Positions 1-64,000 of a stretch of DNA of 64,000 bases are shown in pieces (positions within the stretch are counted from its first letter, which is position 1; every line of letters begins with the position of its first letter). This stretch comes from Lycorma delicatula (taxonomy: Eukaryota; Arthropoda; Insecta; Hemiptera; Fulgoridae): NCBI RefSeq assembly GCF_047948215.1, contig NC_134461.1:90788245-90852244 (forward strand), in the 5' to 3' direction. The position numbers were made by a program, and so were the translations under genes. The notes beneath the pieces are model-generated. The model saw only the letters and a program-made list of their open reading frames with translations, made no database searches and was not told where the DNA came from.

Positions 1-780
1 ATAAACTATTTAACATAGGTGGCACTCGTAAATTTTCCAGTACCGGAACACTTGAATTTTTCTTAAAGCAGACCGCAAAAATTTGGTCCACAGCCACAAG
101 CGGCTGTACACTCATTTCGATGTTTACATTGATAAAAAGCAAAACTTATCTTTTTTAGTCAAATATTTAGCTTTTTTCGTGAATTAGATTGTTAGCCACT
201 TATTTTGTCACCGTTTGTCTACGGATACCAAAAGCAAGGACCATTTTCGTGTAGCTCTGATTTTTATAATTTACAGCAATGTCCATCGTCACGTATCATT
301 CATGGAAGCGATATATTTCATTAAGAGATGTGACAACAACGAACAACGAATACTTAATATAAAAAAAAATGTAGGCCAGAATTTAAGTTAAAATAAATTT
401 TATGTGAAAGGACAATTTTTTTTTAATTTTTCCCCAAAAAAAAGCAGTTTCGAAATAGCTTTCTGGCATAGTAAACCCCTAATTAACACTCATGCTGGTG
501 TGCCATAATTTATAATCATCCCTTTCTTTTTCTCAATGATTTCGGTGTCGTGTAAAATAATTTTGAAATTTTGCCACGCGAAATTATATTTTTGACGTTT
601 ATGGGAAGCTATTATCAAAGAAGCTATTGCAAAGAAGCAATCTTTTACTGCGGTTTCTTCATACATTTTTCGTTCCTTTCTTTCTTCTTAATATAATCCG
701 TTTCCTTTATTCTAGATCTCTCCTTTTCAAAAATTTATGGATTTTGCTAGATTTACACTGAATAAATTCTTGGGATCTTT
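1..780. other. AT-rich stretch without recognisable gene
   Basis: I see no coding frame, RNA gene or repeat shared with the rest of the window here. The first 360 bases are slightly less AT-rich and could be part of an old mobile element, but no protein motif supports that. Confidence 0.5.
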
Positions 781-1620
781 CTATAAGCAACGCTTGCTTG
801 GTATTTGTGTAATTGGTAAGGAAGGAGGTCAGTGTTTGGACCAATCCAAGGTCGGTGACAATAGAAAAGCCCAACCTAGAGCTTAGATGCTTATTGGATA
901 ATATTTTAATCAGTCTTATACGTAAATGATATATGAAATTTTTAGGGTTAACTCCAAATTTGGAAAAATGAAGATGACGACTTCCTTAAATGTATTTAGT
1001 GATGAGTAAACATTTCATCTTGGTGGAAAAGTCAACATATGCGTACCTGAGGGATGATAAAATCCCCACGAACTCTTACAATGCGTAAGGGACTACCCAA
1101 AATTAAGTTTTTCGTTTTGTGTGAGATATCTCGAGGACAAGTATACAAGCTGTTCTTTTCGCTGAAGCAAGCGTAACTGGAGTTGCTTATAAGGGCTCGT
1201 CCCTCAATTGCAAGATGAATCAAATAATTTTATATGGAAACAAGATCGTCTCTCTCTCCTTACTGGAATAACTAAGTGCGGGATCGGTTGAGTGACTTTT
1301 CCCTAACCGTTGGCTCGGTCGGCACAGACCCAATGTACAGAATGTTTGTGGTGCCCTTCAAGGTCACCAGATCACAGACCCAATCTGATTTTTCCCTTTA
1401 GAGTTTTATAAAGGATCTTATGTGTACGCATCCTTCCGATACGAGGAAGAGGATTGAAGCAGTTAGTTGTCGCTTGCATTTCTCCAGACATGCTGGTTTA
1501 AGTACTGGGCAACTTCTACTATCAGTCTGATGTGTACTGCGTGACGTAAAGTGCTCACGTTGAACACTTTAGGGGAAACTTTAAGAGGTTTATTTTGTTT
1601 GTGATTGTAAGTCAAAGTTA
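781..1620. other. Unclassified segment of raised GC content
   Basis: This 0.8-kb block is clearly less AT-rich than its flanks, as the retroelement leader and tail segments elsewhere in the window are. It contains a 63-codon minus-strand frame (1032-1223) that I do not recognise, and the 12-mer CACAGACCCAAT twice with a 50-bp period (1323-1334 and 1373-1384). An LTR or a LINE untranslated region is possible, and a host exon or regulatory segment cannot be excluded. No paralogue occurs in the window. Confidence 0.35.
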
Positions 1621-3224
1621 AGACAAATTAAATAATCCTGATTTAAAAATAAATAAATAAAATCAAATATAAATAAATAACATAAATATTACATAATATA
1701 ATAATAATAATAATATTATTATTCATAAAATATAAATATCGTGGTTTTTGAATAACCTTGATATTCAAAAAACCCCGATTTTTTTTTATATACTATGTAT
1801 TATGCAAATTTTATATTGTTACTGCTACAGGTTACTTTTCATTATTTCAAAATAATGATGGGTCTAAACAAAGGAAATAAAGTTAAATACGTAGCTTGTA
1901 GTTTAAAAAAAATATATAATACGTTCTCGATATCTCATTATTTCTTATTAAACTTACCTCCAATCCGGATGCAAATTTTTGTCAAAATTTTTACGCGTTT
2001 TAAATTATAATTTGAAATTATGACACTTGTATTAAAAATAAGTGGAAGCCATTAAAGTAATTATATAAATAGTATAAAATAATAAGTTCAAAATAATAAC
2101 ATTTAATGTAATTATTTTTTAAAAGTATTTTGTGAGATCTTAGAAAAGATTTAATTTTTTTAAATGGTTTTTTAAACCATAAAGTGAGCTTTTTTAAACC
2201 AAAAAAATTAAATTTTAATACAAAGTGAAATAATTTATAACGTCCATGTAATAAAGTAATACGGTAAAGTCCATGATTCCTCAATTTATTCATGATAATA
2301 TAACTTTGTTGAAATGTAATATATATTTACAGTGTTAGTATAATAAAATTTTAAGCCAAAATTAATTATTAAGTAATGACAAAATTTTTATACTTTATAG
2401 AAAACATTAAACAGTTAAAAGACGGTTTTGTTTATTATGAGGCAAAGAAGAAGAAAAAAAAGGTCTTCAGAAATTATTATGACAAAGTCAGTGACTGTTT
2501 TATCCCGGCTATAAACGGTTTGCTGGTAATATCATTGCGTAAAAGAAGGAAGAATGGTCGTACGTATAGGTGAGGGGTGAAATTGTAAGAAAGAGATGAG
2601 AAGAAATAAGTATTGCGACCGACGTGGTATTATTGGCACCCGGCATTAAGGCCCCCTTTCTAATTGCCTCCTGGGGGGAATAAACTTTCATAAGAAGTTG
2701 ACTTTTCCACGAAATGTTCTTTGGGGGGATTTGATGAGCTGTGACTATTATAAAAGGGACAAACACTCGCCGCCTACAAATAAAATGTATATAGGTCTCC
2801 ATATATATATATATATATGTAATATTACACGGTTTTTCCAAAATGTTACCTCGTTGTCATCACTCTAAAACCTTCAGAGTAATAAAAAAATTTAGGTTTA
2901 TTGTGCTTCTTTTATATTTTAATAGACACAGTTATTTGTATATTATATATATATATATATTCGCTTTCTCTCTCTCTCTCATAAGCGAGCGCACCTCGCA
3001 CGCACACACCCACACACATACCTAATTAAAGTTGAAAAATGAATTTAATCAATATTAAAATCCTTTTGTAGTGAAGCTACATTACTTTTTAGTTAGAATT
3101 AGTAGATTGTATTTTTATACTAGTCCTTTTACATCGTTACCAAAGTCGCGTAATGAAACGTTTTAATTCCATTTATAATAATGATTAAAAATTGTGGGCG
3201 ATATTACTCTATTACGAACTACAA
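1621..3224. other. AT-rich spacer with microsatellites
   Basis: Low-complexity AT-rich DNA. Short TA runs lie near 2800-2820, and a compound microsatellite (TA, then CT, then CA units) lies at 2941-3020. The small open frames here have no recognisable motif and overlap low-complexity sequence. Confidence 0.6.
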
Positions 3225-4045
3225 AGCAATTTTATCCGACTTCAAAAAAGGAAGTTATGTATTCGACCCGTATATTTTATTATGTTCGCGCATAACTTTT
3301 AGGTAGATTTCATAAGAAAGCTACCTATTGTAATGGGTACCACGATTTGACTTCCGGAAAGTTTTGGTATATCTTCTCGTTTCACATTCCCAGACTCAAA
3401 AACCACCGTCAGTTCAACATTTTATATATATTTCACTTTCTTATGGACACGATAACTGCCGTAATTTTGCGTCAATCACTTTCAAGTTGTTCCTTAAAAA
3501 TAACTCGTCCCAAAATCTCGGTCAAGTTTGGTAACGGCCAAATCATTTTTTTGAAAACAGAATGTCGCTGTAACTTTCTTATTAAGTAAAATATCAATTA
3601 GATTAAAGTTAGTACGATTCTTTGGATAAGGGCCTAAAACTTATATGCGAAATTTTTTTGATATCACCAACCACTGGCCCAGGGGGTGGAAAAAAGGTGT
3701 TTCGAAGACAAAAAAGTTATACCTCCCTTAATAGGTTCAGTATTGAATCGGTTAAAAGTGGTAATTAGTCCTCTAACATAACCTAAAATTTTGTCTGAAA
3801 AAACGTTTGATACGACCAACCCTTACGACAAGGAATGCCAAAATATTGCTGGAATTGTAAGAAGATGGGGCTTGTCGTATGCTAAACATGTGAAACTTTT
3901 TTCACATACAACCATTGGCATATGGAGTAAATTTTAAGTTTTACTTAACTTTTGGGTGGAAATCTTTTTTATCCCCTACTAGCACCGGTAAAATCTACCT
4001 CCGCCTTCTGGCGTGCAGAAAGAGATTTTTTCTTATTTATTCGAT
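3225..4045 (+). repeat. Dispersed repeat family A, copy 1
   Basis: The stretch matches 41340-42060 in the same orientation over roughly 720 bp. Shared landmarks include TAGATTTCATAAGAAAGCTA near the left side (3303 onward), the CACGATAACTGCCGTAATTT block, a CATCACCAACCA-type block and the final CACCTCCGCC region. A short fragment of the left part recurs at 19205-19260. The 80- and 109-codon plus-strand frames inside it are not conserved as frames in the second copy, so I treat them as non-coding. In the second copy this core sits inside long terminal inverted repeats; those arms are missing here. Class unknown. Confidence 0.7.
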
Positions 4046-4244
4046 TAAAATAAATGTTGTTGCAATCGACGCTGCTGCTTTATCCGGTGGTATCAAAAAG
4101 TTGAAAAAAATTGCTAGACACAAGAAATTGATCTTAAAATTGACAAAAAATCTTTTCACTGTCCAGTGGGAAGGTAGGGACGGTGGAAATTCTGATATTC
4201 TATATGTATGCATCACCTTACACCCAAAAAACTGTTTTAAATAA

Positions 4245-4510
4245 ACTAGTAGCTAAGTGGGTGTACTGTGTCAAGAGTACCCCCCCTCACCAACAAAATG
4301 TGCTAGTGTAGCACTGACGTAGTCTTCCACTATGTTGTGACGTCACAAGTGCGCGGTAGAATTAAGTAAATGAATAATATTTCAAATGTAAATACGTATT
4401 TAAAGTGGCCGCTAGTACCGTCAACACCGCGCGAATGAAATACTATATGCGCACGTGCTTTAAATAAACAAAAAAATATTATCTTTAAATAAAATGATAA
4501 ATATTTTTAA
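4245..4510 (+). repeat. Dispersed repeat family B, copy 1
   Basis: This segment matches the reverse complement of 59895-60335. The best-conserved part includes TTTAAAGTGGCCGCTAGTAC and the following CGCGCGAAT...TATGCGC stretch, then AATATTAT and AAATAAAATGATA. The second copy carries extra sequence resembling a SINE tail in its middle. No coding potential is visible and the family is not identified. Confidence 0.6.
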
Positions 4511-6899
4511 TTAACTTGTGTGTATAAGCCGTGCATCAGAAAAATACCACTTGACGGGAAAGTCCTATAACTGTGTTATCAGCTTTTTTTTAAGACTAAA
4601 TATTCACGTTATCAACGTAGAACTCAATAATATTTATGACCATTTTTCACTATAGAATCAACCATTCATTTTTGGTTTGGCTAATTCACAATTAGTAAAG
4701 GCACAGAAGAAGAAACATAAATCCAAATTAAATAAAATTTGAAATAGTGAAAAAAATTTATCGTTTTGGAAGATACGAATCTTGCAGAAAGCAAAGTTAT
4801 GTGATAGACCAGTAGCACTGTGAAAATCTTAATAAACGTGTGCGTAGTATCTTAGATGAACATTTATATACAAAAAAAGCTATCAATTAAATTGTATGCT
4901 GTGATTGCTCACAGGCAATAAAAACTACAAACGTATGGCTAATTATAATTCTCGTTTAAATTTTTTTTAAATGAATTTTACGTCTGTTTGCTCAAACCGG
5001 GTGAGATTGTGAGAAAAGTTTTATTATTAAAAAGTTCTTTTTATCAGGGTATAGACGATTCGCCTGTTCCAATCTCTAAGAAAGTTTCTATTTATGCATC
5101 CAAAAATCCATATTTATGAAGTTCTACATTGCACGTTTCCATATATATTTATTTATACAGATTAGTTATTGTCTGATTTATGAAAATAAACATAATCTTA
5201 GGACAGTTTATCACCATCGCTTCCTTGGTCTACTTACACCTCTCCAACCCATCAGTTTGTATCTCCAAACCTTCTTGGGTATAACCAACGTATACCTTGG
5301 GTATTAGTCCAATGGACGTATACCCAAGGTATATTAAAACGATGTATATCCATTCTTATTAAACCTTAATAAGAAATATTAAAATATTTTTAAAAAATTC
5401 CAAATATTTGAAAAAAATGTTAAAGTGTGCACTTTATAATTTAATATTATCATAAATATATCACATTCATTTATTTGTGTGCATTTTATAAGCATAAGAA
5501 TATTTAGCAGTTTTAATTTTTGGTTTTACAATTTATAAGATAGAAGATGAAATATGAATACATTACAAAAAATTTTATTCAAAAATAAAAAATAATTCTC
5601 TATATTAATATTTTTTAAACAGGTATTTAAAGATTTAAAGATTTTAAAAAGATTATTTTGGCTAGTAAGATTATTAAAATAATTTTCCCATATCATTTTC
5701 TTGCGGATTAACAAAATACACGATCAACATAAGGAATACACAACCTATTAGCCTAAAGGATAAAAAAATTAAATTAAATGATATGAGAACCAGGACAAAT
5801 GAATGAATACGAATATAAAGAACCATTAAGTTATTGCAATCTTTATACTATTATGAAATGAACTGAAAGTTGATGTACCTGTTTGATGTAACATACAAGC
5901 AATTTAAATTCTTTCGAAAAAAGAAAATAATACTTTATACTGAGAAAAATATGAGTCCATTGGCATATATACATAAAAACAATTTAAAAAAAAATTAGAT
6001 TTAATCAAATATGAAAATTATTATTATGAAATATAAATCTTTTTATGTTTGCTGAATAATAATGATTTATGTTAATATCTATCCTCGTAGAATTTTTATT
6101 GACATCAAACAAAAATAATTAAATTTAATAAATAAAAAAAAAATGTCCGCAAAAAATAAAAAATTCATTTAAAAAATTATCAATCAAGTGTATATTCTTA
6201 ATTATTAAACTGTTTAAAAGAAGTCGGATTTTTAATATTACACACTGATGTTTTTTTCAGTGATTTAGAGTGTATTTAATAAAATAAATTTATCAACTTT
6301 ATATAATACGAAATAAATTTTATGATTGGATAAACTATTTAAAATATTGTTACGATTTGTTTACTGCATTCTACATCTATCTGAGTTAAAATAAATTTAT
6401 ATTTCTAATCTTTTTATCTTATTATTCAATATCTATTTATGTTCGGATATAAGACAGAAAAATCGACAATTATAGCCTGTATAAAACTTTTTTTTTAATG
6501 TAGTATTTTTGATAAATTTATTATATCTTTAAAAGCAATGCAGGTACGACTTAATAAATATTTTAGTTACACTACTTTTTTTAAACAACCTGTAATATGT
6601 TATCGTTAAAGATATCTCATTTAGATCAACTCCTATGTAAAATTTTCACTTTTATATGACTAATAAAATGGCGAGAACAATAAATAAATTATATTCATTA
6701 AATGTCGGTTAAATAAAAAATCCAGTGCAATTAGAATTATCTTAAACACAGTTTAGTAATATATAATTTGAATATTATAAATACAATTAAAAAAAAATTG
6801 GGACTTTCTCTGTTCCAGGGATAAGAATAGTTATGACCCAGTTAATCGGATTTGAACGGATACTTTTAACAATGTTTGGTAGTTTAATGGGTATTTTTT
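4511..6899. other. AT-rich spacer, no gene seen
   Basis: About 2.4 kb of AT-rich sequence with homopolymer runs. The two 60-codon frames here (5116-5307 plus, 5526-5714 minus) are low-complexity and have no motif. A near-repeat TATACC(C/T)AAGGTAT motif around 5280-5335 is the only local structure noted. Confidence 0.6.
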
Positions 6900-7885
6900 C
6901 AGTGATTCACAAAGAATTTTAACCTTTCAGGATATATTCTATTGATGAAAATAAAGAAGAAAATTCAAATAACAAGATTCGGAAATGTTTCGTTAGCGAG
7001 TATCGGCTGGCGAAAGATTTCGCCTTGACTTCTGCCCCTTTGGTAAAATTAAGCCAAACTGTAATTCCCGGAAACCAAATTAAAGGGTTAACTTTTATAT
7101 TTTAAAGACTCCGTCTGCGTTATTAGTTTTGAGTTTTATTTCACTTTTTTGACTTTTGTTTTAATAAATTTTTGTTATATGACTTATATTAACTTTAAAC
7201 CTTATAAGTTTTATTATTTTAGAATTATTTTACATTTTTATTAAAGAAAATTCCGGGCGATGATAACGCACAGACGTTCTTCGCCACCAAACAAAAAAAA
7301 AAAAATTAAAGGGTTAAATTTAGTAGCTTCTGGAATGGAATGCAAAGTTGGCAGGAGTCTATTACTCCCTACTCTATCGCAGAACCTGGACAGAGTCCCT
7401 TGCTGCTGGATCATTCTAATCGGGCTTGTTTTTAAGTAGCTTCTGTATGAAGTGTGATCTGAAAGATTAAAAAAAAATTAGGTCCCAGAACTGTATTTTT
7501 AGTAATTTTTGAAAAATCGGGGATGAAAGAAGAAAAAAATTGGTGTCGAATTTACACTATTTTATGTTTACCGTAAAATAACTTTGTTAAATAGTGAATA
7601 AACACATGATTAACACATGAATTAGGTTATTAAACGGTTACAAAACGGGTAAGGAATTTCATTCTAAATAAAATGGTATAAATAAAGTCCTCATAAAATA
7701 AATACAAACATAATCAATTTCGAAGTTTACTAAAAAGAACACATATCAAAATATGACAAATTTTGAAACACAATTTTGTCACTTTTATCAAATGTAACAA
7801 AATGAGACAAAATTTTCAATATTACAAAAATAAAAGAATAAATATTTAGGAAAACAACAAATAAAACTAACTTTTTTGCCGTAAA
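6900..7885 (+). repeat. Dispersed repeat family C, copy 1 (interrupted)
   Basis: The sequence aligns with 12677-13285 and more distantly with 35104-35660. All start with a GTGATTCA motif and share GGC(T/G)(A/G)GC(A/G)AAA near their first third, GTCCCAGAACT in the middle and AATAACTTTGTTAAA (degenerate in copy 3) further on. The copy is split by a 213-bp retroposon at 7092-7304. No transposase frame is present, so this looks non-autonomous. The start motif resembles the end of the Tc1-like transposon at 20174, which suggests but does not prove a DNA-transposon origin. Confidence 0.65.
7092..7304 (+). mobile_element. Short poly(A)-tailed retroposon with 13-bp target duplication
   Basis: ATTAAAGGGTTAA occurs on both sides (7079-7091 and 7305-7317), and the insert ends in a run of A. 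The homologous position of family C copy 2 (about 12860-12873) is uninterrupted, giving an empty site. Just before the A-run the sequence can fold: GGCGA (7256-7260) pairs with TCGCC (7281-7285) and AACG with CGTT inside it. That is typical of the 3' end that a LINE reverse transcriptase recognises. The unit is either a SINE or a 5'-truncated LINE tail. It has no coding frame. Confidence 0.8.
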
Positions 7886-8858
7886 TATCCAGTGTTCTGC
7901 CAGACGAATAATGTTTTTGGTGGGTTTTTGTATTTTAACAAGATTTTTTGTCGAAATACGGAAATTTACTGTTTAAATTTATCTTTATATGTACTCTCTT
8001 CTTTATTTTCACAAGTAGAACTAGTCCTGAACGTTTTTTTTTTTTACTTTTTAATCTTCGTAAATCATTCTGTATATTTTTATTAAAGTAATAATACTGG
8101 AAATATTATTTCGATGTCATTTTCTCTTTACGTAGATAATAAATAATGAGGTAATAAAATAAATTTATTTTTGTAGAAAAATATAAGAAAAGATTTGTGT
8201 TTTTCTGTAACATATACATGCTACCTGGTGGTTTCTGCTTATAGAGTGTGTATAACTGTTGAGACGGAAGTATTAAAATAGGAACAGCTGTTTAGTATTT
8301 CTTTGAATGTGCGTGGTATATGTGTCAATGTCAGGATGATAGAGTAAGGACTACTGTTAGAGAATATAGGTTGTTTATATTATATTGATTGTGTCCTGTA
8401 TATTTCACATAGGTTTAAGGATCAACCGACCACAGAGTGATTGATCCTCTGAGGTGTACCTGGTTGTCTATTGTATATGAAATCTCTTTCCTTCCACAGG
8501 CGAGGTTACTGTGATTTATGTTTTATTTATGATATAATACAACTCCCCTAAGATGCTATTGAAATATTATGTTACAAAAAAGAAGCTTTTTTCAAACATA
8601 ATAGATATTTATCTAATGTAGCTATTCTACAATTTATTAAATTCCTAAAAGAAAGAAATACTTATTTAAAAATTAAAAAAATTATAAGTGTTACGTACTT
8701 TTTTGGTTAAATTATTAATTTTATTTAAAAGTAATATGAGAACGAACGTTTCTGTTTAAAGTATTTGAGAGGTGTACATTTTTAACATTTTTTAAACAAT
8801 CTAGATTAAAATTTATTTTGAATATATCATTTCAAAAGTTTCCAAATTCTAAAAGAAA
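7886..8858. other. AT-rich spacer, no gene seen
   Basis: AT-rich DNA with a less AT-rich patch at about 8220-8530 that includes the small inverted repeat AGGATCAA...TTGATCCT. I see no coding motif or paralogue for this patch in the window. Confidence 0.5.
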
Positions 8859-9640
8859 ATGGTAAGAATGACTTCAAGAAAATTCTCGCGCAGTTCTGCA
8901 CAAGATGACCGACTTTCGATAATTTATTTTGAATATTTTGAAAAGGTATCAAGTCGTTCTAATCGAGAATTTTCCCAGAAAATAAGAAAACTAAAAGAGG
9001 AATATCGTTTTTTTAATATTAAAAGATATGTTTTTGTTTATAACAAATTATTATAACCGCAATTTAATTAAATAATTTCAAAAAAATAATACTTTTTTTT
9101 TTGGATATAAAAAACTCTAGTCCTATCAGAAGCACTATATGAGGCAAAATGTTCGCAGTTTTTTCCAGAACAAGAAAAAGTAAAAGTAGAAAAAACAATT
9201 CTAAGAAAAATTTATGAACCAAAATACGAAAACGGAATTTACAAATTGAAAAGTGAGAAAGAAATTTACAAATATACAGAAAAAATAGGGGACTTATCCG
9301 GAAAAGAGGATTACAGTTTTATGGATATTTATTTAGAATGAACATCCAAAAATTTATAAAAAAATATTTAATTTCTACATAAACAAAGCTACAAATACCA
9401 ACTGGTTTAAAGAAATAGAAACAGATTTAAAAATATTAAACATTTATAAGTATCTGTGTAAAGATAGAGATAAATTTAGAAAGTAATTTGAGGATCTAAG
9501 TTACCAGAGAGAAAGAAAAAGAAGAGTATAAACTAGAATAGATGTACGAAAAAAGATTACAACAGTGCAAAAGAATGAAAACATTTAGGGAAAAGAAACA
9601 AAGTCAAAACTATGCAAACGTAACCGTAATGGTTGGAACG
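8859..9640 (+). pseudogene. RTE-like LINE ORF2 C-terminal relic
   Basis: A decayed C-terminal part of a non-LTR retrotransposon polymerase. The clearest piece, 9120-9341, reads ALYEAKCSQFF, then a lysine-rich stretch ending in ILRKIYEPKYENGIYKLKS and KEIYKYTEKI. It corresponds to the conserved tail of RTE-like ORF2 proteins: the 'ALYGAETWTL' position, 'FLRKILGP...ENG.Y.L' and 'E.Y..IE.L'. After the stop at 9339, frames continue with NTNWFKEIETDLKILNI (about 9397-9440) and a lysine/arginine-rich end. At least four stops or frameshifts separate the pieces. The 65-codon frame 8859-9056 may be an upstream part but is not recognisable by itself. No catalytic reverse-transcriptase core remains. It is an old dead fragment. 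Confidence 0.6.
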
Positions 9641-10424
9641 AAAATAACAAAATAAATACGATGTTTAAAATGATTAATCTCAATATTTATATTTAAAAAT
9701 TTGTTTTAATTAATTTACAAACTTGTGCTACTATCTTCTGGTAAATATTTAAAACATTTATGAAAGAAACGTCAACGTTCCAATTTGCAGCGTCATAAAG
9801 AACCGCACTTCTAATTCGTCCTGCCCAAATTTTTTCCATTTTAAATTGAGCGTAACTCAAGAACGACTGAACAAATCTTCATAAAACTGTTACATGCACA
9901 ACTTTAGATACAGTACTACAGTAAGCATAAATTTCATAGATATTGATGAATTAGTTATGGAGATTTTCGAGTCACAAAATTTTATATATATAAATTTTTA
10001 AGGAAACTGCAATTTAAGTGAATGGTATTTTCGTATTCTCCACACCTCAAAGCATAAAGAAAATTCAATTTCACCCCCCCCCCCGCCAACAATCTAATCA
10101 TGCGACCGAAAGTAATACAGTAATACCTTACTTTTCTTTAAAAAATCAGTAAAAAGTTATTTTAATTATTAATAATATTTATTTTATATATATATATATA
10201 TATAAAATTTATATACATATATACACATATGAACTCTCCTTACTATTTCAGTCTCGTATAAAGTAAGAGCTTTAGGTACAATATTTAATAATATTCTTTC
10301 TTTCGTTTGTGCAATGTTATATAAGGTATTAAAATTTTTTTCCCTTAAATTATGCGACTTTTTTAGCACAAAAAAGAATTATTTTAAATTATCGATGCAT
10401 AAATAACAGAAATATGTATGTGTG

Positions 10425-10480
<56 letters not shown>

Positions 10481-10694
10481 TCTTAGTATTACAATTTAGT
10501 TTACGTATGAATGATTTAATAAATTCATGTAAAAGAATAACGAAAGTAGAGTACAGCGTGTAATATTTTCCTTGAAAGCTATTAGTTTCTGAATATCTAG
10601 TAAAATAAAAAAAAGTTTGATTTTAAAATTAATAAAGTTTTAAATATGAAATCAATGTTATAGATAACATTTTAATAAAGCAAATTTGTTACAG
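9641..10694. other. AT-rich spacer with microsatellites
   Basis: The stretch holds an 11-C run at 10074-10084, TA runs at about 10186-10206, and a mixed TG/TA microsatellite at 10417-10482. Elsewhere it is AT-rich and structureless. The 61-codon minus-strand frame 10184-10369 is partly encoded by the TA run and is rejected. Confidence 0.6.
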
Positions 10695-11230
10695 TTCATA
10701 TAAATAATCCAAAAACGTTTTCCGATAGCAGACACCACCTCTTAAACCTTAAAAAATATATGTTTTTTGTTTTTTGTTCTATCTCCCTTCCGTTTAAATA
10801 TTTTTCAAACGTTTTTTAAAGTTTATACTTCATGTATAAAACTATCAAGGTCTACAATTTTTTAAATTACAGACCTCAGACCTAAAATGCAGAAAGGTTT
10901 TTTGAAAAATTTGTTTTTCTTATTTTAATCTTATTAAAGGGGGGTGTCAGATTTAGAAACAATTTACTTAAAAAATTTGTTAAGCTTCACCTACATATAA
11001 ATATTTTTAGAAAAAAATATTCTAAAAATTTATTCCTCACCTCTAAAATAATATATATACTGTTTTTTTTGTTCTAATTCTTTTAATTTTTATTATAAAA
11101 AATATTTTGTTTTTCTTTGCAACTTTATGGAAAATCAAAATTTAAGTAGTGTTGGCCCTATATTATATCCCGGACCCAAAATAAGAAGCAATTTTTTATG
11201 TCCGGAAAATTCGAGTAATGCTTTCTTCGC
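10695..11230 (+). repeat. Dispersed repeat family D, copy 1 (uninterrupted)
   Basis: It aligns in the same orientation with 33600-34650. Shared landmarks are TCTACAATT, the CAGACCT block, TTATTCCTCAC / TTATTCTCCAC, CTTTTAATTTTTATTAT, and CCCGGACCC(A/G)AAATAAGAAGC near the right end. Copy 2 is split by a 499-bp insert at the position corresponding to about 10880. Similarity probably continues weakly to about 11620. No coding frame is shared. Confidence 0.65.
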
Positions 11231-12625
11231 CAGCTTTTTTTATTTATTTTGACAGTCATTTTAATTCTAGATTTATTTTTCATTAAGAAAAATAAATTTA
11301 ATTGATTTAATATTATTTTTGCCACTTTTTGGTTTATTTCATGTCAAATAAAAGTATCTTTATCTACTTTATTTTTTCTGACTATACTTCACCAATTTTC
11401 TACAAATTTGGTCACGTAACTATATATACTGGCAGTGTTACTATAGACCTAAAAAGCATTTTTCAACTGCATTCTTTTGGATTTGCAACAATTTTTTTAA
11501 AAACTATTTAAAATAAAGTATTTGGAGACCCATCTTTTTTTTAATTTTTATTGTAAGGATAATAAAAATATAGTCATCAAATTTTTCTCATAATTTTTTT
11601 ATCCCGAGAATTTAACTTTTATTTTTCAGTTTTGAAAAATTCTTTTAATCATTTATGGGCTTGATAAATTCACTATCAGAAATTACATTTATTTTTTTAT
11701 TACTTGTTTCAAATAAAAATAATGCATTTACTCTATCGATAGATATATTAAAATTATTTAATAAAAATTGACTGTAGACTAAATTATTTTTTAGGGTTTA
11801 TTTGTAACAACGTATTTTTAAAAGTGATATTTTACTTATGTATAAGTATGTAATTTATTGAAATTTTAAAAGAAGATTTATTAAAAATAACAAAACGCAT
11901 TAAACAACTAAAGCATGAAGATGTGCAGATATGTTTATAAACAGTCGTTTTATTTAAAAAACATGGTTTTTATTCGACATACAAAAATAATTTTAAAAAA
12001 AATTTAATAATATTTTTTCTATGCATTATTTTTTAAATTAAACAAAAAAAAAAAAAAGAAGATTTTGGTAACAGTGATATGATTCAACAGTATAAAGTAC
12101 TTTTCTATCCTTTCCTCGTTTTTTCTTCTTCATTTAGGCGAAATTTTTACGGGCCGATGTTCTTGATCTTTACCTATTGGAAATGAGAAATTTATGTCAA
12201 AAACTAATAGCGTATGAAAAATCTACTATAGTGTGACTGAAAAAATTGAACTATTAACCTTCTGGATGAAAGATAAAGTTTAATCACGTCACTATGAAAT
12301 TTGGCAGAGCACTTTATTTATACAACATTAAATCAATTTGTACAGTTTGCAATCAAATTGATTTAAATGTTATTTCAGAGTAAACCAGTCCATAGCATTG
12401 AAGTTTAGAATTTATAATCGTGCTAATACGAGTATACTCACATTTGAAATTGGAGGACAAATTATCTCAGGGATTTTTATCTCAGCTACTTTTAATTGAT
12501 GATGAAGAATTTCTATGAATTTTGTGTGGTCTTTCTTTTTTATTTTAAAACGGTTATTATTTTGAGATCAATTATTGATTGTGGATGATATGTTACAGCT
12601 AAAAAATTCTGATGTATATTAACCT

Positions 12626-12628
<3 letters not shown>
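11231..12628. other. AT-rich spacer, no gene seen
   Basis: Low-complexity AT-rich sequence. The 60-codon frame 11329-11511 is hydrophobic by composition only. No repeat or motif with support. Confidence 0.5.

Positions 12629-12676
<48 letters not shown>
12629..12676. repeat. (TA)n microsatellite, about 48 bp
   Basis: A nearly perfect TA run that directly abuts the GTGATTCA start of family C copy 2. Family C copy 3 (35104) also begins directly after a TA run. Confidence 0.9.
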
Positions 12677-12679
<3 letters not shown>

Positions 12680-13285
12680 TGATTCACAAAGAATGTAACA
12701 AATCTTCAGAACACGTTCTATTGGAAAAAATAAAGCAGAAAGTAAATAATAAACGTAGGTACGATAACGCTTTGTTATTGAGTGTTGGCTGGCAAAAGAT
12801 TTCGCCCTAATTTTTTCGCCTTCGGTAAAATTAAGCCAGATTATAATTCTTGAAACCCTTATTAAAGGGTAAATTTACTGGTTCTTTATGAAATATACAT
12901 AATAATATAGAAATAAGTAAGTCCCAGAACTATATTTTTAGCAGTTTTTTATAAATCTGGGTAAGAGACATATATTTGGGTCAAAAAATACTATTTTATG
13001 TTTGGAGTAAAATAACTTTGTTAAACGGGTAAAAATATATAAAGGTTAAAAAAAATGTAGAGAATTTCATTTTGAGTAAAGTGATAAGAATGAAGTTTTG
13101 TTTAACTAAATAAATTCGTAAAGTAAATACATTCAAAGTTTATTAAAACAAAGAATATCAAAATGTGGAAGATTTTAACTATATATTAAACGAAACAAAT
13201 TTTTAATATTACAAAAAAAAATAAATATTTTATAAAAATAACAATCACAATTATGATGTATAATTATGTTGTAAATGTACAGACT
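12677..13285 (+). repeat. Dispersed repeat family C, copy 2
   Basis: The sequence starts GAGTGATTCACAAAGAAT and follows 6900-7885 without the retroposon present there. It retains GTTGGCTGGCAAAAGATTTC, GTCCCAGAACTATATTTTTAG and AATAACTTTGTTAAACGGGT. It is therefore the empty-site reference for the insertion at 7092. No open frame of note. Confidence 0.7.
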
Positions 13286-13292
13286 ATATACA

Positions 13293-13667
13293 TATACTAT
13301 TATCAATATTAATAAAAATAATTACTGCTTTTAATTTTTTATGTTACATAAGCGCTTTCGGTGTGATTACTACTTCATCAGATATTAAAAAGCATTTTTG
13401 TCAGAAAATTGAAACTAAATCGCAAGGTTGCTCATCTTCTAAGTCAGTTAATTAAATGGCATAACTTTAATTACCTTATTAAACTCCAAAACAACCATTT
13501 AATTAACTGATTTAGAAGTTAAAACAACCTTCTGTTCTGTTTCAATATTTTGACAAAAAGGTTATTTTATATTTGATGAAGTAATAATCACTACGAAAGC
13601 GCTCATGTAACATAAAAAACTAAAAGCAGTAATTGTAATTATTATTATTATTATTGATAATAGTATA
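13293..13667. mobile_element. Foldback (long inverted-repeat) element
   Basis: Two arms of roughly 180 bp are inverted copies of each other, meeting near 13478. Matching pairs include TATACTATTATCAA with TTGATAATAGTATA at the outer ends, GTTACAT(A/G)AGCGCTTTCG in the middle and CAGTTAATTAAATGG with CCATTTAATTAACTG near the centre. There is no coding sequence. The structure fits a MITE or foldback element; an intact RNA copy would form one long hairpin. No convincing target duplication was found. Confidence 0.8.
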
Positions 13668-13699
13668 TTATTATAGAGTCTGAGCACCGGATCTAAATT

Positions 13700-14146
13700 T
13701 CGTTCAGTTACATCTCCCGCCTGCGGAAGAGACTACAGAGCCTCGCGATGGAAGCATGGCAACTGGAATGGGACACCCCGACCAAGGGAAGAACTCTGTA
13801 CAAGTTTATACAGGATCTGGGGGATGATATGCCTCGAGTTCGTTTTTAAGGGCAAGTGCCCAGGTGCTCACCAACCATGTTAATTTGAACCAATATCTGT
13901 TTCGGCTCCGCCTGGCAGCTGATGAGCTGTGCGTCTGCGGGGAGGTCCAGTCAAATGAACACCTGATGTTTGACTGCCCTGCTCTTGGGGGAGCGGTCTC
14001 TAGCTCCCCCCAGGGTCACCCTGGAACTTAGAGGTCAAGGGGAAAATTGACCGCTCACAAGCGGCGAGTCAATATGGCGAGAGCTGCATCATCGGACCGT
14101 GTGGGAGTTCCTCGATGCGGTTGCTTTGTTCAACCGAAATCAGTAG
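13700..14146 (+). pseudogene. LINE ORF2 C-terminal fragment with CCHC-type motif
   Basis: A 5'-truncated remnant of a Jockey/R1/I-group non-LTR retrotransposon ORF2. From 13721 a frame reads RKRLQSLAMEAWQLEWD and GRTLYKFIQDLGD, then stops. After a shift the next frame holds VLTNHVNLNQYLFRLRLAAD and the zinc-binding tail CVCGEVQSNEHLMFDCPAL, a C-x-C-x7-H-x4-C arrangement usual at the end of these proteins. A further shifted frame ends EFLDAVALFNRNQ at the stop 14144-14146, which looks like the natural C-terminus. There are at least two frameshifts plus a stop. The reverse-transcriptase core is missing. Base composition is much richer in GC than the surroundings. Confidence 0.8.
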
Positions 14147-14625
14147 TTTACTTAAGGGAAAGACTCCTACTGCACTGCTGTAGGAAGCTAACCTCGAGAT
14201 ATATGACTGACCACCAGAAAATTAAGGTTCCATGCGCTTTAATATGGTGGTCAGGTACTTGCTGGCATTCACTGACCTAGGCGTGGCAGCGAATTGCTGT
14301 CTAGACGAAGTAAATTTTAATTTATGGATGTCATATATATTTTTAGTAGTTGACGGGGTGCGCCTACCCCGTATATAGTAAATATATGACAAGTGAATGA
14401 TTGGGACAGGTAAGCCGGTTGTGTGTGGCACCGCGCTTAGTCCGCTCACGCTGTTATTTTCTTGGAACTATATAGCACGCTGGTCGCTAAACTGTTTCGA
14501 GGCTCAGTAGCCGTTTGTGGCACAGACATTCGGTCTTATGCTTTAAGGCGACCGAATGGGGTAGTGGCGGCCGGAGAAATGCCAAGAAAACCAATTATTG
14601 AGGCTGACTTACAAATTCTAGTATG
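14147..14625 (+). mobile_element. Probable LINE 3' untranslated region
   Basis: The sequence directly follows the ORF2 stop and keeps the raised GC content until about 14625, where AT-rich DNA resumes. It contains a perfect 7-bp stem-loop, ACGGGGT-GCGCCT-ACCCCGT (14353-14372). No clear poly(A) tail or target duplication was found, so the right border is approximate. The small frames 14047-14280, 14222-14449 and 14462-14680 fall in this region and are not considered genes. Confidence 0.55.
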
Positions 14626-17186
14626 TATATATAATGTGTGTTTTTTTATAACATTTTGTTGTAGGATGTGCGATGTTTGATGAAGGATATTTAACTTCTT
14701 ATTGAATATTAGTAAATACAGCCCCCATTCATTTCTTTGTCAGTCAGAACATGGTAGTAGGTAATTTACCCTTCGCTATTTGTTAAATTAATCAATAATG
14801 GTTATATATATTGTTGAATTTTAATTTGAAGGTTACACTGATAAATGTATACATGTATAATGTACATACTAATTCATATAAATAAACAATAACATAAAAT
14901 TTAATGACAGGATTGAAGAATAACAACAAATAAAGGAAATAATAATCTAAAAGACATATATCAATGAAACTATGACGTAAATCTATAAATACGAGTAAGT
15001 ATAAAGGAAGCTGTGTTACGAATACAATACGATGAATATTCTTTGTTGATCGTTCACAATGACCCTACGGTTCTTTCTTCTTACCTTTTACAAACTTTTC
15101 ACACTTCAGAAATCTTCAGAAAGATCTGACCATTACTTTCTTTCTGTCTGCTGTTCTTTTGTACAATAGTTATTTAATGGATCAAAAGTTCTCAAGTTTT
15201 TCAGAATGAATTATTAGATTTAAATATAATTGAATACTAGTTTATTCTCTTAATAAAATATTAGGAATATAATAATAAATATATTAAAATAGATATGAGA
15301 ACACTGTCCATTTTTATTTATTTTCATAATATCAATTAAATCATTTTTTATTTGGGTAATCAGATTGAATAACCCGTTGAAATGTGGAATTTTGTAATTT
15401 CTTATAAACAAAATTATCACAATTTGTCTTAGAATTTAAAAATGGTGAACTGTTTTGAATTATTATATAAAATCAAAATGTAGTAATTATTTTTTAATAA
15501 AAATAAGTAAGAAAGTTTAGTAAATATATAACATTTTTAGCGATAAAAATGATCTCATAAAAATTTGTTATTAATTTCGTAATATTTGAAATAAAAATTT
15601 CAGGCAATGAAGAAAGTTAACTAAATTTCACTTTACTGATAAATATTTCATTTTTTTCAATCAGTTAATAGTACCTTATGCAACGAGCCTATAATGATAG
15701 CCATTAATGAAAGAATGTGAAGTAAGTGCTCGTGTCGTAAACTTCGCAAAAGTGCATTAATGGCCATTATAGAGAGTTGCATACCGTATTTTTTCTATGG
15801 CTAAGAAAATATTGGAATTATTGATTTAAATTACTGTTAGAGTACATGATTTACGGAATATTATTTTTTTTTAATTTTTCAAAAAATACATTTCTGTGCC
15901 AATAGATTATTAATCATAGGTTCTGCCTTTTCTTTAATATCGATCGTTGTTAAAGATATTTCTTTCTCAAAATCCACTTAATTAACAAAAATATAAACAA
16001 TGCAATATAAAAATATAGTTACCTATTGGTTTACTTTCATATTAACCTCTGCTTGCTAACTACTAAATCGGATTAAATCAAAATAAAAAAAAAATGCTAA
16101 TACCTCAAATAACACGCACTTCTGATTGGTCAGTAGTTGATAAGAGTAGGCGTTTAGTTTGTTGAACATTTGTATCACAATGAAAATCTGTTTCATAATG
16201 ACCCTCATTATGATATAGGTTTCGGCCGCGTAATCCAAACGTAATAAAATTTTTTATTACGAAAAATTAATTATAGTATAATGTAAAAAAAATTACTTAT
16301 TGAAAGAAAATAATTTCATAACGCTAAATTTCATTTATTAATATTTATTATTAAAAAAAAACTTATAACTTTGATTTCCAGAAATCTAATTTCTTTAAAT
16401 GAAAATTAGAAACCTACTGTGTGTTATTACAGTATTAAATGAGAAAAAATAATTATATTTTTTTTATTAATGAAAATTGTGTTTAGAAGAAGTATAATCA
16501 ATAAAACAAAGGAATAACAGAAAAAATAAGATAAAAGTGGTAGCAATTTATATATCCGGCCGCCTTATTGTAGAAGACCAGCAATCAGTTAATGGGGGAA
16601 GAAGTTTAGAAGACTGCTAATAGAACAGGTGAGTAGAGGTAAACAAGAAATTCTTAGAGAAGTCACTCTGTGTTCTAGTAAACCAAGTATCAAAAAACCA
16701 GGTGAGAGTAAATAAGCTTAGACACGCGTCTCGCGAATCAACCTACTGGACTCTTCTCTCAAAGGACTGATCAGATTTTTTTTTTCTCTAATGTAACAAA
16801 AATTTCACGTTTAATTCATTTCTCTAAACAAGTAGTAGTCGCTCCTTTGCTCTTTCAGATTCATTCATATAATAAAAAAGAATCTAGTTAAACAAACATT
16901 TTTATATGACTTAAAAAAATTCAAATTATGAAAAGTCTCACGAAAATAAACCACGCATAATGTTAAAATTCAACAAATATGTTAACGTTGAATACACAAT
17001 TTATAAATTGAATAGTTATTAAATTTATCAAACAATAATAAACTGATTTTCATTTTTAATAAGTTTATTATAATATGTAATAATTTTTTAGGGTTAATAT
17101 TCGATGTACAAAATACCTGACAAACACTTTCCATAGAGAGTAAATTCTGATTTGAAAAAGATGGAATCGCAAATATAAACAAATTA
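14626..17186. other. AT-rich spacer with one hairpin
   Basis: AT-rich DNA without recognisable gene. The only strong structure is the inverted repeat at 15677-15783, listed separately. A less AT-rich patch at about 16550-16770 has no motif I recognise. Confidence 0.5.
15677..15783. repeat. Imperfect hairpin, arms of about 33 bp
   Basis: TATGCAAC, CTATAATG and GCCATTAATG on the left arm pair with CATTAATGGC, ATTATAG and GTTGCATA on the right arm, around a loop of about 45 bases. Short indels interrupt the stem. It may be a small MITE or a structured transcript; nothing else in the window matches it. Confidence 0.65.
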
Positions 17187-17660
17187 CTTCCTTATACGAA
17201 GTAAAGGAAATGTGATCGCGAAAAATTTCGGTTTTCAAATTTCAATGGACATGTCCATTTTGACTAGTTTCAAAGTGCGATTTTACAAAAAGATTTTTTT
17301 TTGTTGAAAATATTGTTGTTTTTTAATTGTTAAAAAATGTGCCTAAGAAAAATATGACTTTAATTAGGCGAAATATGGAGATATTGAGAGTGGGTGACCT
17401 TGCTCTACAGCCTCACCCCTTTATCTTGAAAGTTGAAAATTTAATGGTGTCAATATCCCATATATAGAAGTAATCTGACCAAATTTGGTCAAAATCGGTC
17501 CAGTAGTTCTGGAGATATAAGGTTATTTATAGGCCAACACCGAACACATACACGTACGTAGGAACATTAACATCCGGAAAATTTCCATCCGGTTTTTTGG
17601 GTTTCATAGGTGTCAAAACTTCAAGATTCGGTGAAAACCGCATATTCCCAAATTGGATCG
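17187..17660 (+). repeat. Dispersed repeat: E head plus F body, copy 1
   Basis: The first about 100 bp (E head) carries GAAGTAAAGGAAATGTGATC, GCGAAAAATTTCGGTTTTCA and CATTTTGACTAGTTTC, also found at 24206, 28000-28080 (minus) and 43321. From about 17330 it is a different module (F), shared with 60370-60660: AATTAGGCGAAAT, TGACCTTGCT, GAAGTAATCTGACCAA, TCAAAATCGGTC, AGGCCAACACC and ATCCGGAAAATTT. No coding frame. The family is not identified; modules E and F occur independently elsewhere. Confidence 0.7.
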
Positions 17661-18391
17661 ATTATAATACTTTCCTTTCTAGAGTTATAGCTCTGCTATA
17701 GCGCTATCTAAACTGGAAAGTAAAATTGTCACTGAAAATGAAATACGAATCCAGTACTATCAACAAGAAACCAAGAAAATTAACAAAGAATGGCTTCCAT
17801 ATTTCCTCAACTAAATCAATAAAATTCTGCAAAAAAATCAATTAAGTTACAACAATTCTCTTTTGAGGTGAACGAGAATTAATTTTGAAACACTTTGTAC
17901 GCAGGAAAGCTTCTGTTAGAAATGAAACAACTGCAGATATAAAAAAACACCGGCGTCCTAACAAGACGAGAAATGTCTTGTCGTATGAAGCTATTTCTGA
18001 AAATCATATTCCCTCTTCAATTATTATAATCAATCAGATCTGTCTTTTGAGAGTCATTCCCCGAATTAACGAGACTACATCCTAGTGATTTATACCATTA
18101 AACAGAAGATGGAAAGCACAATTTAAAAAAAAAAAGAAATGAGTACCTGGCTACGTCTTGGCCAAAAGACTTTTCTATTGTTATACACTTCCGAAGTTCC
18201 TGAACTTTTTATTATATTCTATATAAGTAAACGAAGTAGAGAAATAGTGTAATTTATGTTGTTTATATACAGTAGATTATAACATAGAAAAACATTTTAG
18301 ATGCTTATTGACTTTCACTTGTAGATTTCATTTTAGTTGATAGGCAGATTTATTTACAATAATACGTATTTACAACAAAAGTACGACACCC
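17661..18391. other. AT-rich spacer, no gene seen
   Basis: No motif, repeat or plausible coding frame. The 66-codon frame 17885-18085 has no recognisable feature. Confidence 0.5.
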
Positions 18392-18690
18392 ACCTCTCTC
18401 TTTACCTGTTTAGCCTCGGGAACCACCGTAAGGTACTACTTCAGAGGATGAATGAGGATGATATGTATTATGAATGTAAATGAAGTGTAGTCTTGTGCAG
18501 TCTCAGGTCAAACATTTCTGAGATGTGTGGTTAACTGAAACCCAACCACCAAAGAACACCGGTATCCACGATCTAGTATTCCAGTCCGTATAAAAGTAAA
18601 TGGCTTTACTAGGATTTGAACCTTAGAACTCTCAACTTCGAAATCAGCTGATTTCGACGCAAGCTTGAAATGATAATCATAACAAGTTAA
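18392..18690 (-). repeat. tRNA-derived SINE, family S1, copy a
   Basis: On the minus strand the order is a tRNA-like head with a B box (GGTTCAAATCC, plus positions 18612-18622), a body with GATACCGGTGTTCTTTGG and TTAACCACACATCTCAG, then the tail CATCCTCATTCATCCTCTGA ending in GAGGCTAAAC. Copies b-e are at 29905, 32345, 40726 and 55455. The A-box end is degraded here. SINEs of this build are transcribed by RNA polymerase III and moved by a partner LINE. Confidence 0.8.
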
Positions 18691-20136
18691 CAATAATAAT
18701 TTTGTTGTGGAATGAGAATATTAAAACTTGACGTATCCGAACTTAAACCTGGTATCAATTAAAATGCACTTTAAATTTTGAAGGTTTGAAGTAAACGATA
18801 AATTAAAACGAGAAGAAACAACATTTTTAAATAGTTAATTTGGAGCCGACTTCTACAAGCTGAATTTTTTTTATCAGTTTTTATTATGCTATTTTTAAAT
18901 ACATTTTTTCTGAAGTTAGTTTTTGTAAGGATATCTAAATTTTAAATAAAACTAACTACCTTTGTCCAAATAAAGAAAAGAATGTATAGAAAGACCTAAA
19001 TAGATTATAATAGTACGTGAGCAAGGTCTTCTCTTAAAATGAGATATAAATCGCAATTTTCATACCAATTCTTTTCTTTAAGTTTCACAGTAGGTTGCTT
19101 TGAATATCAATGAAATATATTACTACGACATGACAATTAATTCTACTAAGCATTGAAACCAATAAACAAATTAAAAAATACGTCTAAATAGTTGTTTTAT
19201 GTCACTTCATTTTAGGTAGATTTCATAAGAAAGCTACCTATTGTAATAGGTAATCATCAAAATCTATTAACCTGGTTAAAAAAAACAGGGGTCGAAGTGA
19301 GTTCTCCATTTTATGAAGTCGTGAAAAAGTAACCACCAAAATTTGATTTTGAAATTACCCAAAACATTTGGTTAATTGTCTTAATTTTGTAAAGATATTC
19401 TTATAATATTAGGGTTAATTAAAATAACAGATAAATTATACGATATTAAAAGATAATGCTTCCCTGTATTGTTATATTATTAATTTAATAAATATTAGAA
19501 AATAAATCATATTTAAAAAATAGTTAAATCAAACAGGAAAATAGAATTACTTACCTGTTTTTAAATGTAATAATAATCGAAACGATATTGTGTGCAGATT
19601 TCATTGTAAAATCATTTCATATAAATCATTCATGATTCGTATACCGAGCGAAGTTGAATTTTAAAGCAGAAGAGGGTGGGAAGCATCGCGGTGATCGTTA
19701 TGATATACCTGTTAATTAATTCAGTTATGTTTTGATTAGTGAACCAATTTAATTTGATCTAGTTGGTCGCTATTTCCCTGTTCACTACCTCTTTTTTTTA
19801 AGTTACCCTTTTACTCCTTCCATCGATGCTGTTAAATGAAATACACACACATACCACTTAGTCACGTGTATTCAATACAAGTTAAAACTAAGCGCTCTCG
19901 TGCTAGACTAAAGTTCAACATGCAATTGGTAGAGGTATTGCATTCCCGTGGTATTTACAATATAACTACCCCTTTTAAATACTATTTTCATTCAACTTGG
20001 ATTCAGTACTCTTATAAACGCTATAGGGAACGTATAATTATGTAATGATTAGTTTAAAATTGTTTTCTAACAATTTATCCACAAAGACTTAACCAATTTA
20101 ACCACTAAGACTTATTTTAACATATTTTAAATGTCC
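18691..20136. other. AT-rich spacer with a family A fragment
   Basis: Mostly structureless AT-rich DNA. At 19205-19260 there is a roughly 50-bp fragment of repeat family A (TAGATTTCATAAGAAAGCTA followed by CCTATTGTAATAGGTA). The small frame 19836-20045 shows no motif. Confidence 0.55.
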
Positions 20137-20173
20137 AAGCACTTTTTGTAAGTCAAGATTTTCCATTTAAATA

Positions 20174-21505
20174 CTGGGTGATTCAAAGAAACGGGACATT
20201 TTGAAAGTTGTGTTGGTAGCCGTGGGCGATTGGTACCACTTGATAAGTGGCGCCAGCCTCTCTAACCTAACCTGCCATTTAGTTGTCATGGATCCTTGGA
20301 GTGGTGCGCAACGTGCATTTGCTATCAAAGCGTTTTACAAAAACAGTGACAGTGTGGAGGGGGCGCGTAGAGAATTTCGCCGTCATTTTAATCTGGGACG
20401 GCACGACCGTATTCCATTAGCACATGCAATTAAAACATGGATATCTAATTTTGAGGAAACTGGTTCGGCAATGAAAAAGAAACCTCCAGGCCGTGAGTGA
20501 ACCGTCCGTACACCACAGAATGTTCAAGCTTTACAAGATGCTGTCACACGAAGTCCACAGCGGTCAATCCGTCGTCTCTCAGTGTCTTTACAATTCCATA
20601 GTTCAAGTGTTCGAAGAATGTTAGTGAAGGACTTGCAATTCCATCCATACAAGTTGCAGATCGTCCAGGAACTGAAACCGAACGATGCAGTTGTGCGAGC
20701 ACAATTCTGTAATGTAATGCTTCAGAAGATAAATGATAACGAAGAGTTTGTTCACGAACTGTGGATGTCAGACGAAGCGTATTTCCACCTCAGTGGATTT
20801 GTTAACAAGCAAAATTTCAGATACTGGGCACAAGAAAATCCTACGCAGCTACACCAGCGTCCGTTGCACAGCCAGAAAGTGACCGTGTGGTGTGCTATGT
20901 CATCTTACGGTGTTATAGGCCCTTATTTTTTTGAGGATGACAACGGTCTTGCGATTACAGTGACGTCGGCTCGTTACGTAGCCGTGCTTGAAACCTTTGT
21001 TGTGGAACAACAAAAGAGATTTCCACCGATTCTTAACACAGCCTGGTTTCAACAAGACGGAGCAAGTCACATACTGCACGAATATCGATGGCAGCTGTAC
21101 GCCGATTGTTTGGACAACGTGTCATTTCACGAAATGGTGACCTCCCAGATCGCCTGATCTCTCAGCTTGCGATTACTTTTTGTGGGGTCACCTTAAAAGC
21201 AAAGTGTTCTACAGTAGACCAGCTGCAACGGAAGAACTGAGGGCAAAGATCTGAGAAGCAATTGCGGAAATTCCAGTTGAGATGTTACGTCAAACCATGA
21301 TCAATTTAACGAAGAGACTTCGTGAGTGTTTACGTAGAAGAGGAGGTCACCTGCAAGATGTCATCTTTAAAAAATAAACTAAAATGTATGTATCCAAAAA
21401 TGGCAACATTTGTACAATTACATGAAATAAAATTCATTTTCTAGAAAACATTTTTCATTAACGTTATTTAATTTTTAAAATTTCCCGTTTCTTTGAATCA
21501 TTCTG
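20174..21505 (+). mobile_element. Tc1/mariner-superfamily transposon, complete but dead
   Basis: A 1332-bp element with terminal inverted repeats of about 30-35 bp. The left end is CTGGGTGATTCAAAGAAACG and the right end, reverse-complemented, is CAGAATGATTCAAAGAAACG. It is flanked by TA on both sides (20172-20173 and 21506-21507). The inverted foldback arm at 24070-24085 preserves the uninterrupted site with a single TA, which confirms both borders. It contains one transposase pseudogene on the plus strand. Confidence 0.93.
20288..21377 (+). pseudogene. DUF4817-type Tc1/mariner-related transposase, broken
   Basis: Cut-and-paste transposase relic filling the element. The likely start is the ATG at 20288 (MDPWSGAQRAFAIKAFYKN), a DUF4817-type helix-turn-helix N-terminus. 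The DDE-type core shows its first acidic site in MSDEAYFHLSG (about 20767-20799), its second in WFQQDGASH (about 21046-21072), and the third region as RSPDLSACDYFLWGHLKSKV in another frame (about 21145-21205). The last residues VIFKK precede TAA at 21375. Breaks: an in-frame TGA at 20498, a frameshift between about 21060 and 21080, a second near 21145, and TGA near 21252. Both nonsense codons sit where CGA (arginine) is expected, which fits CpG decay. Related relics lie at 32994-33255 and 61705-62000. Confidence 0.9.
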
Positions 21506-21879
21506 TATTTACTTTTAATTTTTAAATGTTTGACATTTAATATCTTGTTTTTTAACATTTAAATATTAAATTAAAGCTTGTTGGAAATCATTTGATGTAA
21601 AAGAATAGATTATAATCTTTTGTAAAGTGGTTATAATCTATTCTTCTACGTCATCAAATGATGATTTTCAACACGCTTTTATTAAATATTTAAATGTTAA
21701 AAAACCACAAAATATTTTTTTTTTTTTTTTGAGGTTTTTAGGGGCATCGACTACTTTGGTCATTAGCCCCATCCCACTTCAAAAAAATAAAATAAAAAAA
21801 AGGGTTCAATATTTCACATTTTCATGTATCAAAAAATGATGAAAATTTTACATTTTCTTATAACTTCTGCTCCAACAAA

Positions 21880-22318
21880 TTACTTTCTAGGCCTACGAAC
21901 GGCCAATCTGCGAACGGCCTCAACTTCCGATGACAGTGTGTCTGAGGCCTCGGACATGGCATCGTCTTCTCTTTCGGATGCCAATGACGTTCGCCGGCTT
22001 ACATCAGGTGATGAAAGCTTCATTGGTGCTGTTGACATCGTTGCTATTGAATCTAGACTAGCAAGCGATGCACTTTCCGCGGCTGATGAGCTGGATTCTA
22101 TCTCTACAGCAGTGCTGGGTACAGCTGAAATAGATGGTCTCGCTGCAGCTGTTCTTTGAGCTTTTGGAGGCCCCATTGTTACAATTTGTATATCGTCTAC
22201 CTCTGGTGCTTTCTCAATAACGACTTGCACCTCCACTTCAGTAGACTCGGATTTTCTAGTGGCTATTTCCTTAGTTTTGTAACTACACGAAGGAGTGATC
22301 TTTTCCTCTTTTCTAGAT
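21880..22318 (-). pseudogene. Frameshifted C-terminal extension of LINE ORF1
   Basis: Starting a few bases before the ORF1 stop, another minus-strand frame runs without interruption: RSRKEEKITPSCSYKTKEIA and on through a serine/alanine-rich tail to RRLAVRRPRK and TAA at 21880. The absence of stops for about 145 codons, the direct junction with ORF1 and the position just before the 3' untranslated region suggest one original ORF1 of about 525 codons split by a single frameshift near 22320. The tail is low-complexity (many S, A, E) and has no domain I recognise. Confidence 0.7.
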
Positions 22319-23452
22319 CGCAGGTTTAACTAGTTTTTTATGTTGCGCTGGTACGTTTCTTTTATCAACGATGTCAATGCGGGATTGAGCCTTCTCATGC
22401 TCAGACGGTTCTGTGCGATGAGTCGACTCTATCTTAGCATCAATGATTTTTTCTATCATTGTTGCAAGGCTTGGTGCCATTGTATTAAGCAACTGCTCCA
22501 CGTTAATTTTGGTTGAAGAAGAGGCAGCAGCTTCTTCAGCATAAGTGGTCGATTGTCGAGGTGTTCGTTGACTAACAATTTTCTTCGCTTCAGGATAACT
22601 AACCTTCTGAAGCGTTTTAACTTCCTGAATGGCCGTTTCAGATTTATAAACTGGGCAATTCCTGGATCGGCAGTTATGGTGCCCTTTACAATTAATACAG
22701 ATTGGAGGGTCTTTACATGGTTCACCCTCATGTATCTTCATTCCACATATGCAGATTTCCTGCGCTTCACATCTAGCTGCAGTGTGCCCGAAACGTTGAC
22801 ACTTGAAACATCGCATAGGCTGCGGAATAAACGCACGTACATCAAGCCGATGAATGCCAGCACGCACCTTTTCAGGGAGGGTAGGCCTGTTAAATGTCAG
22901 TACATGAGAGGCCGAAGGAAGAATTTCGCCATTTCTTCTCACTGTTAGGCTGCGACACTGAATCACTCCTTGACTCGACATTTCCTGTACTATTTCCTCT
23001 TCTGTACAGTTTAGAAGATCACGGCAAACAACAACTCCTCTGGATGTATTAAGGGTACTATGCGGTTGCACTGATACCGCAAATTCACCGATCTTCTTCA
23101 ATGCCTGGACTTTTTGACTTTGACTGTCGTTAATAGTTTCAACGTGTAATCCGTTAAAGGTTTTGCGAATTTCCTTAACAGGACCACCAGCACAATTAGT
23201 TATCTCTCTTGCGATCAAGAATGAACTAACTTTTTGAAAGTTGCCATTCTCCTTTGTAATAACTAAAAATCTCAGTTTGGGAGGAATGTTTCCAAACAAA
23301 GACTTTCTCAATTCCTTACTGATTTTGTCAGCATCTCTTTTAATTTTATCTGACTCCTTGCTCTTTTTCCTCTTCGCTTGTGGCGAATCGGAGGATTCAA
23401 AACGAGGGTGTTTACGTGCACCCTCTGCCACGTTTGATTGTTCAATATTCAT
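22313..23452 (-). CDS. LINE ORF1 (gag-like zinc-knuckle protein), 379 codons
   Basis: ORF1 protein of a Jockey/R1/I-group LINE. It binds element RNA and acts as a nucleic-acid chaperone in the ribonucleoprotein. The start ATG (MNIEQSNVAEGARKH) follows the leader. There is a basic stretch KRKKSKESDK at residues 28-37, a central domain at about 58-200, and three cysteine-rich knuckles. The first is C215-x2-C218-x4-H223-x4-C228; the second involves C234, C236, H241 and C246; the third involves C252, C255, H258/H259 and C266, followed by PVYKSE, a usual end of such gag modules. The frame stops at 22313 with KKLVKPAI, but homologous-looking sequence continues in another frame (next entry), so this is probably a truncated ORF1 caused by one frameshift. 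It is the longest open frame in the window and the only one that looks protein-constrained. Confidence 0.9.
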   Translation of the reverse strand: MNIEQSNVAEGARKHPRFESSDSPQAKRKKSKESDKIKRDADKISKELRKSLFGNIPPKLRFLVITKENGNFQKVSSFLIAREITNCAGGPVKEIRKTFNGLHVETINDSQSQKVQALKKIGEFAVSVQPHSTLNTSRGVVVCRDLLNCTEEEIVQEMSSQGVIQCRSLTVRRNGEILPSASHVLTFNRPTLPEKVRAGIHRLDVRAFIPQPMRCFKCQRFGHTAARCEAQEICICGMKIHEGEPCKDPPICINCKGHHNCRSRNCPVYKSETAIQEVKTLQKVSYPEAKKIVSQRTPRQSTTYAEEAAASSSTKINVEQLLNTMAPSLATMIEKIIDAKIESTHRTEPSEHEKAQSRIDIVDKRNVPAQHKKLVKPAI

Positions 23453-23488
23453 GAACGGTGGATCCCTTCTGTAGCAAGGCTAGCCGCC

Positions 23489-23541
23489 GGGGTGTCCCCC
23501 AGTGGGGGACACCCCACTGTGTAGTGGGGGTGTCCCCCACT
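23489..23541. promoter_or_regulatory. Tandem GC-rich palindromes in the LINE leader
   Basis: GGGGTGTCCCCC-AGT-GGGGGACACCCC (23489-23515) is a perfect 12-bp-arm hairpin. Overlapping it, AGTGGGGGACACCCCACT and then AGTGGGGG-TGT-CCCCCACT (23523-23541) form a second. They sit about 40-90 bases upstream of the ORF1 start on the minus strand. Possible roles are translation control or a packaging structure; neither is shown by the sequence. Confidence 0.8.
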
Positions 23542-24205
23542 CCAGGGCTACTAACCTTGGAGGTCCGATCCGGTACTCCGGTGGAACCCGGCATATGTCC
23601 CGTCAGAGAGCGGATGCGCAGTCTCTGCACTGACTCCAGGCTCCTACTCACCGAAGCTTTCAGAGCTCCCATGCACCGACATACATGGGCACCATTGCTA
23701 CATGCTTGCCATCGCAGGGGGCATGTGGACAAAGGAAGGGTCTCCGTTACACCTGCAATAACATTGACCCTGGCCGCCACATCGCCAGCTCTAAGAGTGG
23801 TATGAGTCCATTTCCAAAATCGTTTATTATTCCATATACTGCAGGTAGCCAAAAATCCAGTTCGTTTAAAGACCTGAAGTTGGAAACAGGTCAAAAGAAA
23901 AGCATATCCGAGGAATTTACTCGGAGCTCCGTTAGCCACCTATATGTGTTGTACATAAGTACAGCTGTTACCGCTCTGGACGTGAAACGTAGATGTTGTG
24001 TTCCGGACGTGGGGATTACCTACCTCAGGGCAACAAAATATTAAATTTCAAACATTTAAAAATTAAAAGTAAATATATAAATGGAAAATCTTGACTTACA
24101 AATACTGCTTTAATTTTATAATATCCCGCGATCCTATTTCACAGGGTACACCAAAAATAAAAACAACCAAATGAAATTTTTTTACAATTTTTTTTATGTT
24201 CTTGT

Positions 24206-24275
24206 ACAAAGTAAAGGAAGTATTGTGATCGCGAAAAATTTCGGTTTTCAAATTTCAACGGAAATATCCGAAAAA
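24206..24275 (+). repeat. E-head repeat fragment
   Basis: About 70 bp with CAAAGTAAAGGAAGTATTGT and GATCGCGAAAAATTTCGGTT, matching the head module at 17187 and 43321, but followed by unrelated sequence. It is either a truncated copy or another chimaera. Confidence 0.7.
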
Positions 24276-24800
24276 TTTATCAATTTAATAGCTGAGGTTA
24301 AAAAAAAACAATTTGTCGAAAACGTAAGAAATTAATCTTTAAACAGAAGTGTGTTTATGTGTCCGTTTGCCTTTTATACAGATCTACAGTTTTATTCTAA
24401 TCATGATGCAATTTTACACACTAACAGTTCCAAACAAGAGAAAACTTATTATATACATTTGATATTGAAAAATTTGTCCTTTAAGCAAAATTTTCGCCCC
24501 TTAAGCAAAATTTTAACGCGCAGCTTTGTGTTTTCTGAAAATATCTCAAAAACGGTAAGGAGATCTACAAAGTGAATGAATAATTTTCTGAATACCCATA
24601 AAGATTTATAAAAAATGCTATTTGCCCGGATCTGATAGCTTTTCTAGTTCCAAAGTTATTAATAATCAAATTTTAAAATTGAACAATTGTTTTTTTCTTT
24701 ACCTCGTCGTGAATGCGAGTTACCATTTCATTTGCTTTCTCCTCTCATCCATTTACCATCTCATTTTCGATCTCACTTGCTTAGTCATAAATAAAATATA
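24276..24800. other. AT-rich spacer, no gene seen
   Basis: No motif or paralogue. The 74-codon frame at 24351-24575 has no recognisable feature; a short direct repeat (AAGCAAAATTTT-type, about 24483-24515) lies inside it. Confidence 0.5.
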
Positions 24801-26117
24801 AACGGGGGACATTCAATAATAAAAAGAGACAAATTGATGTAGAAACAAAACAGTTCGTAGGAGGAGTTTTGCACTTTCATGAATTTAGGTTGGCATCACT
24901 GGAATGAGCTGAGAACAGCTGACGGATAAAAATTGTTTTGTTTATAATCTCAATATTGTGTTTAACGATGGTGTGTCCGTTTGAAGTTTCCACATTAGTT
25001 GAACAACGCTCAATGATCAGTTTTTTTGCTTTCTGAAGATGAAAAACCGGCTAAAATCTTTTCTCGAATGATTTTACACTATGGTGAAAGTTGTATGTAC
25101 CGCGGAAATTTTTATAAGTGGGTAGAACAGTTCAAAAACGGTCGAACTCAGTGACTGACGATCAACGTTCTGGCCGGCCAGTTGAAGTGTCAACTCCATC
25201 TCTTGAAACTCGCATTGACGACATTATTCCTGAAGACTGACGTATTAAAGTTGAAAATATAGCAAAAACAGTTGCAGTAAGTGTTGGTAAAATTCATAAC
25301 GTTATCGGTAACAAGCTCAAGTACAGCAAAACAAGTACAAGGTGGGTCTCGAAAGAGTTAACGCAACACAAGGAAACAAGACTCAAAATGTGTAGACTTG
25401 AAAGAACGCTATGAAAGAGAAGGTGACCCTTTTCTAGACAAGATTTTAACGTGTGATGAAACTTGGGTTCACCATTTTGAACCGGAGTTCAAAAGACAAA
25501 GCACGGGGGTAGTAGCACACCAGCTCACCTGTCCGAAAGAAATTCAGAACGCAAGCATCAGCGGGAAAAGTCATGTTGACCGTCTTCTGGGATACCCAAC
25601 GTGTCGTCTTTTGTGATTATTTGAAAAATCAGCATATTATAAACAGTGTTTACTATTGAGATACGGTTATGAAAAAAGTAAAGCCAGCAATGAGAGAAAA
25701 ACGTTGCGGATCTCAAAAAAAGGCGTGAGATTGCTACACGATAATGCTAGCCCTCACACCGCCCAACTGATCCGAGAAACCATTGGAAAAATGGATTGGG
25801 AGATACTACCACGTCCTTCCTTCAGTCCAGATTTGGCTCCCTCGGATTTAAATTTGTTTGAGGCATGACTCAAGGAGGCATTACGTGGAGAAAAGTTCAG
25901 CAACAACGAGGAGGTCAAAGAATTTGTGGGAAAGTGGCTCAAACTACAAGAAAAAGACTTATTTGCATCAAGTATAAAAAAAGTAGTTCATCGTTGGGAC
26001 AAGTGTATTAATATTGGTGGGGATTATGTTGAGAAGTAGTAAAAGTCTCATTTTTTAAAAATACGCAGTTTTTCTTTTACATAAATTTGTCTCTTTAATT
26101 ATGCAATTTCCCTCGTG
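24801..26117 (+). mobile_element. Mariner transposon, full length, dead
   Basis: A 1317-bp element flanked by TA (24799-24800 and 26118-26119; AT-rich flanks allow a longer TATA reading). The left terminus reads AACGGGGGACATTCAATAAT and the right, reverse-complemented, CACGAGGGAAATTGCATAAT. Both then share AAAGAGACAAATT(G/T)ATGTA, giving imperfect inverted repeats of about 40 bp. It encloses a mariner-type transposase pseudogene. Confidence 0.92.
24968..26039 (+). pseudogene. DD34D mariner transposase, multiply broken
   Basis: The likely start is ATG 24968 (FEVSTLVEQRSMISFFAF). The N-terminal DNA-binding part is seen as YKWVEQFKNGRT (about 25113-25150) and, after a shift, VTDDQRSGRPVEVSTPSLET. 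The catalytic core shows TCDETWVHHFEPEFKRQS (about 25450-25502), then LLHDNASPHTAQLIRETI (about 25731-25785) and FSPDLAPSDLNLFEA (about 25821-25868), the mariner signature with three aspartates. The C-terminus ends GGDYVEK before TAG at 26037. At least five frameshifts or stops (near 25040, 25150, 25240, 25385-25600 and 25866) exclude function. The length matches the usual roughly 345-codon mariner protein. Confidence 0.92.
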
Positions 26118-26119
26118 TA

Positions 26120-27039
26120 TAAATATATATATATATATATAATCTATAAATACTATAAAACTTATGTAATCTATAAAAACTCATTATAGAATTTTTATAG
26201 ATCATATAGATAATGATCATTGTCTATAATAAATCAATTTATTATTTATCTTAGCCTAATATTTGTAAAAAACAGATTAGTTTGATGATAAAATTACAAA
26301 GAATGACGACCACTTTGCATATTTAACAACTGAAAAGTTTTTATTCATCCAAATAAATCTATTTTATCCGGTAATTTCAAGTGTAACAGTCCACACATAA
26401 TTACTAAAAAATTACTTCTATTTTTTGAAGTTCTGTACGTATATAGCGCGGGAGAAGCCGCAACGGGGATATTACTGTACTATAAAATTTGATTAATTAA
26501 GTCAATTAAAATATTTAATAATAAAAAAGAGGAGATACTTATTCAAATTTTATATACATCAGTTTTAATTTCCTGTAATACAGTTATTTGATAAATACTT
26601 TATAAATAAAATAACAGATTTTATTATAAACAAATTGCTACACTCAGAGTACAATGGCCTCAAAATACATTATCTGATTACACGATGTTCTTCAACAGTC
26701 TGATAGGATGAAGTTTTAAACAAAGATGCTGGGTGAGTAACTTAAAATCGAACTTAGCTTGGATCGAATTGCAGTTCTTTGAATGTCACCTTTAACGAGC
26801 TACTAGTAGTACCACAACTGGTTGTACATGCTACTACTCTAGTAGAGTTTTACATTTTAGATTAACGTAGCTCTAAAATCTCTACGAACCCCTTTTTTAT
26901 AAGTTATAAAATTAAATTAATCTAATTTTAATACGTTAAATAATCGATTTCTAAATGGAGATTGTTTTATTTTGTTTGATTCACTATGTTTTTTGATGTA
27001 TTTTTCTTCTCAATAACAGAAATAAATAAAACAACAATT
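26120..27039. other. AT-rich spacer, no gene seen
   Basis: It begins with a short TA run (26126-26142). A phrase at about 26437-26470 (GCGGGAGAAGCCGCAACGGG) recurs approximately at 53731-53760 (GAGGGAAGCCGCGACGGAGA), indicating one more old dispersed repeat. Otherwise no structure. Confidence 0.5.
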
Positions 27040-28085
27040 AAAAAATCAAATCTGATGTGGACACCATATGAATTCCTGGTACGCATATTAAATAACATAT
27101 TTTTTATTACTTTTTTTTTGTTATTGAATTATTATTTACTGTATTTTTTTTTATAATCAGAAAAATAATTTTTTAAATAATAATTATTAATAAATCAATA
27201 CATTTAAATTAAACGAAAAAAAGTTAAAAAAAAAGAAAACGAAAAGAAGTCGCATTCGAACCGTTGTGCCTTCTCCTTGTAAGATCAAAATTTCATTAAT
27301 TACAATTTTATTGGGCTATAACTCTGGAACCAATGAAAATAAGTACCACTTAAGATATATTGTTGAAAAGCTCTCAATGAGGGCATCACTGCAGTTAAAC
27401 CAAAACCAATTTTTTGGATTTTGGGCTCTTTTGGACACTTTTGGTTCAGTAGATTGCAATCAAAAGGGGAGGTGCACAACTAGATGTTAAACAATTCTAA
27501 ATCCAAAATTTAAACATTCTACGGCTAATCGTTTTTGAGTTATGCGAGATACATATGTACGTACATCCCAACTCCTATTAAAATTAGATCAATTACAAAA
27601 ATTGCACCCTCACACCAAAATATAGTAATAATTTTGAAACGTTGTAGAATGTAGAAGGCATTACATCCTAACCCCTTAGGGGAAGCCACCCTTTCCCTTG
27701 CCAACCCCCCCCCCGTTCCTTGCCCTGTTGGGTTTTAACGGGAGTCGTCTATCGCCCTCTGACTTTTTACATCTCATAGTAATAAGCCTGGCCTCGTTGG
27801 AATGCCACCGATGCGAATGCCTCGGTAGACATTTGCATCGGTGATTAAATAACTCAGCTTATTACCTTCGCTGTAGGCCTCGTCTGGACATCTTGAATGT
27901 CCTACATTGACTCCCTCTGAACTAGCTAAACGAGCCTGCGGAAGCGCGTACCCACATATGTACGTACAGACATCACGCCGAAACTAGACAAAATGGATTC
28001 AGGGATGGTCAAAATGGTTATTTCTGTTGAAATTTGAAAACCGAAAATTTTCGCGATTACAGTACTTCCTAGTACCGTACAAGGA
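27040..28085 (-). repeat. Dispersed repeat family G with E head, copy 1 (interrupted)
   Basis: Reverse-oriented copy of the unit at 43321-44008. The head at 28000-28080 matches module E. The body contains the AACGATTAGCCGTAGAATGT block and AGTTGTGCACCTCCCC, and near its end a tRNA-like B box (GGTTCGAATGC, plus positions 27252-27262) followed by a T-rich stretch on the minus strand. The copy is split by a 388-bp insertion at 27566-27953. Confidence 0.75.
27566..27953. mobile_element. GC-rich retroposon with 15-bp target duplication
   Basis: ACATATGTACGTACA flanks it exactly (27551-27565 and 27954-27968). Family G copy 2 (around 43418-43436) has the same place uninterrupted. The insert is richer in GC, contains a C-run near 27703-27714 and two near-copies of GATGCGAATGCC / ATTTGCATCGGTG in inverse orientation (about 27808-27846). 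No poly(A) tail or coding frame is visible, so orientation is unassigned. A perfect 15-bp duplication is typical of LINE-driven insertion. Confidence 0.8.
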
Positions 28086-29904
28086 AGTAAAAACATTCAT
28101 TTTAAAATTCACCAATAGACATTCTATGCGTTTGTTCGGTGTTCACTACGAAAATTTTATCAATATAAAAACTACAATTACATGCGAAAAAAAATTATTT
28201 TATGAATTATTGTACTATCATACGGCGGTATATGTTTAGATTGTTTTGTAAACTAGCCTTTTTCTGATCGATAATTAGTATCTTCATTCAGGATCAGTAT
28301 CACCAGATCCACGCAAAGAAATTTAGTGTATAAACCTTCCGTTTACCATTTGGTTATGCCGACTAATACAATACATAACACCATCCTGCAAATTATATTA
28401 TTATGAAAATGGTTTAAGACAGTAATTTCAGTATTTTTTTAATCTTTTCCAAGCATGCACCGAAAATATTTAGTCCTTAAATTAGGTAGGAATAAATTTA
28501 TGTGTCTGGATTAATAGGTAATATTGATTGGAAAAGTATTATCTAATGGATTATTAGATAATTAATATTAAATATTATTAATATTAATTATTAGATTAAT
28601 TAATACCTGACACAGAAATTGAAGCATAATAAGCATTCCTAAATAAGTTACCAAAATATTAAAACTTCGATTTAAATTTTGCATAAATGTCCCCTATAAA
28701 AAGCGAAGAAGTATGATAATCTGTTTAAAACTAAATCAGATATTAGGAATCACTTTCTGGAACTGTACTTAACAATCCAAAAGTTGTCGGCTAAGAAGCC
28801 AATAACAGATTTGAATGCTTCATTTAGAAAGCACAGCGCACTTCACCATCCCGTGGAGGTATACTAATGGAGATCTAGTAATTTGTGCGTTTTTTATTTC
28901 TTCTACCTGTACAAAAATCTATTGGCTCAAAACAACTTTTTATTTGTCAAGAAGTAAATTTTCTTCCTTGTTTAGGAAGCTGATGATTTTTATCATTGGA
29001 ATGTCACTTTTTTTTATACGGATTCCTAAAGGTTTTTATTCACAAGTAAGTTAGGATTAGGTTAATTGAAAACTTATACATCAATTTCATTCGTGAGTTG
29101 CCAACTTTTGGAATCTGTAAAGTTGGTGTAAGGTTTTGTAAAAAACACAACAATTTTATGAAAAAAAATTACTGATTTTAAAAAAATATTTGAAATAAAA
29201 ATTTCTGTGCAAGAGAATAAATTTATTATAATTGAAATTATAATAATTGTTTTTAAAGACTGTCCAGTCCAAATGTTAACAGGTTTATCTGAATGATCGT
29301 TTTTTAAATAAGAGGTAAATATAGACAGTTACTTCAGATTGTCTGAATATAGGTTTCAAAAAAGAAATTGGAAATGGCAAAATGCATAAAAATGAGGGAA
29401 AAATTTTAGAGGATTTTAAAAAAAAAATTTTTCTGGTGTTTTAAATCCAGAATCTATTTAATGAAGCTGATATAAATAAAATCTATGAATGTTATTTGGG
29501 TTATTTTTCTAATTTCTTGATTAGTCCAACTTTTTGATAGAATTAATATTTTTTTTTTGTTAATTAAAAAGGAGAAAATAAATCAAGTTTATAAGAAAAA
29601 TAAATGACCTTAATTGCACATAAATGAGGGATGTATGATAATTTACATTTGATTATTTAGTCGCCAAATATTAATAAAATAGTAAAGTTAATAAAAATTA
29701 TTATATTTTAAAATCTCGCAACATTTAATGTTGCTATTTTATCGTTGCGATATTAATTAATCATTTCATAACTATCAAAAACAATATAATCATTAAACAT
29801 TAATTGAATAGAGTTTAGAAGATACTGATAAAATATATTCACTTATACAATTTAATAATACTCTTCAATTTAAAAAAAAACAATTCTTCAAATCTTTATC
29901 GCTG
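28086..29904. other. AT-rich spacer, no gene seen
   Basis: AT-rich DNA. A self-complementary AT block (about 28545-28610, built on ATTATTAGAT/ATCTAATAAT and TAATATTA units) is the only structure. The frames 28027-28239 and 28815-29054 have no recognisable motif. Confidence 0.5.
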
Positions 29905-30035
29905 TACTTTGGGGGTTGGGGTTCAATTAACCGCACATCTCACGAATGGTCGGCCTTAGTCTGTACAAGACAACACCTCATTTACATGTCATAAATGAAA
30001 TCCTCATCTCACTGAGCCGAAGGGGGGGGGGGAAT
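29905..30035 (+). repeat. SINE family S1, copy b (3' part)
   Basis: It contains TTGGGGTTCAATTAACCGCA, CGAATGGTCGGCC and GACAACACCTCATTTACATG, matching the body of S1. The tRNA-like head is missing and the tail is degraded into a G-run (30025-30033). Confidence 0.75.
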
Positions 30036-32344
30036 TGATTATTGTTCAATATTTGAAGAGATTGTGACGTATACGTCAGGAAAATAAAATAAAAAAATAT
30101 GTTAAAGAATACAAATAAAAAGTAAAAAAAAAAAAAAAAATACAAATATCTATTTTCATTTTAAACAATTTCAATAGAGAGCGTAAATTTAGTTTAAAAG
30201 GTATTTTAACCACTTAAACTTTCAAAAATGAAACCTCAAAGGTAATGTGAGATTTAAATGGTTTAAAAATTTAAAAACTAAATTTATACTTTTAATTGTG
30301 TAGACTGATACACAATTTGAGATTGTGTAGAATTACAATTATTTGTATTTATTTTGGCTCTATATTTTTATACTACAATCCCGGTTAAAAAGAATTATTA
30401 TAATACTTTGGAAGTAGTGTTTATTTATCACTTAATTTGGCTTAAAATCTATTTTTTATTTTATTTTAAATGATTCTTTTTTAATAAAATTTAAGAATTG
30501 TACCCTGATGAAGGAACAATCGAAATCCCATTTAGGTTTGGGATTTTAAATAAAATTTGTTAAAAAAATTTTTTTTGAGATTAGCCTACTCTTTTTTCAG
30601 ATTTATTTCAATGACCTTTTAGCACAGTTCTTTATTTTTATATTTATTTATAAAAAAAAAAAAAAAATATTATTTTAGTTACGAAATAAACTTATAAAAT
30701 GTAAAGTAAAATTTATTTATAGAAATACTGAATATAAATATTTTCTTATCAGAATCAAAATCAATACATTTATTTCAATAGTGGGTTGACCACTGTTACA
30801 TTATTACGTAAATACAACTGTTTAAGATTGTAACCAGTTCAGTAAGAGTAATTGTTACTGAAACAATAGTGGATTCTAACAACACTACACCTACAACGGT
30901 TAACAATACAATGATTTATATTTTTGTCCTTAATTTTAAACGTTTTTTAATACGTGGGGTATATTATGTAACTCCAAAATACTCATACAAACGCCTGCAA
31001 CATAGACAACCTATAGGCTATTGTACTATTTAGAAAAAAAGAAAAAGTCTTTATAAATATTATTTTTGAAAATTATAAATAAGTCTTTAAATTTCTTTTT
31101 TCTTTTTAATTATTACTTCATTATTTTCTTATAATGGAGTATCTATGAATTAACGTGCTGACTCTCACATTTGTTTCTTTATATAAAAATAATTTTTGTG
31201 TAGCTATTTTATAATGAAAACACCAAAAAATGACTGCAAAAAACAATACTTTTTTAAAATAAAAAAATAAAATCAACTTAAATGACCAAAAAAAGGCTTT
31301 TTACACTTTTCTTTAAATGCAGACTTTTTGAATTAACTATAAGTAAGCTGTTTGTAATTTTTTGGTTTTAATTTTGTACTGGCATCAGAAAGTCAAAATT
31401 TAAAGAATAGAAAAAGTACATATTTTTTAATTTTTAGTGCAGTTTTTTTTTCAAGTCGGTTGTAGTATTCATTTTTAATTTTATTTTTATTGGGAATATT
31501 TTATTTTAATATAAAGCACGGTTATGCTTACAAAAAGTTGGAATTAGATTACGTTTGCAAGAAACATAATTGGCGAGAAACCTAAATCACGGTGTAATTA
31601 AAAATGGGAATAAAAAATAAAAATTACACGTAAGATGACTATTGTCGTACAAGTCTTAAGATTCTTCTTGCAATACTGGATATTTAATATTTTTTTACGT
31701 AAAATTCTTTCACAATCATTTTGAAATGTTTCACGCAAAATTTCTTTGTATATTAAAATGACATAACATTATCTTCACTTCTTTGTATACATTACATTAA
31801 TTTACGTCCGTAAATTAATAGTGGGGTTTTAAATGGTTATAATTTCGGCACAATGTATTGTAGAAAGATGAACTATATATAAAATGAAAGAGAAAAACTC
31901 CACGTTTCTTATCTGTTCAGTAGATTTTGATGTGTTCTCCCTTAGATGCACCACAGAAACGAAACGATATTCAGTTTCTTGCCATACGTGATAGAGAACA
32001 TCCGGCGTGATAAAAAAACAGCTTCAGTGATTCTTTCTTTTAAATGGTCCAGATTTCGAATTTGAACGGAATACAATTTGTTTTTACATAACCCTAATAC
32101 TATTACAAATATTTTTCAACATTTTTAAAAACTTGCATTATACTTTTTAGTCATAATTTAATCAAATTATTATCTTACATTGCATGAATTTAATTATCAG
32201 ATTAATTTGGATTTCAAAACCGAAAAAACTCTCGTACCAAGTTTTTGTCATTTTTTTATTTCAAACGACTATCGGATTTGTCATCTCCGACCCCAAAAAT
32301 CCCGCACACCCGTTTCGCAGTTTTGCAATTATTTACACCCTTTC
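30036..32344. other. AT-rich spacer, no gene seen
   Basis: More than 2 kb of AT-rich sequence with A- and T-runs (for example 30128-30141 and 30653-30667). No repeat shared with the window and no convincing frame; the overlapping small frames at 32180-32372 run into the SINE. Confidence 0.55.
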
Positions 32345-32641
32345 TTTCTTTTTCCAGTTTAGCATTCGGTAATTACCGTTCAGATAATACTTCAGAGGAT
32401 GAATGAGGATGATATGTATGAGTGTAAATGAAGTGTAGTCTTATACAGTCTCAGTTCGACCATTCCTGAGATGTGTGGTTAATTGAAACCCAACCACCAA
32501 AGAACATCGTTATACATGAACTAGTATTCAAATCTGTGTAAAAATAACTGAGACTTTACTAGGACTTGAACGCCGGATCTCTCGACTTCCAAATCAGCTG
32601 ATTTGGGAAGACGCGTTCATCACTAGACCAACCCGGTGGTT
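32345..32641 (-). repeat. SINE family S1, copy c (most complete)
   Basis: On the minus strand it starts with a good tRNA-like head: A box TGGTCTAGTGATGAAC (plus 32615-32630) and B box GTTCAAGTCC (plus 32562-32571), about 45 bases apart. The S1 body follows (GTTCTTTGGTGGTTGGGTTT, TTAACCACACATCTCAGGAA), then the tail CATCCTCATTCATCCTCTGA. The two pol III boxes at tRNA-like spacing identify it as tRNA-derived. It is the best reference copy in the window. Confidence 0.88.
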
Positions 32642-32674
32642 AATTATTTCCACCCTCATCCTTAATTTCCAACC

Positions 32675-32940
32675 TTAATTTACTCCCGTACGAAGGGGGA
32701 TGTTTGCAAAGATAATGGTTGAACATTGTATTGTCACCCGACCTTAGTACTGTGCAAAATTTCATCAATAGGCAATGTCAGAAAGTTTGTTAAATTATTA
32801 CACCTGCACACTTAATTTACCCCCATACGCGGGGATGTTTGAAAAATAATGATGGAATATTGTGCTGCCACCTGACCTTAGTAACTGTGGAAAATTTCAT
32901 TAATCGGCAATATCAGGAAGTATGTTAAATTAAGGATGCA
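32675..32940. repeat. Two diverged tandem units of about 137 bp
   Basis: Unit 1 (32675-32811) and unit 2 (32812-32940) align along their length: TTAATTTAC(T/C)CCC(G/A)TACG, GGGGATGTTTG, CC(C/T)GACCTTAGTA, AAAATTTCAT(C/T)AAT and GGCAAT(G/A)TCAG(A/G)AAGT. They end beside the transposase relic. No coding role is evident. Confidence 0.8.
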
Positions 32941-32993
32941 AGATTTGAAGAGAAACGTGAGAAAAACATTATGAGTTAAAGAAAAGCAAGTAA

Positions 32994-33255
32994 TAAAATA
33001 GAAATCCATGGTGGTAAGGTCTGGAGGTCAGGGAATTCACCTTTTACGTCCGACCCATCGCTGAGGAAATGTTTCGTTAGAAAATCCTCCGCGATTGCGG
33101 CATAATATGGTGGAGCTCCGTCTTACTACAGAATAGAATTCTCCGGTATTTGGAGCGCTATATACTCTTCTAACTTATCCAGGAAGATTTTCCTCGTTAT
33201 TGTTTTTTTCAACGAAAGAGAAAGGGCCAACTTTCTCGGCGAATATAGCTATTAA
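32994..33255 (-). pseudogene. Tc1/mariner-related transposase core relic
   Basis: Short decayed part of a transposase on the minus strand. Across frames the order is VGPFSFVEKNNNEENLPG, FLDKLEEYIALQIPENSIL, two stops, DGAPPYYAAIAEDFLT, then ETFPQRWVGRKR and PPDLTTMDFYF. This matches the second and third catalytic blocks of insect Tc1-like transposases (a QQDGAPPH-type block and an SPDLTPLDFFLWG-type block). The two stop codons TAG-TAA stand where two glutamines (CAG CAA) are expected. At least two frameshifts occur. No terminal repeats were found. The protein differs from the pseudogene at 20288, so it marks another transposon lineage. Confidence 0.75.
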
Positions 33256-33599
33256 TAGAATAGATATATTAAAGGCGAAAGTACGGTGATCATGTCAAAA
33301 ATCGGATATCAGTTTTTTCCCAATCTTTAAGTTGTAGGATCCAACTAGTGTATCTAGACAAAAAAAAAAACCAACAAACAAACATGTGTATGTATGTGCT
33401 TTACACTGTTTTTGATCTCAAGATTTGATATCTCAGGATTGACCTTACCGATTTTATTCAAATTTGATTCATAAATTTCTATATACAGATTTATTCAAAT
33501 TTGATCATATTAACTTTTTTCAAAATTCGTTTAGGGGTTGAGGGATGTCGGGGGAAAAAATAATTTCGGTTTTCTTCAGAGACACTTGAGAAAAATACT
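33256..33599. other. AT-rich spacer, no gene seen
   Basis: No frame or repeat recognised apart from short local repeats (TTCAAATTTGAT twice near 33458-33508). Confidence 0.5.
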
Positions 33600-34650
33600 T
33601 TATTAAAACAAATTTATTACCTATATTAGAATCCAAAAGTTTTTTTTTCAAAAAAAAAAGCTTCACATCTTACAATTGAAGTATATGTGTTTTTGTTATT
33701 TATTTTATTTCCCTTCGGTTTTAATATTTTTAAAAAGTTTTATACAATTTTATATATAGGCATATCAAAAAAAAAAGTCTACAATTCTTCAAAATTATAA
33801 AATCCAGACCTTAAACATTATTTATTTATTTTTAAATTATTTTATTTATTCATTATTATTATTTTTTTTTTTTTACTATTTTGTTTTATAGGAGAAGTAT
33901 GGTGAGGTGCACTCATGTATGTGTGACGGAATGTTAGAATTTAAAAAAAAAGGTTGAAGCGTGGAGACGTACAGGGCCAGGCAGGTAGTCTTTTTGCCTA
34001 GAGTGTTCGGGTCCGCCCACAATCAAGAGTGGAGGGATCGGGACTCCCCGATAATGGCATAAAAAACCCTCAAAGTATGAGAGGGTCGCGAAGTGAGGAT
34101 TATGGACAGGATGGGTAGCTCCTTAGCGGAAGGGCATAGCGGCTATCCGGAAGAGAGGAAGGTTGGTATGCCCTAGTGAAGATGGGGAGATCCCGATGGA
34201 AAAACCCCGAGAAGGGGGCTAGCTAGGATGGACAGAGACTGCTGCCACAACACTCCGACGTGACTGTGTTTTAACGGCGAGGACCGGTTGCCTTGGAGGC
34301 GTTTAAAAAAAAGTACCTTAAAAACAGAAAAGATTTTTTGTAAATGTTTGTTTATGTTCTGATTTTAGCCTTTATTTGAGAGAGTGCTATATTTAGAAAA
34401 TCATTAATTAAACATATTTGTGAAGTTTAACATATATATGAATGAATATTTTTAGAAAGGATTTTTTAAATTTATTCTCCACTTCTAAATAATAATATTC
34501 GCTGTTTTTTTCGCTCTAAGTCTTTTAATTTTTATTATTAAAAATAAAATAATTTCTCTTTATCATTTTAAGGATAATTAAAATTTAAGTAGTTATGTCC
34601 CCTATAATATACCCCGGACCCGAAATAAGAAGCGACTTTTTTCATTACTA
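33600..34650 (+). repeat. Dispersed repeat family D, copy 2 (interrupted)
   Basis: Both sides align with 10695-11230: TCTACAATTCTTCAAAATTA and CCAGACCTTAAA to the left; TTATTCTCCACTTCTAAATA and CCCGGACCCGAAATAAGAAG to the right. A GC-rich block between them is absent from copy 1. Confidence 0.7.
33816..34314. mobile_element. Insert with GC-rich core inside family D repeat
   Basis: Flanked by ACCTTAAA on both sides (33808-33815 and 34315-34322). Copy 1 of family D has only one similar site (ACCTAAAA near 10880). The insert starts with a TTTATTTA- and T-rich stretch to about 33870 and continues as GC-rich DNA ending in a short A-run (GTTTAAAAAAAAGT). It contains the inverted pieces AACCCTC/GAGGGT (about 34065-34087) and CCCCGAGAAGGGGGC. 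No coding frame. It looks like a retroelement leader or tail. Orientation is unclear because both a left T-rich and a right A-rich end are present. Confidence 0.65.
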
Positions 34651-34933
34651 TCATAAAAGTAATTTTTTTTTTAATTAATTTTTTTGGTAAGGATCACTGT
34701 ACAAAAAAAAAATTACTAAATTTTTCCTACACTGTAAGGGAGCCCTAAATTAAAAAAAAATTATATATATATTTTAAACTGGGAATTTTTTATGCTTAAT
34801 TTTGATTATCAATAGAAAAAAAATTCCCATTGATACCTGTTAGTGGCAAAAAGATGAAAGCCTAGAAAACGCTGGAAACAAGTCGGAACAGGTCATTGAC
34901 CTAAGCCATGATGAAATGATGGTGATGATCATT
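34651..34933. other. AT-rich spacer
   Basis: Continues weak similarity to family D (compare 11520-11620) and then unique sequence. The minus-strand frame 34840-35052 is not convincing. Confidence 0.45.
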
Positions 34934-35096
34934 TTTATTACACGACTGTACAAAAGGAGTGTAAAGTATATAGTATACGTATGAATGTTCGTTCCACCGT
35001 TGCAGCTGAAGGGCTGAACCGATTTAGATGTGTGACCTCGGGTTGGAATCATTACGTTTCCGGGAGTATCTTAGGTTGTACGAGTGTAAATATATA
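34934..35096 (+). repeat. Direct repeat H, copy 1
   Basis: About 160 bp matching 35679-35833: TTATTACACG, TACAAAAGGAGTGTAA/CTCAAAAAGTAGAGTAA, ACCGATTTAGATGTGTGACC and GTTGGAATC(A/C)TTACGTT. The two copies flank family C copy 3. Confidence 0.75.
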
Positions 35097-35103
35097 TATA
35101 TAT

Positions 35104-35660
35104 ATAGGTGATTCAAAAGGAAGAAGATATAATCTGGAAATGATTCTAGAGCTTGAAATAAGGAAAAAAGATTCACACAATCATATATCCGAAAACGCTT
35201 ATTTATCGAGTTACGGCTAGCGAAAAATTTCTCGTGGATTTCAGTTCCCCCAGAGAAATTTTAGTATATTAGGGGTAAACGTGATGGTATATTATGTCTT
35301 TTGACCTGAAAAATCGATAAAACAGGTCCCAGAACTGCATTTCTCGTAGTTTTCATGGTATCCAACGTAAAACAGAAAAATTTGGTAACGAAAAATATTT
35401 TTTAGGTTTGAAGTACAATAAATTTGTTAAATGACTAATAGATGCGTAAATTTTGTTATTAAAATGTGTAGAAAATTTTATTCTGAGAAGATTGATTTAA
35501 TAGTCTATGAAGAACAAAAAACAGATCAACTTTTATTAGCAACAAACTTAAAAAAAAAATCTTATGAATTTGTAATAATTAAAAACAGTTGTTTTTAATA
35601 CAATAAATTTAGACCTTTGAAAAATTAAAATATTTTTAATTTACTTTAATAAACTCACTA
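35104..35660 (+). repeat. Dispersed repeat family C, copy 3 (diverged)
   Basis: It starts GGTGATTCAAAAGGAAGAAG directly after a TA run and retains GGTCCCAGAACTGCATTT and AATAAATTTGTTAAATGACT. It lies exactly between the two H direct repeats. The 79-codon frame at 34981-35220 crosses the border and is not a gene. Confidence 0.6.
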
Positions 35661-35678
35661 TGGTTTGTACTCTAATGA

Positions 35679-35833
35679 TTTATTACACGTCTACTCAAAA
35701 AGTAGAGTAATGTATTTAGGATGTATGTATGTTTGATTCACAGTAGGAGCTCAATGGTTGAACCAATCTAGATGTATGACCCTGCGTTGGAATCCTTACG
35801 TTACTGGGAGTATCATGGGTTATATAAATATGT
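35679..35833 (+). repeat. Direct repeat H, copy 2
   Basis: Same orientation as copy 1 and diverged by roughly one base in four to five. It contains ACCAATCTAGATGTATGACC and GTTGGAATCCTTACGTTACT. Confidence 0.75.
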
Positions 35834-38627
35834 TTATATACATATAAAAAAAATATACTATATACAAAATTGTCACCTTCACTGTAATTATTCTATATTT
35901 AAGAGCAATATTTATCAGCAATGTTTTTTTATTTTTTTGTAGTGAATAATCATTTTTAATATTTATCACTTTTAGTTTAATGGTTCTAAGTCTGATTCCC
36001 AGATAGTATAATTTTTTATTATTTTATTATCCTTATAAGTACAAAAAATAATATCACAAATAAACCAACATCGGACGTGCCTGTTGATATAGTATTAAAT
36101 AAATAAACACGTTCATAAGCTGCTGAATTGAAAAAAAAGTTAAAGTAAGAGAACAGTTTCTTGATCAAATACATGCTGTCAGCAGCATCCTTTTTACTAT
36201 AAATGTCTACGTGAGTTGGTTATCAGTTAAAATGAAAAGATTTGAAATTTTCCTGTGAGTTTGTGTAGTCAGTCAGAAGGATAAGCTACTCATCTCGAGT
36301 AGACGGCGGTATATTTCATCAGTAAGTGAAGTGGATGGAAAAAAAACCCTGAAAAATCTAAAGTAGTAAAAGAGGAATCAATTCGTCTAATGAAAGTTGA
36401 CCCTTCTCAAGTTTTCTTTTTCGGTAAGTCATCGTCTTAAGACTTTTGAGATCGAGATAGAATGAAAGTGAAATGGAATATGAGAGAGAAGGATAGTATA
36501 ATATATATAGGGAAAGAGGAAGAGAGACAAAATAAAAGGTATGTGCAAAGAAGGTACAAACTGGAAAGAGATACCGTGAAAGAGAGAGAGATAAATGAAA
36601 TAAAAAAGTATCTCAAGGTATACCGACTGAACTTACTATTACTTGTACTCCCGTTGCACGCATCCTGTAGAAATCATAATACGGTGCTTTGTAGTCCCGT
36701 TGCGTGTTTCAGGGAGACTTAAGTCCTCCTGTTTCTCCTGTAAGTAAGCATAGGGATCTATCTGACACAAGAACTGCATTACCTCTTATCAAAGACAACC
36801 TCCCTTCTCATACACTCATAGAATTCCAGCCACCGCAACAATTCTCCCTCTTGTTTTTTTCTCCCTAAATACCGCCAGCTACCCTCAATAAGTAACATTT
36901 TTCTATATTTCTTTTTTTACGATCTAATTTTAGATAGAACTAACTGTAAGTTATTGTTATGAGTCATAATACATTAGTTTTTCTGTCAACTTATCGGCTG
37001 GATGTTAGGGAATGTTGTGATATATTGAAAAAAGCGAGTATCCCGATGTGTAATGTAAAAAAAATTGAAATTGATACAGATAATAAAATTATAATAAACA
37101 TATCTATTTACTTAATCCTACAAAAATATTCCATTTATTAATTATTTTTCTATTAAAATTCCCATTCCATATTCCCAACCAAGGAATAAGTGACGTAATT
37201 GGAAACTAACTTTATTTCTGTTGTTAATAAAAGAGATAAAATATTATTCCAATATTTGAAAATATATTTACACAGTATGCTATCTAAAGTTGTCTCACGA
37301 GTCAACTTTTTTTTTTTTATTTTACTTTTTCTTGTCATTTTTATTAATTAAAAGTTTTCCTGATGTAACATTACTCTATATATTATTATATTTTACACGC
37401 TGAAAATTTTACTTTATTCGTAACTCCGTTTTGTTGAATTAACAATATTTGAATTTATTTTAAAATCCCTCTGTTATTTTTTATTCGTCAGATGTATTTC
37501 TTGTTTAAATTTGAATAGTTAGTATTTATATTAAAACATTTGAACAGTACGAAACAAAGCTAAGCTTTCGCTAGAATAATATACAATGTAGATACTAATA
37601 GTAAAATTTTCACGAAGTAAATGTCTAGTGCCGTTTATAAAATTTTATGGTATTTATATAAAAAAATAAAATTTTTACAAATAGAATATTTTGTAGTTTA
37701 TTATATTTTAAACTGATTACTTCAAAATAGCTCAGTTCTATTTTTTGTTTGTTCTGAGACAATATTATAGATTAAATCTTAGTGACTAATTAATACCAGT
37801 AACGTGATCATAAAATATTAATTAAAATTAGTGATATAAAAGTAGAACTGAACCTAAGTCCTCTACCATCATAATAACACCTGATTGGCTGACGATCACA
37901 TCAAGACTATTTCATTAAACGCAGAAAATCGTCCTTTTGTATAAATCATCTTTTTTTAAATCTAATATTTTCAACCAATTATTACAGAAAATTTATCTTT
38001 TAAAAAAACTGGCAAAGATGTTGCTGAAAGTTAATTTAAAACATTTACTAACATGATTTGTTAAACAAGCAAGTGGTTTGTAAGTTTAAAAAATAACCCT
38101 TTTTCACACTCCTAGAAATAATATGTTGATGGTAGGGGTAAACACTTAAAAAAAAGAAGAATTTACTTTTTTAATAATCTTGAAAAGTTCCCACGTAAAA
38201 ATTTCACTATAACGAGAGAATAGTCATGGGTTAAATGGAAACCTTTCTATCACCTATTCCAGTTTTAATAAAATTTTAATTAATGATTCTTATGCACTTA
38301 TGCTATCTATACAAACCTTAATAATTCACTTTATGATTTTATCAATATGATATGTTTAAGTCATTCTATGATTGTATGTTCACGGTACCTGAGATATTAG
38401 AAATAAATAAATACCAACACGTACACGGAAACGTCTGCGTATATACAACTGGGTCACAATTTGTTGTGTTTTACAATTTTGAAATCATCCTACCTCAAAA
38501 TGTCATAAAAAACTTTTTCGACAAAATATTTTCGGACCGGAACCGAAAATTTTGTCCTATTACAATTCTTTCCCTTATTATAATAATATTCTATATAGTG
38601 TAGGAAAGAAATATAATAAGCAAGTCA
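35834..38627. other. AT-rich spacer, no gene seen
   Basis: 2.8 kb without a supported gene. A purine-rich stretch at 36450-36615 gives an 86-codon frame rich in K, E and R, which I attribute to composition. The frames 36959-37141, 37153-37338 and 38352-38603 have no motif. Confidence 0.55.
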
Positions 38628-38690
38628 AATGGGGTAGTAGTTAGGATGCTGGTTTCTAGATCATTCACTATTGGGTTCGACTCTTACATT
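38628..38690 (+). repeat. tRNA-like SINE head relic
   Basis: TAGTAGTTAGGATGCTGG (38635-38652) resembles an A box, and GGGTTCGACTC (38673-38683) resembles a B box at tRNA-like spacing. No acceptor stem or full cloverleaf can be closed, so I do not call a functional tRNA. Confidence 0.5.
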
Positions 38691-39540
38691 TTTAATTTAA
38701 CGTTTCATTCATATCATTTTCATCATTAAAATACGTGTCTATTCATTTCTTAATGTATACATACAAATAATAAAATTACTTAAATTAATACAGTCTACAA
38801 TTTAAAATAAACTTTCCGCGAGTAGAAATGTGATAATTTGTTTATATACATAATAGAAAAGTTTTTAACAATTAGTTAGGTGCCATAACGATACCGGTTG
38901 TGATCGTTCGAAAAGGTACAGTCAGTTTTAAAAGAAATAATTAACTTGTATATCAGGAATTTCACAGATACAAAAATACTGCGATAAATAAAGTTAAAAA
39001 CAAGATATATTACTTATTCTGTAGTGAAATAAGGTAATACAAACACTGCATTTATTCAGTGGGAAAAATATTTTTTAACAATCTTAAAAGGATTAAAAAG
39101 GCTATCTGCTAAAAAAGAAAATAAAATTTTATAAAACTTCAGATTATAAAATTTATTGTTTATCTATTTGAGTAATTTAATTAATAATTTTTGCTTTGAA
39201 AATGAGTGAAGCTCAAAACTAGTTACTGACAAAGGGATAGCATAAAATGTTGTAATCTATTTAAATTTATATAAACTTAACTGTTTGCTTCATTTTTTAT
39301 ATTAGTTTAAAACTTAATAAAATTAAAATGTGTTTTATTATTTTAATTAAAATTACTGACAATATAAGGAAAATTTGATTATTTATCCATTTGTTTTTGT
39401 TAATAAAAATCACTCAAATTATTTAGAACTAACATTTATTCATGATTAACTGAATTAAATATAAATAAAAATCTTAAAATAGAAAACGTTTAAAAGCTAT
39501 TTACCAAAAGATATATAAATATAAAAATTTAAATTAGATT
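38691..39540. other. AT-rich spacer, no gene seen
   Basis: Structureless AT-rich sequence with no motif. Confidence 0.55.
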
Positions 39541-39720
39541 TTCCGACCTGCGTGGCAGGGTAGGCAGCATCTCAGCATTACGTGCGTAGCTTTCGGATTC
39601 GAATCCCGGTCAGGCTTTTCATACGCTAGCAACTTCCACCCGAACTAATAATCATAGTTGTTGATGCCCACTCATTCATAAAAAAAGATTTGAGTTGCTT
39701 TTCGATTGTCAAAAATAAAA
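39541..39720 (+). repeat. tRNA-derived SINE, family S2-like head
   Basis: A-box-like TGGCAGGGTAGGCAG (39553-39567) and a B box GGATTCGAATCCCGG (from 39595), then TCAGGCTTTTCATACGCTAG. The CGAATCCCGGTCA(G/A)GC stretch is shared with the units at 46545 and 62318, but the tail after about 39640 differs from theirs. Confidence 0.65.
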
Positions 39721-40725
39721 GCAACAAACAACTTTGACTAATCCTTTTTTCATCTCAGTTTTAGAATTAATGTATTTCATCCATCAAGAAACAATGCAAT
39801 ATACTTAGTAGAAAAAATGAAAGAAATGTTGAAAATAAATAATACCTAATAAAACAATATGTTAAGAGTTCTATCTGTATTTATAAAATAAGGAAAATCA
39901 TAATTTTGGTTTTAAAATTTTACTTTATTACAATTTTTATTTAAATTTTATTAATTAAAATTAATCTTTTGTGATGGTGATTGATTAACGATTGAAATTC
40001 GCATATAATTTTGAATTATTGTGGGGTAATTGTAATTAGGTGTTTTCATTTTACAATTTTAATAAAATCATTTTTTTTCATTTGTAAGTAATTAAATAAA
40101 AAAACCGAAGCTGTTTAGATTACCAAGAATAAAAAAAAAACAGTAGTAGTGGAATGGATAAGTTATATCGAATAAATAAATAAAAGATCTTAAAATCCTT
40201 AGGGTTTGAATTTAAGGAGGTAGTGGACCTACTCAACTGAGTTTGAGAAGCCAGTCACGGAGTGTAAGCTACAGTAAGAAAGATAGATGCATTCGGACTC
40301 CCTGTGGGTTTCGAAATAGTCCTGATTACTGCCACCTCAAATATTGATGATAAAGAATGACTCACATACTTAAACTGAAATACCACACCTTTGAAAATGA
40401 ATTAAACATATCTGTCCGCTTTGATCCCATGGGGGAAATGATTCTTTATTATAGTAAAAATTTCACTGAATAAGTTAGTAAAGAATAGACCAAAAATTTA
40501 GAAACGGTTTGAATTTTAATAATCAAAATTATGTAAACGATTCATCTCTTTTTTTTTGGCAATGACTATATATAAAAGGAAATATATATATATATATCGG
40601 AGAATTATAATTTGTTAGTTTTTTAAATTTTATTTTGCTAATGTGTAGTTGCAATCCATTCAACTAGTGAACAATAAGCAACCGTCCCCCCAAACGGACC
40701 AATGAGAGTGGATAATATATTTGAC
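39721..40725. other. AT-rich spacer, no gene seen
   Basis: AT-rich sequence with a less AT-rich patch at 40195-40440 that has no recognisable motif, and a TA run near 40582-40597. Confidence 0.5.
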
Positions 40726-40960
40726 ATGGAAATGAGGTGTAGTCTTGTACAGACTTAGGCCGACCATTCCTGCTTTGTGTGGTTAACTGAACCCCACCAA
40801 CCAATGTACACCGGTATCCACTGTCTAGAATTCAAATCATTATAAAAGCCACTTACTTTTACTAGGATATAAACCTCAGAACCTTCAAATTCGAAAATCA
40901 ACTGTTAAACAGTGATTTTAGGACGTAGAGTTTACTACTAGAATAGCCCAGTGGGCAAAT
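40726..40960 (-). repeat. SINE family S1, copy d
   Basis: On the minus strand it carries GATACCGGTGTACATTGGTT, GGTTCAGTTAACCACACA and GGAATGGTCGGCCTAAGTCT. The head region shows a mutated B box (GGTTTATATCC). The tail differs from copy c and resembles copy b, suggesting an S1 subfamily. Confidence 0.75.
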
Positions 40961-41014
40961 TATTTCAGATGAGTAATGAAATTATCATTAAAGATAAAGG
41001 ATGTGAAAAATGAA

Positions 41015-42752
41015 TTGTAGTGGTCACCATGAAAGATGGCGTTTGTTTTTAAACTATTGTATCTCAGCTAAAACAAATCATACAATAAAAATTAACATAT
41101 CACCGGAAACTAAAATTATTTCTGCGCTAACAGGATTCAGCCGATTTTAGATACCCTCATTCGTTTGAAAATTAGCGGGGTGAAAAGCGGAAAAAAATCA
41201 AGATTTTTTGCACTTTTTTTAAGAACGTCAACTTTGAATTACTACAAAACCAAAACCAATCGAGATCAAAATTTCTAGTTTTGGAGGTAGATTAAACGAT
41301 TTATTACTTTATTTTTTGTTTTATAAACCTAAAATAAGAACCCTTTTATGTAGATTTCATAAGAAAGCTACCTATTGTAATGGGTACCATGATTCGAGTT
41401 CTGGAAGATTTCGACATATCTTCGCGTTTCACATACTCCAGACCCCAAAACCAATGTTAGTCCAAGAGTTTATAAATATATTTATAATTGTACATATTTC
41501 ACTTTCTTGTGACACGATAACTGCCGTAATTTTGTTATCCCAAAATCTCTCGTTAACGGCCAAAATCGAACATGGGGGTGAAAATAGGGGGATTTTTAAA
41601 AAAAGCAAAATGTGTTATAACTTTCTTATTAAGTAAAAATCGAACTTTTTTAAAGTTCCTACTATTCTTTGGATAAGGACCTAAATCCTATCTAAGTAAA
41701 GTCTTTTGACATCACCAACCATTGGTGAAGGGGGTGGCAAAAAGTGGGGTTATTAAGACAAAAATTTGTACTTCCCTAATAGGCACAGTATCGAATCGGT
41801 TTAAAGTGATTTGTCTGAAACAATCTTTGACATGACCAACCCTTACTGCAAGGGATGACCAAGATGTTGCTGAAATTGTAAGATGGGACTTTTCGTATGG
41901 TAAACATGTAACACTTTTTTTCACATGCATCCATTGTTGTACTGAGTAAATTTGAAGTTTTTCTTAACTTTAAGGTGGACATTTTTTTATCCCATACTTA
42001 GTACCGGTGAAATCCACCTCCGCCTTTCCGCGTGACAAAAGGGATCTTTTTATTTCATTCACGACGTAAAATGCATGCTTGCTTTTTTATTTCATGAAAT
42101 GTGCACGTAATTGTATTATATAATTTACGTTTAATATAATTAATTTACATAAATACTGATTAAAACATGTATGGTGTAAAGGATTCATGAATGGTACACA
42201 AACATAAGGTTGTTGAGGTAGTTTGTAAGTCAATTTTTATGACCTTGTAAATGATCCTCACCATAAAACGCAAAAGTTTATTAATTTAAATTCTACAAAT
42301 AAGAATTCTACAAAACTGATATTAGCGAAAATCTATTTTTTATACACTTAAATTTAACCGAAATGTGATGGTTTTACCTGAAACAGCCTATAAGCTTAAA
42401 TAATAGTAATTTTGGGCTAAATAGTAATTATAATTATTAAAAAACGTTCGTTTAATCTATCTCCAAAAGCAGAAAAGTTTTATTTCGATCCGTTGTGATT
42501 TCGTAGTAATTCAAAGTTGACGTTCTTAAAAAAAGTACAAAAAATTGTGAGTTTTCCGCTCTTCACGTTCCTAATTTTGAAACGATTGAAGGTAATTAAA
42601 ATCGACCGAATCTAGTTAGCGAAATAATAACTGCAATTTCCGACGATACCATCATTTTTATTGTGAAATTTTTTTTAACTGAGATACAATAGTTTATAAA
42701 CATAAGCGCCATATTTCATGGCAACCACTACAAGATTTTAAAAAGACATAAA
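41015..42752. mobile_element. Long-terminal-inverted-repeat element with family A core
   Basis: Arms of about 320 bp (41015-41335 and 42432-42752) are inverted copies: TGTAGTGGTCACCATGAAAG at the left end pairs with TTTCATGGCAACCACTACA at the right. AAACTATTGTATCTCAG, AAGAACGTCAACTTTGAATT and GGAG(G/A)TAGATTAAACGA are further paired parts. Between them lies a repeat family A copy (41340-42060) plus about 370 bp of AT-rich sequence. There is no transposase. The arms exceed those of most MITEs; a foldback element or a non-autonomous relative of a large transposon is possible. No target duplication was recognised. Confidence 0.85.
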
Positions 42753-43320
42753 AATAATTGAGTAAAATTAAAAGTTAAAGAGAAGAATACATTGAACCAA
42801 TCAAGTGTGAGAAAAACAAACATTAGTACGTTTACATAAAAATGAACGCTATTATTTTTCGTTTTTAAAATAGTTACATAAAATTTAGTTAAAATTAAAA
42901 ATAATCAAAGATTATACTACTCAAATTGTATCTTTGATAATTAGTTTAAAAATAAATAAAGAACATCATAATAACGGGAAAGAACATCTTACTTGACTGC
43001 CCAGTCACTTCGCTGTAGACGTATTTAAATTCATTTCATTACTCACATTCCTTTTTTAAAAATTTAAAAAATCCTAAGAAATGACATTTTTCTCATTACT
43101 TTTTATCTTAAAAAGTTCTTATTAAAATTGAAAAATATGTTAAATTAACTAAGGTTTATTTAAAGATATTAAATTAATACGTTCGTTTTGATAAACTAAA
43201 TAAGGTAATGCGTATATTAATTAAAATAACTGTAATTAGGATGTATTATTTGAGAAAATAAGAATGCAGTCAATTTATATAGTAAAAAAAATAATTTAAT
43301 AAAACTGGTTAATTTTTAGT
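42753..43320. other. AT-rich spacer, no gene seen
   Basis: No frame, motif or paralogue. Confidence 0.55.
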
Positions 43321-44008
43321 TCCTTGTACGAAGTAAAGGAAGTATTGCGATCGCGAAAAATTTCAGTTTTCAGATTTCAACGGAACTATACATTTTGACT
43401 AGTTTCGGCGTGACGTCTGTACGTTCGTACATATCTCGCATAACTCAAAAATAATTAGCCGTAGAATGTTGAAATTTTGAATTTAGGAGAATTAACCATC
43501 TAGTTGTGCACCTCCCCTTTTAATTACAATTGACTGGACCAAAAGTGTCCAAAAACCAAAAGGTTTGGATTTTAGACTTTTTATTAACTTTAGTAAAAAG
43601 CCCTCATTGCGATTTTTTCAATGATATATCATAAGTGGTACTTATTTTCATCGGTTCCAGAGATATAGCCAAATAAAATTTTAATTAATGAAATATTTGG
43701 ATCTTACAAGGCGAAGGCACATTGGTTCGAATCCGACTTCATTTCCGTTTTTTTTTTTAATTTAATTATATCGATTTATTAATAATTATTAACGTGTGAT
43801 TATAAAAAACGTTTTACAATAAATAATAATTCATAATGACAAAAAAAAAATGAAAAAATAGATAAAAGATTTCTTTATTAAAGAATTGGATGATCGTATC
43901 TCACATTAAACTGAAATAGATTTAAATGAAGTGCAGCAAAAAGTGTGTATATGTAATTTAGTAGGCGTACAAGGAAATAATGCGGTGTCCAGATCAAATT
44001 TTTTACTG
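43321..44008 (+). repeat. Dispersed repeat family G with E head, copy 2 (uninterrupted)
   Basis: The head is TTCCTTGTACGAAGTAAAGG and GATCGCGAAAAATTTCAG. The body is AATTAGCCGTAGAATGTTGA and AGTTGTGCACCTCCCCTTTT. A perfect pol III B box consensus GGTTCGAATCC lies at 43724-43734, with an 11-T run at 43748-43758. The right part ends near GGTGTCCAGATCAAATTTTTT, also matched in copy 1 (about 27040-27062). The ACG-TCTGTACG...CGTACATATCTCGC region (43410-43440) is the empty site for the insertion in copy 1. Confidence 0.78.
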
Positions 44009-44834
44009 TTAGATTGATTCTAATCAATCGATAAATGAAGTCAGCAGACTAACTATGGTTTTTTTAAAGTTTTATTCAAAATGCTGTAAAAATTATAATT
44101 ATAATTATTTTTAACATAAAAGGTGCAAGAATACAATAAAAGTATACAAGTTTTTCTGAGAATTATTAATTATTTAAGTTTAATTTATACTGCATAATTC
44201 CACAATATAAAAATTCCTTTTAGTTTTTAACGTATTTTAATGCATTACTTTACTAGAAAAGTATATATTATTTTGTTAGTTTATAATATTACGATAGTGG
44301 AGAAAGATAAGACCCAGTGTAGGATGTGATATGAAAAACAACGGAGATAAAAGGAGCACTAATCAATGTAATGTCTCTAAGAATAACTTATAATTACAAA
44401 AACTGCTAGTCGCTGTAGTTAAAAAAGTAACAGAATGCTGTTAATAAGATGAATCTGTAGAGCTTAATACTTCCTGCATTTTGGTCGGCTTGCCGATATC
44501 CAAAGTAATCCCATATCAATGGCGTATGCAAGTGATTACATATGCAATTAACTCATATCCAAATTAATTTCATAAACAATTGAAAAGTAATTTTTTCATT
44601 TGAGAAAATAATGGGAATCCACTTCAATCTACACTTTTTTTAGTAAGCCTGAATTTTTTTTAATTTTGAGAATGGCTATGGAAACTTCAGAATTGACAAG
44701 TGTCAGGTCGCCTATAATCTTTGTGGTTACAGCATATAACATGCTTTCATGTCGCTACAAATACGATTCTAGCAAACGGCAGTCGAATTCAACGGTAATA
44801 AATAAAAATAAAAATATTTAAATAATTTTTTAAC
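44009..44834. other. AT-rich spacer, no gene seen
   Basis: No supported feature; a less AT-rich patch at about 44690-44800 leads into the next element and could be its outer leader. Confidence 0.5.
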
Positions 44835-45790
44835 AAGGGATAACTACCCGCGAGTTCAACTTAATGGCGTTTATCCCGCTTGCAATACCTATGAACGTCG
44901 TCTGATGTGGAGTATTCATGTCAGAAACAAAAGGACACAGTTTACGATGGTGCTGTTACGGTTGTGTTGAGGAGGGGTAACTGCCCGCGAGTTCAACTTA
45001 ATGATGTTTTCATCCCACATACTGACAGGATGTGATACCTAGGATCGCCATCTGACATGGAAGATTCAAATCAGGTAAAAAAGAACGTAGCTTAATATTA
45101 AGTTCAGGGAGATGTAGTGGTTATTAGGCAGGGGGTCGCAACTATCATTATCTAACAAGCAGTTTCTGTACTCAGCAGTCCTGAAACCGATCTGAGCCTA
45201 CGGAATCCAACTACGGGGTAGGACAAGTGAGAGTAATATAGAAGTCGTACAGCGATTTCAGAACAAAATATTGACTAATATAACAGAAGCGCCGTGGTTT
45301 GCGAAAAACACTGAAATACACGATTATCTGGAATTGGCAACAGTTAGGAGATTCGCCTATTGGGTACAAAATACAAAATGAGACTGATAAACGTGTGAAC
45401 TGGCTCGCGGTTTATCCCCTGGATATCAGTGAGGGCGCTAGGCGTCTAAAGTGACTGTGTATAATAGATCTGTAAGTTTTTCGAGATTTGAGGTGAATCA
45501 GCTTACCATAGGCTGTTGTGCATCCTCAAAATTCTTCATTTCGTTTTGTCACTTACTTTTTTTTGGTTTTTTGATTTATTTAACTTTTCTTTGTTTGATT
45601 AGTTATTCTTTGTGTGATTGATAGACTATTTTTTTGTAGTTTTCTTTGTTTTTTATGTTCTGATCAATGTTCCTTGGACATATCTTTGTATGTATGTATT
45701 TATTATATATTTATGTAGACTGTGTATGATATGTATACATAAATATACCTCAAAGAAACTGTAATTCAGTTCTTTAATTTTTTTTAATTC
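44835..45790 (+). mobile_element. Internally deleted Jockey-like LINE, copy 1
   Basis: Order: two tandem leader units of about 140-150 bp (44836 and 44975 onward, each with CCCGCGAGTTCAACTTAATG), a linker (GGGAGATGTAGTGGTTATTA to ATCATTATCTAACAAGC), the last part of ORF2, and an AT-rich 3' region to about 45790. The reverse-oriented element at 63075-64000 has the same order and the same leader-to-ORF2 junction. There is no room for ORF1, endonuclease or reverse transcriptase. The target duplication was not determined. Confidence 0.8.
45169..45480 (+). pseudogene. Jockey-like ORF2 C-terminal relic, copy 1
   Basis: From 45169 the frame reads YSAVLKPI, stop, AYGIQL, then after a one-base shift TSESNIEVVQRFQNKILTNI, EAPWFAKNTEIHDYLELATV and RRFAYWVQNTK before a stop near 45380. 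This is the well-known ORF2 region following the reverse-transcriptase domain in Jockey-type elements (LKPIW.YGIQLWG.....N....QR.Q.K.LR). The catalytic domain itself is absent. Stops and a shift rule out a product. The same part is preserved at 63350-63723 on the minus strand. Confidence 0.85.
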
Positions 45791-46544
45791 AAATTTACTT
45801 ATGGTTTCGGTAAATTGAAATTGATTGTAAAATTAAACACTGCAGCAAAAAAAAGAAAAGTTAAATGATGATAAATTATAAATCTTTGAATTTATTTTTT
45901 CAGGATTTAAAGAAAAAAAAAACACGAAATTTTACGTCTCCAACTTATCATACTTAGATGGGTTAATAGGGAAACGATAGCAATCATCTAAACATCCAAA
46001 TAAAAAAAATATTCAAAAAAAATTTTACAAAGTAAAAAAAAAATGTTCGAATAACTGTACCTAATTGCACCTTCTAGTATTCGAAACTTATGCTCAATTA
46101 TGGATCAATATCTTCAATAAATACTTTGTTAATGTATTCAATTATATTTCTATATATAATTTAAAAAAAATTTTTATTATATATACATTTTATTACAGAT
46201 TTAGATATAACTCATTTATTTTATTATTATATTCGTAGCTTCATTTGTTTCACATTATTGAGATTAATCAGTGTATTTATGTACAATATTTACATTTGAA
46301 GTATTATATTTTAGTATTTATTTAGATTCATATTTTTAAGTTACATTTTAAATAGTATTGATTTAACCTTTTAGATATCTTTTATTGAACTTGAAAGAGA
46401 ATGATTTTACTGCAACAATAGTATTATCAAGAAGAAATATATATTATAAAATAGCTGTTGAACTAAACTTGATTAACATATATCTACATGCCTGACATAA
46501 GTAAGAAGAAAAGAGTTACATAATTTGTTTATAAATAATAAGGA
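45791..46544. other. AT-rich spacer, no gene seen
   Basis: Structureless AT-rich DNA. Confidence 0.55.
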
Positions 46545-46670
46545 GGTCGGCCTCCGGAGGTCCTGAGTTCGAATCCCGGTCAAGCATGGCATTTTCACAC
46601 ACGCTACAATTCATTCTTCTCATCCTCTGAAGAATGCATAACGGTGGATTCGGAGGTTAAAATAAAAAAA
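46545..46670 (+). repeat. tRNA-derived SINE, family S2, copy a
   Basis: B box AGTTCGAATCCC (about 46566-46577) continues as GGTCAAGCATGGCATTTTCA. The tail CTCATCCTCTGAAGAATGCA with ACGGTGG and GGAGGTTAAA ends in an A-run. The tail is the same as in family S1 although the head is different. The A-box half is not convincing. Confidence 0.75.
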
Positions 46671-48946
46671 AAAAATAATAATAAGGGCATGAAAAAATAT
46701 TAAAATATTATATTATTATCTAGTAATATAAGAACATGAGAAAATATTCCATTTTATTTAAATATTTTTAAATTATACCTAAAATAGATTGTAATCTTAT
46801 ACTTTATGTAAATTAAGAAGTAGAATTCTCGTATTATCGAATCTAGGAAAAATTGGAAAACAATGCAAAGATGAAAATTTATAACTAGAGTTATTTACTA
46901 ATCCTAAATCGAATCTCATATCCGACAAAGTAATCAGAAGAGTAATTCCCATTAATGAAAATGTTTATAAATATACTAGGAACATTTTTTTAAAATTATA
47001 ATAATCCAACGTTTATTACATTTATAATAAGAATGTTACGTTAATGTTATTGTTATATTATTTCCTAAACATATGAATTAACTGATATTCAAAAATACTT
47101 CCACATTTAGAAAATTTTAATTTTATTATTATTATTCTATTTTTTTGTAATCTATTGCTTTTGAGTAAATGTAGAAAAGATTCTTTTTGCAAAGAAGAGA
47201 ACGTCCAAATGGAGATTGTACTTTTCTCTTTCTCTCTCTTAATAATAATCAATAAAACTCCTTCAAAAGAATTTCTAAAATTTCCTCTACTACATCGAAT
47301 TTAGAAGGAAATCTTTTTTGGGAAAACCACATTTTTATGGCCAATTTTTTTTTTTTAAATAAAAATTATAATTACTAATTGCGTATTTTATATATATATA
47401 TACGTATGTATAATATCTTTTAAGTATGTATTTAATATAAATAAAAAACCAGACATTATTATTACATATTTTTCAAGAAGAATTTATGACATTTTTTTTA
47501 CAACTTATAACTATTTATTGGTCTATAAAAGGTACTAAATTTTAATATTTAATCAAGTAATTTACATACATATGAAGAATGAATAATTTCTTATATAAAA
47601 TATATTATTTGATAGCTAATCAAACTAAATTCAAAACGGAATTAAAATATTTATATAGCTTCGTTTAAATTTCCGTAAAAAATTTCAATAATAATAAAAA
47701 AAAAGTATTATAAAATTTCATCATCTTCTTTGACGTAAAACCATCATAAACGGCAAGAAAAAAAATTCCCCTTTTCCGTTAGATAATAACATTTCCTACA
47801 TAACCTTATGAATGCATTTTTAATAGAATAAGGTGTAAATTTTTGTTTAGTTAAGAAAACTTATAAAGAAGCTTTTACGGTTTATTAAATTTTACTAGAT
47901 TTATATGAAATTGTCATTATTTTTTTATGACAGAACATTTATTTGTCGCACCCTTTACTAAAAAAAGCGTTAATAATTTCTACGTCAAAATAAATGAATA
48001 AAAAAAAAGTTAAATGGTATTAGTTAGTGTATTCTTTCTTCACATATAAAAAAAGTCGGTATTTTTATAGACAAGGTCATGGTTTAGTAATGGTGAATCG
48101 CATTGTTCAACGTCATTCAAAGGATCGAATTTGTTGATGCAGCGATGTGCCGTTGTATTTTTGTTGTGGTTTAAGTAATGGCACATCTGGGAGGTCAATT
48201 TTGATTCTTCCCTATGTATACCCATTTATATAATATAAGTCGTATGTGTTAGTAGTAAGAGTTGTGTATTGTATTCGGGGTGGGGAGGTGAATCCTGTTG
48301 TGTCAAAACACGGGGCTGAACTATTGTCCTAACAGCTGGAGTTTTCTGACTCCATTTTACACAGACGCGACACAACACACACGCCATACCCTCTTATATA
48401 AATATATATTATTCTTTTACGTAGAAGTCTATTCTGCTTACTCCCTAAACATCGTAAATATATCAAACTGCAGATATCGATGATTTTAGAAACACAACTG
48501 ACAATCAGCATCCTTTTGTACCATTAAAAAATTTCTTTGAAAGGATTCCATTAATTATTTTTTGAATTAGTTTAAAATAAGCCTGACAATCGGTAATAAT
48601 ACTAAACAAACATGAAAATGCAATCAATAATAGCTAAAATTAAACATTAGCGTTCTCTTTAGGGGCAGGGAGAAGTATTTTTATCTTTACTATATTTTTT
48701 GAAAAAAAAAAGTTAATCTACCGAATACAAAATTATGACTACAATAATAAAAAAATTACATAAAAATAATGAGTGGCTGGAATTTTTTTAATTTTTTATT
48801 ATTTTTAGAAAATAGTAAAGAAGAACTCTTATCACCATTTCAAGAATTGAATATATATAAAATAAAATCGATAGATGAGATGAAGATTGGTAACTAAAGG
48901 AAGGAAAAGGATAAGGCTTAGGACAGAAATTGAAATTGATGTAAGC
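46671..48946. other. AT-rich spacer, no gene seen
   Basis: More than 2 kb with no supported gene. The frames 47058-47252, 48040-48225, 48298-48483, 48329-48511 and 48832-49014 lack motifs. TA runs occur near 47391-47406. Confidence 0.55.
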
Positions 48947-50134
48947 CAGCGATTCTCAACCTTTTTAGCTCCACGATCCCAAACATTAAAAAAAAAATAT
49001 AATGAATATTTCACAATCCTCCAACCCCCAACCCGATAAAACTTAATTAAAACTATTTAGCTGCGGCTGTTTTCTAAACTACGCAATGAAATGGGTGAAA
49101 AGAAAAATTCTGTCTTTTTCATACAGAGGTCAGATGGTTATCGTGGGAGAAAGTGTTAACCAGGTTATTGCAATTGCGAGATGGATTAAAAATATTTTTC
49201 CAGAGTAAACAAATGCCGTTCTCAATAGCGTTTCACTCAATTTACAGAACAATGAGTATATGATGAAGCTGGCTTACTTAGCTGATGTATTTTCGCATTT
49301 AAGTGACTTGAATGTGAATTTACAAGGATGTAATAAAAGCATTTTATTAATGACAGACAAAATTCATGTTTTCATTAAGAAGCTTAATATCTGGATTATT
49401 CGAATTCAAAGCAAAAAGTTTGATATGTTTCCACACACATCCGATTATATTGATAAAAATTTGGACGAAGGAAACACTATTATTTACTACAGTTTGGTTA
49501 GCATGAAGATGCATTTTTGTGAACTAAAAATAATATTGGCGGAGTGTTTCGTGGAATATAATAATGATTTCTCAAAGAATTGGGTACTGAATCCATTAAA
49601 TGGATTAAATATTATTTACCCAATATTTATTTCAGAATTGGTAGAGCTACTAAGTTACCGGTTGAGATTCACGACAAGCTCATCGAAATTTCTACCGATA
49701 AAACGTTACAACTACAATTCACATCTGTAGATACGTTTTGGCTTGCTTGTCGAAGTGAATTTGGAAATTTAGTCACAAAAGCAGTGAAAATATTATCCCT
49801 TTCACCATGTCTTACGGTGAAAAGGGTTTTTCGTCTTTGGTTCACTAAAAAATAAATATACGAATTGTCTTTTATCACTTGAAAAAAAAAAAATGCTTTT
49901 GGTGTTTAACATAAATTCACGTATGGAGAAACTTTTAAATGAAAAAAAAACACGCAACATCTCATAAATTTATTTTCTTTACATACGTACTTATAAAATG
50001 TAACTAAAATGTTTATAATAAATTTTTTTTTCCTCATAAAATGATTTCATTATTCCTTACGTGTAAAGTTATAGACTAACTTCGTGACCCCCCCCAACCG
50101 CCTTCTAGGGGAGGGCGAGGGGGCAGAAACGCTG
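48947..50134 (+). mobile_element. hAT transposon, degenerate
   Basis: The left terminus CAGCGATTCTCAACCTTTTT is the typical hAT start. The right end, reverse-complemented from 50134, reads CAGCGTTTCTGCCCC. Subterminal parts (CCACGATCCC left; TTCGTGACCCCCCCC right) are also typical of this superfamily. A hAT transposase relic lies between. The expected 8-bp target duplication could not be recognised, and a second CGCTG end at about 50150 makes the right border uncertain. Confidence 0.75.
49066..49855 (+). pseudogene. hAT transposase relic (ZBED5/SCAND3-like)
   Basis: Fragments in shifting frames keep the order of the ZBED5/SCAND3/FAM200-like hAT transposase: LFSKLRNEMGEKKNS, then LFHTEVRWLSWEKVLTRLLQ (about 49113-49175), then LKIFFQSKQMP, then MKLAYLADVFSHLSDLNVNL (49263 onward) with a 156-codon frame 49260-49730, and in another frame EISTDKTLQLQF, SVDTFWLACRSEFGNLVTKA and the region before the hAT dimerisation end. 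HTEVRWLS is the hallmark motif. There are at least three frameshifts and two consecutive stops just before 49263. The upstream BED zinc finger and first catalytic part are missing, so the element was internally deleted as well as decayed. Confidence 0.85.
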
Positions 50135-53100
50135 GCAGATTGAAACGCTGGCATAAGGGATCTTCCGCCAAGCAGGATACTAAATGTTGTCGGTTACTCA
50201 TCACCAAGAGACCGATTTCAATCACACTTTTTTTAACGACTTTTCGAAGAAAAATACGGTATTACTTTCGGTAGCATGGAGGGAGTGGGAAAACCATGGT
50301 CGATGTTAACTTTGAAAACCAGTTAAAAAAGCGGTGGGTATCACGACAGCGTCAAAAACAAGAATTCCATGAAGTGGGCATCCGAGAGATTAATTCCTGA
50401 TCTTCCCTCCCATTCAGTGGTTGTTATCACAAATCATTTCTAAACAAACCTCCGAATTCAAATGGTAGGATAAGTGGCATGATTAACTGATTAGAAAAGA
50501 ACAATATTTAGTTTAATAAAGCAAAGTTAAAACCATGTATGATGTAATTAAATCATAAAGAAATTAAAAAAATAAAGTACAATTTTGATAAACTATTAAA
50601 AAAAAACACGAGCTCATCAGGTTCTGCGACTATAGTTTCTATAGTAGCATCGATAAATCATTAACTAAGATTTGTCTAGTTTAAAAATACACATAAGTAA
50701 AAATTTTAATTTTTGTAATTTGTATTTATTGAATTATTAATAATAATTACATAATAATGGATTATAACGAATAAAAAATGAAAACGGTAATAAATTAACG
50801 CAGTTAAACAAAATTACAACGATTATTGTTGTAGTTCTATTAGAAGGGTGTAAATGTTTTCAAGTTCGGTAGTAATGAAGTAATGTCTTTTCCAACACAA
50901 GCTTTATTTTTCAATGTACGCACTATACAAGATTATACCTCATTGACATTTCATACATATCATCCTCTCCTAACTGGGTCATGGGGTTGCTTATTGGGCA
51001 CAAATTGAACAAATTGCAACGTATACAATGGGATAGAAAAATATTTATCAAGTTTCTTGTCTTCCAAGCAGCATTTTTGATATAGCGTCGTCGAATCGTC
51101 GAAAGCCAACCAAATTTCAAATGAAATAAAATTTAAAAATGTAAAATAGAATACAATAAATAAAAATAAATAGTAAAACTGATATAATAAAACTGTATTA
51201 GACTAAATTATAAATTTTAGTAAACTGAATTTTTTATACCTTTTTTTTTTCATCAGCTACATCGATTTTATGATATTTTTGTTTGTTTAATTTTAGTGAG
51301 AACTTTGAAAGAGAAATCTAGTGTTTGCATTGTTTGTTTCTTCTATTTAATTTAAATAAGAGATTTTTTAAATGAAGAATTTAACAATCTTCATATTAAC
51401 CAAAAGAAAAAAAGGATTTATAGACATATATTTGCGCATATCAGAGAGTTTTAGTTTACATTTAATATTACTCCCTCTACACTATTTTTCTTAATTTAAT
51501 TATTTTTATCAAGAAGGGGATTTCTCATCTTTTCCTTTGTTGAGAACAGCTTTATTTCTTATACAAATGATTTTTTTTTGTTTAATTAACAATATTTAAA
51601 ATTTAAAAAAAACATAATTAAAATCTATTTAATAAAAAATTTTTATAAATAAATAAATTAAACCGATTTAAAAAAAGCACTGAATTGAAAAAATGATAAA
51701 TTCTCTTTAAATTTCTTCTTTCAAATTAACAAACTAATAAATACTAAAATATATAGCTCGTCTGGAAAATTTCATCCTAGTAACAAAACATAGTATAAAT
51801 ATTTATAAAAAAATAGATCTTTGAATATATGTTTTTGTTTTCTTCTACGTTTAGCGCTTTTAAAGATATCTCTTTGCTTTAATTATTCTGAGGAAGTAAA
51901 GTTCTTTGCAAATTTATTAAACGTAGAAGAAAATTTAAAAAATAATAAGCAGTAAGCAAATAAAAAAATTATTATTTTTTTAAATAAATATTTATAGATT
52001 TTATAAATAATGCAATAAATAAACGATATAAAGATTAAAATTAATTTTACAAATTTCATTATAGCTACTGTAAATCTTAAGTTAAATATAAAAATGAAAA
52101 TATGACTACATTGGAAAAGAAGACCGAAGATCCTACAAAATCTCTTGTGAAGCTGAGGTTTAAAGAAAAAGATTCTCTTAGTAAGACTGAAAATTTTCAT
52201 TGGTAATGTTTTTTAGTGCATATGAGACTAAGAAGTTTAAATAAAAAGGATAAGCAAGAAGACTAAGAAACAGGATGTGTACTATGACTTATGCAGTATA
52301 TATTATTTATTTTTCTTTATGAAGTTTCCAAAAAAAAAAAAAATTAACACATTGATAACAGTTTTGTGTTGTGGGTGTTAGGCTTGGATATTATTAGAAG
52401 TATTTAATATAAATCTGAAAACGGAAAAGTAGTTAGAAGTAAGTGAAGATCTACATGATATGTGAAAGAAGTATTTGAAAATGCTCATTTTTGTTAATAT
52501 GAAATAATGTCTTTCAATAATACTCAAGCTGAAGTTATACTGAAGCTTTATTTTTATACTGTCATCAGAATCATCATTACTGGAGTATATAATCAATTAA
52601 GTATTATTAAAAAATAATTAACAAACATAATAAGAAATAAATAGAAACAGTAAAACCTAATGTAAAACATAATAATATACTGCATACTGCATTATGTTAT
52701 AAACATACTACATCACTCATTCAAACCGTTCCATGGGAAATGTATTGTCTGTAGGAGGACAGTTAAAACTAATTATTTACGACCAATAAATGGATCTGCG
52801 TAGAAAGTTGATTTTCTATTGACAATGATACAGTTGTAGGTTTAGAAAATGGTTTTTTGTGTTTGTGTTTCATACAATGATACATTTTCAATATGTAAAC
52901 CTACACTAATAATGGTGATAAATGAAATAAATAATAGCAAAGTAAAATAAACATTGTTGCTAGATAAGAGATAGTCATAACGTTTTATTGTTCACAATAA
53001 TGCAAGCGAATTAAAAATATTTTGATTTTCACGTTTGATACCACATTATCTTGGCATTATCAACTGTTGAAATAAGAAATTATTTACCCCCATTCAAAAC

Positions 53101-53942
53101 ACGACTCCTGTAAGTAATAACTGTAGAGAAATAGAGAACTTGTAACATTCCCCTTGAAGTATCGTACTGATTCAGAATCAACGCTCAGCAAAATCTACTT
53201 CATAAGACGTAAGTGCACAGTAAGAAAATATTTTATGAAATCCGAGTTAAAGGTTTAAAATGGAATAACAATGAAATCTATATATATATATATTTAAATT
53301 TCTCGCTAAAAAATAAAGATATCAATTTGATTTTTAATGTGTGTAATCGTAATGTGAATATCTAAAACGTAATTTCTAGATTTTTTTTTGAAATTCGACC
53401 ATGAAAGGGATGAAGAAAGGCAAACAAATTCTGAATAAGTGGAAATGGGGAAAAATTGCTTTCCCATATCCGACCATATTAAAAGAGTTACTCACTAGAT
53501 TTGGGCTTGTAAATACTCTTCAGATAAATATTTAAAAACCCTTTTCGGTTCTTTTTATCTAAATTTTTTAAGGGGTTCCACAGTGTACGGTTTTGGGCTC
53601 AACCAACACAACCACTGCTACTATTATTGTATGTGCGACACGACTGGTTGGACCTGCCTCCGGTTAATTGATTAAAAACATGAATAAAAAAAAAAAACCA
53701 ATTGACCGCGACAAAAGTAAGTAATATACAGAGCGAGGGAAGCCGCGACGGAGATGACAGTATATATGTATGTCATTCTAATAAAAAAAAGCATGAAGCG
53801 TTGGTTTGTTTGTTTTGTGTGCTCATATTTTTATTTTCTGTCACCATGGCAACTGAAATATAATCAAGTAAAACTAATAATCTTTTTTTCTTTAATGAAT
53901 ATCTTGTAAAGTTATTCTCACAAACATGAGAATACGAACGAG
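50135..53942. other. AT-rich spacer, no gene seen
   Basis: Long AT-rich region. Two less AT-rich patches (50150-50420 and 53565-53760) resemble retroelement leaders in composition. The second contains GAGGGAAGCCGCGACGGAGA, repeated approximately at 26440. The frames 50923-51120, 51883-52200 and 52378-52596 are low-complexity or lack motifs. Confidence 0.5.
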
Positions 53943-53969
53943 TCGAGGGTCCAGTGGGCGGACCCTCGA
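53943..53969. repeat. Perfect 10-bp stem hairpin followed by an A-run
   Basis: TCGAGGGTCC (53943-53952), loop AGTGGGC, GGACCCTCGA (53960-53969), then nine or more A. The GC-rich stem stands out from its AT-rich setting. A retroelement 3' end is possible; on the minus strand a T-run would precede the stem, so a pol III terminator reading is not supported there. Confidence 0.8.
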
Positions 53970-54800
53970 AAAAAAAAATATATTTTCTATTTATATTAGT
54001 GAAGTTATGAATTTATAAATCATCAACATTTTCTTATGAAACAGTATACTCTCTTCTAGTTCTTTTCTACTTGATAATTTTTCTTTCTCTAACCGAAATT
54101 TTTCTAGAATTGTGTTACATTTTTCAGTGTTTACTGATTTCTTCAAATATTTTCTTCACTTCATCAGTTACAGTGGATACTATGTAATGATTTGCTACTT
54201 TTTTTTATAATTTTGGCGTTACTTGTAAGTAATAAGCTACATAAGGATATAAGTTGTAGTAAAAAATATACCTACTTTAAATTAAGTAAGATGATCACAT
54301 AGTAGTCTAATATGTGGTCTACATTCAAGGTTAGTGTAATACTCTGTAAGAAGTAGTACAAGTATATATTTTCATTCAAGGAAATTTCTCTTACTTTAAA
54401 CTTTAATGACATTAAAACTTACATCACATAAATATTAGGTAAGATTGAGCCGAAGGTTAGTGTGTATTTGTGTGTGTGTGTGTGTCCATGTGTGTGCGCG
54501 CACGCGCATGCACGAAAGGTAAGGTGAATTAGAAAAAAGGATAAATTATCAGTGTTACGATATACCACTTTAAACTCCGCTTATCGAAATACCGCCACCA
54601 ACTTAATAATGCAAAATCACTAATCTTATTTCATTTGAATTTTTAAAAAAATCATTTGGTTAAGTACATCTATATATTACAATGTAACATTTATATTACA
54701 TAAATGATATGATTTCGTATTAGTGAAAAGAGTTAAAAGTATAAGCTAATTATTTCCCTTAAGTTTACCTGATTAATAAACAAACGGTGCTTAACTTATC
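53970..54800. other. AT-rich spacer with a GT/GC microsatellite
   Basis: The compound run TGTGTGTGTG / GCGCGCACGCGC lies at 54466-54512. Nothing else is supported. Confidence 0.55.
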
Positions 54801-54848
54801 GATATTTCACTTGACTATTGACTACGGTCGATAGTCAAGTGAAATATC
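54801..54848. repeat. Perfect 18-bp inverted repeat, 12-base loop
   Basis: GATATTTCACTTGACTAT (54801-54818), loop TGACTACGGTCG, ATAGTCAAGTGAAATATC (54831-54848). No mismatch in 18 pairs. It is shorter than a typical animal precursor microRNA, and the flanks do not extend the stem. Confidence 0.9.
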
Positions 54849-55454
54849 ATATTAATTAATTATCTAAATTCAAAGAATCTAATCGTTTCAGTTGCATGAC
54901 CGACTTTTGATTCGTGATTAAAATCAGACCAAGGTGGCTGATAACATTAAAGGTTTTTCTTGTCCATCAATTGAGAATTGGATGATATTTCTTTATCGTT
55001 TTAAAAACAGTAAAGAGGAAAATGATTGATTATAGGATAAACTTGTGATAGGCTTTGTGCATAATTTGGATTTTAGCGATCATCCAAATAATTCTATATG
55101 ACAGTTACACCTCATCGTTGAGCTTATTTTACTTGGATTCAAATGAGAGTAATTGTTGCCGGATCGAACAGTGGTATAAGGATGTTTTCAAGTGGGCTGT
55201 CATATATGATCTAGTTAAAACTAGCGAACCGCAATTTTGAAGAACTGACCATTTTTTTAAAAACAACTGTAGGCACTGAATAATTTTTTCCTCCACAATT
55301 ACCTATGACGTGAAACAGTCCTATATGAGACTGTTTGGTTTACCCAGCACTCTTACTGAATTATGCGCAGTGAATGCGAAATTATGCAATACTAAAGCAA
55401 ACGTACGGCTGGAATTTCGATAGGTTAAAGCCAGTTATTTTTACATTGATTTAA
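54849..55454. other. Unassigned stretch, no gene supported
   Basis: Slightly less AT-rich than average. The 61-codon frame 55055-55240 (with DSNESNCCRIEQWYKDVFKW) has more varied composition than most small frames, but I recognise no family and see no splice context that would make it an exon. Confidence 0.4.
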
Positions 55455-55660
55455 ATACTAGATCGTGGTGTTACTAAATACTAGATACCGGTGTTCTTTG
55501 GTGGTTGGGTTTCAAATTAACCACACATCTCAGGAATAGTCGAACTGATAATGTATAAGACTACACTTCATTTACACTCGTACATATCATCATCATTCAT
55601 CCTCTGAAGCATTATCCGAACGGTAGTTACCGGAGGCTAAACAGAAAAAAGAAATGAATT
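55455..55660 (+). repeat. SINE family S1, copy e (head missing)
   Basis: GATACCGGTGTTCTTTGGTG, TTAACCACACATCTCAGGAA, GACTACACTTCATTTACACT and the tail CATTCATCCTCTGAAGCATT with GGAGGCTAAACAG plus A-rich end. The tRNA-like head is lost; a partial duplicate of the ACTAGAT...GGTGTT part precedes it (55460-55490). Confidence 0.8.
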
Positions 55661-55779
55661 TCGATAGGTAAACAGTTTTTAATTTTGTACCAGAGTTCAT
55701 GAATCATGAGATGACAAATTTAAAGACAACAAGAACCATTTAACTCTCACAAAATAAAAAAAACATTCAAGTTCGGATT

Positions 55780-55905
55780 TTGTGTGTGTGTGTGTGCGCG
55801 CGCGCACACACACAAAAGATAGAGAGAGAGGGAGAGAGTGAGATATATATATATATATATGTGCGCGCGCGTGTGCGTGTGTGAAAGTATGCACCCGTGC
55901 GCATG
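55780..55905. repeat. Compound microsatellite (GT, CG/CA, GA, TA, GC)
   Basis: Successive runs of GT, CGCG/CACA, GA, TA and GCGC/GTGT units. The two overlapping minus-strand frames here (55697-55912, 55747-56004) are products of this repeat and are not genes. Confidence 0.9.
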
Positions 55906-56089
55906 TGTGCATTTATAAATAATTACTATAATTATTGAAGGGATACTCAATAGAAATTGATTAAAAAAATAAAAAAAACCGTTAAGATATAAAGTTAACA
56001 TCATTCATATAAAGAGTGTTCTTTCTCTTGCAGGCTAAATGGGAAGGAGATAATATTCCATAAATAAGTAAAGGAAGATGATTTATTAT

Positions 56090-56141
56090 TTCAAAAGAAG
56101 TTTAATTTACAAGTAACAAAGTTTGTAAACATCAAAAGATT

Positions 56142-56188
<47 letters not shown>

Positions 56189-56199
56189 CTTCTTTTGAA
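56090..56199. repeat. (TA)n run enclosed by a 12-bp inverted repeat
   Basis: TTCAAAAGAAGT (56090-56101) and ACTTCTTTTGAA (56188-56199) are exact inverted copies around AT-rich DNA containing a TA run (about 56144-56185). This could extrude as a cruciform; a minimal foldback is another reading. Confidence 0.7.
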
Positions 56200-56947
56200 T
56201 ATATATATTTAGTAATAAATATTAGCTTATTTTTTCTTATCAGCTTAATATTATAAGTAATATTACACTTTCTCCCTCTGTAAATTATGAAAGATATTCT
56301 TAAAAAAATATATTTACTTTTACATATTTTTATTACGTCAATGGAAAAGATGTATTATCAAAATTTTAAGAAGGAAAGAAGTTAAATTTTGTTAGTTTAC
56401 ATTATTTCATACGTATCTATTTAAGGTTGGCTACTAGCCGGATATGATTTTTTTTTCTGACATGATGGTAGGAATAACTAAAATACATTAATAATTAAGT
56501 TTAAGTTTGTACATTGAAAATAAAAAAAATAAAATAAAAAATCTTATAACAATAATATTAAAAACAACTAAAATAATATAATTAGAGACATAACAATTGA
56601 TCATAATAAGATAAAAATTTTGTGAATGTTAATCATAAGTCAAATTAAAATAATTACGTCCGTTTTGTAAGAGTGTCACAATTGTTATGAGAATTGTCGT
56701 ATCTTATGACAATCAAATTGTTTGTTATATCACAAATTTTATCTTGTGAATTTTATGTTTTTTATATCATTTAATTCTAAATTATTATATATTCCTCCTG
56801 AAGATGGGAGAATAACCGAAAACGTTTGAGAAAAATCAAATAATATATTGGTAAGCTGTTTTTAAGATTATATTTATAATAATTATATTTTATCAATGGT
56901 GCCATGTTTGAAAAACAAAAAAATAAAATAACTTAAAAATAAGTAAA
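56200..56947. other. AT-rich spacer, no gene seen
   Basis: No motif apart from scattered self-complementary pieces (ATCTTATGACAATCAAATTG region with inverse partners near 56690-56750). Confidence 0.5.
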
Positions 56948-56949
56948 TA

Positions 56950-57945
56950 CGAGGGTAAGTCAATTATTATCAGCATTTAGTTATATTTTTGTTTTTGTTG
57001 GTAGTAATGTTGTGTTGTGTAGATGACGCATGCGTGGTTTAACTGTTGTTATGTCTGTGCAGATTTGATGGTGCTAGGTTAGTTCCATTATCGCTGCCCT
57101 GCCGTTAACCATGGCTGCTCCGCTTTCTATTTGCACCAAAGAAGAGTAACGTTCAGCGATCCGTTTTTTGCGGTCGGAAGATGTATCAGTGGCCGAAATT
57201 CATCGAAGACTTTCGATACAGTACGGGGACAGTGTGTTGCCGCAACCGAGTGTCTACGAATGGATTGAAAAAATTAAAAATGGTCCACAAGTGTTACGCA
57301 CGACGAAGGAGCCGGCGACCGTAAACCGCCACAAATGAGGAAAATATAGAGCGTGCACGTGACATGGTTTTCTTAGACAGACGAGTAACTATCGATGAAG
57401 TGGCACATCGTCTGCAAATCATTCACGGTTCTGCCTATGAAATCATCCACAACAGACTTGGGTTTCATAAAGTCTGTGCAAGATGGGTCCCAAAACACAC
57501 AGTTGCATAAACAAACGCGCTTGGACACTTCTGCCAAAAACATTTGGATCGCTATGGTAACGAGCTGGACATCTTCTTAGACAGAATCATCACTGGTGAT
57601 GAAACATGGATCCATCGGGTGAAACATGGATCCATCGTTACGAGCCGGAGAGTAAACGGCAGAATATGGAATGAAAACATCCAAATTCGCCCTGCAAAAA
57701 AAAGTTCAAGACCCAACCGTCCGCAGGAAAACTGATGCTTACGATTTTTTGGGACTCACAAGGCCCAGTACTGAAACATTATGAAGAAAGGGGCACAACA
57801 ATAAACAGTGAGATGCTTACTGCCAAGCTGAAGCCTGTAATTTAAAGGAAACGCCGAGGACTGCTGTCGAAAGGTGTTGTGTTGTTGCACGACAATGCCC
57901 GTCCACATACTGCTGCCCGCACTGCTGAAAAATTAGAAGGGTGTA
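56950..57945 (+). mobile_element. Mariner transposon, 3' truncated
   Basis: The left end is TA (56948-56949) followed by CGAGGGTAAGTCAATTATTA, a common mariner terminus. The transposase pseudogene follows. Homology stops after the LHDNARPHTAARTAEKLE block near 57942, and no matching right terminal repeat occurs downstream. The family differs from the mariner at 24801, judging by termini and protein. Confidence 0.85.
57111..57942 (+). pseudogene. Mariner transposase, broken and 3' truncated
   Basis: It starts MAAPLSICTKEE, an immediate stop, then RSAIRFLRSEDVSVAEIHRR, YGDSVLPQPSVYEWIEKIKN (helix-turn-helix part), IERARDMVFLDRRVTIDEVA, YEIIHNRLGFHKVCARWVPK, a stop, ELDIFLDRIITGDETWIHR (first catalytic block, about 57562-57618) and, in other frames, VLLHDNARPHTAARTAEKLE (second block, about 57880-57940). 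The third aspartate block and C-terminus are deleted. A 20-bp tandem duplication (57600-57619 and 57620-57639) shifts the frame inside the first catalytic block. Several further stops occur. Confidence 0.88.
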
Positions 57946-59894
57946 AGTTATTTTCAGAAACCTGTTTTATAAAGTTTTTTTTAAGTGTGCTACTTTTAAG
58001 TTAATGTTTGGTTTTTAGATAAATAATGAAGGAATAGTCATTCATTTTACATTAAAAAATGACTTATATGTCTATTTTTTCGGTATATTTAACGGCATAA
58101 CTCTGTATTCTAATATATTTTCTTAAATTTTATTTAATGATGATTCCAAAACAGTACTAAATATTTACATGAGAGATTAACAATCCATTCTCATCAATTT
58201 AACATCAGAAAACCTAAATGTTAATATTAGAACAGAAGTATTTCAAATTTTTTTTCCGGATATTATCTACTTGGTGATTTCAAGAATCTATGCTCAACCA
58301 TTAAACTTAAGAATTTTCCTATGAATTTCAGGCCTGAAGTATTAATACCTATCTTAATTAAATTTACTTTTCTTGTTTGCTATATTTAATTACTAAACTT
58401 ACAACGATTTTAAACATAAGCTGTTTCATTTCTACCACTCTATTTTTTAACGATTACTTAACGGCTGGGAGGTGTGTTCTAGCAAAAGATATAAAATAAA
58501 ATAAAATTAAATGAAATCAAATTTAAAATAAAGTTATTGGAAGAATCTTATTTGTACTAAGAGTTTTATGTTTGATAATTGGTAAGTACTGGCGCATCCA
58601 GAAAAACGTTAAGTGAAAAGAATAACCAAAAACCAACAAGAAAATTACTATCCACTAGTAAGACAGTATTATAAATAAATAGATTACATACAAGGTCACT
58701 AGATTGATTTATAATACAACAGTAAAAACATAGATCAGAAATTTATTTTTAACAATCTTTTTTTTTATTGATAACAAATTTTGTTATATGTTATTATAGT
58801 TATTATGTGAATTAAGGGCAGGATATAAACAATAGTGAAAGGGCTTACAATCGAGTTTGTCGTGTTGATTTGTGGGTGGTTTAGATCCTCAGAAGACAAG
58901 AAAGGATGTTTTACCAATTTGTCCGCCCTAATAACCCACTTAAGACAGTTTTTATGGTTTACTCTCCTCGAAGACCATAGCAATAAGAAGCCACATTATT
59001 AGAATAGAATCTTTACTCCCTCCGTATACTTTTTAACTCCTACACTGCTATCAGTTGCTCAATTTTGTTTGTTTTGTTAGTTATTGAAAAAAAAAAACAA
59101 TAGACAAGGTTAAATGTATTGAGAGAAAGGGAAGCCAACATTCTTTCTGTTTAAACTGGTTTTATCTTATGGCGATCAGATTATTTAGGAAATAAATTGT
59201 TTTAAGATAAAAATTATTAATTAAAAAAAAAAAAAAAAAAGAAACTGATTCCATGATTAGGTTTATATTTCTTATTTACAAAGCTATTAGTATATTTCAT
59301 ATTATAAAATCCAGGTTATAAATTTATTATATATGGAGTTACGGGTGTGAATATGTAGGACTGATTATATTTTTCTATAAACATCAGGAATAATTTAACA
59401 TATAAATATGAAACTTTGTATAGAAATTAGCGAAAAATATTTGGAGAAATCTTTAAAAAAAATTAATGATATTCATCGAGGGAAAGTTATAAAAAGAAGA
59501 TAACATTAAAACATAAAAAAATAAAGTGCATGTCGACAAAATTCCAATATTTGACTGTAAAGAGAAAGATTAGTAGTAGTTCAGGCACTTAGAAAGTTAT
59601 TTTTTTCACACTGTCTATTTAGTGCTGGTAGAAACTTACATGCTCTCAGTTCGCTCAGGCCCCAAACAAGTCTAAGAAAAATATTTGTTGATATTCAACA
59701 ATTTCTCTTACAGCAAGAAAACACTTTGTATAAAGCTTTGTTTGGAGTGTGGTGATAGGAATTTTAGTAACTTGGACTGTTATAGATGGATAGGTTAATA
59801 CAAGGTTCCTCCAAAAAAGCTAACAGCACAGTTGTAGGATTTTCCGCCACGTGGTTTTTTCTGTTGTACGGCTTACACACACATACAAACATAA
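57946..59894. other. AT-rich spacer, no gene seen
   Basis: About 2 kb with no gene. The 72-codon minus frame 58765-58983 has no recognisable family. A-runs lie at 59088-59098 and 59224-59240. Confidence 0.55.
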
Positions 59895-60335
59895 CTTAAT
59901 TAAAAATATCTATCATTTTATTTAAATATAATATTTTTGTTCAATGATTCTGACTAAATCGCGCGCGCATACCGTATTTAATTCGTGCGGGTGTGGGAGT
60001 ACTAGCGGCCACTTTAAATACTCTTTTACACTACAAATATTATCCATTATTTAATTCTACCGCTCATCTATGATATTACAATACAGCTGGTGCTGGAGGC
60101 TAAATAGAAAAAGAAAGACGACTACAGAAGTTGTACGTCAATGCTACACTTTTATTTTACTAACAGGTTCCGCAGGATGTTATTAAGTGCGTATGTATAC
60201 CTGCGCACTACCGACTAAATCTCCACCCCTGCTATTCCCCCCTCTTGGAACAGCTGGTAGAGTATTATCAATGCTACCCTAGCGCTCCTTGTGATGAGAA
60301 TGGGTACTAACTGTACCACTTAGTCATCGTTTTAT
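59895..60335 (-). repeat. Dispersed repeat family B, copy 2
   Basis: Reverse-oriented relative of 4245-4510. On the minus strand it keeps TATTTAAAGTGGCCGCTAGT, CGCACGAATTAAATACGGTA and TATTATATTTAAATAAAATG. The middle (about 60058-60112) carries GGTGCTGGAGGCTAAATAG plus A-rich sequence, like the tail end of SINE S1. Confidence 0.6.
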
Positions 60336-60369
60336 TTAGAGAATTTTCTGGGTTGCGAGTGATTATGAT

Positions 60370-60660
60370 TTGTCAATTTTTGACAAATGTGCTTAACAAA
60401 GATAGCACCTTAATTAGGCGAAATCTCGAGATAATGAGAATGACCTTGCTGTACAGCTTCATCCTCTTGACCTTTTAAGTTGAAAATTTAATGGTATCAA
60501 CCCCATTTTTCTATATATATAGAAGTAATCTGACCAAGTTTAGTCAAAATCGGTCGACTAGTTCTGGAAATATAAAGTGATTAACAGGCCAACACCACGA
60601 ACATAAAGACGTACATACTTAGATCCGGAAAATTTCTATCCGGGTTTTTTGATTTTTGGG
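60370..60660 (+). repeat. F-body repeat, copy 2
   Basis: Matches 17330-17660: TTAATTAGGCGAAATCTCGA, GACCTTGCTGTACAGC, GAAGTAATCTGACCAAGTTT, AAAATCGGTCGACTAGTTCT, AGGCCAACACC and ATCCGGAAAATTTCTATCCG. Unlike copy 1 it has no E head directly before it, and a G body follows about 290 bp downstream. Confidence 0.75.
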
Positions 60661-60949
60661 TTACGAAGTTTTTCCGATTTTATATTTATTTGAACTTTCT
60701 TTTTTATTGTCACCAGTAGAAGAAATCCTGAAAGTTTGTTGTTATATTCTTCGTGAATAACTCAGTATAAATCAACCATAAATTCTTTTTTCCTTTTCTT
60801 CCTTTGTTAATTGGTGGGCAAAATAATGAGTTTGATATTTATATAAAAATGAGTTTTATATTTATAAGTACATTATTTCTTCAGCAATATGTACTTTAAA
60901 AGTTCATAATTTACATAGTTTAGATGTATGTACTTATTTATATAAATAC
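60661..60949. other. AT-rich linker with a short direct repeat
   Basis: A 50-60 bp piece (AATTC, T-run, CTTTTCTTCCTTTGTTA, GGGCAAAATAATGAG at 60781-60832) recurs at 61667-61713 next to the transposase relic. Otherwise no feature. Confidence 0.5.
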
Positions 60950-61415
60950 ACACGTATGTATGTACGTACATATTGTATCTCGCATAACTCGAAAACGATT
61001 AGCCGTATGATGTTATAATTATGGATTTAAGGACCGTTGTAACATCTAGTTGTGCACCTCCCCTTTTAATTGCAATCGACTAGTCCAAAAGTGTACAAAA
61101 AAGCCCAAAATCAAAAACAATTTGATTTTTGGACTTTTTCTTAACTTCAGTATGCAGTAATAAGCCCTCATTGAGAGCTTTTCAACGATATATCATAAGT
61201 GGTACTTATTTTCGTTGGTTTCAAAGTTGCAGCCAAACAAAATTTCAATTAATGAAATATTTGGATCTTATAAGCCCATTGGTTCAAATCCGACTTCATC
61301 TCCTTTTTTAAACTTTTTTTTTTTAATTTAAACATACTAATTTATTAATAATTATTACTAACTGTAAAAAAATCTTTACAATAGATAATAATTCAATAAT
61401 AACAAAAAAAAAAAA
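60950..61415 (+). repeat. Dispersed repeat family G body, copy 3
   Basis: It begins in the GTACGTACATATTGTATCTC region without the E head and keeps AACGATTAGCCGTATGATGT, AGTTGTGCACCTCCCCTTTT, a mutated B box GGTTCAAATCC (61281-61291) and the T-rich stretch after it. Similarity to copy 2 ends near 61415. Confidence 0.75.
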
Positions 61416-61460
61416 TATATATATATAAATGTATAACAAAACCGTCTTCAGTTCGTCTTC

Positions 61461-61646
61461 AATTGAATAAAATCATTATTTAGAAGAGAATAATAAATAT
61501 TTTACTTTATTTAAAAAAGAAATACTTTCTAAAGTGTTTAATTTGGAGAAAAAAGAATAAAGACAGAAACTTATAAAAAGTCTTACACCATACAAACTTT
61601 TATAATGAATGCTGTCTTTTTTTGCCACAGTGTTTAATTTACAAAC
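61461..61646 (+). repeat. Direct repeat J, copy 1
   Basis: About 186 bp closely matching 62861-63047 in the same orientation, exactly 1400 bp apart at the left edge. AATTGAATAAAATCATTATT starts both and GCCACAGTGTTTAATTTACA ends both. The spacing encloses the transposase relic and a SINE tail. Confidence 0.88.
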
Positions 61647-61704
61647 TTTTTTTTTTGCCTCCATAAATTCTTTTTTTCTTTTCTTCCTTTGTTACTTGGC
61701 GGGC

Positions 61705-62000
61705 AAAATAATGAGCAAGTCCGATATTTTGCTGCGGTGCTAACTTGCCCATTAACTTAGATGGACCTTTGGCCGTAATATAAAACAGCTTCTAATCGTT
61801 TACTTTAGTTGGTCTTCCAGTTCGGTCAGCGTCTTCAACAGAGCCTGTTGCTCGATAAGAATTCGAACTGCATTGGGGTAAGGCACAGGAGTATTTGGAA
61901 ACTTTTCAGAAAACTTGTGCTTCACTCAATAAGCATACTTGTCACCTTCATGAAAGACACGATCAACAAGAAAAATGCTTTCCTCTATTGAAAGAACCAT
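61705..62000 (-). pseudogene. DUF4817-type transposase N-terminal relic
   Basis: From ATG 61998-62000 (minus) the frame reads MVLSIEESIFLVDRVFHEGD, KYAY, stop, VKHKFSEKFPNTPVPYPNAV, RILIE, then after a shift TGSVEDADRTGRPTKVND, stop, KLFYIT. This is the N-terminal helix-turn-helix region (DUF4817 type) of insect Tc1-like transposases, ending in the usual TGSV.D..R.GRP linker. The catalytic domain is absent. It is a lineage different from the transposon at 20174 (different N-terminal sequence). Confidence 0.8.
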
Positions 62001-62317
62001 TACGTTTCTCGCAATTATTGATTCCGATGAACGAAACGAAGCACGTTCAACCACTGCTTAACAATTGACGTCTTGGTTTATTACTAACACCCAACGAGCC
62101 CACACGGCAACTAACCTACCGCCGAAAGAACAGAGTGCACCACATAATTGTAAAACATAAAGCACAGCGACTTGCCGAACGTTCTGTACATTGCGATAGA
62201 TATATAATCATTATTTTACTCAAGAAAAAAAACATTATTCAAAAGATCTTAGCATCACTAATGTGATAAATAATAATTAATGATGGTAATGTACAAATTA
62301 ATATACAAATATTAATA

Positions 62318-62415
62318 TACAAATCTCGGTCAGGCATAGCATTTTCACAGGCTGCTGGTCATTCATCTCATCCTCTGAAGCAATACCTAACAGTGGCCCC
62401 AAAGGAAAAAAAAAT
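62318..62415 (+). repeat. SINE family S2, copy b (3' part)
   Basis: AATCTCGGTCAGGCATAGCA, TTTTCACAGGCTGC and CTCATCCTCTGAAGCAATAC with CAGTGG and an A-run. The head upstream of the B box is missing. Confidence 0.75.
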
Positions 62416-62860
62416 ACAAATAAGGAATTCTCACTCTTTTAAATCCAAAATACGCGATTTTCTATCATATACTATTCTACGTACATGAGATGAAATGTAT
62501 TTAGGAAACCCCAAAATTAGCTCTCTGTTTTATCTCATACTGAAATTCACCTTATTAAAAAATGAAAAATAATACTAATAGGTATATCTGTCAAGGACTG
62601 TTTAAAAATATTTTTTTCTGTCTGACTAACTGTTCTTTGAATTAATTTTTTTCTTTCTGTTTTTTAACAAAACACATTGAAACTGTTTCCAAGAAAAATA
62701 TTCAACATTACTTTTTTAAAACAACGTAATAAATTTAACGTTTTATTGTGATTAATAGTCAAATGAGAATTTTTATATAAGCCACATAGAAACAAAAAGT
62801 TGCAAACGGCTGTTTCTTATGTTTTATACAATGACGTATTTCCGGAAATTTCTGTGTGAC

Positions 62861-63047
62861 AATTGAATAAAATCATTATTTAGAAGAGAATAATAAATAT
62901 TTTACTTTATTTAAAAAAGAAATACTTTGTAAAGTGTTTAATTTGGTGAAAAATGAATAACTGTAGAAATTTATAAAACGTCTTACACTATCCACACTTT
63001 TATAACGAATTCTTTCTTTTTTTTGCCACAGTGTTTAATTTACAAAC
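62861..63047 (+). repeat. Direct repeat J, copy 2
   Basis: See copy 1 at 61461. Differences are scattered substitutions plus a few small indels. The right end abuts the 3' end of the reverse-oriented Jockey-like element. Confidence 0.88.
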
Positions 63048-63349
63048 GGTTTCAATTTACCTAAATCATAAGCAATTTTGTATACAAAAAACAGTCATGC
63101 AGAGGGGATTTCCATTAAAATCCCTCAAAGAACTGTATATGTATACATATCTTATACAGTATACATAAATGTATAATAAACATAAATAAGTACATACAAA
63201 GATACGTCCAAAGCATACTAATCACTTTCAGAACTATAAAAAACAGAAAAAACAAAAAAAATTCTTATCAATCACACAGAATAATTAAACAAAAAAAAAA
63301 CTGTGAAAGAAATATAACAATCAACAAAATAATCGGCGAAAGGCAATAA

Positions 63350-63723
63350 AGAATTTTGGCGATCCTCATCACCCTAGGATAAACTGATTTACTTCATATC
63401 TCGGAGAACTTACAGATGTAATATATGCAGTTGCTTTAGATGCCTTATCTCCTCGCTGACATCCAGGAGGTTAACCGTGAGCCAGTTGACATGTTTATTT
63501 GGTCTCATTTTTCATCTTGTACCGAATCATAGAAATCCTCTCGAACGGTTGTCAATTTCAGATAATTGTGTTTTTCTGTGTTTTTTTTCAAACACAGCGG
63601 TTCTGTTATATTTCTCAATAGTTTATTCTCGAGTCGTTGGACGATTTCAATGTTACTCTCACTTGTCGTAACCCAAAGTTGGATTCCGTAGGTCCAAATC
63701 GGTTTCCGGACTGCTAAATACAA
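63350..63723 (-). pseudogene. Jockey-like ORF2 C-terminal relic, copy 2
   Basis: The open part (63505-63723) reads YLAVRKPIWTYGIQLW, TSESNIEIVQRLENKLLRNI, EPLCLKKNTEKHNYLKLTTV and REDFYDSVQDEK. It is the ORF2 segment following the reverse-transcriptase domain in Jockey-type LINEs, homologous to 45169-45480. The continuing tail to about 63350 needs a frame change (QLTVNLLDVSEEI-like region, about 63440-63490). The catalytic core is not present. The upstream methionine in this frame lies in the linker and is not a natural start. Confidence 0.85.
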
Positions 63724-63809
63724 AAATTACTTGTTAAATAATGATAGTTACGATTTCCTTCCTAACAACCGATATATCTCCCTGATATAAAAACTGATAT
63801 ATCTCCCTG

Positions 63810-63847
63810 TTGGGGAAAAGGACGCAGCTGCGTCCTTTTTTCCCCAA
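63810..63847. repeat. 38-bp near-perfect palindrome
   Basis: TTGGGGAAAAGGACGCAG (63810-63827) is followed directly by its inverse CTGCGTCCTTTTTTCCCCAA (two extra T). It lies between leader and ORF2 tail of the Jockey-like derivative. In copy 1 the matching place (about 45075-45110) keeps only the AAAAAAGAACGTAGC half. GATATATCTCCCTG occurs twice beside it (about 63771-63809). Confidence 0.9.
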
Positions 63848-64000
63848 CTTGAATCCTGCATGTCAGATGGCGATCCTAGGTATCCTACGCTAGCACGGGG
63901 GATGGAAACATTAAGTGAACTCACCGCTCCTTATCGCAAAAGCAACACTACCATCGTAAACTGTGTCATTATTGTGATAATTAAACATAACTTGTATATA

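What the first reader, a model, noticed from the sequence alone, without database searches (positions are those of the whole stretch)
20137..24110. A foldback element whose two arms each record the other's insertion
The left arm is split by a Tc1-like transposon with TA duplication; the right arm is split by a LINE with a 10-bp duplication. Because the arms are inverted copies, each supplies the uninterrupted site for the other: the TA site near 24078 and the AATATCTTG-type site near 21545. All four borders and both duplications can therefore be fixed from one locus. The arms have diverged slightly, so both insertions can be placed after the foldback formed. Intervening 1.3-kb and 2.3-kb insertions also destabilise the original hairpin.
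Basis: seen in the sequence. Interest (0 to 1): 0.85.

Follow-up and report, generated by a model that had tools for sequence, protein, structure and literature searches.

The report
Foldback split by two mobile elements
A one-off 314-base DNA hairpin in a lanternfly genome was broken by two mobile elements, one in each arm, and one of the two proves to belong to a family of retrotransposons that lacks its copying enzyme yet seems to have kept its other protein under natural selection.

Summary
A 314-nt inverted repeat (arms 135/145 identical) carries a 1,332-bp Tc1/mariner element in its left arm (TA duplicated) and a 2,316-bp LINE in its right arm (ACAAAATATT duplicated); each arm shows the other's empty site. 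Divergences agree with both insertions being younger than the hairpin.

The interpretation needs two changes. First, the searches answered found no second copy of this hairpin in the 2.2-Gb genome, while the same search found a family for another foldback of this window. It looks like a local inverted duplication, not a foldback transposon.

Second, the "LINE" has no ORF2 and belongs to a multicopy ORF1-only family: 23 of 40 scored places, own included, run essentially end to end. In 18 aligned copies, changes on internal branches spare the protein (53 N:72 S; tips 360:142). A relative with endonuclease, RT and RNase H lies directly upstream of one copy and shares its 5' region and 3' end. The family resembles HAL1 and HeT-A in makeup. 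That this relative supplies the enzymes is inferred. The host is probably Lycorma delicatula.

The parts
20137..20173 (+). left arm, outer part (ends with the TA target copy 20172-20173)
   Evidence: (I4)
20174..21505 (+). rosa-type DD41D Tc1/mariner-superfamily DNA transposon, decayed copy
   Evidence: TIRs and TA duplication; Pfam PF16087 (DUF4817); 40 scored genome places at 94-100%, own included; 41 residues between second and third D in the majority of 12 copies
20201..20500 (+). transposase N-terminal frame (DUF4817 helix-turn-helix), ends at an in-frame stop
20582..21157 (+). transposase middle frame (first two catalytic D, assigned by eye against relatives), same frame after the stop; third D in another frame
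   Evidence: relatives
21506..21615 (+). left arm, inner part (starts with the second TA copy)
   Evidence: (I1, I2, I5)
21616..21630 (.). loop of the inverted repeat
   Evidence: I5: 15 nt between arms
21631..21716 (-). right arm, inner part; 21707-21716 is the first copy of the LINE target-site duplication
21717..24032 (-). ORF1-only LINE, full length, 3' poly(A) at 21717
22313..23452 (-). ORF1 of the LINE, 379 aa frame with CCHC-type motifs (motifs read by eye; no Pfam match)
21880..22236 (-). C-terminal part of ORF1 in a shifted frame; ends ..RRPRK like relatives' ..GKPRK
21717..21879 (-). LINE 3' UTR; the terminal stretch of about 52 nt that is shared with the two-ORF relative lies at its poly(A) end
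24033..24110 (-). right arm, outer part (starts with the second target-site copy 24033-24042)
   Evidence: (I2, I4)

Best explanation
The locus is a near-perfect inverted repeat of 314 nt, single-copy as far as the searches reach, that most likely arose by a local inverted duplication and was later hit twice. A rosa-type DD41D transposon pasted itself into a TA of the left arm. An ORF1-only LINE inserted into the right arm by target-primed reverse transcription. The ORF1-only LINE belongs to a non-autonomous family. Its master copies keep a functional ORF1 protein, whose likely job is to bind its own RNA, while endonuclease and reverse transcriptase come in trans from a related LINE with RNase H that recognises the shared 3' end. 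Shown: borders, duplications, arm alignment, no second foldback in the searches answered, the ORF1-only layout in 18 copies, the selection signature in their tree, a two-ORF relative with shared ends. Inferred: how the inverted repeat arose, trans mobilisation, the role of ORF1, insertion chemistry.
For: Arms and empty sites; chance control. Single copy; positive control with another foldback of the window, 128 first-look candidates, 40 scored, matches at 67-86% identity. Tc family: 2,439 first-look candidates, 40 scored at 94-100%, own included; own copy 1.7% from the majority of 12 aligned copies, TA on both sides in 6 of the 11 others, 41 residues between second and third D. ORF1-only family: 4,858 first-look candidates, 40 scored, 23 of 40 places (own included) essentially end to end at 87-100%; I fetched 17 of the 22 others, and in all 17 ORF1 is followed by the same 3' UTR (expected, since they were picked as end-to-end matches); 13 of 17 have an exact flanking repeat of 8-15 nt, 7 of these 13 being TAA repeats. 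Of the 17 scored places that are not end to end, I looked 1.0-1.1 kb around the break of 4 that lack the 3' end: 0 of 4 has a piece like the relative's ORF2. Selection: variants in one copy 296 N:96 S, in two copies 31:19, in three or more copies 40:60; three or more against one, Fisher 5e-11, without CpG-type sites 3.6e-8; stop-making variants 16, 1 and 0 in one, two and three or more copies; on a tree internal 53:72, tips 360:142, Fisher 1.9e-9. Relative: L067, ending directly at the 5' end of copy L053, has endonuclease, RT and RNase H, ORF1 67% aa over 354 aa, 74% DNA over 1,306 nt of 5' region and ORF1, 85% over the last 52 nt.
Against: The DNA search skips very common words, and only one of two planned arm patterns was answered (the inner-arm pattern did not complete), so foldback relatives could be missed. 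The relative L067 is not close (ORF1 67% aa), so a nearer two-ORF partner may exist; its copy number was not obtained. Only 40 of 4,858 candidates were scored, the ones most like this copy; a copy with an ORF2 between ORF1 and 3' UTR would score lower and could go unseen. If ORF1-only elements arose several times from two-ORF parents with the same junction, part of the selection signature could come from the parents. The tips' ratio (0.73 of the neutral expectation) is not fully neutral. One 1-nt insertion in ORF1 is shared by three copies; it lies in an A run and the three are scattered on the tree, so I take it as recurrent slippage.
Confidence: 0.78

Rival explanations
1. The inverted repeat is the last detectable member of an old or very low-copy foldback or MITE family that moved by a transposase, and the two elements hit it afterwards.
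For: Hairpin shape, short loop, AT-rich arms; another foldback in the same window does belong to a dispersed family.
Against: No second copy at the sensitivity; no convincing target duplication at the outer ends (read by eye); arms differ by only 7%, so a family active at that time should still be detectable.
Confidence: 0.2
2. The ORF1-only copies are simply dead internal deletions of a two-ORF LINE, amplified as passengers; ORF1 matters only in the parent.
For: Single-copy changes are nearly neutral and many copies carry stops and frameshifts; the family shares 5' and 3' ends with a two-ORF LINE; only the copies most like this one were seen.
Against: Changes shared by subfamilies are strongly depleted in protein-changing substitutions; no stop-making variant is shared by three or more copies; the two indels shared by one clade are 3 nt each, while 22 of 31 singleton indels are not multiples of three; 0 of 4 copies that lack the 3' end continue into an ORF2.
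Confidence: 0.2
3. The empty site in one arm is due to excision or gene conversion rather than to insertion after duplication.
For: Cut-and-paste elements can leave; arms of an inverted repeat can convert each other (general knowledge).
Against: LINEs do not excise (general knowledge); each insert has a clean target duplication while the opposite arm has a single target; ages agree with late insertion.
Confidence: 0.03

Closest known systems
HAL1 (half-L1) elements of mammals
   Same: Non-autonomous LINE derivative that encodes only ORF1 protein (PMC5753468, passages read)
   Different: HAL1 derives from L1; the two-ORF relative here carries RNase H, and its ORF1 has zinc-knuckle-like motifs by eye. 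Whether HAL1 ORF1 is under selection was not read (paper not held).
HeT-A of Drosophila
   Same: Insect non-LTR element with an ORF1 and no RT, dependent on another element (PMC4700185, passages read); three copies here stand head to tail behind a two-ORF relative
   Different: HeT-A builds telomeres; these copies are spread inside chromosomes and 7 of 17 sit at TAA repeats
SIDEs such as Persaeus and its partner Zenon (Lepidoptera)
   Same: Internally deleted LINE derivative that depends on and shares sequence with a partner LINE (PMC6740152, passages read)
   Different: SIDEs are called short; the passages read do not describe a kept ORF1, whereas here ORF1 is kept
rosa (DD41D) Tc1/mariner elements, e.g. 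Apismar4 of aphids
   Same: About 1.3 kb, TIR of about 30 bp of the form GGGTGnnTCAAA in Apismar4.1, DD41D (PMC5490172, passages read)
   Different: Not placed in a tree with named rosa elements here

Membership tests
Foldback transposon or MITE | long inverted repeat able to fold back | tested here: met
   arms 93% identical, 314 nt once inserts are left out
Foldback transposon or MITE | more than one copy in the genome | tested here: not met
   control. Limited by skipped common words and one unanswered pattern
Foldback transposon or MITE | target-site duplication at the outer ends | tested here: inconclusive
   none evident by eye; outer border uncertain (a 52-nt match at 85% reaches 20122)
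rosa DD41D Tc1/mariner | TA duplication | tested here: met
   TA on both sides in 6 of 11 other copies as cut out
rosa DD41D Tc1/mariner | 41 residues between second and third D | tested here: met
   majority of 12 copies
rosa DD41D Tc1/mariner | groups with named rosa transposases in a tree | not tested
   no named rosa protein was fetched
LINE (non-LTR retrotransposon) | poly(A) tail and target-site duplication | tested here: met
   13 of 17 other copies with a flanking exact repeat
LINE (non-LTR retrotransposon) | own reverse transcriptase | tested here: not met
   no ORF2 between ORF1 and poly(A) in the 18 copies (picked as end-to-end matches): a non-autonomous derivative
HAL1 | ORF1 only | tested here: met
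HAL1 | derived from L1 | tested here: not met
   two-ORF relative has RNase H; that L1 lacks RNase H is recalled
HeT-A | forms telomeric arrays | tested here: not met
   the 40 places lie on many contigs, mostly far from the ends of those whose length is known
I group of LINEs (for the two-ORF relative) | endonuclease, RT and RNase H in ORF2 | tested here: met
   (PF14529, PF00078, PF00075); the clade name is recalled, no RT tree was made

The most novel reading that the evidence does not exclude
The spotted lanternfly hosts an RT-less retrotransposon lineage, spread inside chromosomes, whose only protein is kept by selection because it must coat its own RNA to borrow the endonuclease and RT of a related RNase H LINE; both share the 3' end and possibly a preference for TAA repeats, which would make this a chromosome-internal counterpart of HeT-A from another LINE clade, and the nested locus dates one of its insertions.
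Probability: 0.5. Interest if true: 0.65.

Novelty: new member of a known kind. Interest (0 to 1): 0.5.

Why it matters
As a locus, the split hairpin is a tidy self-calibrated record: two insertions, four borders and both target sites from one sequence. The larger point is the LINE. A family that lacks the enzyme but keeps ORF1 under selection would make it testable what ORF1 protein does for its own RNA and why RT works in trans here. HAL1 and HeT-A are the known parallels; this would be an independent case in Hemiptera, with a candidate partner at hand.

Tried and rejected
Foldback as a dispersed element: rejected as far as reach. The ten off-locus 24-mer hits were compared with the whole foldback: only matches of about 13-63 nt, no second arm. 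A tie between this foldback and the ones at 13280-13682 or in L009: only one 22-nt match, taken as chance. Using a dispersed repeat to the right (24191-24267) as an empty site of the whole foldback: it does not cross the border. dN/dS between ORF1-only and two-ORF relative: synonymous sites saturated (pS 0.80, pN 0.19), so no ratio is given. Two-ORF copies among the 17 scored places that are not end to end: 4 of the 17 looked at, none found. Literature: the searches (listings) showed no title or abstract on this family or on an ORF1-only LINE in this insect; that is a statement about those searches of an open-access library only.

Order of the two insertions: cannot be told (1.7% of 1,332 sites against 2.1% of about 2,300). 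An earlier count said about 26 end-to-end copies; the recount is 23 with the own copy.
Full report
What is there. Window 20137-24110 holds four arm pieces that pair as inverted repeats. With the two inserts left out, a 314-nt hairpin remains, with 135 of 145 aligned positions identical and three 3-nt gap groups. A slightly mis-joined version scored 189 against a maximum of 43 in 1,000 shuffles and 38 in 1,843 other stretches of the window. The left arm is split by a 1,332-bp element flanked by TA, the right arm by a 2,316-bp element flanked by ACAAAATATT. Each arm supplies the other's unoccupied site.

Where it is. The window lies in G000:C7:90788245-90852244 of a 2.2-Gb assembly of 14 contigs. 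Contig C1 is 404,011,691 bases long, the same length as the contig that bears two Lycorma delicatula proteins among the ORF1 relatives (P0001 and P0016). So the host is very probably the spotted lanternfly; this is an inference from one contig length.

The hairpin itself. A genome search with the uninterrupted sequence returned six matches, all at this locus. A 24-mer of the outer arm with up to 3 mismatches returned 12 places, two being the arms, one with 2 mismatches and nine with 3, against 18 for the reversed control; none of the ten others has a second arm near by. As a control, the 403-bp foldback at 13280-13682 of the same window was searched in the same way and gave 128 first-look candidates, 40 scored, with matches at 67-86% identity. 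The inner-arm pattern did not complete. I conclude that this hairpin is not a dispersed element at this sensitivity, and favour local inverted duplication; the mechanism is inferred.

The DNA transposon. It has TIRs, TA flanks and a decayed transposase with the DUF4817 domain. The genome holds many relatives: 2,439 first-look candidates, 40 scored at 94-100% including itself. Of 19 fetched others, the 11 that lay in the plus orientation in their locus were aligned with it, and the 8 in the minus orientation were dropped by the script. In that set of 12 the own copy is 1.7% from the majority, and the second and third D are 41 residues apart; 6 of the 11 others show TA on both sides as cut. Size, TIR form and DD41D match the rosa group as described for aphids (PMC5490172, passages).

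The LINE without ORF2. On the minus strand the insert has a 5' region, ORF1 (broken into two frames here), a 3' UTR of about 163 nt and poly(A); there is no room for ORF2. A genome search gave 4,858 first-look candidates, of which 40 were scored; 23 of the 40 places, own included, cover the element essentially end to end, and 16 of the 22 others stop at the same 5' border within one base. I fetched 17 of these 22. In all 17, ORF1 is followed at once by the same 3' UTR, which is expected because they were picked as end-to-end matches; 13 of 17 have an exact flanking repeat of 8-15 nt, seven of them TAA repeats and hence ambiguous, and 4 have none by this test. The other 17 of the 40 scored places are truncated or rearranged. 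For 4 of them that lack the 3' end I read 1.0-1.1 kb around the break: two carry foreign sequence within ORF1, one a short tail-like A run in the 3' UTR, one most of the 3' UTR; none has a piece like the relative's ORF2. Copies with an ORF2 of the same subfamilies could still exist among the unscored candidates.

Selection on ORF1. The majority frame runs 548 codons. Substitutions seen in one copy are near the neutral expectation (296 N:96 S, i.e. 3.1; 3.46 expected from the sites), those in two copies are 31:19, and those shared by three or more are 40:60 (Fisher, three or more against one, 5e-11; 3.6e-8 without CpG-type sites); stop-making variants are 16, 1 and 0 in one, two and three or more copies. 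Parsimony on a FastTree tree gives 53:72 inside and 360:142 on the tips, stops counted as N (Fisher 1.9e-9). So the copies that left descendants seem to have kept the protein, although the copies analysed lack ORF2. Of three indels shared by three copies, two are 3 nt and mark one clade, one is a 1-nt change in an A run, scattered on the tree. Limits: 18 copies, chosen by likeness to this one; the same sites were used for the tree and for the count; several small internal nodes are weakly supported.

The two-ORF relative. Three of the 40 scored copies have, just upstream, a piece of 51-54 nt matching the element's own 3' end at 85%. These three neighbours were fetched (L067-L069). L067 is a LINE with ORF1, endonuclease (PF14529), RT (PF00078) and RNase H (PF00075), with its frames broken in places. 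It shares 74% over 1,306 nt of 5' region and ORF1, 67% of amino acids over 354 residues, and 85% over the last 52 nt with the ORF1-only family. In the 6 kb fetched, L068 and L069 match only 3' parts of it. A shared 3' end is the feature by which partner LINEs are usually recognised (general knowledge); that the relative mobilises the ORF1-only family is inferred. How many copies it has could not be learned.

Target. Seven of 17 ORF1-only copies have TAATAATAA within 25 nt of the 5' border, against 0.31% of positions in 144 kb of this genome (binomial 5e-14). The copy in the hairpin is not at such a repeat. Part of this could come from insertion into tails of earlier copies.

Timing. Arms 6.9% apart (about 3.5% each), Tc 1.7%, LINE tip 2.1%. 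The hairpin thus appears older than both insertions, with wide error (10 differences only), and their order is open.

Verdict.

Noticed in passing
window 13280-13682: A 403-bp foldback (arms 78%) that belongs to an old dispersed family: 128 first-look candidates, 40 scored, matches at 67-86%.
   Followed up: partly
L009:4076-4428 and L009:7222-7331: Two more foldbacks (353 and 110 bp) within 10 kb left of the window, with no match at E 0.01 to each other or to the others.
   Followed up: partly
window 17184-17264, 24191-24267, 28008-28093, 43313-43399: Short dispersed repeat of about 80 bp (about 81-90% alike) with an invariant ATCGCGAAAA core; one copy lies 80 bp right of the foldback.
   Followed up: partly
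L067 / L053 junction, and L068, L069: ORF1-only LINE copies stand head to tail directly behind the 3' end of the two-ORF relative in three of 40 scored places.
   Followed up: partly
L067 versus ORF1-only majority: The last 97 nt of the 5' region are 92% alike while ORF1 DNA is 70% alike over 928 nt, as if the 5' region were exchanged or constrained.
   Followed up: no
L069, reverse complement, frames at 618 and 1852: A different LINE with long stop-free frames (422 and 910 codons, by eye zinc-knuckle and endonuclease/RT-like) next to a tail of the two-ORF relative.
   Followed up: no
L072 (C8:33932654-33933700): An ORF1-only copy that breaks off about 30-40 nt after ORF1 in a short A run, as if polyadenylated early.
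   Followed up: no
window 44927-45858 and 63013-63975: A pair of nearly 1-kb inverted repeats at 73% identity, probably an old repeat family.
   Followed up: no
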